From NCBI GenBank assembly GCA_009668225.1, contig WJYK01000009.1, positions 1 through 64,000 on the forward strand: 64,000 nt of DNA. The letters run 5' to 3'. Source of the stretch: Enterobacteriaceae bacterium RIT693 (GTDB lineage Bacteria; Pseudomonadota; Gammaproteobacteria; Enterobacterales; Enterobacteriaceae). Positions 1 through 64,000 of the stretch are shown here, in pieces. A program made the position numbers and the translations under genes. The notes under the pieces were generated by a model. That model saw nothing but the letters and a program-made list of their open reading frames with translations. It was not told where the DNA came from and made no database searches. Positions within the stretch are counted from its first letter, which is position 1. The number at the start of each line of letters is the position of its first letter.

Positions 1-2051
1 CGTTAGCGATTTCCTTCTTTATTGCAGGTAATGCTTTCGCTACAGAAAATATAACTCTGGATATGTATCGTCAGCTGCTTCCTAAAAACACTGCGGGGCA
101 AGTTGATTATGATTTACATCTCTCTGATAAATTATCTCTGCCTTACCACTGTAATATAAAAAAAGATAATGAAGGCCGTTTTGAAATTGACCTGGGCAGT
201 TGTGAACATTACAGCCTGGACTGGAAAAAAGAGCGTGCCGGGCTCGTCAATCTAAGTTTGTCTGGTGACCCCTCTGGGGAAAAAATAACTGAACACAAAC
301 TGTGGGCAATGGCGTTTGCACAGGCATATGTCAGTACCATGATTCAAATGCAATACGGTTTGGGGAAGGAGAACGGAACCTTTGATCTTCATCGTCCATT
401 TGGCAGCGGTGAAAGTTTTGGCAACTATTTTTCCCGTAATATGGGGCCGAACTATTTTGTCTCTAAAGGGCTACAGGAGAGTTCATTAGGCCGGGATTTA
501 CCTGCCCCGGCAGATGAAGGTGATGATGGTGTTTTACAGATTGAGTATCCAGGGAGCGCATGGAGTGAGTTACAGGGGTCTGGCGGCGGCGGTTTCCCGC
601 GTATTTTTGGTACCATGCAGCCTAAAAAAATACTCGATTCTTTCTCTGGCCCTGCACGCAATATTATCGGCTCTGCGGTGACCAGCGGTTTCTACAATGG
701 CTCCGTTATTGGGATTAATACCGGGTCTCTACCATGGGATAAAGATAAAACAGGCACTCAGGTTCGCATTCATGAATTTATTCAGGGTAGCCAGGATAAA
801 GATGCGCTCTCTATGGTCATGAGCTATATGTACAACCGCGGTCCTTATTCGGTTAAAGAACTGCTGCTTAAAAGTGAGCAGAGCTTCAACCACTGTATGG
901 CGCAGCAGGACCACCTGGAAAGCGACCCCGCTTGCTTTGTTCAGCTCAATGACTTCGGCACCCGCTACATTCGCCAGATCCCTTATGTTACGCAACTGCT
1001 CAATGAGGCAGGGAAAAAGCCGGAACACCATTACGATACAGACCTGAACCGCAGGGATATCAGTAACTATATCGATCTGTTAGCGCGGTATGGTTTTTAC
1101 AGCAAAAAAGAGATAGAGAAAGCTAAGCCTGCGGCGATGACGAGATTTGATGAAATGCAGAAAAACGGTTCGATTTCCTACGCGCACGATTTTGGTAAAG
1201 TCCTTGAAACACTGATGGTCCAGCTTCCGGTGACACAATTCTCAGAGAAGTCGGCTATTGATGAGTCTCTGATTTCCACGCTGACTAACGCAGATGAAAA
1301 ACGCCTGTTTCTCTCGGTTGCCGATAATGTCGGTACCATTATTTCTCACGACTGGCTTGAGCCGGGACACAAAATTGCCCTGATGCCGGGCAGCAAGGTT
1401 CAACAGGCGGTTTATGAAAATGCCGCTGGTCATGACTGCGCGACGGCCATTCAGGACCAGATTGAGGGAATGGGGGGGAACGGACCGGCTCACCTGACCT
1501 TAAAAATGATGGATGGCCAGTGTCAGGTAAACCAGGTCAGTGAAGAGGAAGCGCAAAAGCCGGTGGCCGTGGCGGGGGATAATTTCACGGTGCTTGCCAG
1601 GAATGTCTCAGCGGGCTATGAGCTGAACGGGCTGGCAAGTCAGAATGCCGAGACGTTCAAATGGACAATCGTCAAAGGCCAGAAGCACTTCTGGTTGCAG
1701 GAAGCCGAAGGCAGCGAGTGGGTGAGCGAGATTAACCAGCCAAAGGCCAGGGCGCTCATTCCGGCGAATACCACCGGTGAGGTCACCTACCGTCTGACGG
1801 TCACCAATAAGAACGGGCAAACCGACACCAGTGACATCACGGTAACGGTAAAGGATGAACACGCCAAACCTGATGAAGCAGCGTGGGACAGCCGTACTAC
1901 CTATGATAAACCGTGCCAAAAGGTCACCTACAATGGCAGCAGTTGGATGAACGGTTGGTGGACTCAGGGGGAGGCTCCAGGGAGCGATGGGGAGCATGGC
2001 GTCTGGCGAAAAGCTGGTTCAGACAACATGCATGGCGCCTGTAAAAAATAG
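1..2051 (+). CDS. Secreted lysozyme-like protein with C-terminal chitin-binding module (5' partial)
   Basis: The open frame runs from the window edge (first full codon at 3), so the true start is upstream. Codons 3-45 read as the end of a signal peptide with a cleavage site after AFA. The later in-frame ATG at 63 is therefore not the start. Counting from that ATG, residues 136-145 (GLQESSLGRD), 156-160 (GVLQI) and about 258-266 (MYNRGPYSV) recall the E-S-S, G-x-x-Q-I and Y-N-x-G-P signatures of lysozyme/transglycosylase-fold (GH23-like) enzymes, with E139 as a candidate catalytic acid. Residues about 500-600 look like an Ig/PKD-type beta domain. Residues about 605-650, with WWTQGEAPG, match the CBM5/12 chitin-binding module. 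A secreted chitin- or peptidoglycan-active protein is inferred; the catalytic assignment is tentative and the binding module is firm. Confidence 0.75.
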   Translation, partial: LAISFFIAGNAFATENITLDMYRQLLPKNTAGQVDYDLHLSDKLSLPYHCNIKKDNEGRFEIDLGSCEHYSLDWKKERAGLVNLSLSGDPSGEKITEHKLWAMAFAQAYVSTMIQMQYGLGKENGTFDLHRPFGSGESFGNYFSRNMGPNYFVSKGLQESSLGRDLPAPADEGDDGVLQIEYPGSAWSELQGSGGGGFPRIFGTMQPKKILDSFSGPARNIIGSAVTSGFYNGSVIGINTGSLPWDKDKTGTQVRIHEFIQGSQDKDALSMVMSYMYNRGPYSVKELLLKSEQSFNHCMAQQDHLESDPACFVQLNDFGTRYIRQIPYVTQLLNEAGKKPEHHYDTDLNRRDISNYIDLLARYGFYSKKEIEKAKPAAMTRFDEMQKNGSISYAHDFGKVLETLMVQLPVTQFSEKSAIDESLISTLTNADEKRLFLSVADNVGTIISHDWLEPGHKIALMPGSKVQQAVYENAAGHDCATAIQDQIEGMGGNGPAHLTLKMMDGQCQVNQVSEEEAQKPVAVAGDNFTVLARNVSAGYELNGLASQNAETFKWTIVKGQKHFWLQEAEGSEWVSEINQPKARALIPANTTGEVTYRLTVTNKNGQTDTSDITVTVKDEHAKPDEAAWDSRTTYDKPCQKVTYNGSSWMNGWWTQGEAPGSDGEHGVWRKAGSDNMHGACKK

Positions 2052-2080
2052 TCTGCCGCAATTGAAACGTGGTGTGTAAA

Positions 2081-2115
2081 AACCTTCTTCTCAGGCCGTG
2101 GCCTGAGAAGAGGTT
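2081..2115 (-). terminator. Intrinsic terminator between convergent genes
   Basis: An inverted repeat (CTTCTCAGGCC, loop GT, GGCCTGAGAAG, extended by AACC/GGTT with one bulged base) lies between the secreted-protein gene and the acyltransferase. Read on the minus strand, the stem is followed by TTTTT, so it fits best as the terminator of the leftward acyltransferase gene. Confidence 0.75.
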
Positions 2116-2129
2116 ACTTTCCGTCGTGC

Positions 2130-3833
2130 CTACAGGTGTATTCCAACGTACCGCTCATAGCGGCTCTTTTTCAGGAACGTTAAATCAACCAATACCAGTC
2201 CATCAACGCAATTATTGAAGGCAGGATCGCTGCCGAAATCGATAAACTGCACGCCGCCCGGTTCGCAGAGTTCTGAATATTGTTTATAAAGCGTTGGAAT
2301 GCCACAGCCGAGGTTGCTAAGCAGGGATTTTAAGCGCGTAAGATCTTCACCGTAGTCTTCGCCTTTAAACTGCGCCAGCACATCGGGGAGGCTTGCCGGG
2401 AAGGGACTACGGGAACAGGCAAGCGTATGGCTCGCCGGGAACCATAAGCGGTAAAATGCGACCAGCAGATCGCGCGCATCCGGCGGCAGACCGCCAGAAA
2501 TAGACACCGGGCCGAACAGATAGCGATACTGCGGGTAACGGGCGAGGTAAGCGCCAATACCCGACCAAAGATAGTCCAGGCCACGTCGGCCCCAGTAGCG
2601 AGGCTGAATAAAGCTGCGCCCAAGTTCAATGCCGTGCTGCAGGACAGCCTCCATTTTCTCGTCGTAGCGGAATAAGCTGTGGCTGTACAGCCCGTTTACG
2701 CCGCGTTTTTCAAGCTGCTGCGCGGTAGGTATAAAGCGGTAAGCACCAACAATCTCCAAATCCTGTTCATCCCAGAGGATCAAATGCAGGTAATCATCAT
2801 CATACCGATCGAGATCCCGACGTTTACCGCCCCCTTCCCCTACGGCGCGGAAAGCAATTTCTCGTAGCCGACCCAGCTCACGCAGCAGCGGAGCCTCTTC
2901 CTTTGAGTCGCGGCGCTGCCAAAGATAAATCATTTTATCGTCGGCGGTGCGGCCCAGACACTCCGCTTTTGCCAGCTCCCGGCGCAGCGTTGCCCGGTCT
3001 TCCGCTCGGGCAATTGCGCTTTCCGTCGTGAACTTGCCTGACAGGCCTTTACCCAGCCGTTGAACATGCTGGCGGCATTTTTTCGCCAGCTCGCGCGGGA
3101 TCTGCTGTGGGTTATGCCAGCTTTCCCAGGGAATGCGCTGGCCTAACGTGACCGGGAGGGTGGAGTTGCGGCGGCGGAACATTTGCTGCATCAGCAGCAG
3201 CATAGGCAACGCCGGGGAAATCATCGCGCTGGCGTAAAACAGCATGCTGTTATGGGCATGAATAAAGGCTGGCAGCAGCGGTACGCGGTATTTCGCCGCA
3301 AGTTTAATAAAGCCGGTGTGCCAGTGCCCGTCGGCAATGCCCTGGCGAGTCAGACGAGACACTTCGCCCGCAGGGAAGAAGATCAGCACGCCGCCGTTTT
3401 GCAACTGTTGCTCCATCAGGACAAAGGAAGATTTCGGCGTACGCCCGTTGATATTGTCTACCGGGATAAACAGCGAACTCAGCGGTTCGAGATGATTAAG
3501 CAGGCGGTTGGTCACCACTTTGACATCACGGCGAACGCGGGAAACGGCGTACAGCAGCGCCAGCCCATCAAGGGTGCCGGTTGGGTGGTTGGCCATCATC
3601 ACTACGGGGCCGCTTTCGGGGATGTTTTCTAATTCTCGGGGAGAGATATTGCAGCGGATGTGTAGGTGGTCAAGGACTTGTTCGATCATATCCAGCCCGC
3701 GAAGGTGTGGATGGTTTTCGGCAAAGGCCTGAAATTCTTCCTCATGCAGCAGGCGTCTTAACAGGTTTTTTTGCCAGGGCGCAGGACTTGCCTGAGGCCA
3801 AAGGTCGTCAAGTACGTTATCGAGACTAAACAT
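2130..3833 (-). CDS. olsF: OlsF-like bifunctional acyltransferase (PlsC + GNAT)
   Basis: 567 residues. The N-terminal half is a PlsC-type O-acyltransferase with the H-x4-D motif in ANHPTGTLDG and a downstream FFPAGEVSR block. The C-terminal half (about 290-560) resembles the OlsB/hemolysin-type GNAT N-acyltransferases (RYDDDYLHLILWD region). This fusion is the architecture of OlsF, which makes ornithine lipids from ornithine and acyl-ACP at the inner membrane; substrate here is inferred from architecture only. The ATG at 3833 is preferred over one nine codons upstream because AGAGGAG sits six bases before it. The gene stands alone, converging with its left neighbour and divergent from the peptide transporter. 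Confidence 0.7.
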   Translation of the reverse strand: MFSLDNVLDDLWPQASPAPWQKNLLRRLLHEEEFQAFAENHPHLRGLDMIEQVLDHLHIRCNISPRELENIPESGPVVMMANHPTGTLDGLALLYAVSRVRRDVKVVTNRLLNHLEPLSSLFIPVDNINGRTPKSSFVLMEQQLQNGGVLIFFPAGEVSRLTRQGIADGHWHTGFIKLAAKYRVPLLPAFIHAHNSMLFYASAMISPALPMLLLMQQMFRRRNSTLPVTLGQRIPWESWHNPQQIPRELAKKCRQHVQRLGKGLSGKFTTESAIARAEDRATLRRELAKAECLGRTADDKMIYLWQRRDSKEEAPLLRELGRLREIAFRAVGEGGGKRRDLDRYDDDYLHLILWDEQDLEIVGAYRFIPTAQQLEKRGVNGLYSHSLFRYDEKMEAVLQHGIELGRSFIQPRYWGRRGLDYLWSGIGAYLARYPQYRYLFGPVSISGGLPPDARDLLVAFYRLWFPASHTLACSRSPFPASLPDVLAQFKGEDYGEDLTRLKSLLSNLGCGIPTLYKQYSELCEPGGVQFIDFGSDPAFNNCVDGLVLVDLTFLKKSRYERYVGIHL

Positions 3834-4253
3834 ATTCGCTCCTCTTACCGTTCTGCGCACGACGGTAGAAGATCAATATGAAAATTGCGTGTCAGCGAGG
3901 TGACGTTTCAGGGATTCGGCAGGCCGAAAGAGCCTGCGTTGATTTTTTATCCTCGCTGCATAGGGAGATGGGCAAATAGCGCGTTTTTGGGCTTGGGTGA
4001 CAGAGTAAACCCTGACGAATAGTAGGTAAAATCGAGTTATTGCATGAAAGAAAGTAAGTTTTATTTAATTTATTGTTTTTAATGGTATTTATTTGAAGTG
4101 TTCGGTTGTTTTGCTGTCAAGCATTAAGCACATTTAATGAAAGTTTTATCGCGTAAAATGAGAGTTAAATCGACTTTTAATCTAAAAAACACTAATTATG
4201 CAATAAACTTGCTCTACCCCTTGCTGATTTTTCGACGATCTACGCTAAAGTAG
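3834..4253. other. AT-rich intergenic region between olsF-like and POT genes
   Basis: About 420 bases upstream of two divergent genes. It is clearly more AT-rich than the flanking genes and holds no convincing ORF. It should contain both promoters. TTGCTG at 4221 with CTAAAG at 4245 is a weak candidate for the rightward promoter; nothing stronger was recognised. Confidence 0.5.
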
Positions 4254-4319
4254 CCGCCGCTGGCGGAATGCCAGCCTATGACTAAAAAGCAGCAACAGAA
4301 CGCCGGGAGCGGCGTTTTT
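4254..4319 (+). promoter_or_regulatory. Attenuator-like leader of the POT transporter gene
   Basis: Two overlapping, mutually exclusive hairpins are visible: CCGCC-GCT-GGCGG (4254-4266) and CTGGC-GGAAT-GCCAG (4260-4274). They are followed by a textbook intrinsic terminator, AACGCCG-GGAG-CGGCGTT plus a T run (4299-4319), which ends 42 bases before the preferred start codon of the transporter. Alternative hairpins followed by a terminator inside a 5' leader suggest conditional termination. The ligand or regulator is unknown. Confidence 0.45.
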
Positions 4320-4361
4320 ATCAACACCGCATCAAAAGAGACAACCTATGGGAGTTCACAG

Positions 4362-5888
4362 ATGAGTCACTCTGCGACGAAAACAAAAACATTTTTCGGG
4401 CATCCGTACCCGTTAAGTTCGCTATTCCTCACCGAAATGTGGGAACGTTTTTCCTTCTACGGGGTTCGCCCGCTGCTCATTCTGTTTATGAGTGCGGCCC
4501 TGCTTCAGGGCGGGATGGGGCTGCCGATCGAGCAGGCTTCCGCGATTGTCGGTATTTTCGCCGGCGGCGTATACATCACCTCTTTACCGGGCGGCTGGTT
4601 GGCCGATAACTGGCTTGGGCAGCGGCGAGCCGTCTGGTATGGGTCGCTTATCATTGCGCTCGGCCACCTCTCGATTGCCCTGTCGGCATTCGTGGGCAAC
4701 ACCTTCTTCTTTGTTGGCCTTCTGCTGATAGTCCTGGGTACCGGGTTGTTCAAAACCTGTATTACCGTGATGGTAGGGACGCTGTACAAAAAAGAAGATA
4801 CCCGCCGCGATGGGGGCTTCTCGCTGTTTTACATGGGCATCAACATGGGGTCGTTTATTGCCCCGCTGATCATCGGCCCGCTGCATGAGAAATACGGCTG
4901 GCACATGGGCTTTGGCCTGGGCGGGTTGGGCATGCTGATTGCCCTGTTCATCTTCCGCTTCTATGCCATTCCGCAAATGCGCCGCTACGATAAAGAAGTC
5001 GGGCTGGACTCCACCTGGAACCGCCCGACGACCGAGCGTAAAAACGTCGGTAAATGGGTAACGCTTGCGATGGTGCTGCTAGCCGGGCTGGTGGTGCTGA
5101 TCGCCAACGGGACAATTCCATTCAACCCGACGGCGATCGCCAAAAGTTCTGCGTACATTATTTCCACCTGCGTGGGCCTCTACTTCCTGTTCATGTTCTT
5201 CTTTGCCGGGCTAACCAGCAGCGAGCGTTCACGCCTGCTGGCCTGCCTGATCCTGCTGGTTGCGGCGGCATTCTTCTGGTCTGCCTTCGAGCAGAAGCCG
5301 ACCTCCTTCAACATCTTTGCGCGCGACTACACCGACCGCCAGATGGGCAGCTTTGAAATCCCGACTATTTGGTTCCAGTCGATCAACGCGCTGTTTATTA
5401 TCCTGCTGGCGCCGGTGTTTAGCTGGTTCTGGCCGTCGCTGGCTAAGCGCAATTTAAATCCGAGCAGCATGACGAAGTTCGTTATCGGCATTTTGTTTGC
5501 GGCGGCAGGTTTTGCGGTAATGATGGCGGCAGCAAACCAGGTGCTGGCGACGCAGAGCGGCGTTTCTCCGTTCTGGCTGGTGGGAAGCATCCTGCTGCTG
5601 ACGTTGGGCGAGCTTTGCCTTAGCCCGATTGGCCTGGCAACCATGACGTTGCTGGCGCCGCAGAAAATGCGCGGCCAGGTGATGGGGCTGTGGTTCTGCG
5701 CCAGCGCGCTGGGCAACCTGGCAGCCGGTATCATGGGCGGGCATATCAAAAAAGACCAGCTTAGCTCGATGCCGGAGCTGTTCTCTCACGTGTCTATCGC
5801 CCTGGTCATCTGCGCCATTGTGCTGGCCGCGCTGATTATTCCGGTGAGAAACATGCTGAGAAATGCGGACGCCAACGAAGCCAAATAA
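4362..5888 (+). CDS. POT/PTR2-family proton-dependent oligopeptide transporter
   Basis: 508 residues from the ATG at 4362, which has GGGAG seven bases upstream and gives the usual POT length. The alternative ATG at 4278 would add 28 residues encoded across a terminator hairpin and is disfavoured. The proton-coupling ExxERFxxYG motif is present as EMWERFSFYG near the N-terminus, and about 12-14 hydrophobic segments follow. Family members import di- and tripeptides across the inner membrane. It differs clearly from what I recall of DtpA and has some similarity to DtpC/DtpD-type proteins, so no symbol is given. A strong terminator follows. Confidence 0.88.
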   Translation: MSHSATKTKTFFGHPYPLSSLFLTEMWERFSFYGVRPLLILFMSAALLQGGMGLPIEQASAIVGIFAGGVYITSLPGGWLADNWLGQRRAVWYGSLIIALGHLSIALSAFVGNTFFFVGLLLIVLGTGLFKTCITVMVGTLYKKEDTRRDGGFSLFYMGINMGSFIAPLIIGPLHEKYGWHMGFGLGGLGMLIALFIFRFYAIPQMRRYDKEVGLDSTWNRPTTERKNVGKWVTLAMVLLAGLVVLIANGTIPFNPTAIAKSSAYIISTCVGLYFLFMFFFAGLTSSERSRLLACLILLVAAAFFWSAFEQKPTSFNIFARDYTDRQMGSFEIPTIWFQSINALFIILLAPVFSWFWPSLAKRNLNPSSMTKFVIGILFAAAGFAVMMAAANQVLATQSGVSPFWLVGSILLLTLGELCLSPIGLATMTLLAPQKMRGQVMGLWFCASALGNLAAGIMGGHIKKDQLSSMPELFSHVSIALVICAIVLAALIIPVRNMLRNADANEAK

Positions 5889-5905
5889 CGGCTTTTAAGC
5901 ATCTC

Positions 5906-5940
5906 GCCCGGTAACCTTCTGCGGGTTACCGGGCTTTTTT
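5906..5940 (+). terminator. Intrinsic terminator after POT transporter
   Basis: An 11-bp perfect stem GCCCGGTAACC / GGTTACCGGGC with a 7-base loop is followed by six T residues, 18 bases after the transporter stop codon. Confidence 0.93.
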
Positions 5941-5998
5941 ATTTCCGGTTTTTGCGACTGCCCGTCGGTCAAACGGCTTGCCGTTTCCCCTCGTGGAC

Positions 5999-7267
5999 TT
6001 AGTAACTGTACTTCTTATCCAGGACACGGCTGGTCGTATAGGCTCCGGCGGCGCACAGCAGCGCAGGGGCAAAATAGCTGTGATCCATATGGGTGAACTC
6101 CATTACCAGCGCTACGGCGGTGACCGGCATCTGCATCGAAGCGGCCAAAAACGCGGCCCCGCCGACCAGCGCGAAGCTGCCCACGTCTCCACCCGGGAAG
6201 ACAAACTGCCAGACCGCCGCCAGCAGCAGGCTAAGCAGCGCACCCACCGTTAAGCCCGGCGTCAACAGGCCGCCCTCGGCGCCGCCGCGCAGGACGGCGA
6301 GGATCACCAGCATCTTCAGCGCCAGCAGTATTGCAGCGTTGTCAACGTTCAGGCCGTTGCTGATGGCCAGCTGCATCGGACCTTTGCCGTTCCCCGGCAG
6401 CTGCGGGAACCACAGGCTTAGCGCGGCCAGTATCGCAAAGGCCAACAGGCAAAAGACCGGCATCTGCCAGTTGGTTTTTACCTGAGTTCTCACTTTGGTT
6501 GTCGCTTTGCGAAACAGCCAGGCGGCATAGCCGAGCAGAGGGCTTGCCACAATAGCCCAGCCGATAAACGCGTGGGGAAGCGCAAAAGAGGTGAAGTGGT
6601 ACTGCGATTCATCCCCCAGCCCAAGCGTCGCAATCCAGGCCGCCGCCGCAGAGGTGATGACCGCCGCCAGCGCTTTCTCCCAGCTAAACGAAAGCAGCAG
6701 CACTTCCAGCGTGAAAAGGGCCCCGGCGAGGGGAACGTTATACACAGCGGCCAGGCCAGCACCTGCGCCGCAGGCAATCAGCGTTCGGGTTTCGTCCGGC
6801 TGCAGGCTGAACTTCCTCGCGAGCAGCCCCGCCGCCAGCGCGCCCATTTCCCGAGGCGCAACTTCACGCCCCAGAGGTGAACCGAGCGCGACGGTGACAA
6901 TTTGCAGTAAGGCATGAATCGTGGTGGTGCCCGTAGGCATTGGCACGGCAGGGTTCGCTACGGCGGCGGCAATAGACACTCTTTTCTTGCCATAACGCGC
7001 CAGCAGCCACCAGCCAAATCCGGCAACGGCGCCGCCGCCAAGAATCGCGGCTACCCGGCGCAGATACGAGGCGTCTGTGACGCCCTGAAGAAACGTCTCG
7101 CTCCCCACCAGCTGGTCGATGCTGTAGCCGAAAGCCAGATGCTGTATAGCGTGTAAAATTAGCGCGAGAAGCATGCCTGCTATGCCGGCGAAGATACCGG
7201 TAAGTACGACAGCAACCAGGCGCACAAGGTAGTTTTTAGCGTCAGCCTGTTCAGTTTGCTGGGTCAT
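5999..7267 (-). CDS. ClC-family chloride channel/antiporter
   Basis: 422 residues, polytopic inner-membrane protein. The segment GSPLGREVAPRE corresponds to the GxEGP-type selectivity filter with its gating glutamate, and a glycine-rich repeat (GAGAGLAAVYNVPLAGALF) matches the family fold. ClC proteins move chloride or exchange it for protons, often in acid response. The start at 7267 is chosen because AAGGAT lies about six bases upstream; the ATG at 7321 has no ribosome binding site. The sequence is not close to E. coli ClcA or ClcB as I remember them, so no symbol is assigned. Confidence 0.82.
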   Translation of the reverse strand: MTQQTEQADAKNYLVRLVAVVLTGIFAGIAGMLLALILHAIQHLAFGYSIDQLVGSETFLQGVTDASYLRRVAAILGGGAVAGFGWWLLARYGKKRVSIAAAVANPAVPMPTGTTTIHALLQIVTVALGSPLGREVAPREMGALAAGLLARKFSLQPDETRTLIACGAGAGLAAVYNVPLAGALFTLEVLLLSFSWEKALAAVITSAAAAWIATLGLGDESQYHFTSFALPHAFIGWAIVASPLLGYAAWLFRKATTKVRTQVKTNWQMPVFCLLAFAILAALSLWFPQLPGNGKGPMQLAISNGLNVDNAAILLALKMLVILAVLRGGAEGGLLTPGLTVGALLSLLLAAVWQFVFPGGDVGSFALVGGAAFLAASMQMPVTAVALVMEFTHMDHSYFAPALLCAAGAYTTSRVLDKKYSY

Positions 7268-7389
7268 GTCGGGATCCTTAACGCGGGGAAAACTGGATGA
7301 TAAGGGAGAAGAATTAAACATTTAGTATAAATGTAGCATTCATCCCGCGTGAATCATCCCGTCCTTTTCCGGCGCAAAATCCCTCATCC

Positions 7390-8739
7390 TCAGCGCGCTT
7401 TCTGGCACGCGGCTATCAGCATGCCTGCCACAGCAGCACCGCACAGCAACCGGAAGGCCGTAGCCCAGTCGCCCATATCAGGGGCCTGCCCGAGAACAAC
7501 CGAGAGGACCGCCAGCATCATTGCCCCCGCCATATACTGGCTGGTGGCCATCAGCGCGCTGGCGCGTCCCTGCTGGGCGAGCGGAGTGGCTGAAAGACCG
7601 ACGGCGAACATCGCGGGGAAAATTAACCCGTGGCCAATCCCGCTGAGCGCAATCCCGCCGATGAAGACCGCAGACAGCGGCGACGCTAAGCCGACGGAAA
7701 TCAGCCACAGCCCCAGCGCCGAACAGGCGAACCCGGCGGCCAATACGGTTGCGTTGGCGTAGCGGGCGGTCAGGCGGGTATACAGCGCATTGCCCGCCAC
7801 GATCAGCAGCGCGAGCGGCGTGAACATCAGCCCGGTGGTGACGGCATCCTGCTGCAAAGTCTGCTGCCAAAGTAGGGTCATGGCGTAAAACTGGCTGCCA
7901 ACGCTTGCCATATAGCAGGCGCTGCTGAGCCAGCCTGTTTGCAAGCCCGGCAGGGTGCGAAGCGAGCGGGCCAGTAATGGCTGAGGCGCATAGCGCTCGT
8001 GCAGGATAAACAAGACTCCCATGGCAACGGCGATGCGGTTAGCCAGATAGTCGGCCTGCCCGGTTTCGCCATAGCGCATCAGCGCCCATACCAGCGCTCC
8101 GGCGGCGAAACAGCCCACCAGCGAACCCACACCCGGTCGCTGCGCTTCACCTTGTGGGCCGAGCGGTAAATAATCCCGGCGAACCAGCCAGAGTGCGATA
8201 AGTCCCGGCGGCACGTTAATAAAGAAAATGGTTCGCCAGTCCAGCGCGGCCAGTATGCCGCCCAGCATTACGCCCGCGACAAGCCCAAGGGCGCCGATAG
8301 CGCTCCAGATTGCCAGCGCCCGCCGATGCGCCTCACCGTGGAACCGCTGCGCCATCAGCGCCAGAACCGCAGGCTGCAGCAAGGCCGCCGCCATCCCTTG
8401 CCCGCAGCGGGCGGCGAGCAACAGCGTGCCGTTTTGCGCCAGCCCGCCCAGCGCCGAAGAGAGCAAAAATAGCGCCATACCAAGGCTGAACATGCGGCGA
8501 GCGCCCAGCCGGTCACACAGACTGCCGCCTGCAAGCAAAAGCGCGGCAAACGTCAGGCCATAGAGAGAGACAACCCACTGCATCTCGCTGAGTGAAAGGT
8601 TCAGATCCTGCGCCAGCGTCGGCAGCGCGACGTAAACAATCGCATAGTCCAGCGCGATCAGCGCCTGCGCTATTCCCGGCGCGAACAAAGCGCTATAGCG
8701 CCCGGAGGCGGCGGCGGGTATCGCATGAGTTTGTGTCAT
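7390..8739 (-). CDS. MFS drug:H+ antiporter, DHA2 type
   Basis: 449 residues with about 14 hydrophobic segments, typical of the 14-TM DHA2 exporters. The N-terminal LALDYAIVYVALPTL-type helix with a conserved Asp and the cytoplasmic loop GGSLCDRLGARR (motif A) are diagnostic. AGGAAA precedes the ATG by seven bases. It is divergent from a LysR regulator gene that very likely controls it. Substrate is unknown. Confidence 0.85.
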   Translation of the reverse strand: MTQTHAIPAAASGRYSALFAPGIAQALIALDYAIVYVALPTLAQDLNLSLSEMQWVVSLYGLTFAALLLAGGSLCDRLGARRMFSLGMALFLLSSALGGLAQNGTLLLAARCGQGMAAALLQPAVLALMAQRFHGEAHRRALAIWSAIGALGLVAGVMLGGILAALDWRTIFFINVPPGLIALWLVRRDYLPLGPQGEAQRPGVGSLVGCFAAGALVWALMRYGETGQADYLANRIAVAMGVLFILHERYAPQPLLARSLRTLPGLQTGWLSSACYMASVGSQFYAMTLLWQQTLQQDAVTTGLMFTPLALLIVAGNALYTRLTARYANATVLAAGFACSALGLWLISVGLASPLSAVFIGGIALSGIGHGLIFPAMFAVGLSATPLAQQGRASALMATSQYMAGAMMLAVLSVVLGQAPDMGDWATAFRLLCGAAVAGMLIAACQKAR

Positions 8740-8764
8740 AGGCGTTTCCTGCTATTTTCTTTTA

Positions 8765-8801
8765 GATGAATCATTTTCATCAGTTAATGTGCATAGGTAA
8801 C
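8765..8801. promoter_or_regulatory. Candidate LysR operators between MFS and lysR
   Basis: A perfect inverted repeat GATGAA-TCATT-TTCATC (8765-8781) and a second LysR-like T-N11-A pattern, GTTA...TAAC (8783-8801), sit in the 130-base divergent spacer. LysR-type regulators usually bind one such dyad near their own promoter and regulate the divergent gene. Confidence 0.5.
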
Positions 8802-8869
8802 AGGCTACGCCTTTATTTATGGTGCAATCAAAATCATATTATTCAGCAAGAGATGAGTTAAATTCATTC

Positions 8870-9763
8870 ATGAGAAGTCGTCGACTCCCGCCGCTTGCGG
8901 CCATTCGTGCTTTTGACGCCGTGGCCCGCCACGCCAGTTTCAAAGCGGCGGCTGAAGAAATTGGCGTCACGCCTACCGCCATCAGCCACCAAATACGCCT
9001 GCTGGAAGACTCGCTTGCACAGCGATTATTCACCCGCTCAGCTCGCGGCGTTGCGCTAACCCAGGCGGGAGACATTCTGTTTCGTGCTTCCGGGAACATT
9101 TTCACCACGCTGCGGGACGCCGTTGAGTCTATTGACAGGCAATCCCTGCCCGGAACATTGACGCTCAGCACCACCTCGAATTTCCTGACTAACTGGCTGG
9201 TGCCGCGTTTGCCTGCTTTGCATCAGCGCCATCCCTCGCTGGAACTGCGCTTTCACAGCAGCGTGGCGCTGGCCGATCTCAACGGCACCATGGCGGATTG
9301 CGCCGTGCGTTACAGCATGCAGGCAGATGAATCTCTGGACAGTACGCTGCTGTATAGCGACAGGTTTGTGCTGGTGGCCAGCCCGCAGCTGAAGCTCAGG
9401 AGCGGGAAGGATCTGCAGGGGGTGACGCTCTTTCACATTGAGAACCGTCATGTACCCAGCCCGGAGCCAAGCTGGCAGCACTGGAAATCGGTATTTGGAC
9501 CTGAGGACCTGGACGTGCAGAGCGGTATTCGCTTTGACGATGAAACGCATGCTATTCAGGCGGCCATTGCAGGGCAGGGAGTATTGCTGGCCAGCGGGCT
9601 GCTGATTCGCCGTGCGCTGCAGCAGGGGCTATTGCATATCGCGCTGCCGGGCGTGCTGCCCGGGGCGAATTACTACTTTGTTAGCAGTCGCGACAAGGCC
9701 AGCAGAGAGGACGTACAGCAGGTTAAGGCGTGGCTGAAGCAGGAATTTGAGGCGAAAGAGTAG
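8870..9763 (+). CDS. LysR-family transcriptional regulator (GcvA-like)
   Basis: 297 residues from ATG 8870, where the protein begins MRSRRLPPLAAIRAFDAVAR as GcvA-type LysR proteins do; an in-frame ATG at 8819 would add 17 atypical residues. The helix-turn-helix (about residues 20-40, AAEEIGVTPTAISHQI) is intact and the remainder is a periplasmic-binding-protein-like effector domain. Divergence from the DHA2 exporter gene suggests the exporter is its target. The effector is unknown. Confidence 0.85.
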   Translation: MRSRRLPPLAAIRAFDAVARHASFKAAAEEIGVTPTAISHQIRLLEDSLAQRLFTRSARGVALTQAGDILFRASGNIFTTLRDAVESIDRQSLPGTLTLSTTSNFLTNWLVPRLPALHQRHPSLELRFHSSVALADLNGTMADCAVRYSMQADESLDSTLLYSDRFVLVASPQLKLRSGKDLQGVTLFHIENRHVPSPEPSWQHWKSVFGPEDLDVQSGIRFDDETHAIQAAIAGQGVLLASGLLIRRALQQGLLHIALPGVLPGANYYFVSSRDKASREDVQQVKAWLKQEFEAKE

Positions 9764-9786
9764 CGTTGCCCCTCACCCTTTTTTGC

Positions 9787-10440
9787 CTCTTTGTCACAAA
9801 TATCCATGATTATGCAGGACTGGTTAATATTCCGTTCACTTCCAGCCTTGTTTTATATGCAGCAGCCGCACCGGTGAACGTGTCCGGGGGATAACGCCAT
9901 CCCCCGGACAGCCCCGGCGCCCGGCGAGCTCATCGCCGCTGAAGCGGTAAACCCACCGGCTATCACCCAAACAGTCGGGGTCGTTCGCGATTCGTTCCCG
10001 ACGATCGCTCTCTTTCGCTGCTCCCGGCAGCTCAACCCCGCCTGAGTTGGGTCATCACCGGGGGCGATGAGAGCCGGGAACAAGGGCGTCGCTGTAGGGC
10101 TTACAGCAACGTTAACGTTTCGAGTAGCTGCGGGTTTAAAGCCAGGCTCGGTTCCGGCTTAAATCGCCTCCGTTTTCTCTCCGACTGGCCAGGGTCCGGA
10201 CGTCGGGAACGGCCGGAGGCTGAGAGCGTCGGGAACGCATCTCAGCCGACCCAGGACTGGGAGATAAAACGGAGGTCTGCCGCTTCAGCGGTCGATTTAT
10301 TTGGCCGGGAGTCCGGGGTCTCGGGGGAATGACGGTGATTCTCCCGAGACGTTCACCGGTTCGGGGGTGACATGTGAAGCAGGACTGGAGGTGAACGGAA
10401 CCTTAGCCGATCTTTCAGAATGATTATTTGTGACCAAGAG
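9787..10440 (+). ncRNA. Candidate large structured noncoding RNA / foldback element
   Basis: No credible protein is encoded here, yet the whole stretch is self-complementary in a nested order. Closing helices: 9787-9802 with 10425-10440 (15 of 16 pairs); 9830-9850 with 10380-10400 (long, one mismatch, two G-T wobbles); 9870-9881 with 10349-10360 (12 perfect pairs). Inside: hairpin 9881-9892/9899-9910 (12 perfect pairs); 9920-9925/10073-10078 plus 9929-9937/10063-10071; hairpin 9974-9979/9997-10002; hairpin 10091-10096/10102-10107; 10135-10143/10156-10163; 10167-10176/10266-10275 (10 perfect pairs) enclosing 10218-10225/10240-10247; hairpin 10280-10291; hairpin 10318-10330/10338-10350 (13 pairs, one wobble). 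Three of four non-Watson-Crick pairs are allowed G-U only if the plus strand is transcribed. No promoter or U-run terminator is obvious. It is not recognisable as RNase P, tmRNA, 6S, CsrB or a group II intron. A nonautonomous transposable element with long terminal inverted repeats is the main alternative. Confidence 0.65.
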
Positions 10441-10446
10441 ACAGCT

Positions 10447-10482
10447 CACTGGGAGAGGAACCATCTCTCCTAAACATCAGTG
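10447..10482. other. Hairpin at the 3' end of the emrB-like gene
   Basis: CACTG-GGAGAG ... CTCTCC ... CAGTG forms a bulged hairpin that overlaps the last codons of the leftward exporter gene. No T run follows on either strand, so termination activity is doubtful. Confidence 0.35.
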
Positions 10483-12039
10483 TGCCTGCGGCTTTTTCAT
10501 TAACGGGACCAGCATCGCGGCAATCAAAAAACCTATCATGATCAGGTAAAAAGCATCCGAAAAGGCCTGGGTTCGCGCCTCGCGTAGCGCCAGGGTAGAA
10601 AGGTTTTTTAGCGCCCCGCTGGCGGCGGCATCAGGCGATAAACCCTGCGCGGTGAGGTTAGCGGCGCTGCGCTGGACGAAATCCGTCATCGCCAGATTGG
10701 CGGTATTGAGATGGTCGGCCAGGCGGCTGTAATGCAGATTGGTTCTGTCATTCAGTACCGTGCCACACAGGGCGATGCCGATAGCCCCGCCCAGGTTACG
10801 CATCAAGTTGAACAGGCCAGAGGCAAGCTTAAGCCGCGCGGGCGGCAGACTGCCCAGCGTAAGCGTTACGGTCGGTGCGACGGCAAACTGCTGTGCAAGG
10901 CCGCGAAACGCCTGCGGAAGCAGCAGCTGATCGCCGCCCCAGTCGTGGGTGATGGGCACAAAGCTGTACATGGAAATAGCAAAGCCGATGAGCCCGGCCA
11001 TCAACAGCCAGCGCAGGTCCACGCGGTTCGCCAGCCAGGAATAAAACGGGATCGACATCACCTGGAATAGGCCGGTCGAAAATACGGCCAGGCCGATTTC
11101 CAGGGCGCTAAACCCGCGCACCGTGCCGAGGTACAGCGGCGTTAAATAGATGGTGGCGAAGATGCCTACCCCGGCCATAAACGAAAAGTAGCAGCCCAGG
11201 CTAAAGGTTCTGTCCTTCAGCGCCCGCAGATCCATCACCGGCTGGGCATGGCGCAGAGTGCGGATGATAAAAGCGATGCCGCACAGCAGCGCTATCCAGC
11301 CTGTGGTGGCGATTGTGCTGTCGTCAAACCAGCCCCAGCGCGGGCCTTCTTCCAGCGTATATTCCAGACAGCCCAGCGAAGCCGCCAGCAGCAAAATACT
11401 GAAATAGTCCGCACCGCGAAGCAGGGAGAAATCAGGGGTATCTACCTTTACCAGCAGCGGAACGGCGACGGCGATGTAAATCCCCGGGATCACGTTGATA
11501 AAGAACAGCCAGTGCCAGTTAAAGTTTTCGGTGATCCAGCCGCCAACGGTTGGGCCAAGCGTCGGTGCCAGAGAAGCAAGGCCGCCGATGGTCGCGGCGG
11601 CAATGACCCGCTGCTTACCCTGGAAAAAGGCGAAGGCGGTGGTAAACACCAGAGGGATCATTGACCCGCCCGCCAGCCCCTGCAGGGCGCGGAAAGCGAT
11701 CATACTTTGAATATTCCACGCCCAGCCGCACAGCAGGCTCATCAGCGTAAAACCTGCCGCCGAGGCGGCAAACAGCCAGCGCGTTGACATCACCCTGGAG
11801 AGCCAGCCGGACAGCGGAATAATAATGATCTCGGCGATCAGGTAGCTGGTCTGCACCCAAACGGTTTCATCATCCCCCGCTGAAAGGCCGCCGCCGATGT
11901 CCCGCAGCGAGGCGGAAACGATCTGGATATCAATCAGCGCAATAAACATCCCCACGCACATACTGGCAAACGCGAAGATCTTTTTTGCCATCGGCATAGA
12001 GATGCCCTGCGGCATCGGTGCAGCCTGGGCGTTGCTCAT
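10477..12039 (-). CDS. EmrB-like DHA2-family inner-membrane exporter
   Basis: 520 residues with about 14 transmembrane segments. The N-terminal helix containing IALIDIQIVSASL, motif A (SGWLSRVMSTRW) and motif C (LAPTLGPTVGGW) are those of the EmrB group. EmrB proteins pair with an EmrA adaptor and TolC to expel hydrophobic compounds across both membranes. Its start overlaps the stop of the emrA-like gene by four bases (ATGA), so the two are translationally coupled. Third gene of the hxlR-emrA-emrB unit. Confidence 0.9.
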   Translation of the reverse strand: MSNAQAAPMPQGISMPMAKKIFAFASMCVGMFIALIDIQIVSASLRDIGGGLSAGDDETVWVQTSYLIAEIIIIPLSGWLSRVMSTRWLFAASAAGFTLMSLLCGWAWNIQSMIAFRALQGLAGGSMIPLVFTTAFAFFQGKQRVIAAATIGGLASLAPTLGPTVGGWITENFNWHWLFFINVIPGIYIAVAVPLLVKVDTPDFSLLRGADYFSILLLAASLGCLEYTLEEGPRWGWFDDSTIATTGWIALLCGIAFIIRTLRHAQPVMDLRALKDRTFSLGCYFSFMAGVGIFATIYLTPLYLGTVRGFSALEIGLAVFSTGLFQVMSIPFYSWLANRVDLRWLLMAGLIGFAISMYSFVPITHDWGGDQLLLPQAFRGLAQQFAVAPTVTLTLGSLPPARLKLASGLFNLMRNLGGAIGIALCGTVLNDRTNLHYSRLADHLNTANLAMTDFVQRSAANLTAQGLSPDAAASGALKNLSTLALREARTQAFSDAFYLIMIGFLIAAMLVPLMKKPQAH

Positions 12040-13079
12040 CGTGCGCTCTTTTGATTAACGGTGACGATGACCGAAAGCCCAGGACGCAGGACATCCAGTT
12101 TTGCTCCGTCGCCTTCCAGCGCGATGCGAACCGGCACGCGCTGGACGATTTTGGTGAAGTTACCCGTCGCATTTTCCGCCGGGAGAATGCTAAAGCGGGA
12201 GCCGGTGGCCGGAGAGACGCTGGCGATATGGCCTTTAAAAGTACGATTCGGCAGCACGTCGGCGACGACGGTGACCGGTAAACCGGCGCGCATATGTGCC
12301 AGCTGATTCTCTTTAAAATTAGCGTCAACCCACAGCCCGTGTGAAGGCACGAGTGAAAGCAGCTGTGTGCCGCTGGTGACGAAAGAGCCCGACCACGCGC
12401 GGCGGTTGCCGATAACACCGTCGAACGGCGCGCGAATTTCGGTATAGCTGAGATTCAGTTTAGCCATGGCTAAATTAGCCTGCGCCTGTTCAAGCGCGGC
12501 CTGCGTTTGCTTTTGGCGGGCATCCAGCACGGCTAACTGGCGTTCAGCGACAGCTTTATCCGCCTGCGCCTTGCCCTGTTCGGCTCGCGCCCGGCGATAA
12601 TCCGCAGAAGCGTTGTCGCGAATCTGGGCCGAAATGGCGCTTGAGGCCTCCAGCGCGCTGTAGCGGCGATTATCGTTGGCCGTTTTTTCCGTTGCTGCCG
12701 CTGCCGCAGCGACTGAGGCGGACGAACCTTCTATCGTGGCCTGCTGCAGCTGCCGGGTAGCGGCAATATCCGCCAGCGCCGCCTGCTGAGCGGCAACTTC
12801 GCCCTGGGCTTTTGCCAGCGTAGCCTGGTAATCGCGGTCATCAATACGGATCAGCAGCTCGCCTTTTTTTACCGCCATATTGTCCTGCACCGCAATCTGT
12901 TGAATGTAGCCGGACACTTTGGTCGAAATCGCGCTGATGTCGCCACCAATATAGGCGTCATCGGTGGACTGTATAAAGCGCCCGCTATACCACCACCAGG
13001 CGCCGTAGCCCGCCGCCGCTAACACGGTCGCACAAAGGATGGCCAGCGTGATTAACTTTTTCTTACTGGCCGGATTCAT
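12036..13079 (-). CDS. EmrA/HlyD-family periplasmic adaptor
   Basis: 347 residues. One N-terminal membrane anchor (about residues 9-28), then the split biotinyl-lipoyl domain (STKVSGYIQQIAVQDN and YTEIRAPFDGVIGNR blocks) flanking a long alpha-helical hairpin rich in Ala/Gln (about 75-200), then a beta-barrel. It links the EmrB-like exporter to an outer-membrane channel. The start lies inside the end of the upstream hxlR gene (17-base overlap). Confidence 0.9.
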   Translation of the reverse strand: MNPASKKKLITLAILCATVLAAAGYGAWWWYSGRFIQSTDDAYIGGDISAISTKVSGYIQQIAVQDNMAVKKGELLIRIDDRDYQATLAKAQGEVAAQQAALADIAATRQLQQATIEGSSASVAAAAAATEKTANDNRRYSALEASSAISAQIRDNASADYRRARAEQGKAQADKAVAERQLAVLDARQKQTQAALEQAQANLAMAKLNLSYTEIRAPFDGVIGNRRAWSGSFVTSGTQLLSLVPSHGLWVDANFKENQLAHMRAGLPVTVVADVLPNRTFKGHIASVSPATGSRFSILPAENATGNFTKIVQRVPVRIALEGDGAKLDVLRPGLSVIVTVNQKSAR

Positions 13080-13620
13080 GAGGGGCTTCTCTGTACTGTT
13101 CTGGCTGGAATTTTAGCCCGGCATCACCGGCCTGCTTACGCCGCAGATATTCATGGCGGTACTTCATCATGGGCGAGGCCGCAGGTCCTGGCACCATGGT
13201 GTATTTACCGGAAACAATCGGCTCCCCGGTCTGTTTATCGGCAAGGATTGGCTCCACGGGACGCTGGGTTTCGCTTTCAACCAGCTGCATTTGCCGTCCT
13301 TCTGGAGCGAAGTGGCGGTTACCCCATTCAGCCAGCGCCAGCAGTACCATGCGGAAATCGCGGCCGCGCTGGGTGAGGTGGTACTCATAGCGTGGCGGCG
13401 CGCTGCTGTAGCAGACCTTATCCAGTAACCCGTCATCGACCAGTTCTTTCAGGCGGCGCGAGAGAATATTGGGTGCCATGTTGCTGCTCTTCTGGAATTC
13501 GTCAAAGCGGGTAAAACCGGCCAGCGCATCCCGAAGGATCATGATGCTCCAGCTGTCACCGATGCGGCCGAGGCTGCGGGCGATGGGGCAGGGGGCGCTG
13601 CAAAGAGGTTCGTTTTTCAT
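13063..13620 (-). CDS. HxlR-family transcriptional regulator
   Basis: 185 residues from the ATG at 13620, giving the family N-terminus MKNEPLCSAPCPIARSLGRI. The HxlR winged helix with its conserved core (RIGDSWSIMILRDALAGFTRFDE, shown in part: GDSWSIMILRDAL) occupies residues 10-100. Two cysteines near the N-terminus could sense thiol-reactive compounds, as in some relatives. The C-terminal extension of about 80 residues is longer than in minimal HxlR proteins. It heads the emrAB-like operon, so it probably controls the pump and itself. Confidence 0.85.
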   Translation of the reverse strand: MKNEPLCSAPCPIARSLGRIGDSWSIMILRDALAGFTRFDEFQKSSNMAPNILSRRLKELVDDGLLDKVCYSSAPPRYEYHLTQRGRDFRMVLLALAEWGNRHFAPEGRQMQLVESETQRPVEPILADKQTGEPIVSGKYTMVPGPAASPMMKYRHEYLRRKQAGDAGLKFQPEQYREAPHESGQ

Positions 13621-13665
13621 GGATCTATCCGGTTGCGGGTTATCGTCTGGGCACAAATTGGCATG

Positions 13666-13688
13666 GTAACTATCAAAATGCAAGTTAC
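13666..13688. promoter_or_regulatory. Candidate HxlR operator
   Basis: GTAACT and AGTTAC form a perfect inverted repeat separated by 11 bases, 46 bases upstream of the hxlR start. The position and dyad suit autoregulation by the HxlR protein. Confidence 0.45.
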
Positions 13689-13896
13689 TGTAGATATGAC
13701 CGCTGTGCGACATTGCTGTTGCCGTAACCTCCCGGATATATTCAGAAAGACGTCGTCCTTAAACGAAAAGTGCGGACTTAAAATCCTTTTAATTGGCTTA
13801 TGGCGAGATATAGCTCCATATTTTTTTGTAAGATGGCTTTTCCATAAATCCAGGTAATAAATAATATACCCGCCCGAGTGAGTGACAGGATTACCT

Positions 13897-15063
13897 ATGC
13901 TTAAGAATGCAAGCGTTCGAAGCGTTATTGCCCTTTTCCTGGCTATATCCTTTTTAGTTATTGATCTGTTGGCGTTCGCTTTATCAGCAAGTTTCACCGT
14001 GTTATTAATGCTTAACGTCGCCTGGGTGATATTGCTTTCCTCACTCTGGACGTATATGACGATATATCTTGTACGGCCAATTAATAATGTTAAGCGAAGC
14101 ATTGATGAAATCAACTCAGGTAATTTATCGGTACATATTCCTGAGTTTGGTAATAATTGCGCAGGAAGATTAATTCCCGGCATAAATACGCTTTCGGCAG
14201 AAATTACTACCCTGGTAATGGATATCCGTAAATCTTCGCAATCAGCAAAATCGCTGTCGGAAAGCCTGGCACATCAAAGCGCAACGCTGTCGGTCAAAAC
14301 CGAGCAGCAGTCGGCGATGCTTATCCAGACCGCCTCCAGCATGGAACAGATCTCCGCCGGAACCAAAAATAACGCTGACAGCACCCGCCAGCTGAGCGGT
14401 ATCACCAGCGGGGCTCACCGTTCGGCTAATCACGGCAGCGATCTGATGCAGAAGCTGACCAGCAATATGACCTCGATAACCGACTGCGCAAATAAGATGA
14501 CGGAAATCATTACCATCATCGACAGCATTGCCTTCCAGACGAATATTCTGGCGCTGAATGCCGCCGTTGAGGCCGCACGTGCCGGTGAGCATGGTAAAGG
14601 GTTTGCGGTGGTTGCGGGCGAAGTCAGAAACCTCGCGCATAAAAGTTCAGAATCAGCCAAAAATATTAAGTCATTGATTGATATTACCAACCAAAATGTA
14701 TTGCAGGGTGCCAGCCTGGTCTCAGAAGCGGAAAAAAATATGAAGGACATTGTTTCCGGCTCAGAAAATATTGATACCCTGATGGGGCATATTTTTATCT
14801 CGACCAATGAACAGGAAAAAGGCATTCAGCAAATTACCACGGCATTATCCGAGCTGGAGAAAGTGACCCAGGGGAACGTTGCGGTGGTAGAAGAGCTGGC
14901 TGGTTCTTCGGAGATTCTGAATAAGCAAGTCTTCGAGCTGGAAAAAAGAACCAGCGGTTTACGTCTGGGCGACAGCGATGAGGCTAAAGTCCAGCTATCG
15001 CCCCAGCCCGCGCCGCGCCGGCTGCTAAAGCGTGAAGAAGAGGGACATTGGCAGGCATTTTAA
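13897..15063 (+). CDS. Methyl-accepting chemotaxis protein lacking a periplasmic sensor domain
   Basis: 388 residues. ATG 13897 is preferred (AGGA six bases upstream) over a GTG at 13882. Two hydrophobic segments (about 13-35 and 36-62) are separated by almost no periplasmic loop, so there is no room for a ligand-binding domain. A HAMP-like stretch ([20 protein letters not shown]) and a cytoplasmic signalling hairpin follow, with the invariant tip [20 protein letters not shown]. The C-terminal HWQAF resembles the xWxxF pentapeptide that tethers CheR and CheB. It may sense an internal or membrane-borne cue. It is about 6 kb from the flagellar block. Confidence 0.88.
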
Positions 15064-15271
15064 TCTGCTTGCCTTAAGGCCCGCCGCAATACTCCGGTAT
15101 TTAACGGTTTTTTTCTGCTCCCGCGCGACGAGCGGTACGTAGCCTGGGGAGCAGAAAGCGCGCGGCCCTTGTACGCTGTGCCCATAATAAAAAAATCGCA
15201 GTAACTTACTGATAATCATTTTCTTTGTTCATTAATCCCTTCACCTCATCAATAAATCTTCGTCATCCCTG
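15064..15271. other. Intergenic region upstream of SDR gene
   Basis: Contains an 11-bp inverted repeat TTTCTGCTCCC (15112-15122) / GGGAGCAGAAA (15147-15157) with a 24-base loop. The T run precedes rather than follows the stem on the plus strand, so it is not a standard terminator for the chemotaxis gene. No ORF seen. Confidence 0.4.
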
Positions 15272-15317
15272 TTGCAAAAAAAATCGTCAGTTTTATAATT
15301 GAGTGAGTGGTCAGTCA
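15272..15317 (+). promoter_or_regulatory. Sigma-70 promoter with overlapping TetR-type operator
   Basis: TTGCAA (15272-15277), a 16-base spacer and a consensus TATAAT (15294-15299) form a strong promoter for the SDR gene. Immediately downstream, TGAGTGGTCAGTCA (15304-15317) fits the TGA-N-TG-NN-CA-N-TCA dyad of TetR/AcrR-type operators and would cover the transcription start, which suggests repression by the TetR protein encoded at 16351. Confidence 0.65.
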
Positions 15318-15393
15318 TTTAATCGTTGGCCACACTATTCGTACCATATCACCGCCTGGCTACGCGCCGTGCTTATCAACCGAGGATACAAAG

Positions 15394-16245
15394 ATGACGT
15401 CTAAAACTGAAAAGTGGTTTATCACCGGGGCTTCCGGCGGCCTGGGCCTGGCGCTGACCCGTCGCGTTCTGGAGGCGGGTAATACCGTCGTGGCGGCCGT
15501 ACGTAACCCTGCCGCGCTTGCGGAGCTACAGCCGCAGTTCTCCGGGCAACTTATCGTTGAAAAACTGGACGTGACCGACTTTGCCAGCCTGCCCGACATC
15601 GCGAAAAAACACGGCGATAGCGATGTCATTGTCAATAATGCCGGTGGGGCCATCATCGGTGCTATGGAAGAGTTCACCGAGCAGGAAATTGAGCACCAGT
15701 TTGCGTTAAACCTACTGTCCCCGGTGCATATTACTCGTGCCTTCCTTCCCGCTCTGCGGGCTAAAAAGCAGGGGCGTTTGATTTACATCACCAGCATGGG
15801 GGGGCGAATCGCATTCCCGGGGGGAGCGTTCTACCACGCGGCAAAATATGGCCTGGAAGGGTTTGCCGAAACGGTTGCGCAGGAAGTTGCCGAATTCAAC
15901 ATTAAGGTACAGATTATCGAGCCGGGTTCGATTAAAACCAATTTCCAGGCCAACGTACGCTGGACCGAGGAAACCGATGCATACAGAGACGGTACCGTAG
16001 GGCAGCTGCGTCGCTGGATTGCCGAGCACGGGGAGGAAAGTAACGCTGGCGATCCGGTCAAAATGGCCAATGCTATCTATACCCTGAGCCAACAGGCTGA
16101 GCCAGAGCTGCGTACCGTACTGGGCGCGGATGCTTTCCACATCCTTCAAGGCGGCTACCAAAAGAGCCTGCAGTCGCTGGCGCAGCAGCAGGATATTTCT
16201 GTCTCTGTGGCAATCGAAGGCAAAACCGGGTTTATTCCCGAGTAG
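15394..16245 (+). CDS. Short-chain dehydrogenase/reductase
   Basis: 283 residues. ATG 15394 is preferred because GAGGAT lies six bases upstream and the Rossmann strand begins at once; the frame opens earlier at 15307. Classical SDR motifs are intact: TGASGGLG cofactor loop, NNAG, the catalytic Ser in ITSMGGR and the YHAAK Tyr/Lys pair. NAD(P)H-dependent oxidoreduction of an unknown substrate. A TetR gene and an epimerase-like gene follow on the same strand, and a TetR-type operator lies over its promoter, suggesting an inducible detoxification unit. Confidence 0.88.
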   Translation: MTSKTEKWFITGASGGLGLALTRRVLEAGNTVVAAVRNPAALAELQPQFSGQLIVEKLDVTDFASLPDIAKKHGDSDVIVNNAGGAIIGAMEEFTEQEIEHQFALNLLSPVHITRAFLPALRAKKQGRLIYITSMGGRIAFPGGAFYHAAKYGLEGFAETVAQEVAEFNIKVQIIEPGSIKTNFQANVRWTEETDAYRDGTVGQLRRWIAEHGEESNAGDPVKMANAIYTLSQQAEPELRTVLGADAFHILQGGYQKSLQSLAQQQDISVSVAIEGKTGFIPE

Positions 16246-16253
16246 TAACAGTC

Positions 16254-16276
16254 CCCTCCCGCCGGTGGCGGGAGGG
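16254..16276. other. Strong hairpin after SDR gene
   Basis: CCCTCCCGCC-GGT-GGCGGGAGGG is a perfect 10-bp stem nine bases after the SDR stop. It lacks a T run, so it may pause polymerase or stabilise the mRNA end rather than terminate efficiently. Confidence 0.5.
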
Positions 16277-16350
16277 CGTAAAGCTAAAATCCTGGCGGCT
16301 AAATCTATTACACTGTTCGGCAATAATTTACCGACCCCGGAGACGTTGTT

Positions 16351-16920
16351 ATGGCACGACCATTAAGCCCGCAAAAACATGCGGCACTTCTGGATGCCGC
16401 GGTGGCTATTGTTGCGGAAAGCGGTTTGTCGGCCACAACGGCCAGTATTGCAAAACGCGCGGAGGTGGCGGTAGGCACGTTGTTTACCTATTTCCCCACC
16501 AAAGAGCAGCTATTAAACGAAGTTTATTTGATGCTGAAGCAGGATATGTCAGACCTGCTGGTGACCGGCTACCCCAGGGATGCCGACTTCCGCACTCAGA
16601 TCATGCACATCTGGCGAGGTTACACAGAATGGTCGCTGAAAAACCCTGATGGGAAGCGGGTACTCAGGCTGCTGGTGGTTTCGGATCTGCTGACGCCGGA
16701 AACGCTCGCCAGCACGCCGGAGGCGCTGAGTCAGGCGGATAAAATGTTTGATGAGGCCATTCAGCAGTCTGTTTTCGTTACGGATGCTAAAGCGTTTATC
16801 TATGCCGTGATTCAAAACATTTCTGATGCCACCAGTGAGCAAATTGAAAAACAGCCGGCGGAAAAAGAAGCGCTGCTGCAGCTGGGCTTTCGCATGATGT
16901 GGAACGCGATTACGGCTTAA
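16351..16920 (+). CDS. TetR-family transcriptional repressor
   Basis: 189 residues. The N-terminal helix-turn-helix contains TTASIAKRAEVAVGTLFTYFPTK-like family signatures (AEVAVGTLFTYFPTK at about 38-52). The C-terminal ligand-binding part has no recognisable specificity. GGAG lies nine bases before ATG 16351. It sits between the SDR and epimerase genes, and the operator at 15304-15317 is its likeliest site. Confidence 0.88.
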   Translation: MARPLSPQKHAALLDAAVAIVAESGLSATTASIAKRAEVAVGTLFTYFPTKEQLLNEVYLMLKQDMSDLLVTGYPRDADFRTQIMHIWRGYTEWSLKNPDGKRVLRLLVVSDLLTPETLASTPEALSQADKMFDEAIQQSVFVTDAKAFIYAVIQNISDATSEQIEKQPAEKEALLQLGFRMMWNAITA

Positions 16921-16946
16921 CCCACTATGTTTTCAGGATATAACCG

Positions 16947-17624
16947 ATGAGAGTTGTGATTGTAGGTTCCGGCGGGATGGTCGGGCAGGGCGTGCTGCTG
17001 GCAAGCCTGAAAGCGAAAGACGTGAGCGAAATTATTCTGCTCGTCAGGAAACGGCCAGAAGGCGAACACGATCCCCGCATTCGCTATGTTGTGAACGGCG
17101 ATCTGATGGATTTTGATGGATCCGACCCGCTGTTCAGCGGCGTTGATGCATGCTTCTTCTGCGCCGGGATAAGCTCATCCGGCCTCAGCGAGGCCGCGTA
17201 CAGGCGCGTGACTTACGACATGACGCTGCAGGTTGCAGAGCAGCTTAACGCCCGCAGCCCGCAGCTGACGTTTGTGTATGTCTCCGGCGCGGGCGCAGAC
17301 AGCAGCGGGAAAAGTTCACAGATGTGGGCTCGCGTGCGCGGCGAAGTGGAAAACAAATTGCTGGCGCTGTTTCCCGGCAATGCCGCTATTTTCCGCCCGG
17401 CGTTTATTCTGCCGACGGCGGACGTGCAGTCCCGTACCGCGTCTTACCGACTTTTATATACCGTCATCGCCCCAATAATGCGGCTTATCAGCGCCACCAC
17501 CGGGAAGCGTTTTCTCTCGATTATCGACATCGGTAACGCGATGCTGAATATCACGCGCTTTGGCGTGAAGAAAGCCATCATGGCCAAGCCGGACATCGTG
17601 GCCTGTGCCGACCGCCGGAGTTAA
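16947..17624 (+). CDS. NAD(P)-binding epimerase/atypical SDR
   Basis: 225 residues. The N-terminus MRVVIVGSGGMVGQG carries the GxxGxxG dinucleotide-binding loop of atypical SDRs. A VYVSGAGAD segment matches the strand before the catalytic region, but no clear YxxxK follows, as is common in this group. It lies 26 bases after the tetR gene and is probably cotranscribed. Substrate unknown. Confidence 0.78.
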   Translation: MRVVIVGSGGMVGQGVLLASLKAKDVSEIILLVRKRPEGEHDPRIRYVVNGDLMDFDGSDPLFSGVDACFFCAGISSSGLSEAAYRRVTYDMTLQVAEQLNARSPQLTFVYVSGAGADSSGKSSQMWARVRGEVENKLLALFPGNAAIFRPAFILPTADVQSRTASYRLLYTVIAPIMRLISATTGKRFLSIIDIGNAMLNITRFGVKKAIMAKPDIVACADRRS

Positions 17625-17630
17625 ACCGGG

Positions 17631-18827
17631 TTATGGGCTTAGCCGCGGCTCCTCTTTTGCGCCGCGGGTGCTTAATAACACCAGCGGTACGGCGATGGCG
17701 TACACCACAATCACCGACAGCCAGATAGCGCCCGGCCACGCTTTCTGTACCACAAAGTAGACGCTTGAGAATCCCAGCGGGGCAATGATAGACGCCAGGC
17801 TGACGGCAGACGCCAGAATCCCCTGCAGCTGCCCCTGGCTTGCGGCGTCCACCTTGTGGGTGGCTAACGCCTGCAGAGCAGGCGTTCCTACGCCGCCCAG
17901 CGCGAACAGCGGCATCACCACAAACACCTGCCAGCCCTGCTGCACGAAGGCCAGCATCGTCAGCGCAATGCACGAGCTAAAGATGCCAAACAGCACCGCG
18001 CCACGTTCACCCAGCCAGCGGGTAATCGGACCGGGAAGCAGCGCCTGCGTGAGCGTCTGGCAAATGCCGTAGGCACCCAGAGAAAGCCCAATCCACAGGC
18101 CGTTCCAGCCGAAAGCATCAGACCCCCACAGCGCCCAGCAGGTCCCGTACACCTCGCCCGTCGCGCTGAGGATAAAAAAGACCACCGCAATCGGGATAAG
18201 TCCCTTCATCGTAAAAATTCGACGCAGCGGCCTTAGCGGATTGAGCATTGCGAGCATAAACGGCTGGCGCTCCGGCGTGCGTGACTCCGGCAGCATAAAC
18301 AGCGCCATCAGCAGGTTGCAGGTGTTGAGCACCGCAGCGGCGATAAACGGTAGCCTGACCCAATAGTCTCCAAGCAGGCCGCCCAGGACCGGGCCGATAA
18401 TAAACCCGGCACCAAACATGGCGTTAAATAGCCCAAAGCGACGGGCGCGCTTTTCCGCCGGAGTAACGTCGGTAATGTAGGCCATTGCCACCGAGACGTT
18501 AGCGCTGGTGAGCCCGGCGATGGCGCGCCCCAGCAGCAGCATCCACAGCTGCGGTGCGAAGGCCATGATCAGGTAGTTCACTGCGGCACCGGCAAGTGAG
18601 ATCAACAGGACCGGCCGGCGACCATAGCTGTCGCTCAACGCCCCCAGCAGTGGCGCAAAGATAAACTGCATCAGGGCATACAGCGCGGTCATGATGCCTA
18701 TCCAGTGAGCGATATCCGGCGTATGCATCACCTCTTCCAGCAGGTGCGGCAGGATGGGAAAAACCAGGCCGATGCCGACGGCATCCAGGCAAATGGCGGA
18801 GAAAATAACAACCAACGCTTTGTTCAT
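17631..18827 (-). CDS. TetA-like MFS efflux transporter
   Basis: 398 residues from ATG 18827 (AGG eight bases upstream), the usual length of TetA-class 12-TM antiporters. The N-terminus (CLDAVGIGLVFPILPHLL) and motif A (GALSDSYGRRPVLL) closely follow the tetracycline/H+ antiporter group. It is a chromosomal relative; tetracycline transport cannot be concluded from the sequence. It is divergent from an AcrR-type TetR gene with a dyad in the spacer. Confidence 0.85.
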   Translation of the reverse strand: MNKALVVIFSAICLDAVGIGLVFPILPHLLEEVMHTPDIAHWIGIMTALYALMQFIFAPLLGALSDSYGRRPVLLISLAGAAVNYLIMAFAPQLWMLLLGRAIAGLTSANVSVAMAYITDVTPAEKRARRFGLFNAMFGAGFIIGPVLGGLLGDYWVRLPFIAAAVLNTCNLLMALFMLPESRTPERQPFMLAMLNPLRPLRRIFTMKGLIPIAVVFFILSATGEVYGTCWALWGSDAFGWNGLWIGLSLGAYGICQTLTQALLPGPITRWLGERGAVLFGIFSSCIALTMLAFVQQGWQVFVVMPLFALGGVGTPALQALATHKVDAASQGQLQGILASAVSLASIIAPLGFSSVYFVVQKAWPGAIWLSVIVVYAIAVPLVLLSTRGAKEEPRLSP

Positions 18828-18828
18828 G

Positions 18829-18864
18829 TTTACCTGTACTAAGTACCAATATATACTCAGTACA
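18829..18864 (+). promoter_or_regulatory. Divergent promoter/operator of the TetA-like and TetR genes
   Basis: TTTACC (18829-18834), 17 bases and TATACT (18852-18857) form a good rightward promoter. An imperfect dyad with 11-base arms, TGTACTAAGTA (18835-18845) and TACTCAGTACA (18854-18864), differs in one position and overlaps this promoter. It is the probable binding site of the adjacent TetR protein. Confidence 0.6.
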
Positions 18865-18892
18865 TAATCATCCATTCAACAGGATCCTGTCA

Positions 18893-19531
18893 ATGCCATC
18901 CGATCGTCGAACGCTTAATCGCCTTGCTACCCGCCAAAAGATCTCGAACGTTGCAACCCGGCTGTTTCTGGAAAAGGGGTTTGAGCAGGTGACCGTTGAT
19001 GAGATTGCTGCGGCGGCACAGGTGGGGCGGATGACGGTGTTTAACCACTTCCCGCGTAAAGAAGACATGTTTTTTGACCGCGAAGAAGAGGGGCTGGAGA
19101 TGCTGCGTAATGCCCTGAACCTGCGCGATAAAAACACCGGCCCGCTGGAAGCGCTGCGCCGCTTTGCTCACCAGCTGGTGGCGCAAAACAGCCCGCTGGT
19201 GGCTTTTTCCGTGGCCGGGCAGGGCTTTGTTTCGACCATTGAGAAGAGCGAAGCGCTTAAGGCGCGAGCCAGAGCGATACGGGATGAGTTCACCCTGGCA
19301 CTGGCGCAGGCGCTGGCCGTCGATTCCGGTTTTGAAAACGACGCCCCGGAAACGCAACTGGCGGCGACATTAGTGCTGGCGACGTGGAGCGCCGCCCTGA
19401 TTCAGGCTCACCGAACCTTCAGCAAAACGCGGGATAACGCCGCCGCAGCTGACGTGTTTCTTAATCTGATCGACAGAGGAACGATGGGGGTAATAGCGGC
19501 AATGAGCGGGACGGTTTACGGCGAAAGATAG
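18893..19531 (+). CDS. TetR/AcrR-family repressor of the TetA-like exporter
   Basis: 212 residues. The helix-turn-helix region includes VDEIAAAAQVGRMTVFNHFP (about 39-58). The C-terminal half has the all-helical AcrR-type fold and does not resemble TetR(B). AGGA lies eight bases before the ATG. The divergent arrangement and the spacer dyad make the TetA-like gene its likely target. Confidence 0.86.
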   Translation: MPSDRRTLNRLATRQKISNVATRLFLEKGFEQVTVDEIAAAAQVGRMTVFNHFPRKEDMFFDREEEGLEMLRNALNLRDKNTGPLEALRRFAHQLVAQNSPLVAFSVAGQGFVSTIEKSEALKARARAIRDEFTLALAQALAVDSGFENDAPETQLAATLVLATWSAALIQAHRTFSKTRDNAAAADVFLNLIDRGTMGVIAAMSGTVYGER

Positions 19532-19593
19532 CGGCATAAAGTCGTTGCCGGCGGCATGAATTTCAGTAGATTCATCGTTTTCGGAGTCAGAAA

Positions 19594-19767
19594 ATGTCCG
19601 TCACCGATGCACTTCTGGCTTTCACGCTGCTCACGCTTACCCTTATTCTGGCAACGCGCTCTGCCTCCGGCGTGCTCAGAAAACCTGGCGTAGTGAAGTG
19701 GATGGACCGCGTAACGGGCTGCGCGTTTCTGTTGTTTGCGGCAAAGCTTGGCATAAGCCGACGTTAA
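19594..19767 (+). pseudogene. LysE/RhtB-family exporter remnant (internal deletion)
   Basis: A 57-codon frame with GGAG seven bases before the ATG. Its first about 20 residues (MSVTDALLAFTLLTLTLILA) look like the start of a LysE/RhtB amino-acid exporter. The remainder (RKPGVVKWMDRVTGCAFLLF region) looks like the last 35 residues of the same family. Roughly 150 residues expected between them are missing while start and stop remain. The best reading is an in-frame internal deletion leaving a nonfunctional remnant. A genuine small membrane protein is possible but less likely. Confidence 0.6.
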
Positions 19768-19772
19768 TCCGC

Positions 19773-20180
19773 TTAGCGAACGCGGTAGTTAACCGTAACC
19801 TGATTGCTGAGAACGGTGATCGGCGGAGTGAGTGCGCCGCGGGTGGTAAACTCGTAGTGAAAATACCACGGGCCGTTTGCCGGAAACGACGCGGGCAGGG
19901 TTCGGCTACCTGAAAGCGAGGGAAGCGTTATGCAGCTCCCGCCGCCACACAGTTTTAGTTCGAGATAGCCAGGCGGTGGCGTAGCGGTAACGACCCGCCA
20001 CTGCACGCGGGAGGCTACCGCGCCCGTGGGCAGGGGGGCGGGGGCGTTAATCGGCTGGCTTTTAAAGCGTTGCTGCCCGCGACTAATGACAGGCCCCTGG
20101 CTCTGGCTACTCCAGGCGCCACTTTGGGCCAGGGCGAATGACGGTAGAAAAATTAGCGCGGCAATGGCGAACCTTCGCAT
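19773..20180 (-). CDS. flhE: FlhE, periplasmic flagellar protein
   Basis: 135 residues with a signal peptide cleaved after ALA (about residue 18). The mature part (GAWSSQSQGP start, CGGGSC disulfide pair, WYFHYEF) follows enterobacterial FlhE, a periplasmic protein linked to gating proton flow through the export apparatus. Last gene of the fliE-che-flh unit; its start overlaps the flhA stop by one base. Confidence 0.93.
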   Translation of the reverse strand: MRRFAIAALIFLPSFALAQSGAWSSQSQGPVISRGQQRFKSQPINAPAPLPTGAVASRVQWRVVTATPPPGYLELKLCGGGSCITLPSLSGSRTLPASFPANGPWYFHYEFTTRGALTPPITVLSNQVTVNYRVR

Positions 20181-22282
20181 CAGCGTCCACCTATCATAAA
20201 GGTCATACGCACGTTGCGCTGGCTGCTGATCTCCTGACTTGAGAGCACCACCAGCTGCGGGAAGATACGGCGCAGGTAGCGCGAAAGCATCAGGCGCAGC
20301 GCCGGATTAACCAGCAGCACCGGCGGCGCACCGATGCTTTCTTGATGCATCAGGGCGCTTTCGGTCTGTTTCATCAGGTTCTCAGCAATGCCCGGTTCGA
20401 TAGCGCTTCCGTTTTGTGTCGCCTGCACCAGCAGCTGTTCCAGCGACAGATCCAGCCCGATAACCTGAATATCATCATCGCCGGGGAACCACTGGTGAGT
20501 GATGGCGCGGGCTAAACGAGCACGGACGCGAGCCGTGAGCTCATCGGCATCGCTTTGGGCAGTGGCGAACTCCGCCAGCGTGTCGATGATGGTGCGCATA
20601 TCGCGGATGGAGATACGCTCAGCCAGCAGATTTTGCAGCACCTTATGCAGCGTGGTCAGGGTTATCACGCCGGGGATCAAATCCTCTATCAGCTTCGGCG
20701 ACTGTTTGGTTATCTGATCGAGTAACTGCTGTGCCTCCTGGCGACCAAACAGCTCTTCGGTATGCAGGCTTATCAGGTGGTTAATATGGGTGGCGATCAC
20801 CGAGCTGGGGTCAACCACGGTGTAGCCCAGGGTTTGCGCCAGTTCGCGGTGAGCTTCCTCTATCCACAGCGCAGGCAGGCCAAACGTTGGCTCAATACAG
20901 GCAATGCCGGGCACATCTCCTTCCGCACAGCCGGGGTTAATCGCCATCCAGCGTTCCGGCATGGTATCGCCTTTGCCAATTTCCACCCCTTTCAGCAGAA
21001 TACGGTAGGCGGTTGGCGATAAATCAAGGTTATCGCGAATATGTACCGGCGGTGGGAGGAAGCCCATATGCTGGGCAAACTTTTTGCGGATGCCGCGCAC
21101 GCGGGTCAGCAGCTGCCCCTGCTGGTCACGATCCACCATTGGGATGAGTCGGTAACCCACTTCCAGCCCAAGCGTGTCTTCCATCTGAACGTCAGACCAG
21201 GTGGCTTCGTTAACCTGCGCCGCTTCGGCCTCAGCCATCGCCCTGTCTTTGTTCTCACCACTGATGGAACCGCCCTGGGCGGCGAGCTGGGTCTCTTTTC
21301 CGCGAAGCCACCAGGCGACGCCCAGCAGTATGGCGGTAAACAACAGGAACACAAAGTTCGGCATTCCCGGGATCAGGCCAAGCAGGCCAATCACGCTGGC
21401 GGCCAGGAACAGCACGCGGGAAGAGGTAAACAGCTGGCTGACCATCTGCTCGCCCACGTCCTGCTCGTTCACCACGCGGGTGACGACCACGCCTGCAGCG
21501 GTGGAAATCACCAGCCCTGGGATCTGTGCGACGAGGCCATCACCGATGGTCAGCAGGGTGTAAGTTTCGGCGGCCATGCCCATCGACATATCGTGCTGCA
21601 TTACGCCGATCATCAACCCACCAAGCACGTTGATAACCATGATCATCAGCCCGGCGATGGCGTCGCCGCGAACAAACTTGCTGGCACCGTCCATCGAGCC
21701 GTAGAAATCCGCTTCCTGGGTCACTTCTTTACGGCGGCGCTTGGCTTCTTCTTCGCCAATCAGCCCGGCGTTCAGATCGGCGTCAATCGCCATCTGCTTA
21801 CCTGGCATCCCGTCCAGGGTGAAGCGCGCGCCCACCTCGGCGATGCGTCCGGCACCTTTGGTGATCACCATAAAGTTAATAATGATCAGAATGATAAAAA
21901 CGATGATCCCGATGGCGAAGTTACCGCCCACCAGGAAGTTGCCAAAGGCTTCCACCACCTGGCCTGCCGCATCGCCGCCGGTGTGCCCGTGCATCAGGAT
22001 CACGCGCGTGGAGGCGACATTGAGCGCAAGGCGCAGCAGGGTGGAGAACAGCAGCACCGTTGGGAAGGCGGAAAACTCCAGCGTATTCTGGGTGAACATC
22101 GCCACCAGCAGGATCATGATCGACAGGACGATGTTAAAAGTGAACAGAAGATCCAGCACGAAGGTCGGCAGCGGTAGGATCATCATCGCCAGAATCGTCA
22201 GGATCAGCACTGGGCCGGCCAGTACCTGCCACTGGGTCTCTTTCATGTTCGGTAAACGTAACCGGGTGGCGATATTGGCCAT
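20180..22282 (-). CDS. flhA: FlhA, flagellar export gate protein
   Basis: 700 residues (E. coli about 692). Eight N-terminal membrane helices carry the conserved FHIPEP-region sequence (RIAEVGARFTLDGMPGKQMA), followed by a large cytosolic domain that docks chaperone-substrate complexes. It converts proton flow to export of rod, hook and filament proteins. The start shares a base with the flhB stop (TAATG). Confidence 0.98.
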   Translation of the reverse strand: MANIATRLRLPNMKETQWQVLAGPVLILTILAMMILPLPTFVLDLLFTFNIVLSIMILLVAMFTQNTLEFSAFPTVLLFSTLLRLALNVASTRVILMHGHTGGDAAGQVVEAFGNFLVGGNFAIGIIVFIILIIINFMVITKGAGRIAEVGARFTLDGMPGKQMAIDADLNAGLIGEEEAKRRRKEVTQEADFYGSMDGASKFVRGDAIAGLMIMVINVLGGLMIGVMQHDMSMGMAAETYTLLTIGDGLVAQIPGLVISTAAGVVVTRVVNEQDVGEQMVSQLFTSSRVLFLAASVIGLLGLIPGMPNFVFLLFTAILLGVAWWLRGKETQLAAQGGSISGENKDRAMAEAEAAQVNEATWSDVQMEDTLGLEVGYRLIPMVDRDQQGQLLTRVRGIRKKFAQHMGFLPPPVHIRDNLDLSPTAYRILLKGVEIGKGDTMPERWMAINPGCAEGDVPGIACIEPTFGLPALWIEEAHRELAQTLGYTVVDPSSVIATHINHLISLHTEELFGRQEAQQLLDQITKQSPKLIEDLIPGVITLTTLHKVLQNLLAERISIRDMRTIIDTLAEFATAQSDADELTARVRARLARAITHQWFPGDDDIQVIGLDLSLEQLLVQATQNGSAIEPGIAENLMKQTESALMHQESIGAPPVLLVNPALRLMLSRYLRRIFPQLVVLSSQEISSQRNVRMTFMIGGR

Positions 22283-23427
22283 TACTCTTTACTCTCTTGG
22301 GCAAAATCCAGCGCCTCAGGCACCGGAAGGTTATCAGGGGTTTGCGGGCGTACACCAAAGCCTTTGCGCCAGCGCCTAAGGCCGTATACCCAGGCCAGTA
22401 CTTCGGCCACCGCGTTGTACAAGTCCGCCGGAATGGCCTGACCAATTTCACAGTGGCGGTAGAGCGCACGCGCCAGCGGCGGCGCCTCCAGCATCGGCAC
22501 TTTGTGCTCTTCGGCCAGTTCACGGATGCGCAGGGCAATCAGGCCGCTGCCTTTGGCCACCACTTTGGGGGCACCCATACTGCCTTCCTGATACTTCAGG
22601 GCGACGGAATAGTGGGTCGGGTTGTTCACCACCACGTCGGCGGCAGGCACGTCGGCCATCATTCGGTTCTGAGCGGCTGCACGCTGCATCTGGCGAATGC
22701 GGCCTTTAAGCTGTGGATCACCCTCCTGCTGCTTGAATTCGTCTTTGATCTCCTGACGGCTCATACGCAGTTTTTTCAGGTTGCTCCAGATTTGGTACAC
22801 CACGTCGAACGCCACCATCGGGATGAGTGACAAAATGACGGCCAGCAGGCAGCCGATCATCAGCGTGGTAAAGTCACCCAGCGCCAGCCCAAGAGGCTGG
22901 AAAATCAGGCGGATAAACTTCTCTTTATTCAACAGTAAATAAATGCCTCCGCCGGTGGCGGCGAGCAGCACCTTCAGGATGGCCTTTACCAGTTCGGAAA
23001 CCATCTGCCCGGAAAACATGCGCTTAATCCCGCTAAGCGGGTTCAGCTTTTTCAGGTTCAGTTTGAGTGATTTGCCACTCAGGTTCAGGCCACCGATCAG
23101 CGGCGGCGCGGCGATGGCGGTAATAAACAGCCCGGCGACGAACGGCAGCAGCGCCAGAAAACCCTGCCCCAGTAACGAAGACGCGCGATGCTGCATCATT
23201 ACCGGCTCCGCGATCAGCAGGCGATCGAAAGTCAGGCCGTTGTGCATCAGATGCAGCAGGCTGCGCACCAGGTGCTCTCCTGCGCCCACCATCAGCCCCC
23301 AGCCCACCAGCAGCATCAACAGCGTAGTCAGCTCCTTTGAACGGGGAACCTGCCCCTCTTCTCGCGCCTTGGCCTTTTTATGGGGTGTGGGGTCTTCGGT
23401 TTTTTCGTTATCGCTGGATTCAGACAT
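22282..23427 (-). CDS. flhB: FlhB, export specificity switch
   Basis: 381 residues. Four membrane helices, then a cytosolic domain with the autocleavage motif NPTH near residue 268. Autocleavage between N and P lets FlhB, with FliK, switch export from hook to filament substrates. Located between cheZ and flhA exactly as in E. coli. Confidence 0.98.
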   Translation of the reverse strand: MSESSDNEKTEDPTPHKKAKAREEGQVPRSKELTTLLMLLVGWGLMVGAGEHLVRSLLHLMHNGLTFDRLLIAEPVMMQHRASSLLGQGFLALLPFVAGLFITAIAAPPLIGGLNLSGKSLKLNLKKLNPLSGIKRMFSGQMVSELVKAILKVLLAATGGGIYLLLNKEKFIRLIFQPLGLALGDFTTLMIGCLLAVILSLIPMVAFDVVYQIWSNLKKLRMSRQEIKDEFKQQEGDPQLKGRIRQMQRAAAQNRMMADVPAADVVVNNPTHYSVALKYQEGSMGAPKVVAKGSGLIALRIRELAEEHKVPMLEAPPLARALYRHCEIGQAIPADLYNAVAEVLAWVYGLRRWRKGFGVRPQTPDNLPVPEALDFAQESKE

Positions 23428-23445
23428 GGTGCGGCGTCAGCTTAC

Positions 23446-24096
23446 TCAGAAGCCGAGGGACTCCAGCAAATCGTCAACCTGCTCCTGAGAAGCGACGATT
23501 CCGGCGGCGGTGGCGTTGATCTGCGGGCCGTTCTTCAGCTTCGCATCACCGTCGCTGGCGGAGGTTTCAATATCCTGCATATTTTCCAGCAGCACGCTGA
23601 TAAGCTCTTTCTCGATTGACTCAATCAGCGCCATCAGGCTTTGCAGCACCTGACCGGTCAAGTCCTGGAAGTCCTGCGCCATCATGATTTCGGTTAGCTG
23701 CTGGTTAGTGTTGCGCGTCACTTCCGGCACCTGCTGCAGATAGGCACGGGTGTCTTTTACCAGCTCGCGTGCCACCTCAAGCGGCTGCGGGTCGGCAAAC
23801 CATTCGTCCCAGCGGCTGGATAGCGCGTCCGCGTTTTCGCTCAACGTTTCCTGCAGCGGGCGGGCGACCTCGACGGCGGTCAGCGCCCGGTTGGCGGCCT
23901 GAGATGTTCTATCGACAACGTAGTCCAGGCGGTCACGGGTATTTGGGAAGGCATCGGCAACTTCCATGATCGCCTGTTCAAGGCCGAGGTTAGCCATGCT
24001 GTCCCGCAGCAGGCGGGTCAGTTGCCCAATACGAGAAAAAATGTCTTTAAAATTGTTTTCGCTCACGCCGTTTGCTTGTGATCTCATCGTCTTCAC
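23446..24096 (-). CDS. cheZ: CheZ, CheY-P phosphatase
   Basis: 216 residues. The catalytic helix contains [13 protein letters not shown], which supplies the Gln and Asp needed for CheY-P hydrolysis, and the last 14 residues ([14 protein letters not shown]) are the CheY-binding tail. The annotated GTG start overlaps the cheY stop (GTGA); an in-frame ATG three codons later (24087) is also possible. Confidence 0.96.
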
Positions 24097-24479
24097 CCGA
24101 GTTTTTCAAAGATTTTGCCCAGCTTCTCTTCAAGCGTGGCAGCGGTGAAAGGCTTGACGATGTAGCCGTTAGCCCCGGCCTGTGCGGCGGCGATAATGTT
24201 TTCTCGCTTGGCTTCAGCGGTCACCATCAGCACCGGCATTTTGGCCATTTGCGCGTCCTGGCGAATGGTTTTCAGCAGCTCGAGTCCGTCAATGTTCGGC
24301 ATATTCCAGTCGCTAACCACAAAATCAAAGGTGGCCGCGCGCAGTTTCAGCAGGGCATCCTGGCCGTCTTCGGCTTCTTCAATATTCTTGTAGCCGAGGT
24401 CCTGCAGCAGGTTGCGCACAATACGGCGCATGGTGGCGAAGTCGTCAACGACCAGAAAACGCAAGTTTTTATCCAACAT
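24093..24479 (-). CDS. cheY: CheY, chemotaxis response regulator
   Basis: 128 residues, a single receiver domain. The acidic pocket D12/D13, the phosphoacceptor D57 (in VVSDWNMPN), T87 and K109 are all present. When phosphorylated it binds FliM and reverses rotation. The cognate kinase gene cheA is not in the window. Confidence 0.98.
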
Positions 24480-24530
24480 GTTCTTATCCTGAAATAATGC
24501 CTCCTGTCGTCGGGGGAGGTTTCCCGCTTG

Positions 24531-25586
24531 TTATTGGGTCGCTTTTCTTTGCAGGGGGCCGAAGCTTTCCAGCAGCCGCTGGCTGATGTTCGACAGGTCT
24601 ACGATCTCAACCGCGGCCTGCAGGGCGATGGCTTCGCGCGGCATGCCAAAGACCACACAACTTTGTTCGCTCTGTGCCAGGGTGAAACTGCCCGCCTGGC
24701 GCATCTCCAGCAGCCCTTTTGCGCCGTCGCTGCCCATACCGGTAAGGATGGCGCCGCTGGCGTGCTTTCCGGCCTGCCGGGAAACCGAGTGAAACAGCAC
24801 GTCTACGGAAGGACGATGGCGGTTCACGGCTTCATGGCTATTGAGGCGAATTTGATAGCCTTTGCCGTGGCGCTGAATCTCCATATGGCGATCGCCGGGG
24901 GCGATATACGCGCTGCCGGGCATTACCGGTTCGCCGTCTTCAGCCTCTTTAACCGTTATGGTGCACAGTGAGTTCAGGCGCTGTGCAAACGAGCGGGTGA
25001 AACCTGGCGGCATATGCTGGGCGATAACGATAGCCGGGCACTGGGGCGGCATCGGAATCAGTACGCGGCGTAATGCTTCCGTGCCGCCGGTGGAAGAGCC
25101 GATGGCAATCAGCTTCTCTTCACCGACTTTTGCGGCCTGCAATTGCGGGAACCTGGCCGGTACGGCGGCACGTACCGGCAGCGAAGCCTTTGCCGCGTGG
25201 CGTATTTTTTCCGCCAGTTGCCCGGCCCAGCTTGCCAGCACGCTATTTTCCCAGGCCGATGGCTTGGCAATAAAATCCACTGCCCCCAGCTCCAGCGAGT
25301 TCAGCGTGGCTTCAGAGCCTTTGGCCGTCAGAGAAGAAACCATGACCACCGGCATCGGCCGCAGGCGCATCAGGCGCGATAAGAACTCCAGGCCATTCAT
25401 ACGCGGCATCTCGATATCCAGCGTCAACACATCCGGATTAAGCTGTTTAATCAGCTCCCTGGCCGCCAGCGGGTCGGCAGCGGTACCGACGATTTGCATG
25501 TCCGGCTGTTGATTAACCGCGGCGCTTATCATGTTGCGCATCAGGCTGGAGTCGTCGACGCACAGCACGCGTATCTTACGTATCAT
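24531..25586 (-). CDS. cheB: CheB, receptor methylesterase/deamidase
   Basis: 351 residues. N-terminal receiver with phosphoacceptor D57 ([12 protein letters not shown]), linker, then the esterase domain with catalytic Ser ([11 protein letters not shown]), His (AQHMPPGF) and Asp (TGMGSDGA). Removes methyl groups from chemoreceptors during adaptation. Its ATG overlaps the cheR stop by one base. Confidence 0.97.
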
Positions 25587-26434
25587 CAGGCCTCCACGAG
25601 CTCATACACTGACTGGCCGCGCAGCCGTAGCCGTCCTTTCAGATGATTGAAATGTTCCGAATGGCCAACAAACAGCAGCCCGCCAGGTTTCAGCATCTGC
25701 GCGAAGCGCTGCATTAATCTGGCCTGCGTCGCGGCATCGAAATAGATCATCACGTTGCGGCAAAAAATGGCGTCAAAGGGGCCTGGCGCCGCCCACTTGC
25801 TGTCCAGCAGGTTGAGCTGCTGGTAATGGATGGTCGACAGCAGCTCTGGTTTTACCCGCACTTTGTCACTGTTTTCCCCGGTGCCGCGCAGGAAATAGTT
25901 TCGCTTCTGCGTAAGGCTTAACGCGTGAATATCCTCCAGTCGATAAACGCCTGATGTGGCTTTCTCCAGCACGCTGGTGTCAATATCTGACGCCCAGACT
26001 CTGGGGCCAGAAACGGTCGCTCCCAGGTATTCATCCAGCGTCATGGCAATGGAGCAGGGCTCTTCGCCCGTTGACGCCGCTGTACACCAAACCCGATAGC
26101 CCGAGCGGCGGCTTTGAGCGTGCTGAGCCAGGACCGGGAAGTGATAGGCCTCACGAAAAAATGAGGTCAAATTCGTGGTCAGCGAATTAATAAATAGCTG
26201 CCATTCCGGGCTCTCGGGCTGTGTTTCCAGAATCGCGATATACTCGCTAAAACTGGTCAGCGATAATTCCCGCAGACGCCGTGAAAGCCGGTTAAATACC
26301 ATGTCGCGCTTTTGCTGACTAAGCACTATTCCCGCGCGACGGTAAATCAGCTGGCTAATTTTATGTAATTCACGGTCGGACAATGCATCCGACAGCTGTG
26401 ACAAACGAGGCGGCAGGCGCAAAATATCATTCAT
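25586..26434 (-). CDS. cheR: CheR, receptor methyltransferase
   Basis: 282 residues. An all-helical N-terminal domain precedes a SAM-dependent methyltransferase fold with [17 protein letters not shown] (SAM loop) and [14 protein letters not shown]. Methylates glutamates of chemoreceptors. It lies 17 bases after fliE, in the position where E. coli has chemoreceptor genes. Confidence 0.97.
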
Positions 26435-26451
26435 GATTATCAGGCGCGCCG

Positions 26452-26784
26452 TTAAACCGGCGTGCTCATGATTTCCTGATAAGCACTGACCATTTTATTT
26501 CGCAGCTGTACGCCGAAGGTAAATGCCACGGAAGATTTCTGCATCGACAGCATCACGTCATTAAGGCCGATATCGCTTTTACCTGACATCCAGTCTTGCG
26601 TTTGCTGCTTTGATGTCTGCTGCGTTTTATTTATTTCATTAATGCTATTAAGCAAAGCATCTGAAAAACTTGCCCCTTTACTCTCGTTTTTAACGGCGTT
26701 GTGCGGGAATACATTGGTGCTTCCCGATATTGCCTGAGCCTGCGCATGTATTTTTTCAAGCACGCCGTGAATTGCTGCTGACAT
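26452..26784 (-). CDS. fliE: FliE, MS ring-rod junction protein
   Basis: 110 residues (E. coli 104). The C-terminal half (DVMLSMQKSSVAFTFGVQLR) is the conserved FliE signature. It joins the FliF ring to the proximal rod. In E. coli fliE stands alone, divergent from fliF. Here it is divergent from fliF too, but also heads the leftward cheRBYZ-flhBAE unit. Confidence 0.96.
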   Translation of the reverse strand: MSAAIHGVLEKIHAQAQAISGSTNVFPHNAVKNESKGASFSDALLNSINEINKTQQTSKQQTQDWMSGKSDIGLNDVMLSMQKSSVAFTFGVQLRNKMVSAYQEIMSTPV

Positions 26785-27058
26785 TATTTTATTTCCGGAT
26801 AAGTAATGAAGAAATACTGCATCAGAATTGCGCAGCTTTTAAACGGAAGGCATCTTAGCATGTGCTTAAATTGTCGGAAAAATCCGATAAGCCGACAGAA
26901 GTTGAACCTTATTGTTGCTTAAAAATAATGCGATAACGGACATAATGCCCGCCTGAAAAATCTCTCCGAAACGTTATTGACTCGGTTGTTGCCTGGCATC
27001 ATCCGCAGGCTACCTTGCAGTTGACTTACTGCTCGCTTATTTCTTACAGGATTACGGC
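26785..27058. promoter_or_regulatory. Divergent fliE/fliF promoter region
   Basis: This 274-base spacer must drive both the fliE-che-flh and the fliFGHIJK units. It contains overlapping inverted repeats, TCGGA-AAAA-TCCGA (26874-26887) and TGTCGG/CCGACA (26872-26897). A TCCGATAA octamer (26883-26890) resembles a sigma-28 -10 element, but the -35 spacing is poor. FlhDC boxes are expected but could not be placed. Confidence 0.4.
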
Positions 27059-28753
27059 ATGAGTGCCACATTAAATGAGTTAAAAAACAATCCGGCGGAC
27101 GGCGTTAAGGCGGCAGTGACCTGGTTACGTGCCAGCCCGAAATTAGCGCTGGCCGCCGGTGCGGCTGCGACAATCTCTATTTTGATTGCGCTTATCTTTT
27201 GGGCAAAAGAGCCGGGCTACCGCGTGTTGTTCAGCAACATTAGCGATGAAGACGGCGGGGCGATTGTTTCCCAGCTCACGCAGATGAACGTGCCTTACCG
27301 TATTGATACCCCCGGCGGCGCCATTATGGTGCCGGACGCCCAGGTACACGAAGTCCGTATGCGCCTGGCTCAGCAAGGGTTGCCGAAGGGGGGCGCTGTT
27401 GGCTTTGAGCTGCTCGATAAAGAAAAATTTGGTATCAGCCAGTTTAGCGAGCAGGTGAACTTCCAGCGTGCGCTTGAGGGCGAGCTGGCGCGAACTATCG
27501 AAAACCTGGGGCCAATTCAGCAGGCTCGTGTGCATCTTGCGGTGCCTAAGCCGTCAATGTTTGTTCGTGAACAAAAGCAGCCAAGTGCCTCGGTAACCGT
27601 CAACCTGATTCAGGGACGTACCCTGGACGATGGTCAGGTTATGGCCATCACCCACTTGATCTCCAGTGCCGTTTCCGGGCTGCCGGCTGAAAACGTGACC
27701 ATCGTAGATCAGCGCGGCAACCTGCTAACACAAAGCGGCGTGCGCGGGCTGCAAACCTCGCAGCTCAAATACACCAACGAAATTGAAGCTGACTACCAGC
27801 AGCGAATTCAGCGCATTCTTGCGCCGCTGGTAGGGGACAGTAACGTACGTACCCAGGTGACGGCGCAGGTCGACTTCACCCAGCAAGAGCAAACGCAAGA
27901 GCAGTACCAGCCCAACGGTAGCCCGGACAAAATGGCGGTTCGCAGCCGTCAGTCCAGCCAGTCGGAGCAGGGCAACGGCCGTACCACCGGCGGCGTGCCG
28001 GGAGCGTTAAGCAATCAGCCGCCTGCGCCGGCCACCGCGCCGCTGACCCAGCCGCTGAATACGCCGACACCTGCACCTGCCGCCAGGCAGACCGCAGCCG
28101 GTTCCGCGCAGAACACCGGGGCAACAAACCAGCCGTATAACAACCGCAACGACGAAACCACCAACTTCGAAGTAGACCGCACCCTGACGCATATCAAAAA
28201 CAGCGTTGGCAGCATCCAGCGCCTGTCGGTGGCGGTAGTCATTAACCATCTCCCTACCGGGGAAGACGGAAAAATAGAACCGCTGAAGCCGGAAGAGCTG
28301 GAGCGTATTAACACGCTGGTGAAAGAAACCATCGGCTTTAGCGCGGAGCGCGGCGACAGCGTGAACATTGTTAACTCCGCCTTTAACGGCGTTGTCGAAG
28401 AACCTATGCCGCCGCTCTGGCAGCAGCAAAGTTTCCACGAAATGCTGATGTCGATGGCCCGCTACCTGCTGATAGCCATTATCGCCTGGATTATGTGGCG
28501 CAAACTGGTGCAGCCAGCCTGGGCTCGCCAGCAGGAAACCACCATCAAGCGGCTGGAAATGGAGCAGCAGGTACGTCAGGCCGAAATTGACGAGAAGAAG
28601 AAAGCGGCCGAAATGCAGGCCAATGCTAAAGCGCAGCGCCGTGTGGACTCTGAGATGAATGGTCAGCAGCTGCGTGAGCTGGCGGAGCAGGAGCCGCGCG
28701 TGATTGCTCTGGTTATCCGCCAGTGGATGAGTAAGGAACAACAGAAATCATGA
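27059..28753 (+). CDS. fliF: FliF, MS ring protein
   Basis: 564 residues. Membrane helix near residues 25-46, two periplasmic ring-building motifs, a Pro/Gln/Ala-rich variable segment (about 300-370), a second membrane helix near 470, and a C-terminal cytoplasmic tail that binds FliG. The MS ring is the platform for rod assembly and export. fliG starts four bases before its stop. Confidence 0.98.
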
Positions 28754-29736
28754 ATGCCAGTGAAAAAAGCGCCATCGTGATGCTGACGCTCGGAGACGAG
28801 CTGGCGGCGGAAGTGTTTAAACATTTAAACGCCCACGAGGTTAAGCAAATCAGTAGCTCGATGGTCAACATGGCCGGGTTTACCCACGATCAGATGTCAT
28901 CGGTACTGGAGGAGTTCAGCCGTGATTCCAGCGAATACGCTGCGCTTAGCCTGAACACCAACGACTACCTGCGCAGCGTGCTGGTCAAGGCGCTGGGCGA
29001 AGAGCGAGCGTCTTCTCTGCTGGAAGATCTGCTGGACAGCCATCACGGATCGAACGGCATCGAAACCCTGAACTTCATGGAGCCGCAGGCAGTTTATGAC
29101 CTGATCCGTGACGAACATCCGCAGATTATCGCCACTATTCTGGTTCACCTGAAGCGTAACCAGGCGGCCGATATTCTTGGTCAGTTCGACGACCGTGAGC
29201 GTAACGACATCATGCTGCGTATTGCCACCTTCGGCGGCGTGCAGCCTGCGGCGTTGCAGGAGTTGACCGAAGTGCTGAACAACCTGTTGCACGGCCAAAA
29301 CCTCAAACGCAGCAAAATGGGCGGTGTGCGTCCGGCGGCAGAGATCCTCAACCTGATGAAATCCCAGCAGGAGGAGCAGGCCATCGAAGCTGTACGCGAC
29401 TTCGACCACGAGCTGGCGCAGAAAATTATCGACGAGATGTTCCTGTTCGAAAACCTGGTCACCGTCGACGATCGCAGCATTCAGCGCTTGCTGCAGGAGA
29501 TCGAAAGCGAAACGCTTATCATCGCCCTCAAGGGATCGGACGAGAAGCTGCGCGACAAGTTCTTCCGCAATATGTCTCGTCGTCAGTCGGAACTGATGAC
29601 CGAAGATTTGGCCTCCCGTGGGCCGGTGCGGCTCTCGCAGGTGGAGGCGGAGCAGAAGACGATTCTGCTGATTGTTCGTCGTCTTGCCGAGACCGGCGAG
29701 ATCTTGATCGGGAGCGGCGACGATGCCTACGTCTAA
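28750..29736 (+). CDS. fliG: FliG, motor switch protein
   Basis: 328 residues. Middle domain with the EHPQ motif (around residue 123) for FliM binding and a C-terminal torque domain with alternating charged residues ([20 protein letters not shown] region, in part [15 protein letters not shown]). Interacts with stators MotA and FliM. ATGA overlap with fliF. Confidence 0.98.
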
Positions 29737-30433
29737 TGAATTTAGCGCCCCACAGTGGCGCAGCTGGCAGCCGGAAAACCTGCTGGAGCCTGAGGCCGAG
29801 CCGGAAGCATTCGTGCCAAAACTGGACAGCGCGCAATCTGACGTGCAGCTCAAAGCAGAGCTGGCGCGCCTGCGCCAGCAGGCAGAGCAGCAAGGACTGA
29901 GTCAGGGGATAGCAAAAGGCCAGGAAGAAGGGCGAAAGCAGGGCTACGACGCGGGTTTCCTGGCCGGGCGGGAAGCCGGTGAGGCACAGGGGAAAGCGGA
30001 TGCCGAAGCGGCACAGCAGGCTACCCTGCGCCAGGCCCGGGAATGGGTCAGTGCCTTTAAGCTGTCGCTGGACAACCTCGATAGCCTGATCCCCGGTCGC
30101 TTAGTACAGCTGGCGCTAGCCGCACTACAGCAGCTACAAGGTGAAGAGGCGTCCAGCAGCAGCAGCAGGCTGCTGGAACAAATTAAACGCCTGATGAAGC
30201 GGGATGAACTGCTGCAGGGCAAAGCCCGCCTGATGATTAGCCCGGCTGACTCGGCCCTGGTTCAGGAAGCCCTTGGCGACACGCTAAGGACGATGGGCTG
30301 GGAGATCCAGGCTGACCCGCAGCTGGCAGCGGGTGGCTGCCGAATCGTTAGCGATGAAGTGGAGTTTGACGCCAGCCTCGAAACCCGTTGGCAGGCGCTT
30401 TGCGAACGTGCCAGCGAAGGAACATCGTCATGA
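29723..30433 (+). CDS. fliH: FliH, regulator of the export ATPase
   Basis: 236 residues. A long central stretch with GxxxG-type repeats ([20 protein letters not shown], about 55-75) is typical of FliH, followed by a C-terminal domain that binds FliI. Forms the peripheral stalk of the export ATPase. Overlaps fliG by 14 bases and fliI by four. Confidence 0.96.
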
Positions 30434-31797
30434 GTCAGCGCCTGAAAGGCTGGCTGGAGGCCATTGACCGCAGCGAAGCTCTGTTACGGGGTATTCCTGA
30501 GTTTCGTCAGTACGGCAAGCTGGTCCGCGCAACCGGTCTGGTGATGGAAGCGGTCGGCCTGCGGTTGCCGATCGGTGCTCTGTGCATCGTTGAGCGGCAA
30601 ACCAGCCACGGCATTATGGCCGTTGAAAGCGAAGTGGTGGGCTTTAAGGGGGCGACGCTTTACCTGATGCCCCTTGAGCACGTTGACGGCATCCTGCCGG
30701 GCGCGCGCGTTTACGCCCCCAACGCAGACAGCGATGCGGGAAAACAGCTACCGGTTGGGCCGCAGCTGCTGGGTCGCGTGTTGGATGCGCAAGGGCGGCC
30801 GCTGGACGGGCTTCCCGCCCCGGCAAAAGGTCAGTCAGCCAGCCTGTTTACCGCTTCGCTAAACCCGCTGCACCGCGACCCTATCAAGAAAGTGCTGGAC
30901 GTTGGCGTCAGGGCGATTAACGGCCTGCTCACCGTTGGGCGAGGCCAGCGCATGGGGCTGTTTGCAGGCTCCGGCGTGGGCAAAAGCGTGCTGCTCGGCA
31001 TGATGGCTCGCTTTACCGATGCGGACGTCATCGTGGTCGGTCTCATCGGCGAGCGTGGGCGAGAAGTAAAAGATTTTATTGAAAATATTTTGGGTGAACA
31101 GGGGATCGAACGCGCCGTCGTGATTGCGGCGCCGGCCGACGTTTCACCGGTACTGCGTATGCAGGGGGCGGTATACGCCACGCGGGTGGCGGAAGACTTC
31201 CGCGATCGCGGCCTGAACGTGCTGCTGATTATGGATTCCCTGACGCGTTACGCCATGGCACAGCGCGAAGTGGCGCTGGCCATTGGCGAGCCGCCCGCCA
31301 CTAAGGGCTACCCACCATCGGTCTTTGCCCGTTTGCCTGCGCTGGTTGAGCGAGCCGGAAACGGGATGCCGGGGGGAGGCTCGATTACTGCATTCTATAC
31401 CGTGCTGACCGAAGGTGACGATCAGCAGGATCCGATAGCCGACTCTGCGCGAGCCATTCTTGACGGCCACATTGTGCTGTCGCGCCGCCTGGCGGAAGCC
31501 GGACACTATCCGGCGATTGATATTGAGGCGTCTATCAGCCGTGCGATGACCGAACTGATTAGCCACGCCCAGTACCGCAAGGTGCAAACTTTTAAACAGC
31601 TGCTCTCTGCCTATCAGCGCAACCGCGACCTGGTGAGCGTGGGCGCCTATGTTGCCGGGAGCGATCCCCTGCTGGATAGAGCGATTCGCAGTTATCCGCA
31701 AATGGAAGCCTGGCTGCACCAGACTATCCATGAAAGCTGTGGCTATGAAGAGGCTGTCAGCGCGCTGGGCGCGCTGTTTCCTGACGTGAAGTCCTGA
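30430..31797 (+). CDS. fliI: FliI, flagellar export ATPase
   Basis: 455 residues from ATG 30430, which overlaps the fliH stop (ATGA) and has GAAGGA upstream; the frame is open further but earlier codons overlap fliH. Walker A is FAGSGVGKS with K185, and the F1-beta-like core with [17 protein letters not shown] follows. Hydrolyses ATP to energise early export steps. Confidence 0.98.
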
Positions 31798-31811
31798 CCG
31801 GGAGTGGCGTA

Positions 31812-32261
31812 ATGAAAGTGAAAAATCCTATGGCGATGCTGCGTGATATGGCGGAAGAGAAGCTAACGGATACCACCCAGGCGCTGGGTAGCGCACTGCA
31901 AAACTGGCAGCAGGCGGTAAGCCAGCGCGACCAGCTTCAGGGTTATGAGCAGGAGTACCAGCAGTCGCTGCGCAGCAGCATGATGGAACGCGGCATGAGC
32001 GTGGCCGACCTTGCCAACCACCAGTCGTTTATTTTGTCTCTCAACAGGGTCGTGAAGCAGCACAGTCAGCACGTCGCGCAGTGCGAGCAGGCGGTCACGG
32101 AGGCGAAAGCAAACTGGGGGGAAGACAAGCAGCGACTGAACGCGTTTGAAACGCTGCTCACCCGCAGAGCCACCGCAGCCGCTCAGGCAGAGAGCCGCTA
32201 TGAACAGAAAATGATGGATGAATTTGCCCAGCGTTCGGGGCAGAAACGGGAAATGCTATGA
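31812..32261 (+). CDS. fliJ: FliJ, export chaperone escort
   Basis: 149 residues, almost entirely heptad coiled coil, with the C-terminal KMMDEFAQRSGQKRE conserved in enteric FliJ. It sits in the FliI ring like the F1 gamma subunit and contacts FlhA. GGGAG lies upstream of the ATG. Confidence 0.95.
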   Translation: MKVKNPMAMLRDMAEEKLTDTTQALGSALQNWQQAVSQRDQLQGYEQEYQQSLRSSMMERGMSVADLANHQSFILSLNRVVKQHSQHVAQCEQAVTEAKANWGEDKQRLNAFETLLTRRATAAAQAESRYEQKMMDEFAQRSGQKREML

Positions 32262-33334
32262 ATATTGATCTTCAGGCTATGCTGCACGGGCAGCCTGTTA
32301 AAACGCCGGGAAAATCCGCGGGGCTGATGAGCCACTCTTTTGACGAACTGATGGAGGAGGCGCAGGCGCAGCTGATATTTTCCCTTCCGATGCTGAGCGA
32401 AGAGCCTCACTCGCCGGAGCGTGACGGACTGCCGGAGCGCGTGGAGCCGGAAGAGCCTGGGGCAAAGAAAGAGGACGAAAGCGCCATGCCGGGCGTGATG
32501 CCGCTGATGCCGGTAGAGGCTGAGGCCCATCCTGGTTGGCAGCTTCAGCAGGTGGTCGCGGGCAAGGTAGCAGAGAGCGTGGAAGAGGCAGAGGCTACGG
32601 TCATCGGCCCGCTTACCCCGGGGCTACGTCCCGGTCCGGGCCAGGTACCGGTAGCGCGTGATGGCTCGGCGACAATGTCAGACCCGAAATTGGCGCTTGC
32701 GCCGGCGTTTAAACCAGTATTAGCAGAAGGCGGTACGCCGGTACTGGCGGTCAATGCGCCGGTACAGAACGTCGGCACTGCGCCGGGGGGACAGGGTGCT
32801 GAAACGGTAGAGAGCACGCCGCTAGTGGGCGCACTGCAGCAAGTGCGGGACATGCTGCCGGCTGAGGCTGCCGTACGTCCTCAGCCGGTGGCCGCTTCTC
32901 TCCCGCAAAGCGTCGGGTCTCCTGAGTGGCAGCAGTCCCTGAGCCAACACTTAGCCACCTTTACCCGCAACGGTATTCACCACGCGGAAATCAGGCTGCA
33001 CCCGGAGGAGCTTGGGGCGCTGCAAATTAACGTGCGCATGCAGCAGGAGCACGCTCAGCTGCATATCGTCAGCGATCACCCGCATGTACGCCAGGCGCTT
33101 GAGGCTGCGCTTCCTCAGCTCCGTGCCGCGCTGGCCGAGTCCGGCGTTCAGCTTGGGCAGACCAACGTCAGCGGCGATAGCGCCCAGTCTGCCTCTGCCC
33201 AAAGCGGTGGGCAGCAGCACGGGCAGGGAAAACAAGCGCAGGGGGAAGCGGAAACCACGATGACAGATGAGCACGGTATGCAGCCACTGCCGCCGTCGCA
33301 ATTAACGCGTTATGGAATAAACACCTTCGCTTAA
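32258..33334 (+). CDS. fliK: FliK, hook-length control protein
   Basis: 358 residues. The N-terminal two thirds are low-complexity (Pro/Glu/Ala rich), serving as molecular ruler. The conserved C-terminal domain (about 225-310, EIRLHPEELGALQINVRMQQ) contacts FlhB to flip export specificity. The start overlaps fliJ by four bases. Last gene of the fliFGHIJK unit. Confidence 0.96.
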   Translation: MNIDLQAMLHGQPVKTPGKSAGLMSHSFDELMEEAQAQLIFSLPMLSEEPHSPERDGLPERVEPEEPGAKKEDESAMPGVMPLMPVEAEAHPGWQLQQVVAGKVAESVEEAEATVIGPLTPGLRPGPGQVPVARDGSATMSDPKLALAPAFKPVLAEGGTPVLAVNAPVQNVGTAPGGQGAETVESTPLVGALQQVRDMLPAEAAVRPQPVAASLPQSVGSPEWQQSLSQHLATFTRNGIHHAEIRLHPEELGALQINVRMQQEHAQLHIVSDHPHVRQALEAALPQLRAALAESGVQLGQTNVSGDSAQSASAQSGGQQHGQGKQAQGEAETTMTDEHGMQPLPPSQLTRYGINTFA

Positions 33335-33465
33335 TTTTCTGAAAAGCCAGCAGGAATGAAATTTTATCCCTTAATTATGCTGCTGGTTAAATGGTCTACA
33401 ATGGCGGCCATATTTAATCAGTCCGCTGGCTGATGTGTTAATAAAATTACAGAGTTTAATGTTCA
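33335..33465. promoter_or_regulatory. fliK-fliL spacer
   Basis: 131 AT-rich bases separate the fliF and fliL units and should hold the fliLMNOPQR promoter. A CCAGCAG ... CTGCTGG inverted repeat lies in its first half. No clear sigma-28 element was found. Confidence 0.4.
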
Positions 33466-33966
33466 ATGCGTAACAAAAATAAAAAATCTGCTGGCGGCAG
33501 CTCATCCCGCTCTTTGCTGGTGATCTTCATGCTGATTTTAACGCTGGCCGCCTGTGCGGCAGCCGGCTATTTATTTCTGGAAGTGAATAAGCTGAAAAAT
33601 TCTGGCGTGCAGGAAGCGTTTGCTGCCGAAACGGTAGTGCTAAATAAAGACCCGCTGTACGTACCGCTAAATACGTTTACCGTCAGCCTGAAGCCGACGA
33701 ACAATGAATCCGATCGCGTGTTATTTATTGGGCTGTCGTTGAATCTGGCAGACCAAAAATCTCAGCAAACGCTGGAAAAACATTTACCGGAATACCGCAG
33801 CAGAATTTTTCTTCTGCTCTCCGGGTTAACGTATGAAGATTTGGTCAGCAATGAAGGTAAATCGCAACTCATTACCCGTATCAGCCAGGAAATCAGTAAA
33901 CCTCTGGCGATGAACCAGTCGGTAAAAGTGAGCGACGTTCTGTTTAACGAATTTATTCTGCGGTAA
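33466..33966 (+). CDS. fliL: FliL, basal-body stator-associated protein
   Basis: 166 residues. One N-terminal membrane helix (about 15-38) and a periplasmic SPFH-like domain ending DVLFNEFILR, typical for FliL. Supports stator function at the motor. First gene of the fliLMNOPQR unit. Confidence 0.96.
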   Translation: MRNKNKKSAGGSSSRSLLVIFMLILTLAACAAAGYLFLEVNKLKNSGVQEAFAAETVVLNKDPLYVPLNTFTVSLKPTNNESDRVLFIGLSLNLADQKSQQTLEKHLPEYRSRIFLLLSGLTYEDLVSNEGKSQLITRISQEISKPLAMNQSVKVSDVLFNEFILR

Positions 33967-33971
33967 CGACT

Positions 33972-34973
33972 ATGTCCGACAGCTTTTTATCTCAGGCCGA
34001 AATCGATCGCCTGCTGAATGCCGATTCCGCCTCTGATGAGAGCGCAGAGCGGCATCAGCCGCCGCCGCTGGATAATGAGGCGCGGCCTTACGATCCGAAT
34101 ACCCAGCGAAGGGTGATCCGCGAGCGTCTGCATTCGCTTGAAATTATTAATGAACGTTTTGCCCGTCAGTTCCGCATGGGGCTGTTTAACCTGCTGCGAC
34201 GCAGCCCGGATATTACCGCTGGCAATATTAAGATCCAGCCGTACCACGAGTTTGCCCGTAATTTACCGGTGCCGACCAACCTGAACTTGTTGCATCTCAA
34301 CCCGCTGCGCGGCACGTCGCTGATGGCGTTTTCGCCGGGGCTGGTGTTTATGGCGGTGGACAACCTGTTTGGCGGCGACGGGCGCTTTCCGACCAAAGCC
34401 GACGGGCGGGAATTTACGCCCACCGAGCAGCGCGTTATCCACCGCATGCTGGCGATGGCGCAGGAGGCCTATGAGTTTGCCTGGAGCTCCATTTTCAAAA
34501 TTAAAACTGAATACATTCGCTCTGAAGTGCAGGTGAAATTTACCAACATCACCTCGTCGCCGAATGACGTGGTGGTAACCACGCCGTTTTCTGTGGAAAT
34601 CGGTTCGCATCAGGGTGAATTCAACATTTGTATTCCGTTTAGCACCATCGAGCCATTACGTGAGCTGCTAAGTAATCCGCCAATGGACAGCGCGGGGCAG
34701 GATGATACCCAGTGGCGGGGGCTGTTAACCCACCATATGCGCCAGACGGAGCTGGAGGTCGTTGCCCGCTTCGGCGATGCGGATACCCGCCTTTCAAGAG
34801 TCATGAAGCTCAAGAAAGGGGATGTTATTCCGCTGGAAAAACAAGAGTTAATAGAGGCCAGCGTCGGCGGCGTGCCGGTGTTCACGGCGAAGTATGGCTC
34901 GGTCAATAATCAATATGCGCTGAAGGTCGAGCAGATGATTCGATCCGCATTACCTTCGTTAGATAAGGAGTAA
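33972..34973 (+). CDS. fliM: FliM, motor switch protein
   Basis: 333 residues. The N-terminal CheY-P binding peptide LSQAEIDRLL (about residues 5-14) is present, then the CheC-like middle domain that binds FliG and a C-terminal SpoA domain that packs with FliN. Five bases separate it from fliL. Confidence 0.98.
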   Translation: MSDSFLSQAEIDRLLNADSASDESAERHQPPPLDNEARPYDPNTQRRVIRERLHSLEIINERFARQFRMGLFNLLRRSPDITAGNIKIQPYHEFARNLPVPTNLNLLHLNPLRGTSLMAFSPGLVFMAVDNLFGGDGRFPTKADGREFTPTEQRVIHRMLAMAQEAYEFAWSSIFKIKTEYIRSEVQVKFTNITSSPNDVVVTTPFSVEIGSHQGEFNICIPFSTIEPLRELLSNPPMDSAGQDDTQWRGLLTHHMRQTELEVVARFGDADTRLSRVMKLKKGDVIPLEKQELIEASVGGVPVFTAKYGSVNNQYALKVEQMIRSALPSLDKE

Positions 34974-34979
34974 TTTCCC

Positions 34980-35354
34980 ATGAGCGACAATAATCACGCG
35001 CCGGGCGCCGCGATGGACGACCTCTGGGGTGAGGCGATGAGCGAGCAGCAGTCAGAGGGCGTGGGTAAAAATATGGCCTCGTCCCCGCTGGGCGAAGAGA
35101 TGAATATGATCCTCGACATTCCGGTCAAGATGACGGTAGAGCTGGGGCGAACCAAGATGACCATCAAGGAGCTACTGCGCCTGAGCCAGGGGTCCGTGGT
35201 GTCGTTGGATGGCCTGGCGGGTGAACCGCTGGATATTCTGATCAACGGCTATCTGATTGCCCAGGGGGAAGTGGTGGTGGTTTCCGATAAGTTCGGTATC
35301 CGCATTACCGATATCATCACGCCGTCTGAGCGTATGCACCGCCTGAGCCGCTAA
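34980..35354 (+). CDS. fliN: FliN, motor switch protein
   Basis: 124 residues, slightly shorter than E. coli FliN (137) in the variable N-terminus. The C-terminal SpoA domain (DIPVKMTVELGRTKMTIKEL) is intact. Forms the base of the C ring and docks FliH. Confidence 0.98.
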   Translation: MSDNNHAPGAAMDDLWGEAMSEQQSEGVGKNMASSPLGEEMNMILDIPVKMTVELGRTKMTIKELLRLSQGSVVSLDGLAGEPLDILINGYLIAQGEVVVVSDKFGIRITDIITPSERMHRLSR

Positions 35355-35740
35355 TGAACGCATCCACACTACCGGCCGCGTCTGGCGATGTGCTGGCGGG
35401 CGACTCGCTGCTGATGACCGTCTCCGGTGCGCTGGCGCTGATCGTCCTGACGATGGTGGCGCTGGCTTGGCTGGCTCGCCGCAGCGGGATTGCCGGTCGA
35501 CTCAACGACGGTAAAGGCGCGATCAACCTGGTTGCCAGCAAATCCCTCGGCAACCGCGAGCGCGTGGTGGTGGTGGACGTGCAGGGTTGCCGCCTTGTGC
35601 TCGGCGTCACCGCCGGGCAGATCTCCTGCCTGGCGACGCTTGAGGCCGATGAACCGTCTCCGCAGACACATGACGCTAAGCCCTGCCTCGATTTTTCTTC
35701 CGTACTGACCGCGCTGCGCCAGAAATACCGCAAGGATTAA
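35354..35740 (+). CDS. fliO: FliO, export gate assembly protein
   Basis: 128 residues. One membrane helix (about 20-42) followed by a small cytosolic domain (NLVASKSLGNRERVVVVDVQ). It aids assembly of the FliP ring. Overlaps the fliN stop by one base. Confidence 0.93.
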   Translation: MNASTLPAASGDVLAGDSLLMTVSGALALIVLTMVALAWLARRSGIAGRLNDGKGAINLVASKSLGNRERVVVVDVQGCRLVLGVTAGQISCLATLEADEPSPQTHDAKPCLDFSSVLTALRQKYRKD

Positions 35741-35743
35741 TTT

Positions 35744-36490
35744 ATGACTCTCCGTCTTCCGTTCCGCCTCCTGACGCTGGGGGCAGGGTTACTGTTGCCC
35801 GCAGCCGGTGCGCTGGCGGCGAACGGCGATATTACGCTGATGAAGCCCGCAGGGGACGGCGGCTGGACGCTGCCGGTGCAAACGCTGGTTTTGCTTAGCT
35901 CGATAACTTTCCTGCCCGCGCTGATGCTGATGATGACCGGGTTTACCCGCATCATTATCGTGCTTGGCCTGCTGCGTAATGCGCTGGGTACGCCCACGGC
36001 GCCGCCAAATCAGGTGGTGGTCGGGCTGGCGCTGTTCCTGACGTTTTACGTGATGTCACCGGTCTTCAACCAGATCCACAAAGAGGCCTGGGTGCCGCTG
36101 CAGGAAAACAAAATCACCATGGAAGTGGCGCTGGAAAAAGGGGTACAGCCGCTACGGGCGTTTATGCTCGAGCAGACGCGGGAAAACGATCTGGCAATGT
36201 TTGCGCAGATCGCTAAGTCCGGCGATATCGAAGGGCCAGAGGCGGTACCGCTCGGCATTCTGGTACCGGCGTTTATCACCAGCGAGCTGAAAACCGCCTT
36301 CCAGATAGGCTTCACGATCTTTATTCCGTTCCTGATAATCGACCTGGTCGTCGCCAGTATTTTAATGGCGCTAGGGATGATGATGGTGCCGCCCGCGACT
36401 ATCGCGCTGCCGTTTAAGCTGATGCTGTTCGTGCTGGTTGACGGCTGGCAGCTGATGATGGGCTCGCTGGCGCAAAGTTTTTACAGTTAG
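35744..36490 (+). CDS. fliP: FliP, export gate protein
   Basis: 248 residues with a cleavable signal peptide (cleavage after ALA near residue 25) and four membrane helices. The [16 protein letters not shown] segment is the FliP family signature. With FliQ and FliR it forms the core of the export channel. Confidence 0.98.
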
Positions 36491-36498
36491 GTAGAGCA

Positions 36499-36768
36499 AT
36501 GACTCCTGAAAGCGTAATGGGTATTGGTATCCAGGCCATTAAAGTTGGCCTGATGGTCGCGGGGCCGCTGCTGCTGGCGGCGCTGGTGACCGGTCTTATC
36601 ATCAGCATTTTGCAGGCGGCGACACAGATCAACGAAATGACCATGACGTTTATCCCTAAAATTTTGGTGATCGTCGGCATTGCGGTGATGCTTGGGCCGT
36701 GGATGATGCGCAACTTTATTGAATACACCCGCTTGCTCATCATCAGTATTCCCTCCGTGATTGGCTAA
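36499..36768 (+). CDS. fliQ: FliQ, export gate protein
   Basis: 89 residues, two hydrophobic helices, starting MTPESVMGIGIQAIKVGLMV and containing the conserved AATQINEMTMTFIPKI. Part of the FliPQR gate. Confidence 0.98.
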   Translation: MTPESVMGIGIQAIKVGLMVAGPLLLAALVTGLIISILQAATQINEMTMTFIPKILVIVGIAVMLGPWMMRNFIEYTRLLIISIPSVIG

Positions 36769-37547
36769 TGGCATTCTCCCTTCCGCTTGAGCAGCTCTAC
36801 GCTCTACTGAGCCACTATTTTTTCATTACCGTGCGGCTGGCGGCGCTGCTGACTGCTGCCCCGGTATTTGGTGAAAACGGCGTGCCAAAACGCGTGCGTA
36901 TTGGGCTGGCGGTACTGGCTGCGGTGTTGATTGGCGGCCACCTGCCGGAGAGCGGTATCGGCGTCTACTCCTGGCAAGGCGTATGGGTGATAGCTAAACA
37001 GGTCATTATTGGCGCATCTATCGGCCTGGCGATGCAGCTGCTGTTCGCTACCGTGCGAATGGCCGGTGAGATCATCGGTATGCAGATGGGGCTCTCTTTT
37101 GCCACTTTCTTTGACCCGGCCGCGGGGAACTCCCCGGTGATCGCTCGCTTTCTTAACCTGCTGGTGACGCTGCTGTTTCTGGTTTTTAACGGCCACCTGT
37201 GGTTGATCGCTTTTCTGGCCGAAAGCTTCCATCAGTTGCCGGTGAACGACGCGCCGCTGCACGCGGGCGGTTTCCTCTATCTGGTGCAGCAGGCGGGCAT
37301 CATTTTCCGACAGGGACTGATGCTTGGCCTGCCGATTATCTCCGTCCTGCTGTGTATTAACTTCACGCTTGGCCTGCTGAATCGCCTGACGCCGCAGCTG
37401 TCGATCTTTGTGGTGGGCTTCCCGCTGACATTAACCGCGGGCATGGTGGCGCTTTCACTGATTGCCCAGACGCTGGCTCCGTTCTTTGAAAGATTAATGG
37501 CTAGCGGTTTTGAAAACCTCTCGACGCTTATTATGGCATTTAGCTAA
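36768..37547 (+). CDS. fliR: FliR, export gate protein
   Basis: 259 residues, six hydrophobic segments. Includes EIIGMQMGLSFATFFDPAAG, the FliR family signature. Its ATG overlaps the fliQ stop by one base. Last gene of the fliL unit. Confidence 0.98.
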   Translation: MAFSLPLEQLYALLSHYFFITVRLAALLTAAPVFGENGVPKRVRIGLAVLAAVLIGGHLPESGIGVYSWQGVWVIAKQVIIGASIGLAMQLLFATVRMAGEIIGMQMGLSFATFFDPAAGNSPVIARFLNLLVTLLFLVFNGHLWLIAFLAESFHQLPVNDAPLHAGGFLYLVQQAGIIFRQGLMLGLPIISVLLCINFTLGLLNRLTPQLSIFVVGFPLTLTAGMVALSLIAQTLAPFFERLMASGFENLSTLIMAFS

Positions 37548-37601
37548 ATAACCGAAGCGATAACTCTCTGCACTTCTGTCAGCTTATTTCAAAATAGGCC
37601 C

Positions 37602-37631
37602 ATTACCCCTGATGATAAAATCAGCGGTAAT
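37602..37631. other. Hairpin between fliR and the glycosylation genes
   Basis: ATTACCCCTGAT / ATCAGCGGTAAT form a 12-base stem with one C-C mismatch and loop GATAAA. There is no T run. It marks the junction between the conserved fli genes and the modification segment and ends 26 bases before the next start. Confidence 0.4.
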
Positions 37632-37657
37632 AAAATCGCTATTAATGGTCTATTTAC

Positions 37658-40600
37658 GTGAACCCTCTCTATTCCAGCTGGCATTATTCTCCGGCAGCCA
37701 TCGCCTCGGCGGCCTGGCTGTATAATTTCACCTGTGCGGAACAGGCTCGCGCCACCGTGCTGGATATTGGCTGCGGCAGCGGAGAAAGCCTACTGTGTCA
37801 CGCCTCGGCGTATCCTGAAAGCACCTGCGTGGGCGTGGATATCGATCCGGAGCGTATCAATGCCGCCATGACCGCCGCGGACGAGTTGGGGCTGAATAAT
37901 ATTCATTTTTACTGTCTGGGGATAGGCGACCTGCTTTCCCTCGACGTGGGTAAATTTGATTATATTATTCTGCCTCGGCTTTATTCTTTACTGGATGAAG
38001 AAACCAGAGAAGCCTTGCTGAGCTGGTGCAGCAACCAATTAAGTGAAAGCGGCTTGATTGCCGTAAAGTGGAACGTCTTACCCGGCGCCAGGGCAAACAC
38101 GTTGTTTCATCAGGCTATCGCTTTTCATACCCGTGACGCGCAAACCGAGCAGGGGTGGCTGTCCAGCGCCAGAGCGATCCTGACCTTTATGGAAATGGTC
38201 GACGGCGAAGGGGAAATCAAGCGCCAGGCCCAGCAGGCGCTGCAAATGAGCGACGCTGAACTGATGGCTCAATACCTTGAGCAAAGCAACGATGCCTGTC
38301 TGCTCAGCGAGTTTACCGCGCGCGTGGAGGCCAGCGGGCTGCGCCTGATTGGCGACGTTGTGCCGCAGTATGAAATTGCCCGCCATTATAGTGAACACGT
38401 CCATCAGCTACAGCGCGTGATAAACCCAGGGAAAAGCCGGCTGGAAGCCCAGCAGTATCTGGACTTTGCCGTGCAGCGCAGCGAACGCTTTAGTCTGCTG
38501 ATCTCGGCGTTGTCGCCGCAGCCGGTATGCGATAATCCTGAGCTGGAAAAAATCGACACCCTGCACTGGGCGGCCTATTACGGGCTAACGGATGATGAAA
38601 ACCAGCGGCTGACACGCGGTGGAGATAAAGTGGTGACCGCCACGCCGGAGGTGCGCAGCCTGCTGGACTGGATGGGCGCAGCGTGGCCGCGTTCACTCAG
38701 TACGGAACAGCTTATTCAACTGACGCTGGAGCCGGAAAAGCCGGAGCAGCACCGGGAGAAGATGCTGCGGGCGTTACGAGAGCTGTATCTGAGTAAGCCG
38801 CCGATGCTGTACGTTGCCTCGGCACCTTCTCCGTACAATCTTCAGCGTAACAAGCCGCTGCGAGCTGTCTGCTCTTTCAGCGAGAGCGAAGTAGCCAGCG
38901 GAGAGTACTGCCTGCGCAGTAACTGGTGGGGCGAGCGCGTGACCTTCAGGCAGCCGGAGTGGGCGCTTTGTAAAAACGGTTTTGCCCTTCGTTCCACGCA
39001 GGATGTCCGAACGGCGATTGAACTGGCAGGAAAAGGGCTGATTAGCGGCAGCGCACCGGCATGGGTGACGCTGTGGCAGGCGGTGATGGCAAATGGCGAC
39101 AGGCCGCTGCTGGAAGCCTGCCTGAAAACGTACCTGGTGACGATCGGTCCACCGTCGCTCGGCGGGCAGCTGACGGCGGCGGAAGAGCGCGCCATCGTCA
39201 ATCAAAAGCCCCGGGAAACGCTGCCGGTTAAGCAAGGGCACGCGCTTGAAGCTCTGCTTAAATCAGGCATGATTCAGCAGGCCAAAGCACAAATTAGCGA
39301 GCTGCTGCCCGCTCACGGGCGGGACGGGCGCTTCCTGATGCTGGCCGCCAACGCCTGCCGCCACGGCGGCGATTTCGATATGGCGCTAATGCTCCAGGGC
39401 AAGCGCCTTGGTTTGGGTGGGGATTATCCGCAGGCGCTATGGCTGATTGCACAAATTTTTGGCCAGCAGGAAAGCCGCTCTCAAAGCGCAAAACTGCTGA
39501 GCCAGTATCTGATTAAGCGAACCCCTGGCCGCAGCCGTGGCTGGCAATGCTTATCTGGCTACTACAAGGTAATGGATGAGTTAAAGCTTGAAGAGCATTG
39601 TCTGAGACGGTCTATCGAACTGGATGAGAAGAACAGCACCAGTTTGTTAAGCCTGGCCATTCTGTTTAGCCATACCGGGCGTTTTTCAGAGGCAATAAGC
39701 CTTTGTCGTCAAGTATTGGCCCAGCCTGACAGCGCAGTTTCTCTGGTTACCGCGCAGGGAATGTACGTCTTCTTACTGTCCCATGATGATAAAATGCCGG
39801 CGGCTGAGAAGTTCCAGCAGCACCGGGAATACGGCAGACTGGTGACCGAATGGGGGCAAAAGCTAAGTTATCCCACGCCTTCTGCACGCCAGAATCCGCA
39901 GCGAAAAACGCTGCGCGTAGGGTTTGTTTCGGGCGATCTCAATAACCACCCGGTACATTCCTTTATTTATCCGGTCTGGAAGTCCCTCAACCGCCAGCGC
40001 TACGAGCTTTATGCTTACGCCACCGGCAGGGAAGATGCCATTAGCGAGCTCTACCGGGAGAGCGCGACAAGCTACCTTCACGTTGGGGGAATGGGGGAAC
40101 AGGAAACCGCGGCGCGGATTGCCGCCGATGAAATTGATATTCTTGTCGATCTTTCCGGGTTTACCGCCGGTCACAGGCTGCCGGTCTTCGCCCTGAAGCC
40201 TGCGCCAGTGCAAATGTCGTGGATTGGCTTTGTGGGGTCCACCGGCCTGCCGCAGATGGATTACTACCTGATGCCGGACGGCCTGGCGCAGCCCGGTGAG
40301 CTGGACGGCGTATTTTGCGAAAAGCTTATCTCACTGCCTTCGGCGAAGCTGTTTGAATACAGCGCCAGAGCCCCGGCGGTAAATGCGCTCCCGGCGCTGA
40401 AAAACGGCTATCTGACCCTCGGTAGCTTCAACCGGCCGCAAAAGCTGACCCCGACGCTCCTCGACTGCTGGGCAAGTATTCTGCGTGAATTACCTCATGC
40501 GCGTCTGCTGATGGGCTTTATGGCCGATGAAGCGATGATGGAACACTATGCGCAGCAGATGACCCGGCGCGGTGTGGCCCGTGAGCAGCTTGAGTTCCGC

Positions 40601-41041
40601 ACTAAGCAAAACTTTGCAGACTATATGGCGCTGCACCATGAAGTGGATATCCTGCTCGACTCTCATCCGTACTCAGCGGGTACCACCGCGCAGCATGCGA
40701 TCTGGATGGGGGTGCCTCTGGTGACGACCATTGAAACCTCTGCGGTTTCGCGTACGTCGGCGCTGGCCATGCGACTGATAGGCCTGGAAGCATTTGTTAC
40801 CACCAGTCTTGAAGATTATGCCCGTAAGGTTATTGAGTTGGATGGTCGCCGTGATTATCTGAATGCGCTGCGTCAGGGAATGCGGCAGCGTATTATCCGG
40901 CGTGAACAAAGTCACAGTCACAATGCGTATTATTTTGAAAAAATGCTGGAAGCCGTCTGGCAGCGCCATCTGAGCGGTGAGCCGCCGTCGGCGCTGGTGA
41001 TTGAAGATGAACACCGCTGGAGCGACGGCGATGCAGAGTGA
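37658..41041 (+). CDS. Methyltransferase-TPR-GT41 fusion; probable flagellin glycosyltransferase
   Basis: 1127 residues, GTG start. Residues 30-190 are a class I SAM methyltransferase (VLDIGCGSGES, GVDIDPERI). The next about 100-300 residues resemble the predicted methyltransferase regulatory domain found beside such enzymes. TPR-like repeats lie around 570-720. From about 750 to 1110 is a GT41/O-GlcNAc-transferase-type catalytic region with GFVSGDLNNHPVH, PAPVQMSWIGFVGSTGLPQ and the nucleotide-sugar loop DSHPYSAGTTAQH (near residue 1000). Position between fliR and fliC, followed by amino-sugar genes, points to O-glycosylation of flagellin, perhaps with methylation. Acceptor and sugar are inferred. 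The downstream aminotransferase gene overlaps its end by 11 bases. Confidence 0.82.
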   Translation: MNPLYSSWHYSPAAIASAAWLYNFTCAEQARATVLDIGCGSGESLLCHASAYPESTCVGVDIDPERINAAMTAADELGLNNIHFYCLGIGDLLSLDVGKFDYIILPRLYSLLDEETREALLSWCSNQLSESGLIAVKWNVLPGARANTLFHQAIAFHTRDAQTEQGWLSSARAILTFMEMVDGEGEIKRQAQQALQMSDAELMAQYLEQSNDACLLSEFTARVEASGLRLIGDVVPQYEIARHYSEHVHQLQRVINPGKSRLEAQQYLDFAVQRSERFSLLISALSPQPVCDNPELEKIDTLHWAAYYGLTDDENQRLTRGGDKVVTATPEVRSLLDWMGAAWPRSLSTEQLIQLTLEPEKPEQHREKMLRALRELYLSKPPMLYVASAPSPYNLQRNKPLRAVCSFSESEVASGEYCLRSNWWGERVTFRQPEWALCKNGFALRSTQDVRTAIELAGKGLISGSAPAWVTLWQAVMANGDRPLLEACLKTYLVTIGPPSLGGQLTAAEERAIVNQKPRETLPVKQGHALEALLKSGMIQQAKAQISELLPAHGRDGRFLMLAANACRHGGDFDMALMLQGKRLGLGGDYPQALWLIAQIFGQQESRSQSAKLLSQYLIKRTPGRSRGWQCLSGYYKVMDELKLEEHCLRRSIELDEKNSTSLLSLAILFSHTGRFSEAISLCRQVLAQPDSAVSLVTAQGMYVFLLSHDDKMPAAEKFQQHREYGRLVTEWGQKLSYPTPSARQNPQRKTLRVGFVSGDLNNHPVHSFIYPVWKSLNRQRYELYAYATGREDAISELYRESATSYLHVGGMGEQETAARIAADEIDILVDLSGFTAGHRLPVFALKPAPVQMSWIGFVGSTGLPQMDYYLMPDGLAQPGELDGVFCEKLISLPSAKLFEYSARAPAVNALPALKNGYLTLGSFNRPQKLTPTLLDCWASILRELPHARLLMGFMADEAMMEHYAQQMTRRGVAREQLEFRTKQNFADYMALHHEVDILLDSHPYSAGTTAQHAIWMGVPLVTTIETSAVSRTSALAMRLIGLEAFVTTSLEDYARKVIELDGRRDYLNALRQGMRQRIIRREQSHSHNAYYFEKMLEAVWQRHLSGEPPSALVIEDEHRWSDGDAE

Positions 41042-42155
41042 GAAAAAGACCTATGTTACTCGCCCTCTGATGCCGCCGCTGGAGGCGTTTATCCCTTACC
41101 TTGAACAGATTTGGGATAACCAGCAGCTCACCAATAACGGCCCCTGCCATCAGCAACTGGAAGAGGCGCTGGCGGACTACCTTGGCGTGGAGCATCTGTG
41201 CCTGTTTTCCAATGGCACAATGGCATTGCTGACCGCTTTACAGGCGCTGCGCGTGACCGGGGAGGTGATTACCACACCATACTCGTTTGTGGCTACCGCA
41301 CACTCCCTGCTCTGGAACGGTCTGACGCCGGTGTTTGTTGATACCGAACCCGGTGGCTTTAATCTCGATGCTGAGCAAATAGAGCAGGCCATTACAAGCC
41401 ATACCACGGCCATTATGCCGGTGCACTGCTACGGGTTGCCCTGCAACACGGCACGTATTCAGCAGATTGCCGACCTCTATGGCCTGAAGGTGATTTACGA
41501 TGCCGCCCATGCCTTTGGTGTGCGCCAGCAGGGCCGCAGTGTATTGCTGGAGGGCGACCTCTCCGTACTGAGTTTCCACGCCACCAAGGTGTTTAATACC
41601 ATTGAGGGTGGGGCGATAATTTGCCACGACGCCAGCATGAAGCGGCGTATCGATCTGCTGAAAAACTTCGGCATAGCCGATGAAAACACCGTGGTTGCCG
41701 CGGGCATTAACGGCAAAATGAACGAGCTGCAGGCGGCTTGGGGGCTATTGCAGCTCCAGCATATAGATAGCGCTATTGAACAGCGTACGGCGCTTTATAC
41801 GCAGTTCAGGCAGGGGCTGGAAGGCATCGACGGAATTACCCTACCTTCTGTCCCTGAAGGGCTGGGCTGGAACTACGCCTATTTTCCGGTCGTGGTCGAA
41901 GATAACTATCCATTAACGCGCGATGAGCTTTTTGATGCGTTAGTGGCACGCAATATTATCCCCCGCCGCTATTTCTACCCGCTGATTACCAGCTTTCATA
42001 TGTATAGGCACGCCCGGGGCGCAGAGCCAGAGGCATTGCCCAATGCGCATTTTGTTGCCGACAGGGTAATTTGCCTGCCGTTTTACCCGGGGCTGGAGTC
42101 CGGTGTGGTAAGCAAAATAGTCAATATTGTTGCGGGTCAGGCCAGGCCCGCTTGA
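41031..42155 (+). CDS. DegT/DnrJ/EryC1-family sugar aminotransferase (VioA-like)
   Basis: 374 residues from ATG 41031 (GGAG eight bases upstream); the frame opens at 41001 inside the previous gene. A PLP enzyme with the Schiff-base lysine K186 in HATKVFNTIEGG and the SNGTMALLTALQAL cofactor loop. It probably aminates a 4-keto or 3-keto dTDP-6-deoxyhexose; the closest pattern I recall is VioA (dTDP-4-amino-4,6-dideoxyglucose synthesis). This would supply an amino sugar to the GT41-type enzyme upstream. No dehydratase gene is nearby, so the keto sugar must come from a general dTDP-sugar pathway. Confidence 0.85.
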   Translation: MQSEKKTYVTRPLMPPLEAFIPYLEQIWDNQQLTNNGPCHQQLEEALADYLGVEHLCLFSNGTMALLTALQALRVTGEVITTPYSFVATAHSLLWNGLTPVFVDTEPGGFNLDAEQIEQAITSHTTAIMPVHCYGLPCNTARIQQIADLYGLKVIYDAAHAFGVRQQGRSVLLEGDLSVLSFHATKVFNTIEGGAIICHDASMKRRIDLLKNFGIADENTVVAAGINGKMNELQAAWGLLQLQHIDSAIEQRTALYTQFRQGLEGIDGITLPSVPEGLGWNYAYFPVVVEDNYPLTRDELFDALVARNIIPRRYFYPLITSFHMYRHARGAEPEALPNAHFVADRVICLPFYPGLESGVVSKIVNIVAGQARPA

Positions 42156-42727
42156 TAAATTTGCTGTTCCAGTAAAAGCGGATTGCGTTTGCGGTTTTTT
42201 ATTTTTTTTGCCGGGGAGCCAAAATAAATTGACCATTCCTCGGTAGATTTCATGACTAAAGAATTTGCCCCAACGGCGGTGCCTTCATTAAGAGATACCG
42301 ACGGCATAATAATCGATTGTGAACCGACAATAGCGTGACGCCCAATGACCACGGCTCCACTTTGCACGTTGGTAAGATGCGCCGGTACGGTAGGGTTAGT
42401 CATAAATGCGCCGCTGTAGTCATCGCTTTTCGAGTAGATTTTCACGCCCTGCGAAAGTCCGGAAAAATCATCCATCGTTACGCCAGCCCCGGCGAAAATA
42501 GCGCTATAACCGCCGATATGCACGTATGAGCCAATGTGCAAATAGCCTTCACCGGCGGCAATCAGGGTGGTGAACCCGTCAATGCGCACATTATCACCAA
42601 TGGACATGTTCTCAAGCCCAACGATGGTACAGTTTTTTGCCACCAGCACGTTCTTACCGACGGACTGGAACCCTGCCTCTGAAAGCTGCTGTTCGTTGTA
42701 GTAACCGGGGTTGAATCTTTCCATCAT
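42137..42727 (-). CDS. Left-handed beta-helix acyltransferase
   Basis: 196 residues with hexapeptide repeats (IGDNVRIDGF, IGSYVHIGGYS, VVIGRHAIVGSQSIIM, GTAVGANSLVM) and the C-terminal YFGSPAKKIKNR typical of WbbJ/LacA-type O- or N-acetyltransferases. It probably acetylates the amino sugar made by the neighbouring aminotransferase, giving an N-acetylated flagellin decoration; this is inferred from context. It is convergent with the aminotransferase and their 3' ends overlap by 19 bases. Confidence 0.82.
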   Translation of the reverse strand: MMERFNPGYYNEQQLSEAGFQSVGKNVLVAKNCTIVGLENMSIGDNVRIDGFTTLIAAGEGYLHIGSYVHIGGYSAIFAGAGVTMDDFSGLSQGVKIYSKSDDYSGAFMTNPTVPAHLTNVQSGAVVIGRHAIVGSQSIIMPSVSLNEGTAVGANSLVMKSTEEWSIYFGSPAKKIKNRKRNPLLLEQQIYQAGLA

Positions 42728-42808
42728 AAGATGTCCTGAGACGTTAATTAAGGTATCACGCTGGGCATCATTTGCCCGTTGGTGCGGCGGCTATGACGCC
42801 AAAGCGCG

Positions 42809-43327
42809 TCAGTTGATGCACAGTATACGCGGTACGGTTTCGGTTCCAGAGGCTATCACTTTGCCATTCAGCAGATAGAGCGAGCTGGTACTGGTTTCCC
42901 CCGGCGTAATATGCGGGAAGACATATTTCACCACTTCTGCATCGGTGCTCTGGTCGCCCAGGCGGCGGCTTTGGGAGGCTACGGTGGTGCGCATAATATT
43001 CTTTTCCAGGATGCCAGTGAAGCGAACCTCACGCAGGACCGGGATTGGGCTTTGCTTCGGCAGGTCGCCGACAAAGTGGCTAATGGTGCCGATATACACC
43101 GTGCGGCCATGGGTTAACCCTTCACGGTAAAAACGGTAAACCCCTCTCGTTAGCGTCCAGTTTTCGTCTTCGTCAATCGAATAATAAGAAACCGGCGCCA
43201 CGCACACCGCTTTTACCGGATAGAAGAAGAACTCTTTCATCGCAAACCCCAGTACGGCGACGGCAAACCCTGCCGCAAACAGCAGCACGCCGGGGGATTT
43301 AACGGTCTTTAAAATAGTACGATTCAC
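42809..43327 (-). CDS. FidL-like inner-membrane protein
   Basis: 172 residues. GTG 43327 is preferred (GGAG seven bases upstream); the frame opens at 43357. One membrane helix (about 15-35) and a periplasmic domain with two cysteines (AVCVAP near the helix and the C-terminal RILCIN) that may pair. Length, topology and pairing with a ToxR-type regulator match FidL, the partner of MarT in Salmonella SPI-3. Its start overlaps the regulator gene by 29 bases, so translation is coupled. Confidence 0.65.
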   Translation of the reverse strand: MNRTILKTVKSPGVLLFAAGFAVAVLGFAMKEFFFYPVKAVCVAPVSYYSIDEDENWTLTRGVYRFYREGLTHGRTVYIGTISHFVGDLPKQSPIPVLREVRFTGILEKNIMRTTVASQSRRLGDQSTDAEVVKYVFPHITPGETSTSSLYLLNGKVIASGTETVPRILCIN

Positions 43328-44123
43328 AGTTATTCTCCGAAGCCTGAAGCGGGTCAACGCAGGCTATCAGGCCTACAAACTGGGGGTTGTCGCCGATCGT
43401 AATATAAAGATGCCGGGCCTGTTCGCTTTTTGCCTCGCGCTTAAGCGCGTAGTCGCGGTAGAGCTGCAGCGTTTTGCGAATAGCCGCTGTCTGGTGCTGC
43501 CGCTCCGCGGGCACCCAAACCTCCGTTTGCGGCGGGATATTGTCTCCGCTCCAGTGCACGAAATGGACGTCATCGGGTTCGACTTTTACCAGACTAATGG
43601 CTAATACGGCGGCAAGACTTCCTGCGGCAGCCCCGGCCAGCGCGATGAGCGCGCGGCGTGGCCAGCGTGAGGTTTTTTTGACGCCGGCTGCCGGGGAAGG
43701 GGCTGAAGACGTGATGGTTTTCTCGGGCGTGGGGGCCTCTGGCTTTTGCGGGGCGATAACCGCCTCAGGCTCGGGTTCTTCGCTAATATCACGAATAATC
43801 AGCCGATAGCCGCTGCGCGTAACGGCAAGCAGCGTCATGCTGTTCTGCATTTCAAGCGTCAGGATGGCGCGACGAATCTTATTGATCATCACCCGTACGC
43901 TGTTTTCGGTGACTTCCACGCCGGCGTTGCGCCAGCCAACGTCCATAAGCTGTTCCTGGGACAGCACGTCTTCTTTGGCCTCAACCAGTGCTTTCAGACA
44001 GTGGCAGGCGGAGACGGGCAGCGTAATGCTTGCTCCATCCTCGACGCGAGTCAGCGTTCGCGTTTGCATGTCGAGCGTGGCTGAAGATCCGATGGTAATG
44101 ATGTTAAGCATAGTTAAGGGCAT
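43299..44123 (-). CDS. ToxR/MarT-like transmembrane transcriptional regulator
   Basis: 274 residues. An OmpR-type winged helix fills residues 5-110 (ENSVRVMINKIRRAIL, VTRSGYRLII), then a Pro/Glu-rich linker, one membrane helix (about 156-178) and a periplasmic domain with two cysteines (LIACVDPL, ENNCES). There is no receiver domain, so it senses directly across the membrane as ToxR, CadC and MarT do. Start is uncertain between 44123 and the ATG at 44111. Position inside the flagellar block suggests control of flagellin or its modification; targets are unknown. Confidence 0.82.
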   Translation of the reverse strand: MPLTMLNIITIGSSATLDMQTRTLTRVEDGASITLPVSACHCLKALVEAKEDVLSQEQLMDVGWRNAGVEVTENSVRVMINKIRRAILTLEMQNSMTLLAVTRSGYRLIIRDISEEPEPEAVIAPQKPEAPTPEKTITSSAPSPAAGVKKTSRWPRRALIALAGAAAGSLAAVLAISLVKVEPDDVHFVHWSGDNIPPQTEVWVPAERQHQTAAIRKTLQLYRDYALKREAKSEQARHLYITIGDNPQFVGLIACVDPLQASENNCESYYFKDR

Positions 44124-44701
44124 CTTCCAGGTGGATAACTAAAGGCTTTCAGCGGCTTAATGTTTTTTTTAATGATGTTGTCCTGTGCGCGCGGTGCCGC
44201 AGGTTTGCGGTGAGCTTTTTTATGTTTTATTACGCTGTTTTTCAAGTGCTTTCCGCGGCCTCTTTAACAAATTTAATATTATTAATTATTGGGCGTGGCG
44301 GGGCTTTTGTCTATTCATCCTGATTAATGCTGGCCCGGGCTTCTGGAGATGGCGTGCTTTACCCGGCACGCGGGACGGCGTGCTGATAATTGCGTTACCC
44401 GGCACCAGGTTAGCGGCAGGCGAGCACGTTTAAATGTTTCCACTTAATTTGTGTGGTTAAATCCGGGGCGGCGCTCATGCAGGGAATTTTCTTCATGAAT
44501 AAGTCAACGGTGGGGCAACGGTAATAATATTAAAGTTGCCGGAAGAAAGGCTTATTCGGGTGCTACCGGGTTGCACCCCGGGTGCTGAACGCTATACTCG
44601 CAGAGTAATTCCGCAGTAAATAGTTTATTTTTTCTAAACCCTTATTCGTTTTGGACGGCGGGATAAACTCGCCTTAAAAACGCTGAATACTAAGGAAAGG
44701 T
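44124..44701. promoter_or_regulatory. Divergent regulatory region with doxX promoter and short repeats
   Basis: 578 bases with no convincing gene. A short imperfect duplication is visible: GGCGTGCT at 44351 and 44377, each followed by TTACCCGGCAC (44359 and 44395). CGGGTGCT also occurs twice (44557 and 44580). A good sigma-70 promoter for the doxX-type gene is TTGCAC (44571-44576), 16 bases, TATACT (44593-44598). The ToxR-like protein may bind here. Confidence 0.5.
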
Positions 44702-45169
44702 ATGTACGGCTACGATTTTAAACGGTTATTGAATACCTCAATGGCCTCGTCTGATTATCCCCTGGTGATTTCCCGCGTGGCTATTGGGGGGTTTTTCTTT
44801 GCCACCGGCTATAACAAGCTATTTGTGCCTGACAACCAGCACCTGATGCTGGAAACCATTACCTCTGCCGGTATTCCTTTCCCGGAGGTGATGGCGGTGT
44901 TTGTTTCGTTCTGCGAATGCGCGTTAGGGCTTTCGCTGGCCGCTGGCCTGCTTACGCGCATTAGCGCCGCGGTGCTGTTTATTATCAGCCTGGTCGCATT
45001 AATTACCGTCGGTGTGAACTACATTCCTGAGGGGATTAATTTTCTGACCTGGTACAGCTGGTTGCTTTATTTGCCGGAGCCGCTGTATATGCTGATTTGC
45101 CTGATGCTGATGGTGCGCGGAGGGTTAGGCTACAGCGTTGATGGCTGGCTGCTGAAGAGGTTCTTTTAA
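44702..45169 (+). CDS. DoxX-family membrane protein
   Basis: 155 residues with four hydrophobic segments; RVAIGGFFFATGYNKLF and the GLLTRISAAVLFI helix are the DoxX family pattern. AAGGAAAGG precedes the ATG. DoxX proteins are linked to respiratory or thiol-stress functions; the role next to flagellin genes is unknown. It lies between the ToxR-like regulator and fliC, reading toward fliC. Confidence 0.82.
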   Translation: MYGYDFKRLLNTSMASSDYPLVISRVAIGGFFFATGYNKLFVPDNQHLMLETITSAGIPFPEVMAVFVSFCECALGLSLAAGLLTRISAAVLFIISLVALITVGVNYIPEGINFLTWYSWLLYLPEPLYMLICLMLMVRGGLGYSVDGWLLKRFF

Positions 45170-45173
45170 TTAG

Positions 45174-45202
45174 CCATAAAAAAGCCCTCCGCACGGGAGG
45201 GC
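45174..45202 (-). terminator. Intrinsic terminator copy 1 (bidirectional stem)
   Basis: GCCCTCC / GGAGGGC with loop GCACG. On the minus strand the stem is followed by TTTTTT, so it would back up the fliC terminator. It lies just after the doxX stop and nearly repeats the stem at 45335-45354. Confidence 0.75.
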
Positions 45203-45292
45203 TAAGACTGCTGACAACGTTCGTTGTCTTTACAAAGGCTGAACTTCACTCTCATAAAAACAATGAATAATGTTCTCTGGTCTGCCTCAAGC

Positions 45293-45320
45293 AGCCGAAA
45301 ACCGTGTTTTCGGCTGTTTT
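45293..45320 (+). terminator. Intrinsic terminator, plus strand
   Basis: AGCCGAAAAC-CGT-GTTTTCGGCT, a perfect 10-bp stem followed by GTTTT. It would end rightward transcripts from doxX before they enter fliC antisense. A small hairpin GACAACG-TT-CGTTGTC (45213-45228) precedes it, so a short separate RNA between the two is possible. Confidence 0.75.
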
Positions 45321-45326
45321 AATCCC

Positions 45327-45354
45327 ATAAAAAAGCCCTCCCGTAAGGGAGGGC
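45327..45354 (-). terminator. fliC terminator (copy 2)
   Basis: Perfect stem GCCCTCCC-GTAA-GGGAGGGC, with six T residues following on the minus strand, 55 bases after the fliC stop. Confidence 0.88.
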
Positions 45355-45409
45355 AAAGGCTCTGGTCGGAGAGACGCCGAGCGTAGTAGGGGTTAAGTCA
45401 GACCGACGA

Positions 45410-46864
45410 TTAACGCAGCAGGCTCAGCACGTTCTGCGGCACCTGGTTGGCCTGACCCAGTACGGTCACGCCAGCCTGCTGCAGAATGTTCGCGCGGCTC
45501 ATGGCGGACACTTCAGAAGAGAAGTCTGCGTCCAGGATACGGGAGCGGGCTTCGGTCATGTTGTTGATGGTGGTGTTCAGGTTGCTGATAATGGAGCCGA
45601 AACGGTTCTGAACCGCACCCAGGCCGGAACGGAAGCTATCAACCTGCGCCAGCGCGTCATCCAGTTTGGTCAGTTTGTCGTTAGAGTTGTTAACGATTGC
45701 AGCAATATCGGCTGCGCCGGCCGCGGTTGCGGTGCCGACAGCCAAGTTGTTACCGTCATAGGTGAGAGGAACTTGCATGCCGTTGCCGTCTTTATCAATG
45801 GCATAGTACTCCATGGTGCCATTGTTGTTGACGCCGTAGAGGGACATGTCTTCAACATTCATATTGACTTCAGCTGCAATGTCATCAAGCATCGCCGCAT
45901 CAAGCGTCAGTTTGATGTCATCACCACCCGTAGTCTTCACGGTAAAGGATTGGCCAACGGTAAACTGATCGCTGCTTTTAATTTTGCTCAGGCCATTTTG
46001 CAGTACGTCAGTGTCGACTTTGGACAGTTTGTCACCCGTATTGACACCATCGATAGCCCCGCCAGTAGCAGTAATGCCGGTAATTTCTACGGCTTCGCCG
46101 CCGTCCGTTGCGTCGATAGCATAAATATGCGTAGCGCCGTCTTCGTCGGTCGAGGTATAGAGGGAGAGATCGGCAGCTGTTTTACCGGTACCAAACACAT
46201 TTGTAGCAATGAAGCTCATATTGGCGTCATTCATGGCGGCAGTAGTACCGCCGAAATCCACCGTTGCTCCAGCAGCGACTTCCTGACCAGGCCCCGTCAG
46301 CGTTGGACCTTCAAAGCCTTTACCGATGGCGTTGGTGATGCTGAAGCCGTCGAGGCCCAGTTTTTCCAGGTCCATAGACGGCAGGTCGATATCAATGGTC
46401 TGGCCATCTTTGGCGCCGATCTGAATTTTCAGCTGGGAGGTGGAGCCGTCCAGCACGTTCACGCCGTTGAACTCGGTCTCTTTGGCGATACGGCCAATTT
46501 CGGACAGACGCGCATCGATCTCTTCCTGGATAGACTTTTTATCAGACTCGGAGTTGGTGCCGTTCAGGGCCTGAGAAGTCAGACGACGAATGTTCAGTAC
46601 GTTGTCGTAGATTTCGTTCAGCGCGCCTTCGGTGGTCTGCGCCAGGGAGATACCGTCGTTGGCGTTACGTGCGGCCTGGGTCATGCCTTCGATGTTAGCG
46701 GTAAAGCGGCCGGTGATAGCCTGGCCCGCAGCGTCGTCTTTCGCGCTGTTGATACGCAGGCCGGAAGACAGGCGCTGGATAGCGGTGCCCAGCTGCGCCT
46801 GGGATTTGTTCAGGTTGTTTTGAGCCATCAGGCTCAGCGCGTTGGTATTAATGACCTGTGCCAT
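45410..46864 (-). CDS. fliC: FliC, flagellin
   Basis: 484 residues from the ATG that gives MAQVINTNALSLMAQNNLNK; AGAGGAA lies upstream. Conserved N-terminal D0/D1 (about 1-175) and C-terminal D1/D0 (last about 95, ending NQVPQNVLSLLR) flank a variable surface domain (about 180-385) rich in Asp, Gly and Thr. It builds the filament after export with FliS. The surface domain is the likely target of the adjacent glycosylation genes. Confidence 0.98.
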   Translation of the reverse strand: MAQVINTNALSLMAQNNLNKSQAQLGTAIQRLSSGLRINSAKDDAAGQAITGRFTANIEGMTQAARNANDGISLAQTTEGALNEIYDNVLNIRRLTSQALNGTNSESDKKSIQEEIDARLSEIGRIAKETEFNGVNVLDGSTSQLKIQIGAKDGQTIDIDLPSMDLEKLGLDGFSITNAIGKGFEGPTLTGPGQEVAAGATVDFGGTTAAMNDANMSFIATNVFGTGKTAADLSLYTSTDEDGATHIYAIDATDGGEAVEITGITATGGAIDGVNTGDKLSKVDTDVLQNGLSKIKSSDQFTVGQSFTVKTTGGDDIKLTLDAAMLDDIAAEVNMNVEDMSLYGVNNNGTMEYYAIDKDGNGMQVPLTYDGNNLAVGTATAAGAADIAAIVNNSNDKLTKLDDALAQVDSFRSGLGAVQNRFGSIISNLNTTINNMTEARSRILDADFSSEVSAMSRANILQQAGVTVLGQANQVPQNVLSLLR

Positions 46865-46938
46865 TATCAATTCCTCTTTGAGTGTTGCTGCCGTTTAAAG
46901 CAATTATGGATATGCGGCGATTGCTGCGCATAACTTAG

Positions 46939-46966
46939 CTATCGGTGACGAGGAAATAACACTGAA
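46939..46966 (-). promoter_or_regulatory. Candidate sigma-28 promoter of fliC
   Basis: On the minus strand TTCAGTGT, 12 bases, ACCGATAG; compare sigma-28 consensus TAAAGTTT-N11-GCCGATAA. The -10 is well conserved, the -35 weak and spacing one base long. It lies about 75 bases before the fliC start, similar to the enteric arrangement. Confidence 0.55.
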
Positions 46967-47130
46967 ATATTTTTTTGAATATTTTTACCAATCGAATAAA
47001 TAGCGTCACTATTGGCGGTAATTCACTGAATAAAATGCGGAGGGCTATTTCCTTCTCTATTTAAAGGCGAAATAAACGCGCTATTGTGTTTCTCCGCGGC
47101 TGGTGAATTGTTCCCCGCCAGCGAAAAAAT

Positions 47131-47157
47131 TAAACTTAAATCATTATGCCCCGATAG
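47131..47157 (+). promoter_or_regulatory. Sigma-28 promoter of fliDST
   Basis: TAAACTTA (47131-47138), 11 bases, CCCGATAG (47150-47157) matches the sigma-28 consensus in both boxes and spacing, 44 bases upstream of fliD. The remainder of the 336-base fliC-fliD spacer is AT-rich and gene-free. Confidence 0.75.
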
Positions 47158-47200
47158 CTAATTATGACACTGCCATTCATTTAACAGACAGGAGAAGATT

Positions 47201-48670
47201 ATGGCCGGATTTTCAATGCCAGGAATTGGCTCGGGCGGGGCGCTGGATATCACCGCGATGCTGGCAGAAATAAAAAAGGCGGAGCAAACCAAGCTGGTGC
47301 CTTATCAGACCAAAAAAACCAGCTACAGCAACCAGGTGTCTTCCTGGGGCAAGATTTCCAGCTCGCTTTCTGAGTTAAAAAACAACCTCGGCAAGCTGGA
47401 CTCGGACGGCTTCAATGGCGTGAACGTCGGCACCAATAAAGCGTTTAAAGCCACGGCCGGCGCCGGCGCGCTGCCCGACAGCTACAGTATTGCCGTACAC
47501 CAGTTGGCCACCAAGCACAAAATCGGTACCGCAGAGCAAACCAGCAAAACCGACCAGCTGGGCGACCAGAGTGCAGGTACGCGCACGCTAAAAATTACCG
47601 TTGGCGACGGCGAAACCATGGAAATTGAGCTGGCGAAGGATGAAACCTCGCTGGAGCAGATCCAGAAAAAAATCAACGCCCAGCGCGGTGACGTGACCGC
47701 GTCGGTTCGTGCCGGAGAAAACGGCGGTTTTACCCTGGTCCTGACCTCCAATAAAACCGGCGAAGACGGTGAAATGAAGGTTGAGGTCGAGGGTGACGAT
47801 AAGCTGGCAGGTGTGCTGAATTATGATCCGGACGTACCCGCAATGCCTGGACCGGGTCCTGCTCCAATGAAGCAAATTGCCGCCGCGCAAAACGCCATCA
47901 TTGAGGTAGATGGCGTGGTAACGCGCCACAGCAGCAACACCATTACCGACGCCATCGACGGGATGACGTTAGAGCTGCAGCAGCTTTCTGAAAAAGACGA
48001 TACCGGTTTTATCACCGAAACCCTCTCCGTCACCAAAGACAATAATAAGCTCAAAGGCGCCATTGAAGAATTTGTAAAGCTTTATAACGCCTTTATCAGC
48101 GAGTCCAGTTCCGCCAGCGCGTGGAAGGCGCCCGTTGAGGGGACATATGCTCCTAACCCGGGCAACGGTGCGCTGATGGGCAACGGCACCCTTCGCCGCC
48201 TGACCACCGAAATGCGTGAAATTGCCGGCGGCAACTTTAGCGAGCTCAGCGATGTGTTCGGGTCGCTTGCCGAAATGGGGATCGAGGTGAAGGTCGAGGA
48301 TGCCTCTACCGGCAAACTCACCATCGACAGCAAGAAGCTGGATGAGGCCATCAAGGAAAACCCGGACGCGATGGAAGCGCTGTTCCTCGGTAAAGCGGGA
48401 AAGGAAGGGATTGCCGACAAAATGCAGTCGGTGATCAAGACCTATATCGGCGACGACGAGGCCAAACCGAAGGTGGATGGCATCATCAAGCAGACCACCA
48501 AAGGTCTGGAAGAGCAGGGTAAGCAGGTAAGTGAGCGTATTGCCCAGCTGGAAAAGATGATCGAGAAAACCGTCGAGCGTAACCGTAAAGACTTTGAACG
48601 TCTCGATCTGGCGATGAGCCAGATGACCAACACCCAAAACCAGCTTAATAGCCTGTTAAGCAGCCTCTAA
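47201..48670 (+). CDS. fliD: FliD, filament cap
   Basis: 489 residues. N-terminal coiled coil begins GIGSGGALDITAMLAEIKKA, typical for FliD, and the C-terminal coiled coil ends MTNTQNQLNSLLSSL. The middle domains are variable. It caps the growing filament and promotes flagellin polymerisation. Confidence 0.97.
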   Translation: MAGFSMPGIGSGGALDITAMLAEIKKAEQTKLVPYQTKKTSYSNQVSSWGKISSSLSELKNNLGKLDSDGFNGVNVGTNKAFKATAGAGALPDSYSIAVHQLATKHKIGTAEQTSKTDQLGDQSAGTRTLKITVGDGETMEIELAKDETSLEQIQKKINAQRGDVTASVRAGENGGFTLVLTSNKTGEDGEMKVEVEGDDKLAGVLNYDPDVPAMPGPGPAPMKQIAAAQNAIIEVDGVVTRHSSNTITDAIDGMTLELQQLSEKDDTGFITETLSVTKDNNKLKGAIEEFVKLYNAFISESSSASAWKAPVEGTYAPNPGNGALMGNGTLRRLTTEMREIAGGNFSELSDVFGSLAEMGIEVKVEDASTGKLTIDSKKLDEAIKENPDAMEALFLGKAGKEGIADKMQSVIKTYIGDDEAKPKVDGIIKQTTKGLEEQGKQVSERIAQLEKMIEKTVERNRKDFERLDLAMSQMTNTQNQLNSLLSSL

Positions 48671-48713
48671 TTCTCTTCTACGCCGGGCGGAAGACGCCCG
48701 GCAGGACTCCACT

Positions 48714-49121
48714 ATGTACGCGAAAACCGGCCAGAGCGCCTACGCTCAGGTCTCTTTAGAAAGCCAGGTGGCAGGTGCCACGCCGCACCAGCTGATCACG
48801 CTGCTGATGGACGGCGCAATCAGCGCCATGATGCGGGCAAAAATCTATTTTGAAAGCGGTAATATCGCCAAGCGCGGGGAGATGATCTCCAGAGCGATTA
48901 ACATTATCGACAACGGCCTGCGTGCCTCGCTAAACCATGAGGTTGGCGGCGCGGTGACGGAAGAGATGGAAAGCCTCTATGAATATGTCTCGCGTAATCT
49001 GCTGCTGTTAAACCTGCAAAAACAGCCCGAGCAGCTGCCGCACCTGATTGAGATCATGACCACCCTTTCCACGACCTGGAAAGAGATTGAGCCAACAAGG
49101 AAACCGGGACATTATGGCTGA
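48714..49121 (+). CDS. fliS: FliS, flagellin export chaperone
   Basis: 135 residues, all helical, with ATPHQLITLLMDGAISAM, the FliS signature. Binds the C-terminus of FliC to prevent premature polymerisation. Overlaps fliT by eight bases. Confidence 0.98.
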   Translation: MYAKTGQSAYAQVSLESQVAGATPHQLITLLMDGAISAMMRAKIYFESGNIAKRGEMISRAINIIDNGLRASLNHEVGGAVTEEMESLYEYVSRNLLLLNLQKQPEQLPHLIEIMTTLSTTWKEIEPTRKPGHYG

Positions 49122-49452
49122 CGTTATTGCGAGCAAGCTGCAGCAAATTAGTGAATTAAACCGCGCGCTGCTGGAATTTACCCATCGGGGAGAGTGGGAC
49201 GCGTTTATCGAGACGATGACGGAGTACGTTGTTCAGGTTGAAGCGTTGACCACGCTTGATACCGGGGCGCTATCTTCGTCTGAGCACGAAAAACTTAAGC
49301 AACACCTTGCTCTCCTGTTGGAAAACGAGGCGCTGATGGTGGAGCGCATGCGTGGCCGTCTTGATATTCTGCGTAAAGAAATGTCCTCCATTAATAAAGG
49401 CAAAGCCGCGAGCCACGCCTACCTTTCACCGTTTACCTCCGTTCCCCGCTAG
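49114..49452 (+). CDS. fliT: FliT, FliD chaperone and FlhDC antagonist
   Basis: 112 residues from ATG 49114; a TTG nine codons upstream lies within fliS. Small helical protein with the KLQQISELNRALLEF N-terminus and a basic C-terminal tail, as in enteric FliT. It chaperones FliD and can inhibit FlhDC in relatives. Confidence 0.9.
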   Translation: MADVIASKLQQISELNRALLEFTHRGEWDAFIETMTEYVVQVEALTTLDTGALSSSEHEKLKQHLALLLENEALMVERMRGRLDILRKEMSSINKGKAASHAYLSPFTSVPR

Positions 49453-49473
49453 TGCTGTTGCTTTTGTTCTGCC

Positions 49474-49519
49474 TTATTCGCTGGCTTTTGGGTAAAAAAA
49501 AGCCAGCGAATAAGCTGGC
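49474..49519. terminator. Bidirectional terminator between fliT and flgN
   Basis: A 16-bp arm (49474-49489) pairs with 49498-49513 around loop GGGT and A residues. A second, alternative stem on the minus strand, GCCAGC-TTATTC-GCTGGC followed by eight T, is a strong terminator for the flgAMN side. Both convergent units end here. Confidence 0.85.
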
Positions 49520-49544
49520 AACAGATGATGAATGATAAAAGACG

Positions 49545-49988
49545 CTATACCGAAATATTGTAAACCCGCCCGGTGGTGGCGCTGGTGGCTTCGCCATCTG
49601 CGCCGTAAAGGCTCTGGCTGGCCCCGACGTTTTCCACCACTTTTTGTAGCTGCTGATTTCTTTTCATGTGCATCGATAGCAGCTCTTCCACTTTGTCATT
49701 GAGGCTTTTGGTCTGCTGCACTTGTTCGGTGACCTGTTGCCAGAGCGCAAAGAGTTTTGCCTGCTGGCGGTAAGGAGCCTGCAGCCCAGGCCCTCGCTCT
49801 TCCCGATGCCGTAGTTCGTCGTAATACTGAATCGTCGACAGCAGTTGGCTTTTATTATCCGTCAGCACCTGCAGCGAGACGGGATTAATTTTGGGGCGAT
49901 TAAGCTGATTAATCTCTTCAATCATGATCGCCTCCAGTTCATCCAGAGACGATTTCATCTGCGACAATATCGGGAATAGCTTATCCAT
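49545..49988 (-). CDS. flgN: FlgN, chaperone for FlgK and FlgL
   Basis: 147 residues from ATG 49988 (AGGAT just upstream, start MDKLFPILSQMKSSLDELEA); the frame is open further back within flgM. Helical, with a C-terminal extension after the core. Delivers hook-junction proteins FlgK/FlgL to the export gate. Confidence 0.93.
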   Translation of the reverse strand: MDKLFPILSQMKSSLDELEAIMIEEINQLNRPKINPVSLQVLTDNKSQLLSTIQYYDELRHREERGPGLQAPYRQQAKLFALWQQVTEQVQQTKSLNDKVEELLSMHMKRNQQLQKVVENVGASQSLYGADGEATSATTGRVYNISV

Positions 49989-50007
49989 AAATCCTGAGGC
50001 CCAACTC

Positions 50008-50304
50008 TTAACTAAAGTGATAAATTTCTTGCACCAGAGACTCGGCAATTTTCCGCGGTTCAAGCGGTAATTCTCCGGCTTCCAGTGCGGCTCGAATGGC
50101 TGCCACACGCTCAAAATCTACGTCCTGGGTGTCGTCGGTTTTGATCTGTTGCGCCAGGCTGCTGAGTCTGACCTGGGTTTTGCTCTCGCTGCCCGCGGCC
50201 GTTGTGCCAGGCTGTTGCTCCTGCTCTGCCTGACGGGTACGTATCTCCTGGGCTGGCTGAATGCTGCTTACGGATGCGGCTGCTGTTGTGCGTTCGATGC
50301 TCAT
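50008..50304 (-). CDS. flgM: FlgM, anti-sigma-28 factor
   Basis: 98 residues, low-complexity N-terminal export region and a C-terminal FliA-binding half (FERVAAIRAALEAGELPLEP). It inhibits FliA until exported through the completed hook-basal body, timing late gene expression. Confidence 0.97.
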   Translation of the reverse strand: MSIERTTAAASVSSIQPAQEIRTRQAEQEQQPGTTAAGSESKTQVRLSSLAQQIKTDDTQDVDFERVAAIRAALEAGELPLEPRKIAESLVQEIYHFS

Positions 50305-50351
50305 AATTATCCTCGCCGGTTAAAACGTCTTGCGACTTGCGTATACCTGTT

Positions 50352-50378
50352 TCATCGGTGCCGGGAAAAAAAACTGAA
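50352..50378 (-). promoter_or_regulatory. Candidate sigma-28 promoter of flgMN
   Basis: Minus strand TTCAGTTT (50378-50371), 11 bases, ACCGATGA (50359-50352), about 48 bases before flgM. Spacing matches sigma-28 exactly; the -10 deviates at its ends. Confidence 0.5.
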
Positions 50379-50380
50379 AT

Positions 50381-51085
50381 TTATTCGCGTAAAAAAACCA
50401 TCACCTGACCGGCGGCGTTGACTTTTCCGCTCAAAATCTGCCCGTTACGCGTTTGTACCCTGAGCGTGTCGTCGACGGCCGCGTTGCCGAGGGCCTTTGC
50501 GCTGCTGCGGATCCTGAAGCCATCGCCCGTTGTGACCACGTCGACCTGCTGGCCAGCCCGGAGTTGCCACCGCTGGCGAAGCTGGCTGGCTAACAGCGGC
50601 TGCCCGGCGGGCACGGCACGGGTCAGCGTCTGGCCGATAATCTCGTTGGGGGTGAAAATTAACCCCTTCAGCGAACGCTCTACCATCCCGCTGCGGGCCT
50701 CAATATCTCCGGGATGAACCACGGTACCCGCGGATAAAGGGCGCTTCGCCACCCACCAGGTTCCCTGCGCTTTCACCTGAACCTGGATAAAAAATTTGCG
50801 GGATCCACACTGGGCTATCACGCTGCGTTTACCTGTCAGGCGCGAATCATTCCCCGGCAGAGACAGCGCCGGGTTTGCGCAGAGAGAGGCCAGCTGACTT
50901 ACGGGCGTAAGCAGGCGGCCGATGAGCACCAGATCCGCCTCTTCACTTCGCGGGCTGCGTTTTTGCAGCAGCGCATCAATGTCCACCTGCAGCTTTTGGA
51001 GCCCGGCGGACTGGGAATGGGTGCCGGCATAAAGGGGCGCACTGAGGCAAAGCGCAAGCAGGCAGAATCGGGAAAGAACACGCAT
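50381..51085 (-). CDS. flgA: FlgA, P-ring assembly chaperone
   Basis: 234 residues. Signal peptide with cleavage after YAG/ACG-type residues near 20 (LCLSAPLYAG), then the C-terminal SAF domain (KRPLSAGTVVHPGDIEARSG). A periplasmic chaperone for FlgI. Divergent from flgB with a 260-base spacer. Confidence 0.96.
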   Translation of the reverse strand: MRVLSRFCLLALCLSAPLYAGTHSQSAGLQKLQVDIDALLQKRSPRSEEADLVLIGRLLTPVSQLASLCANPALSLPGNDSRLTGKRSVIAQCGSRKFFIQVQVKAQGTWWVAKRPLSAGTVVHPGDIEARSGMVERSLKGLIFTPNEIIGQTLTRAVPAGQPLLASQLRQRWQLRAGQQVDVVTTGDGFRIRSSAKALGNAAVDDTLRVQTRNGQILSGKVNAAGQVMVFLRE

Positions 51086-51345
51086 AGAAAAACTGCCTTA
51101 AATAGAAGGAAGGGCAGACGCCGTGAATAAATAATATGTTTAAATTATAAACGAATAGAACATTAACTTAATGCGCTAAATAACTTCATTATTGACGCCA
51201 ATTTAAAGGTTGGTTTTTTAATTTTCGGATTTTTTATCTTGAATAGCTTAAAAGCGTTTATTTCTGCGAGGTCTTTGCAGTGTAATATTTAACCCGCGCT
51301 GACTAAAATGTGACTGTTATTTTTACAGGCGCGAGGCCAAATTTC

Positions 51346-51759
51346 ATGATCAATAAACTTGATGATGCGTTTCGCTTTCAGCAGGAGGCGTTAGGCTTAC
51401 TTTCGCGTCGGCAGGAAGTTCTGGCATCAAATATCGCCAACGCCGATACCCCAGGGTATATGGCGCGGGATATTGATTTTACACAGCAATTAAAGCACGC
51501 CACGGAAAACCAGGCATTAGCAAAATCGTCCGTGTCGCTGTCATTAACCTCTTCGCGGCATATTGAAGCGAAAGCGACGCCGTTTGACGACCCGCAGCTT
51601 TTATACCGCATTCCGGACCAGCCGAGCGCCGACGGGAATACGGTAGATATGGATCGCGAACGAATTAATTTTGCCGACAACGCCGTCAAATATCAGTCCA
51701 GCCTGACGTTCCTCGGTGCGGATATTAAGAAAATGATGAGCGTGCTTTCACAAGGGTAA
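51346..51759 (+). CDS. flgB: FlgB, proximal rod protein
   Basis: 137 residues from ATG 51346 ([16 protein letters not shown]); earlier in-frame codons at 51310 are not used by relatives. Contains the rod N-terminal motif [19 protein letters not shown]. First gene of the long flgBCDEFGHIJKL unit. Confidence 0.97.
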
Positions 51760-51767
51760 TTAAGCAG

Positions 51768-52172
51768 ATGTCGTTATTTAGCGTTTTTGATATTTCCGGC
51801 TCGGCGATGACCGCCCAGTCAAAGCGGTTGAACGTTAGTGCCAGCAACATGGCCAACGCCGACAGCGCCGCTGGCCCGGACGGCCAGCCGTACCGCGCGC
51901 GCCAGGTGATGTTTGAAGTGGATCCCGCCGCAGGCGGCGACATCGGTGGCGTGAAGGTCAGCGATGTGGTGGAAAACAGTGCGCCACCGCGGCTGGTGTA
52001 TGAGCCGGGTAACCCGCTGGCGGACGAGCAGGGCTACGTGAAGATGCCGAATGTTAACGTTGTAAACGAAATGGTCAACACCATTTCCGCTTCCCGCAGC
52101 TACCAGGCCAACGTCGAGGTGATGAACTCGGCCAAGTCCCTGATGCTGAAAACTTTAAGCCTGGGACAATAA
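51768..52172 (+). CDS. flgC: FlgC, proximal rod protein
   Basis: 134 residues. N-terminal rod motif ([17 protein letters not shown]) and C-terminal coiled-coil motif ([20 protein letters not shown]). Assembles the proximal rod with FlgB and FlgF. Confidence 0.98.
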
Positions 52173-52182
52173 GGACAGCCCA

Positions 52183-52857
52183 ATGACCGTCTCTTCCGTA
52201 AATAACGCCAGCGGCAACAACCAGGGCGGCAACGGCAACAGCGCCGCGGACCTGAGCGAAAGCTTTATGAAACTGCTGGTGGCGCAGATGCAAAACCAGG
52301 ATCCAACTAACCCGATGGATAACAACCAGCTGACCTCCCAGCTAGCGCAGTTCAACACCGCGGCCGGTATCGAAACGCTGAACAAGTCGGTGTATGCCGT
52401 CGGCATGATGCTGCAAAACATGAATGAAATGAGCGCCACGTCCTGGGTAGGGCGCAATGTCTATACCGAAGGCGATGCCAAAGTGACATGGGGCAGTCAG
52501 AACACGATTCAGGCGGATGACGAACTCAGCTTCAACCTGAAGGGCGAGGCGGACAAAGTCACCGTCACCTTTACCGATGAAACCGGTAAAGCCTACACCG
52601 CCGAACTAAAAGGCGCTAAGGCCGGGGTGAATACCTTCAGTCTTGATGACCTGGAAAACTTCCAGCCGTCCGAACCCGACGCCGACGTGGAATACAAAGT
52701 CACCTACTCCGCCAGCCGGGCAAGCGGCGATGCTCCCACCATCACCGGGTTGATTAGCAACCGCGTTGAGGGCGTCTCCTTTAATGAGGAAGGTGCCGTG
52801 ATGCACCTGGTGGGTGGAAAAACCGTGACGCTGCGCGACCTCTATCTGATCCAGTAA
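52183..52857 (+). CDS. flgD: FlgD, hook cap/scaffold
   Basis: 224 residues. N-terminal SFMKLLVAQMQNQDPTNPMD is the FlgD signature, with Ig-like domains after about residue 80. Caps the growing hook and is discarded afterwards. Confidence 0.98.
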   Translation: MTVSSVNNASGNNQGGNGNSAADLSESFMKLLVAQMQNQDPTNPMDNNQLTSQLAQFNTAAGIETLNKSVYAVGMMLQNMNEMSATSWVGRNVYTEGDAKVTWGSQNTIQADDELSFNLKGEADKVTVTFTDETGKAYTAELKGAKAGVNTFSLDDLENFQPSEPDADVEYKVTYSASRASGDAPTITGLISNRVEGVSFNEEGAVMHLVGGKTVTLRDLYLIQ

Positions 52858-52893
52858 CTCTCTTACCCCTTACTTACTTTCTGGAAAACTATT

Positions 52894-54120
52894 ATGAGCT
52901 TTTCACAAGGCCTGAGCGGCCTGAACGCTGCCGCAAAAGCGTTAGATACCGTTGGTCACAACATCGCCAACTCCCAGACCTACGGTTTTAAATCCGGCTC
53001 CGTGGGCTTTGCCGACATCTTTGCCGGTGCGCAGGGGATGGGGGTGCAGGTTGCGGGTACCAACCAGAACTTCGGCGACGGTGGGCAGACAAACTCCGGG
53101 CGCAATCTGGATATGAGGATCACCGGTAACGGCTTCTTCCGTCTGGTGGACGCCGCCGGGCAGGCCTACTACAGCCGTAACGGCCAGTTTGATGAAGATA
53201 AAGACGGCAACCTGTTTAACTCGACGAACAACCTGTTCCTGACCGGCTATGAGGCGACCGGCACGCCACGCACTGTGTTGCCAGGCGCGCCGCTTGGCCC
53301 GATCAAAATTGATAAGTCGCCGATGTTGCCGCAGGCCTCTACCAGCGGGGAGTTGAGGGGTAACCTGCGCTCCGGCGCGGAGAATCTTGATCCAGACGAA
53401 TTCGACGCGACCAAGCCGGAAACCTACAGCTTCAGCACCCAAAGCGAAGCCTATGACAGCCAGGGCAACAAGCACACTATCACGGTTTATTTTATCAAGA
53501 CCGCCGATAACAATTGGACCGCAAAGGCGATAGATAGCACCGCGCCTCAGATGACGGCACCACCTGACCCTGAGCCGGTATACAAAGATATTGACCTGGT
53601 CTTTGGCGCGGACGGCAAAATGACCAGCGACGGTAAGTTTTCCCTCGAAGGTTCACGCCATAACGGTGCTGACGCGCTGAGGCTGGAGATGGATCTCTCT
53701 AAGATGACTCAGGTTGCCGCGGATGAATCCACCACTGACAAGTTTCAGCTCAACGGCCAGGCGTTAGGGCAGTTTATTGGCTACGTCATCAGCGATAAGG
53801 GCGAGATCGTGGCTAATTACGATAACGGCGAGAAGCAGACGCTGGCCCAGGTGGCGCTGGCGAATTTTGCCAGCCTCGGTGGCCTGCAGCAGAACGGCGG
53901 CAACACCTGGATTGAAACCCCGCAGTCCGGCAGCCCGGTTGTTGGAGCCCCGGGCAGCGGTAGCCTGGGATCGTTGACCGGCTATGCGCTGGAAAACTCC
54001 AACGTCGACCTTGGCGGTGAGATGGTCAATATGATCGTCTACCAGCGTAACTACCAGTCCAACTCTCAGACCATCAAGACCCAGTCCGAGCTGTTGCAGA
54101 CTCTGGTTAACCTGCGTTAA
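52894..54120 (+). CDS. flgE: FlgE, hook protein
   Basis: 408 residues, similar to enteric FlgE (about 402). Start MSFSQGLSGLNAAAKALDTV and end with the rod/hook C-terminal motif (LGGEMVNMIVYQRNYQSNSQ). Polymerises into the universal joint. Confidence 0.98.
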   Translation: MSFSQGLSGLNAAAKALDTVGHNIANSQTYGFKSGSVGFADIFAGAQGMGVQVAGTNQNFGDGGQTNSGRNLDMRITGNGFFRLVDAAGQAYYSRNGQFDEDKDGNLFNSTNNLFLTGYEATGTPRTVLPGAPLGPIKIDKSPMLPQASTSGELRGNLRSGAENLDPDEFDATKPETYSFSTQSEAYDSQGNKHTITVYFIKTADNNWTAKAIDSTAPQMTAPPDPEPVYKDIDLVFGADGKMTSDGKFSLEGSRHNGADALRLEMDLSKMTQVAADESTTDKFQLNGQALGQFIGYVISDKGEIVANYDNGEKQTLAQVALANFASLGGLQQNGGNTWIETPQSGSPVVGAPGSGSLGSLTGYALENSNVDLGGEMVNMIVYQRNYQSNSQTIKTQSELLQTLVNLR

Positions 54121-54129
54121 CGGCGGTAG

Positions 54130-54870
54130 ATGATGGATCGCGCAATTTATACCGCCATGAGCGCCGCCAACGCGGCGCTTAACCGCCAGGCTGTGACCTC
54201 CAATAACCTCGCCAACAGCTCTACCAGCGGTTTTCGTTCGCAGCTGGCCGCATTCCGTGCGGTGCCGATTGCCGGGGACACCCATGCGACACGCGCCCTG
54301 GTGGCCGAATCCACGCCGTTTCACGACAACACCATGGGGCCGGTAAACCACACCGGGCGCAGCCTGGACGTAGCGATGCCGCAGGACGGCTGGTTAGCCG
54401 TGGCAACGCCCGACGGTGGCGAAGCCTATACCCGAAACGGGGCGATACAGGTGGACAGCGAAGGGGCGCTCAGCATCAACGGTTTCCCGGTGATGGGCGA
54501 CGGTGAGCAGATCGTGGTGCCACCGCAGTCCAGCATCACCATTGCACCGGACGGCACGTTGACGGCGCTGGGCGCGGGCGATGAGCCTGACGCCGTAGTG
54601 GCGGTGGGCCGCTTAAAAATGGTTAACGCCGCGATGCAGGATCTGGTTCACGGCGACGAAGGGCTGTTTCGCCCGGCGCTGGGCGGCGTGCTGCCTGTCG
54701 ATCAGGATATGCGCCTGAGCCCGGAAGCGCTGGAAGGCAGCAACGTCAGCCCGGTGAAAGCGATGGCCGACATGATAGCCAACGCCCGCGGGTTCGAAAT
54801 GAACATGAAAGTCGTTCGCACCGCGGATGAAAACGCGAAGCAGGCTAATCAGCTACTGAGCCTGGGCTAA
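54130..54870 (+). CDS. flgF: FlgF, proximal rod protein
   Basis: 246 residues. Begins with tandem ATG codons (54130 or 54133), the second giving the [16 protein letters not shown] start typical of FlgF. Rod N-terminal ([15 protein letters not shown]) and C-terminal motifs are intact. Confidence 0.97.
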
Positions 54871-54890
54871 GCCCCGGCAGGAGAAAACGA

Positions 54891-55673
54891 ATGATCCGCT
54901 CTTTATGGATTGCAAAAACCGGTCTGGAAGCGCAGCAGACCAACATGGACGTGATTTCCAACAACCTGGCGAACGTCAGCACCAACGGCTTTAAGCGCCA
55001 GCGTGCGGTATTCCAGGATCTGCTTTACCAGACCATGCGTCAGCCGGGTGCCCAGGCGTCCGAGCAAACCACGCTGCCGACCGGTTTACAGCTGGGTACC
55101 GGCGTGAGCGCGGTGTCTACCGAGCGCATGCATACCCAGGGGCAGATGAACGAAACGGGCAACGAATATAACGTGGCGATTCAGGGCAAAGGCTTCTTCC
55201 AGATCCAGTTACCGGACGGCACCACGGCCTATACCCGCGACGGCTCGTTCAAGCCTAACGAAAACGGGCAAATCGTTGATTCAAGCGGCAACCCTGTGCA
55301 GCCGGGCCTGACCATTCCACCGGACGCACAGACGGTGACCGTCGGTGAAGACGGTATCGTCAGCGTGACCGTGCCGGGGCAGGCGCTGCCTCAGCAAATT
55401 GGCCAGCTGACGCTGGCGACCTTTATCAATGACTCCGGTTTGGAAAGCATTGGCGGCAACCTGTACCGCGAAACTCAGGCCTCAGGTGCGCCAAATGAAG
55501 CCACGCCGGGTATGGATGGCGCGGGGCGCCTGAAGCACCGATACATCGAAACCTCCAACGTTAACGTGGCGGAGGAGCTGGTGACGATGATTCAGGTGCA
55601 GCGAGCCTACGAAATTAACAGCAAGGCCGTGTCGACTTCCGACCAGATGCTGCAGCGACTTTCCCAGCTGTAA
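54891..55673 (+). CDS. flgG: FlgG, distal rod protein
   Basis: 260 residues, the enteric length. [20 protein letters not shown] start and [20 protein letters not shown] rod motif. Forms the distal rod spanning the periplasm. Confidence 0.99.
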
Positions 55674-55681
55674 CCCTCCCA

Positions 55682-55705
55682 GCCTGCCGGGGCAGCCCGG
55701 CAGGC
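55682..55705 (+). other. Intercistronic hairpin between flgG and flgH
   Basis: GCCTGCCGGG-GCAG-CCCGGCAGGC, a perfect 10-bp GC-rich stem without a T run, nine bases after the flgG stop. It may modulate downstream expression or mRNA stability within the flg operon. Confidence 0.5.
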
Positions 55706-55730
55706 CACTGACAGTTTGATCGTAAAAAAC

Positions 55731-56438
55731 ATGAACAACTCTTTGGCTATGACACCGCGCGTTTTACGTGCCTTTACCCTTCTGAGCGGGGCGCTTCTGT
55801 TAAGCGGCTGCGCGCAGATAATGCACCAGCCGCTGGTGCAGGGGGCGACCACGGCGGCACCCATACCGCTGGCCGCCACGGGCCCCAGCGGTTCGTTGTT
55901 TCAAACCGGGCAGGCCATGAACTATGGCTATCAGCCGATGTTTGAGGACCGCCGCCCGCGCAACATTGGCGACACGCTGACCATTCTGCTGCAGGAGAAC
56001 GTGAGCGCCAGCAAAAGCTCGTCGGCCAGCGCCAACCGCAACGGATCGGCTGGTCTGGGGCTGGATGCCATGCCGGTAGGCGGCTGGTTGGGTAGCGGTG
56101 GCGCTGACTTTGACGCCAGCGGCAAGTCTGATTTTTCCGGCAAAGGCGGCGCGGCGGCGCGTAACACCTTCACCGGGACCATTACTGTGACGGTGAATGC
56201 GCTTTTGCCAAACGGCAACCTGCAGGTGGTGGGTGAGAAGCAAATCGCCATCAATCAGGGCACCGAGTTCATTCGTTTTTCCGGGGTGGTTAACCCCAGA
56301 ACGATCAGCGGCAGTAACACCGTCTCCTCCACGCAGGTCGCCGATGCACGTATTGAATACGTTGGCAACGGTTACATCAATGAAGCGCAGAACATGGGCT
56401 GGCTCCAGCGTCTGTTCCTGAATCTGGCACCTTTTTAA
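55731..56438 (+). CDS. flgH: FlgH, L-ring lipoprotein
   Basis: 235 residues from ATG 55731. A lipoprotein signal peptide ends at lipobox LLSGC with acylated C27. The mature part ([20 protein letters not shown]) follows enteric FlgH. The ring forms the outer-membrane bushing. The start is uncertain: ATG 55749 is possible and no clear ribosome binding site is seen for either. Confidence 0.95.
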
Positions 56439-56439
56439 T

Positions 56440-57561
56440 ATGACTTTTAGAAAAGAATTTATTCTGTTTTTCCTCAGCATCGCGCTCTACGCCATGATGC
56501 TGCCGAAAGTGAGCCATGCGGAGCGCATTCGCGACCTGACTACCGTACAGGGCGTGCGCGGTAACTCGCTGATGGGCTATGGCCTGGTGGTGGGGCTGGA
56601 CGGTACCGGTGACCAGACGATGCAGGCGCCGTTTACCGGACAGAGCCTGAGCAATATGCTGTCGCAGCTTGGTATCGCCGTGCCGCAGGGCACCAATATG
56701 CAGCTGAAAAACATCGCGGCGGTGATGGTAACCGCTGAGCTGCCGCCGTTTGCCCGCTCCGGGGACAAAATCGACATTGTGGTCTCCTCGCTTGGCAACG
56801 CGAAGAGCCTGCGCGGCGGTACGCTGCTGATGACGCCGCTTAAGGGCGTGGATAACCAGGTCTACGCGCTCGCTCAGGGCAACGTGCTGATTTCTGGTGC
56901 GGGCGCGCAGGCCGGCGGCAGCCGGGTGCAGGTGAACCAGCTTAACGGCGGACGCATCGGCGGTGGCGCAACGGTTGAGCGTGAGGTCCCGAATGATTTT
57001 GCCAGCCAGAGTGTGATGCGTTTGCAGCTCAACGAAAGTGATTTTTCGCTGGCGCAGCAGATTAGCGATGCCATCAACAGCCGCTACAGCGGCGGGGCGG
57101 CAGTACCGGAGGATGCCCGTACGGTACGCCTGTTTGCCCCGGCAGACGGTCCCTCACGCGTGCGCTTCCTGGCCAATGTTCAGGACATCCCGCTTAGCGT
57201 AAACGTGCAGGATGCAAAAGTGGTAGTGAATTCCCGCACCGGGTCGGTGGTCATCAACCGCCACGTTTCGCTGGACAGCTGCGCGGTAGCGCACGGCTCG
57301 CTGACCGTAGAAGTCACGCAGAATAACGTTATCAGCCAGCCCGATACGCCTTTCGGCGGCGGCGAAACCGTGGTGGTTCCGCAGACGGATATTTCGGTAC
57401 GCGACCGTGGCGGCTCGCTGCAGCAGGTGCGCGGTAGCGCGGACCTCAACAACGTGGTGCATGCGCTGAATAACCTTGGCGCGACCCCGAACGAGCTGAT
57501 GTCAATTTTGCAGGCGATGAAAAGCGCGGGCTGCCTGCGGGCGAAGCTGGAGACCAACTGA
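56440..57561 (+). CDS. flgI: FlgI, P-ring protein
   Basis: 373 residues. Signal peptide cleaved after SHA (about residue 27), mature start [20 protein letters not shown]. Assembles around the rod in the peptidoglycan with help from FlgA. Begins one base after the flgH stop. Confidence 0.98.
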
Positions 57562-58502
57562 TGGGCGCGTTCGATAAGATGAGCAGCGCAGCGTTTGATG
57601 TTCGCTCGTTGGAGACACTGAAACGCGATGCCACCCAGAATTCGCCCCACGCTCTCAAACAGGCGGCGCAGCAACTGGAAGGTATCTTCGTGCAGATGAT
57701 GGTTAAAAGCATGCGCGACGCCAGCTTCAAGGACGGGCTGTTCGACAGCCAGGCGTCGGAAATGTACACCTCAATGTACGATCAGCAGATCTCCCAGGAG
57801 TTTGCCCAAAAAGGGCAGCTGGGGTTTGCGGAGATGATCGTCAGGCAAATGGGCGGAGAGGCGGCTGACACCGGGGGATCGATTTCCGCGCCGGGAGCGT
57901 CACCTTACGCCTTAGCGGGCGCTTACAGCGCTCCGCCCACGGGGTTTAGCGAGCCGAAGCCCGGCCCTCCGGAGGTCAGCACGGCACCGGTGGTCGGCGA
58001 CCGTTCCAGCCCGTTTATTACCCGTATGCTGCGCCCTGCGCTGCAGGCCGCTCAGCAAAGCGGCATTCACCCACACTTGATTCTGGCGCAGGCGGCGCTG
58101 GAATCCGGCTGGGGTAAGCGGGAGATTCTTACCGGCGAGGGGAAACCCAGCCACAACCTGTTCGGCATTAAGGCTACCGGCGACTGGCAGGGCAAAACCA
58201 CCGAAATCACCACCACCGAGTTTATCAACGGCGAGAAACGCAAGGTGAAGGCGGCATTCAGGGTTTATGACTCCTACGGTGAGGCGCTGGCCGACTATAC
58301 CCGCCTGCTAAAAAACAACCCTCGTTACCAGCACGTAGTGAAATCGGCCTCCCCTGAGCAGGGCGCTCACGCTTTGCAGGCCGGCGGCTACGCGACCGAT
58401 CCCGCGTATGCGAAGAAGCTCATCACCATCATTCAGAAGGTGAAGGGCAATATTCAGCAGAGCGTGCAGGCATACCAGACCGATCTGACAAAAATATTTT
58501 AG
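57561..58502 (+). CDS. flgJ: FlgJ, rod cap with muramidase domain
   Basis: 313 residues. N-terminal rod-cap half (EGIFVQMMVKSMRDASF), a Pro/Ser-rich linker (about 95-150), and a C-terminal glucosaminidase domain with the catalytic Glu in QAALESGWGKREI. It opens peptidoglycan for the rod. The dual-domain form is the enteric type. Confidence 0.97.
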   Translation: MGAFDKMSSAAFDVRSLETLKRDATQNSPHALKQAAQQLEGIFVQMMVKSMRDASFKDGLFDSQASEMYTSMYDQQISQEFAQKGQLGFAEMIVRQMGGEAADTGGSISAPGASPYALAGAYSAPPTGFSEPKPGPPEVSTAPVVGDRSSPFITRMLRPALQAAQQSGIHPHLILAQAALESGWGKREILTGEGKPSHNLFGIKATGDWQGKTTEITTTEFINGEKRKVKAAFRVYDSYGEALADYTRLLKNNPRYQHVVKSASPEQGAHALQAGGYATDPAYAKKLITIIQKVKGNIQQSVQAYQTDLTKIF

Positions 58503-58524
58503 TGAATTTTTTAACCACCGATGA
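58498..58524 (+). promoter_or_regulatory. Candidate sigma-28 promoter of flgKL
   Basis: TTTAGTGA (58498-58505), 11 bases, ACCGATGA (58517-58524), 71 bases upstream of flgK. Spacing fits sigma-28 and the sequence resembles the flgM candidate. flgKL has a class 3 promoter in E. coli as well. Confidence 0.5.
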
Positions 58525-58594
58525 AGTAACCAGAAGGCTTTATTCTCCTGCCCGGAAAGGCCGGCCAGGATTTCACACTATGCGTTGGTAAATT

Positions 58595-60232
58595 ATGAAC
58601 CTGTACAATTTAGCAAAATCGGGCCTGACATCGGCGCAGGCGGCAATAAATGTGATTGGTGGCAACCTGAGCAACGGTATGACGCCGGGCTACAGCCGCC
58701 GCGATATCATTCTGAGAGAGGCCGGGGGGCTGGTAACCAACAACGGTTTTTATGGCTACGGCGTACAGGTGAACGGCGTTCAGCGCGGCTACGACGCGTT
58801 TATCAATAACCAACTGCGCGGCACATCGACCACGCTTGCGGGGATGAGCAGCCGCTATGAGCTGTTCAGCGAAATTGACAACATGCTGGGCGACAGCGAG
58901 TCGAACCCGTCGGTTTCCCTGAACGGCTTCTTCAGCGCCTTAAAAGGGCTTAGCGACGACCCAAGCGCGCCGTCTGCGCGCCAGGCCGCCTACAACAAAC
59001 TTAGCTCTCTGACTAATCAGTTTAATACCAGCAGCAAGCGCCTGACAGGGCTTGAAAAGAGCACAAACCTCAAGATTGAACAGAGCGTGGCTGACATCAA
59101 CAGCAGTACCGAGCAGCTGGCGCGACTGAACATGCAGATCGAGAAAATCAGCGCGCAGGGCGGTACACCGCCTTTAGATTTGCTGGATACCCGCGATGCA
59201 CTGGTCGGGAAATTGAGCGGCCAGATCGGCATTCGGGTGAGTGAAAATATTGAAACCGGACGCATGGATGTGACGCTGGCTGACGGTCGCCCGTTGGTTA
59301 GCGGCGACCGGGCGTACAAAATGGAAGCCTCGGTTTCCCCGTCCGACCCTAACCAGACCATCGTGTCTTACGTTGACGCCAGCGGCAATGCCACGCCGTT
59401 AAACGAAGATCGTATCACCGGCGGTACGCTGGGCGGGCTGTTTAAGTTCCGTAACGAAGACCTGGTGGACGCGCGCAACGACGTTAACCAGATTGCGTTG
59501 CAAATGGCCGCCCGCTTTAACGAGGTTAACCAGAAAGGTTTCGATCAGAATGGCAATCCCGGCGGCGATTTGTTCAAAATTCCAGACCCTCAGGCTATTG
59601 CCAACCGCAATAACGCCGGTGATGGCAGTTTATCGCCTCGTTTCAGCGGTCAGTATTCCAACGTGAAAGCCCAAGACTACACCATCAGCTTTAACGGCAA
59701 TACCTGGGAAGTCAAAGGCGCGGACGGACACGTAGTTCCCCACTCCGTTAATCCAATGGGCGAGCTGGAATTTGATGGGCTTACCGTTCGTACCAGCGGC
59801 AATCCGCAGGCGGGTGACAGCTTCAAAATGAACCCGACCGCGGGTGTGGCGGAGGGGCTAAGCACCGTGATTACCAGCGGTGAGGCGATTGCGGCATCCG
59901 ACAGTAATGACCCGACCGAAGAAAAGAACAATAAAAACCTGCTGCTGCTGCTGGATATTCAGAATGAGAAGCTTGTTGGCAACGCGACGCTCACCGAGGC
60001 CTATTCTACGCTGGTCAGCCGCGTGGGTTCATCAATGAATGCGCTGCAGGTCGATTTTGAGGCAACCAGCGCGGTGCACAAAGAACTGGAGTTTAAGTGG
60101 CAGGCAACCGCGGGCGTTGACCTTAACGAAGAGGTGATGAACCTGCAGATGTTTAGCAACTACTACAACGCAAATGCTCAAATTATAGAGGTGGCAAACA
60201 CAATGTTCGACACCCTTCTGTCACTTCGATAA
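58595..60232 (+). CDS. flgK: FlgK, hook-filament junction protein 1
   Basis: 545 residues. N-terminal motif (NVIGGNLSNGMTPGYSRRDI) and C-terminal motif (DLNEEVMNLQMFSNYYNANA) characteristic of FlgK. Joins hook to filament with FlgL; exported with FlgN. Confidence 0.98.
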   Translation: MNLYNLAKSGLTSAQAAINVIGGNLSNGMTPGYSRRDIILREAGGLVTNNGFYGYGVQVNGVQRGYDAFINNQLRGTSTTLAGMSSRYELFSEIDNMLGDSESNPSVSLNGFFSALKGLSDDPSAPSARQAAYNKLSSLTNQFNTSSKRLTGLEKSTNLKIEQSVADINSSTEQLARLNMQIEKISAQGGTPPLDLLDTRDALVGKLSGQIGIRVSENIETGRMDVTLADGRPLVSGDRAYKMEASVSPSDPNQTIVSYVDASGNATPLNEDRITGGTLGGLFKFRNEDLVDARNDVNQIALQMAARFNEVNQKGFDQNGNPGGDLFKIPDPQAIANRNNAGDGSLSPRFSGQYSNVKAQDYTISFNGNTWEVKGADGHVVPHSVNPMGELEFDGLTVRTSGNPQAGDSFKMNPTAGVAEGLSTVITSGEAIAASDSNDPTEEKNNKNLLLLLDIQNEKLVGNATLTEAYSTLVSRVGSSMNALQVDFEATSAVHKELEFKWQATAGVDLNEEVMNLQMFSNYYNANAQIIEVANTMFDTLLSLR

Positions 60233-60263
60233 GACGTCCGTGATGACGACGAGAGGATAAAAA

Positions 60264-61172
60264 ATGCGTTTAAGTACTCAATATATGTTCAAACAGAGCA
60301 TTGACAGCATGTCCCGGCGAATTGGCGAAAATAACGACGCCTACATGCGCCTGTCGGCGGGAAAAACCCTGCTCTCCGCCTCTGACAATCCGGGCGCCGC
60401 CGCCAATGCGGTGATGTATCAGGATGCGCTGGCCAAGATGGAGCTGTACGCCAGCGCCCGCTCTGCCGCCCGCGGCTCAATGGAGATGGCGGACTCCACG
60501 CTCAGCTCAATGGGCAACCTGATGACCAAAAATCTTAGCCAGAAGATTGTCGCGGCCAAGACCGAAACCATGTCGGAAGAGGATCGTAAGGCGCTGGCGA
60601 CGGAGCTGGACGGCATCCGTAAAAACCTGCTCGACCTGGCCAATAGCCGCGACGGCAGCGGGCGCCATATCTTCTCCGGTTTTAAATCCGGGACCGCGCC
60701 GTTTGACGAAAACGGCGTCTATCAGGGCGGCAACGAAGCCATTACCCAAACCGTTGCACAGGGCAACGTGATGCAAACCGGTCATCTGGGTAGCGAGATT
60801 TTCGGCAGCGCTACGGCGACCGATCTCTTTGCCGCGCTGGATCAAGCTATCACCGAACTGAACAGAGGCGGGCCGGTAGATGACGATCTTCGTGCTGCGC
60901 TTAGCGCGGCAAGCCTTGCGGTCGACGAAGGCATTAATCGTCTGGGGAAGGTTCAGGCCGAGTTGGGCACCAATCTTCAGCAGCTGATTGAGCTGGATTC
61001 AAAAGGCGACAATGAGCGTCTTGCCATTATCCAGCAGCTGCAAAGCGCCGTCGGCTCCGATTACGGGACCCAAATTGGCGTCATCACCGATTCGAAAATG
61101 GCGGAATTCTCGCTGAACGCATCGATGATGGTGTTTCAGGCAATGCAGAAAATGAATATTTTTACCCGCTAA
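60264..61172 (+). CDS. flgL: FlgL, hook-filament junction protein 3
   Basis: 302 residues (E. coli 317). MRLSTQYMFKQSIDSMSRR start and flagellin-like N- and C-terminal helices. Second junction protein, 31 bases after flgK. Confidence 0.97.
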   Translation: MRLSTQYMFKQSIDSMSRRIGENNDAYMRLSAGKTLLSASDNPGAAANAVMYQDALAKMELYASARSAARGSMEMADSTLSSMGNLMTKNLSQKIVAAKTETMSEEDRKALATELDGIRKNLLDLANSRDGSGRHIFSGFKSGTAPFDENGVYQGGNEAITQTVAQGNVMQTGHLGSEIFGSATATDLFAALDQAITELNRGGPVDDDLRAALSAASLAVDEGINRLGKVQAELGTNLQQLIELDSKGDNERLAIIQQLQSAVGSDYGTQIGVITDSKMAEFSLNASMMVFQAMQKMNIFTR

Positions 61173-61269
61173 GTCTTTAATACACGGGTAAAACGGTTTC
61201 TCTTCTATTACTCAGGACGGCTAAGGCCTGGCGATGCGTTATTTATCGTCAGGTTTTCCTATGTAAATT

Positions 61270-62910
61270 ATGTTTAAGAACCTAAAGATCTACACCGCAA
61301 TTTCGCTGGTGATCGGCAGTTTTGCCTTCGCCCTGCTGGTGACCAGCGCTTACTCCATTTATAACAGCACTTCGAATAATAAAAACTTTAACCGTATTTT
61401 AGTCGCCGGTGAAAATAATATTCAGCTGCGCGATGCCGCTTACAATATTAACTCCGCCCTGGCCCGTATTAATGCGCTGATGCTGGAGCGTAACCTTGGG
61501 CACGTGGTGACGCCGGAGATGTTTGATAATACCCGGAACATTCTGGATATGGCGCGTAAAGAGATGCGTGAATTCATGTCCACGCCGTTTAACTCTCAGG
61601 AAGGAAAGGCGGCGGCGGAGAACGCCAGCGTTGCGTTTGAAAATCTTTATAAGATAACGGCCGCTAAACTGGATGCCTTCAATAACCCAGAGGCGGGTTT
61701 CCCGGGTATTGATGACGAACTGGCGCATCGCAAGTTAGTCAGGGAAAGCATTGAGGCGTTCTCCAGCGTCACAGGGAAAAACAACGGGCTGTTTGTGGAA
61801 GAGGCGGAGCGTGACTACCGTGCAATGATTGTGTTTGGCAGCGCGGTATTTATTTTAGGGCTGATGATGCTGTTTGCCGTGCGTTACTGGCTGCGACAGA
61901 CGCTGGTGAAGCGACTGAACGAGACTACCGCCTCGCTAAAAACCATTGCCAATGGCGACCTTAGCCGCCCGGTGGCCGTGGGCGCGGAGAATGAAATTGG
62001 CGTGATGCTTAAAGAGCTGGAGCAGATGCGCGTTGCGCTGACCGCAACGGTATCCGGCATCAGCGGCGGGGTAATGACCATCCATAAAAACGCCCGTGAG
62101 ATTTCCAGCGGGAATAGCGACCTCTCTTCCCGTACCGAGCAGCAGGCTTCGGCGCTGCAGGAAACGGCGGCCAGCATGGAAGAGATTAAAACTACGGTAC
62201 GCCAAAACGCGGACAACGCCCACACCGCCCGCGGGCTGGCAGAAAGCGCCAGCACGAACGCCCGTGAAGGCGGCGAGCAGATGCAGTGCCTTGAGCAGAT
62301 CATGCAGCAAATCACCGTGAGCTCGCATCAAATAGCCGAAATCAACGGCGTCATCGACAGTATTGCTAACCAAACGAATATCCTGGCGCTTAACGCCGCG
62401 GTGGAAGCCGCGCGTGCCGGGGAGCAGGGGCGTGGTTTTGCCGTGGTGGCAGAGGAAGTTCGTAGCCTGGCCAAGCGTAGCGCCGAGGCGGCAAAAGAGA
62501 TTAATCAGCTTATCAATACCTGTGTTACCACGATGGAAAGCGGTTCCCGCCAGGTGCTGCAGACCAGCGCGGTAATGCACGGCATTGTCAGCTCGGTCTC
62601 TCAGGTGACCGAAATTATGGGCGAAATTGCCTCCGCTTCTGACGAGCAAAGCGCCGGGATTAATCAGATTTCCCAGGCCGTGAATGAAATGGATCTGGTT
62701 ACGCAGCAGAACGCGGCGATGGTCGAAGAGGCGGCCGCGGCGGCGAGTGAACTGGAAAGACAGTCCGACGTGCTGGAAAATCTAGTGGCGAAGTTTGTGC
62801 TTGATGAGTCGGCAAAGATTGCTGCAAAGCCGGGCGTTGTCGGAAGAACGGCTCGCCACTGGGCGTCTGCAAAAGCCACCGCTGATAATGACGAGTGGCA
62901 GACTTTTTAA
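61270..62910 (+). CDS. Methyl-accepting chemotaxis protein (Tar/Tsr type)
   Basis: 546 residues. Membrane helix 1 (about 10-32), a periplasmic four-helix-bundle sensor (about 33-185), helix 2 (about 186-208), HAMP, and a signalling hairpin with tip [20 protein letters not shown]. The C-terminal EWQTF is the xWxxF pentapeptide that recruits CheR and CheB. The ligand-binding residues of Tsr or Tar are not evident, so specificity is unknown. Located between flgL and fliA, where it could be class 3 regulated. Confidence 0.95.
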
Positions 62911-63082
62911 TCGCCTGTATTACCGGTAATAATAGCGTTATTTATTGTCGTTAATAATATTAGTGAGAGCGATGAGGCCGCTGAAGTTATAGATTGCGCA
63001 TTTTTTTAGCGGCTTATTGCACTATTTGAATAGCCATTTTGCTCGGATAATTCTGGTTGGTATTGTTGGCTGGAAGAGCATC

Positions 63083-63802
63083 GTGAGTGGTATTTATACT
63101 TCCGAAGGAATTGAGGATAAAACGGGTCTGTGGTCCAGGTATAAGTATATCGTGCGCCAGGAAGCGCTTCGCCTGCAAAAACGGTTGCCGGCAAGCGTTG
63201 AGCTTGATGATTTAATTCAGGCGGGCGCATTAGGATTTTTAAGTGCCATAGACCAGTTTGACCCCAAAAAAGGCGTGTCGTTAAGCGCGTGGATTAGCCA
63301 GCGAGTGCGCTGGGCGCTAATGGATGAATTACGTGAGCGCGACTGGGTGCCCAGACGAATTCGCACCCAGGCGCGTGAAATGGCCAGAGTGATTCATAAA
63401 ATAGAGCAGGAGAAAAATGGTTCAGCGTCTGAGGCCGATATTGCTGAGCGCATGGATGTCTCGTTGAAAGAGTTTCAGCATTTACTGGCAGAAACCAACG
63501 TTAGCCAGATTTACTCTCTGGATGAGCTGCAGGAACAATATGCAGACGCCTATGAAAATATCGATGACAGTCATGAAAGGCTAAACCCACTGAATGATAC
63601 GGTGCAGGAAAATCTGCTCGATAAAATCAGCGAACATGTGGCTTATATCCCTGAGCGTGAACAAAGGATCCTGCAACTCTACTATCAGCAGGATCTGAAT
63701 ATGAAAGAAATTGGTCTGGTGTTAGGTTTGACAGAAACACGCGTAAGCCAGTTACATAGCCTGGCAATAAAACGTCTGCGTGCGCGCATGGATGATGAAT
63801 AA
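63083..63802 (+). CDS. fliA: FliA, sigma-28 factor
   Basis: 239 residues from GTG 63083, with GGAAG upstream, giving exactly the E. coli length; the frame is open to 63017 but the added residues are atypical. Regions 2 (LPASVELDDLIQAGALGFLS), 3 and 4 (PEREQRILQLYYQQDLNMKE) are intact. It transcribes late flagellar genes and is held by FlgM. fliZ does not follow within the window. Confidence 0.96.
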   Translation: MSGIYTSEGIEDKTGLWSRYKYIVRQEALRLQKRLPASVELDDLIQAGALGFLSAIDQFDPKKGVSLSAWISQRVRWALMDELRERDWVPRRIRTQAREMARVIHKIEQEKNGSASEADIAERMDVSLKEFQHLLAETNVSQIYSLDELQEQYADAYENIDDSHERLNPLNDTVQENLLDKISEHVAYIPEREQRILQLYYQQDLNMKEIGLVLGLTETRVSQLHSLAIKRLRARMDDE

Positions 63803-64000
63803 ACTATGTTTTTAAAATGTTAATTTTGTTTTTGAAATTAACCTATAGAAAATAACAAAGGCAAATGTCTGAAACACCAGCAGAGTTAACATTATTTCTG
63901 CCGATTGCTTTAATATTAAATTATTGACATTTAAGAACATTTAACTTTCGTTAATATTGATTTTAATCAATGAGATAGGTGGTTTTTGTGCCGCAAGGGA
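63803..64000. promoter_or_regulatory. Right-edge AT-rich region with perfect FNR-type box
   Basis: 198 AT-rich bases after fliA without a gene. TTGAT-TTTA-ATCAA (63957-63970) matches the FNR consensus TTGAT-N4-ATCAA exactly. TTGACA at about 63924-63929 is a possible -35 element. The regulated gene would start beyond the window. Confidence 0.6.

Follow-up and report, generated by a model that had tools for sequence, protein, structure and literature searches.

A large dispersed palindromic intergenic repeat of Cedecea and its kinship with the TwoAYGGAY motif

A LysR-family regulator gene (8819..9763, plus strand; Pfam PF03466 and PF00126) and an MFS transporter gene (10477..12039, minus strand; Pfam PF07690) converge on an intergenic region that consists mostly of nested, self-complementary sequence. 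An earlier note had proposed positions 9787 to 10440 as a candidate structured RNA of no recognised family, and the question raised by this locus is whether an RNA is encoded there or whether the palindrome is of another nature. Throughout, the window refers to the whole stretch of DNA analysed, 64,000 nucleotides in length.

Anatomy, copies and genomic placement of the element

Folding of positions 9787-10440 as a plus-strand RNA (654 nt) resulted in a minimum free energy (MFE) of -372.2 kcal/mol, in comparison with -250.3 ± 6.4 kcal/mol for 20 dinucleotide shuffles (z -18.9), and the minus strand was almost equally structured (-337.1 kcal/mol, z -15.8). A repeat search independently recovered the nested inverted repeats at 9784-9807/10420-10443 (the outermost one, 24 nt, 83%), 9806-9895/10335-10424 (90 nt, 71%), 9881-9892/9899-9910 (12/12), 9936-9969/10258-10291 (74%) and 10167-10182/10260-10275 (94%). 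The large nested fold claimed in the earlier note was thereby borne out, and its boundaries proved nearly right, the outer inverted repeat extending 3 nt beyond each end, so that the whole element spans 9784..10443. The claim that the region lacks a credible protein also held: the sole open reading frame of at least 60 aa within the element is a minus-strand frame of 76 aa, for which a Pfam search returned no matches. A promoter-like site for the element was looked for and not found. With regard to Rfam, the whole 64 kb window had no match to any family at gathering score, and the sub-threshold matches to mir-25, Scr4115 and Ms_IGR-2 (search to E 5, 9700-10500) were judged to be due to chance.

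The element, about 660 bp in total, contains one unit twice in inverted orientation: a module of about 155 nt together with an end hairpin. From the centre outward, it is made up of a variable centre between the modules (10078..10153), two conserved cores (9921..10077, 157 nt, minus strand, and 10154..10308, 155 nt, plus strand), outer hairpins, end modules and looser flanks. The outer hairpin of the left half (9881..9910) is the 12/12 inverted repeat and shows compensated variation across copies and genera; that of the right half (10319..10349) was located by sequence and hairpin comparison. The end hairpin modules (9830..9880, plus strand, and 10350..10400, inverted on the minus strand) were both identified as matches to the pattern TTCCGTTCAC-N-GTGAACG. 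Inspection by eye distinguished two types, A and B, of the arm inside the end module, the window copy being A-core-A and the majority of copies B-core-A with non-matching arms. The very long closing rod described in the earlier note is present, although its unusual length is partly peculiar to this copy because an A-type arm stands on both sides. Kissing loops between the halves (TCCCG/CGGGA) were considered and rejected, since single modules exist; this complementarity follows from the halves being inverted duplicates.

A search with positions 9770-10450 revealed at least about 40 copies in the host genome, a Cedecea, across many contigs and with the window copy included; the count is a floor, because 40 of 71 candidates were scored. 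The other copies in this genome were 84-94% identical to the window query. Copies were also found in all seven other Cedecea genomes tested and in 3 of 51 genomes of other genera. The locus is therefore a dispersed insertion and not a single structured-RNA locus. The earlier note had itself counted a match to a known transposable element with many dispersed copies against an RNA; of this, the dispersed copies were found. Exact target duplications, for which it had proposed to look, were not seen at them.

The flanking LysR protein is 83-88% identical in C. neteri, C. davisae and two records labelled 'Enterobacter sp.', the latter two belonging, by their contig coordinates, to the seven other Cedecea genomes as well. 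The same gene pair is present in C. neteri and C. davisae, with a short intergenic stretch that lacks the element, and the two 'Enterobacter' records carry a different insert at its site. The empty site of C. neteri carries a palindrome, CCCTCTCCC-N5-GGGAGAGGG-N3-GGGTGAGGG, that fits the consensus of TM_ECO, an intrastrand triplex motif described for E. coli in a passage of PMC4666352. This places the insertion into or beside a triplex-type site, at a junction resolution limited by one divergent pair. A second, similar palindrome was observed beside the triplex-fitting one (locus L058, about 4950-5060), and remnants resembling the triplex-type palindrome flank other copies too, as judged by eye.

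For the alignment of Cedecea copies, 10 truncated, overlapping or odd entries were removed from 71, leaving 61; two copies from genome G007 were doubled among the 71, since loci L033 and L044 overlap. Column conservation over the 61 copies was lower in the centre (0.76-0.85) than in the cores (0.93-0.99). RNAalifold gave a weak consensus for these copies (-154 on the plus and -148 on the minus strand, with a positive covariation term), probably because the conserved parts scarcely vary and the arms are unpaired, and it was replaced by an alignment across genera. Ten pairs of copies presumed to occupy the same site were also compared. Both flanks were more than 80% alike in seven of them, and the remaining three offered no clean two-sided comparison. 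In four of the seven (L004/L099, L002/L043, L088/L101 and L015/L041), similarity of the core exceeded that of either flank; it fell between the two flanks in L008/L102 and below both of them in two further pairs, L091/L031 and the truncated L094/L054.

Some individual copies deserve mention. The flanks of L020 (G000) and L053 (G004) match by eye in opposite orientation, suggesting inversion of the core at one orthologous site, which is the outcome expected from recombination between arms. An IS110-family transposase gene at L039:2023-3042 (G034; PF01548, PF02371) follows a truncated copy, as if the IS had inserted into that copy. Of the 58 end modules in G179, a C. neteri genome, 31 begin no more than 83 bases from the start of a contig, which makes the elements a probable cause of breaks in draft assemblies.

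Regarding placement, 27 of the 40 host-genome copies lie between convergent genes, the others between gene pairs oriented '--' (8), '++' (3) or '-+' (2). Convergent placement was also found for 48 of the 67 Cedecea entries whose flanks were read on both sides (46 of 65 minus the two doubled G007 copies), a count whose entries are not all independent, as some sites are common to several species, and for 16 of the 22 copies with both flanks in other genera. The base rate in the window is 12 convergent pairs among 61 adjacent gene pairs, or 6 among the 24 with gaps of at least 40 bp. Genes for these counts were called with a simple longest-ORF script, not taken from annotation. The convergent placement may reflect mere tolerance.

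Distribution of the module in Enterobacteriaceae and its covarying fold

The end pattern TTCCGTTCAC-N-GTGAACG had 87 matches in the host genome and was present in 28 of 149 Enterobacteriaceae genomes, with at most 38 matches in any genome of this set other than the host; the reversed pattern, used as control, had none in the same 149. In an order-wide draw of 247 genomes, the pattern occurred in 6 of 18 Enterobacteriaceae genomes, and outside the family in 2 of 229 with one match each, vs one control match, which corresponds to chance level. Among 23 named genomes, 12 carried it, with the following numbers of end modules: C. neteri 58, C. davisae 21, 'Enterobacter' sp. Ag1 21 and Cy-643 22, Phytobacter ursingii 32, Ph. 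diazotrophicus 18, Mangrovibacter phragmitis 36, M. plantisponsor 28, two Kosakonia 4 and 6, Franconibacter 1 and Superficieibacter 1. It was absent from the tested genomes of Yersinia, Klebsiella, Citrobacter, Pantoea, Erwinia, Rahnella, Serratia and Izhakiella. Several remoter copies, whose ends read TTCCGTTCGCC and whose core has the two hairpins as well, were observed in Izhakiella australiensis (L082:7700-8882 and 1600-2700), having escaped the end-pattern search.

Many relatives carry a single half only, and inverted pairs also occur, which indicates that the unit of the family is the half. The two ends differ by eye in G018 (e.g., L040 and L050), with CGCTCT...AGAGCGC on the right and CGTTCAC...GTGAACG on the left, so each end may be a separate hairpin and not half of a closing stem. 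A direct tandem of six end modules at a spacing of about 105 bp, forming an end-hairpin array, was observed in G009 (C26:27957-28532).

When a half from G072 was used as query, 5,375 of 5,426 E. coli genomes were matched, at a median of 4 places, together with 32 records of the plasmid collection; a half from G024 matched 4,985 of the 5,426. The Cedecea copy used as query had no matches in E. coli or plasmids. No annotated feature lay under the E. coli matches among the 20 matches listed. One of the places matched by the G072 half lies between the convergent asmA and yegH genes of E. coli strain 4/1-1. In E. coli K-12, the asmA-yegH gap holds a partial copy devoid of GGA hairpins and the aqpZ-lysO gap a copy with both of them, whose GGA strand is antisense to both neighbours; the two K-12 copies are unannotated in the record inspected. 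Sub-threshold matches to naRNA4 (RF02564) were observed beside modules of G169 (L118:1428-1508 and 1775-1854) and E. coli (L218:2421-2493). A literature search, mostly at listing level, found no published description of this large dispersed repeat family.

To compare folds, 68 representatives were chosen from 253 modules by k-mer overlap, 21 of which had two TCC-loop hairpins. The rows of the resulting alignment (A1) came from this two-hairpin set plus E. coli and one module each from G024, G072, G169 and G174, with both closing motifs found by pattern. A1 comprised 21 alignable module cores of 149-162 nt from 17 genomes, with a mean column identity of 64%, and included the left and right cores of the window element as rows 1 and 2. 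Each of these window halves folds alone (both z -4.8) into the layout of a G169 half. The shared structure consisted of 53 pairs over the 21 modules, with 83.7% of cells paired in comparison with 70.5% in shuffled and 37-44% in slid controls; as its pairs were taken from the fold of a single member (G169), it has an advantage over the slid controls. Covariation, proposed in the earlier note as a check, was found: 148 cells had changed on both sides vs 52.2 ± 5.7 expected, a number that kinship among the rows can inflate, and none of 500 shuffles reached any of the five measures observed. In helix 8, the first GGA hairpin, 8 of 9 pairs showed changes on both sides. It has to be noted that the choice of rows favours modules keeping the closing stem, so the five closing pairs are uninformative.

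Mobility, GGA loops and strand symmetry

The reading that we favour, and consider probable, is that of a palindromic repeat dispersed among intergenic regions, which consists of an ancient module in two inverted copies, spreads non-autonomously and would form a two-way hairpin cluster at 3' ends. It takes up the features demonstrated by the data: many copies, an empty site, a covarying fold, kinship with TwoAYGGAY in other genera and mostly convergent placement.

As to the means of spread, the forms of Cedecea, G026 and G096 could be a Tn5-related MITE moved by an IS4/IS50-type transposase, a possibility that we judge somewhat unlikely. The outer ends match the Tn5 mosaic end at up to 18 of 19 positions (L089 18/19, L159 17/19, L047 16/19 at both ends), yet many copies have poor ends, the window copy reaching 12/19 on the left (9783..9801, plus strand) and 14/19 on the right (10426..10444, minus strand). 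Such ends were not noticed by eye among the sequences inspected from other genera, and no exact 9-bp target duplication was seen at the copies, the best being 7/9 with shifts of up to 2. Furthermore, a Tn5-type transposase (PF02281) was found in none of the eight Cedecea genomes, with a model of uncertain sensitivity that matched none of 14 controls, and a resident Tn5 transposase partner was rejected on this ground. REPINs rely on RAYT transposases, and the REPIN/RAYT system was rejected because no Y1/RAYT transposase (PF01797) was found in any of the eight Cedecea genomes, this model having matched 5 of 14 controls.

With respect to what the dispersed repeat carries, each of the 21 cores, when read outward, has two adjacent GGA-loop hairpins, the second assigned by eye, and the GGA of the first is invariant in all 21. 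In the window element, sequence, loop survey and fold located hairpins with the loop CGGGA at 9987..10008 and 10017..10031 in the left module (minus strand) and at 10195..10217 and 10218..10247 in the right module (plus strand). In the inward orientation, at least one hairpin with a TCC-type loop was present in 211 of 251 modules, and one with a GGA-type loop in 20 of 251. The loops in Cedecea are CNGGA, with variable N and constant GGA; exactly two were found in each half in 48 of the 61 copies, three in one half in 6, and one only in one half in 7. Most of the other genera examined have A-N-GGA as at least one loop type. In Cedecea, G026 and G096, the loop starts with C in place of A, and C-N-GGA loops also occur in G018, G059, G105, G114 and G152.

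Among 119 Enterobacteriaceae genomes, matches to TwoAYGGAY (RF01731) at E 0.01 were found in 20, with up to 21 per genome, and matches above the cut-off in 9. One module (L127, from G104) reached 46.3 bits over the full model, the cut-off being 43, and other modules scored 29-40 bits, below the cut-off, on the outward strand. All seven matches in G009 lie 97-98 nt inside an end module, again on the outward strand. No RF01731 match was obtained in the window at gathering score, on 9700-10500 to E 5, or in the host genome at E 0.01.

These loops raise the idea of a CsrA/RsmA sponge, in which dispersed 3'-end pairs of GGA hairpins, on both strands, would titrate or recruit CsrA; we regard it as rather unlikely. 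Two adjacent GGA-loop hairpins per module, with GGA constant and the neighbouring loop base variable, would suit such a role, as would the A-N-GGA loops of most other genera examined and the RF01731 matches above cut-off in relatives, but the C-first loops of Cedecea, G026 and G096, also present in the five other genomes named, weaken the usual CsrA site. In addition, the E. coli aqpZ-lysO copy has ACAGGGATGT and ACATGGATGT in its hairpins, close to the CsrA consensus, although its GGA strand shows in K-12 that this strand can be antisense. Binding of CsrA by TwoAYGGAY is itself a published prediction, made in a passage of PMC4333381.

The fold could also reflect selection on RNA of one strand, in which case G-U pairs should be kept and the mirror A-C pairs purged. 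In the shared structure of the 21 modules, the outward strand showed 31 G-U vs 35 A-C cells, counts that include misaligned cells (142 other). The 126 distinct outer hairpins, read on the inward strand, gave 17 G-T vs 29 A-C pairs, along with 1404 Watson-Crick and 23 other pairs. For TCC hairpins on the inward strand, the values were 4 G-T vs 3 A-C among 68 distinct ones, and 15 vs 3 among all 170, many of them near-identical copies. In comparison, 42 terminator-like hairpins in the same loci, taken as control, showed 14 G-T vs 5 A-C on the transcribed strand. Since G-U and A-C cells are equally rare, the pairing reveals no RNA strand, and selection on RNA of either strand lacks consistent support; the symmetry fits DNA-level pairing, reading of both strands, or templated repair. 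The argument from G-U pairs in the earlier note thus fails for the family, and of its candidate structured RNA the structure is upheld by fold and covariation, with RNA unproven. Of the 61 copies, 59 had their lower MFE on the plus strand (mean -16.9), but this was rejected as strand evidence: the shuffle means of the two strands differ by about as much, 16.0, so the difference is one of composition.

Such symmetry would also arise if pairing were kept by mutation, through template switching in imperfect palindromes and gene conversion among copies. Almost complete Watson-Crick pairing with few wobbles on either strand, the core of L091/L031 being less similar than its flanks, and the core apparently inverted, by eye, between L020 and L053 all point in this direction. 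We nevertheless hold this account to be distinctly unlikely, given that the multi-stem layout, the length of 149-162 nt and the invariant first GGA persist in 17 genomes at 64% identity; purely local correction is insufficient to explain such persistence of the core layout. Finally, the account first proposed, a large structured non-coding RNA made as a discrete plus-strand transcript, is very improbable: the strong fold, the covarying helices and the core identity above both flanks in four of the seven same-site pairs with flanks over 80% alike speak for it, but G-U and A-C cells are equal, the minus strand is nearly as stable, no promoter-like site was found for the element, relatives have single modules alongside inverted pairs, and arms and centre vary freely.

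Possible role at 3' ends and comparison with known systems

In the dispersed-repeat reading, the module (end hairpin, outer hairpin and a multi-stem core of 150-160 nt with two GGA-loop hairpins) would spread as a non-autonomous insertion, in the Cedecea type perhaps via the Tn5-like outer ends, and would be tolerated or kept where both neighbouring genes end. At convergent gene ends, the element would serve both directions as a cluster of 3'-end hairpins: the modules point outwards, so a transcript running on from either gene would acquire one pair of GGA-loop hairpins. Such a pair could protect the 3' end, slow the polymerase, or be bound by a protein that recognises GGA loops, for instance CsrA. 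The effect of the element would probably be on the 3' ends of convergent transcripts, and the element may offer neighbouring transcripts docking hairpins for an RNA-binding protein. A bolder proposal, which we consider quite improbable, is that TwoAYGGAY in Enterobacteriaceae would be no free-standing RNA but the payload of a family-wide palindrome, whose copies at convergent ends would place paired GGA hairpins in read-through RNA of either direction. Dozens of 3' ends would then jointly buffer CsrA as a repeat-spread sponge, and pairing would be maintained on each strand since each is read.

The kinship described here ties TwoAYGGAY, an orphan Rfam family and predicted CsrA binder, to a large dispersed repeat family, and the presence of module relatives in nearly all the E. 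coli genomes searched makes the CsrA prediction testable in K-12. In addition, the family provides a clean case for the question of whether giant palindromes are maintained by RNA selection, DNA structure or templated mutation.

Among known systems, TM_ECO is alike in that the C. neteri empty site fits its consensus, and differs in that it concerns the neighbourhood of the insertion and not the element. REP, BIME and REPIN sequences are likewise palindromic and intergenic and occur as single units and inverted pairs, but REPs are 20-40 bp long according to a passage of PMC3733652, a size far exceeded by an element of about 660 bp whose core alone is 155-157 nt. YPAL/RU-2, the Yersinia palindromic sequence, is also a dispersed intergenic repeat with, by eye, two A-N-GGA-T hairpins; as described for Yersinia in parts of PMC2759123, the description on which this comparison was based, it is about 168 bp long, about a quarter of the size. 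Its GGA hairpins (Table 1b of that paper) hint at a wider class of GGA-hairpin repeats.

The closest system is TwoAYGGAY (RF01731, clan CL00106), rated 'y' (probably) as RNA and 'n' (probably not) as cis-regulatory in the pertinent part of Weinberg et al. 2010 (PMC2864571). The window element stays below its 43-bit cut-off, and its loops are CGGGA in place of AYGGAY, though the two hairpins and the GGA are kept. The common structure is present as well, the window halves sharing their fold with 19 other modules that include the above-cut-off L127. The family was thus unrecognised, as the earlier note had it, insofar as Rfam has no match here, although the module does have a known relative. Both systems have the core layout with two adjacent GGA-loop hairpins, on the outward strand of each half in the element; the Cedecea unit differs in that it combines two inverted modules with end hairpins over about 660 bp, is present in at least about 40 copies and has CNGGA loops. 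Altogether, the element found in Cedecea is related to TwoAYGGAY but has diverged from it, and is not a member by the Rfam definition.
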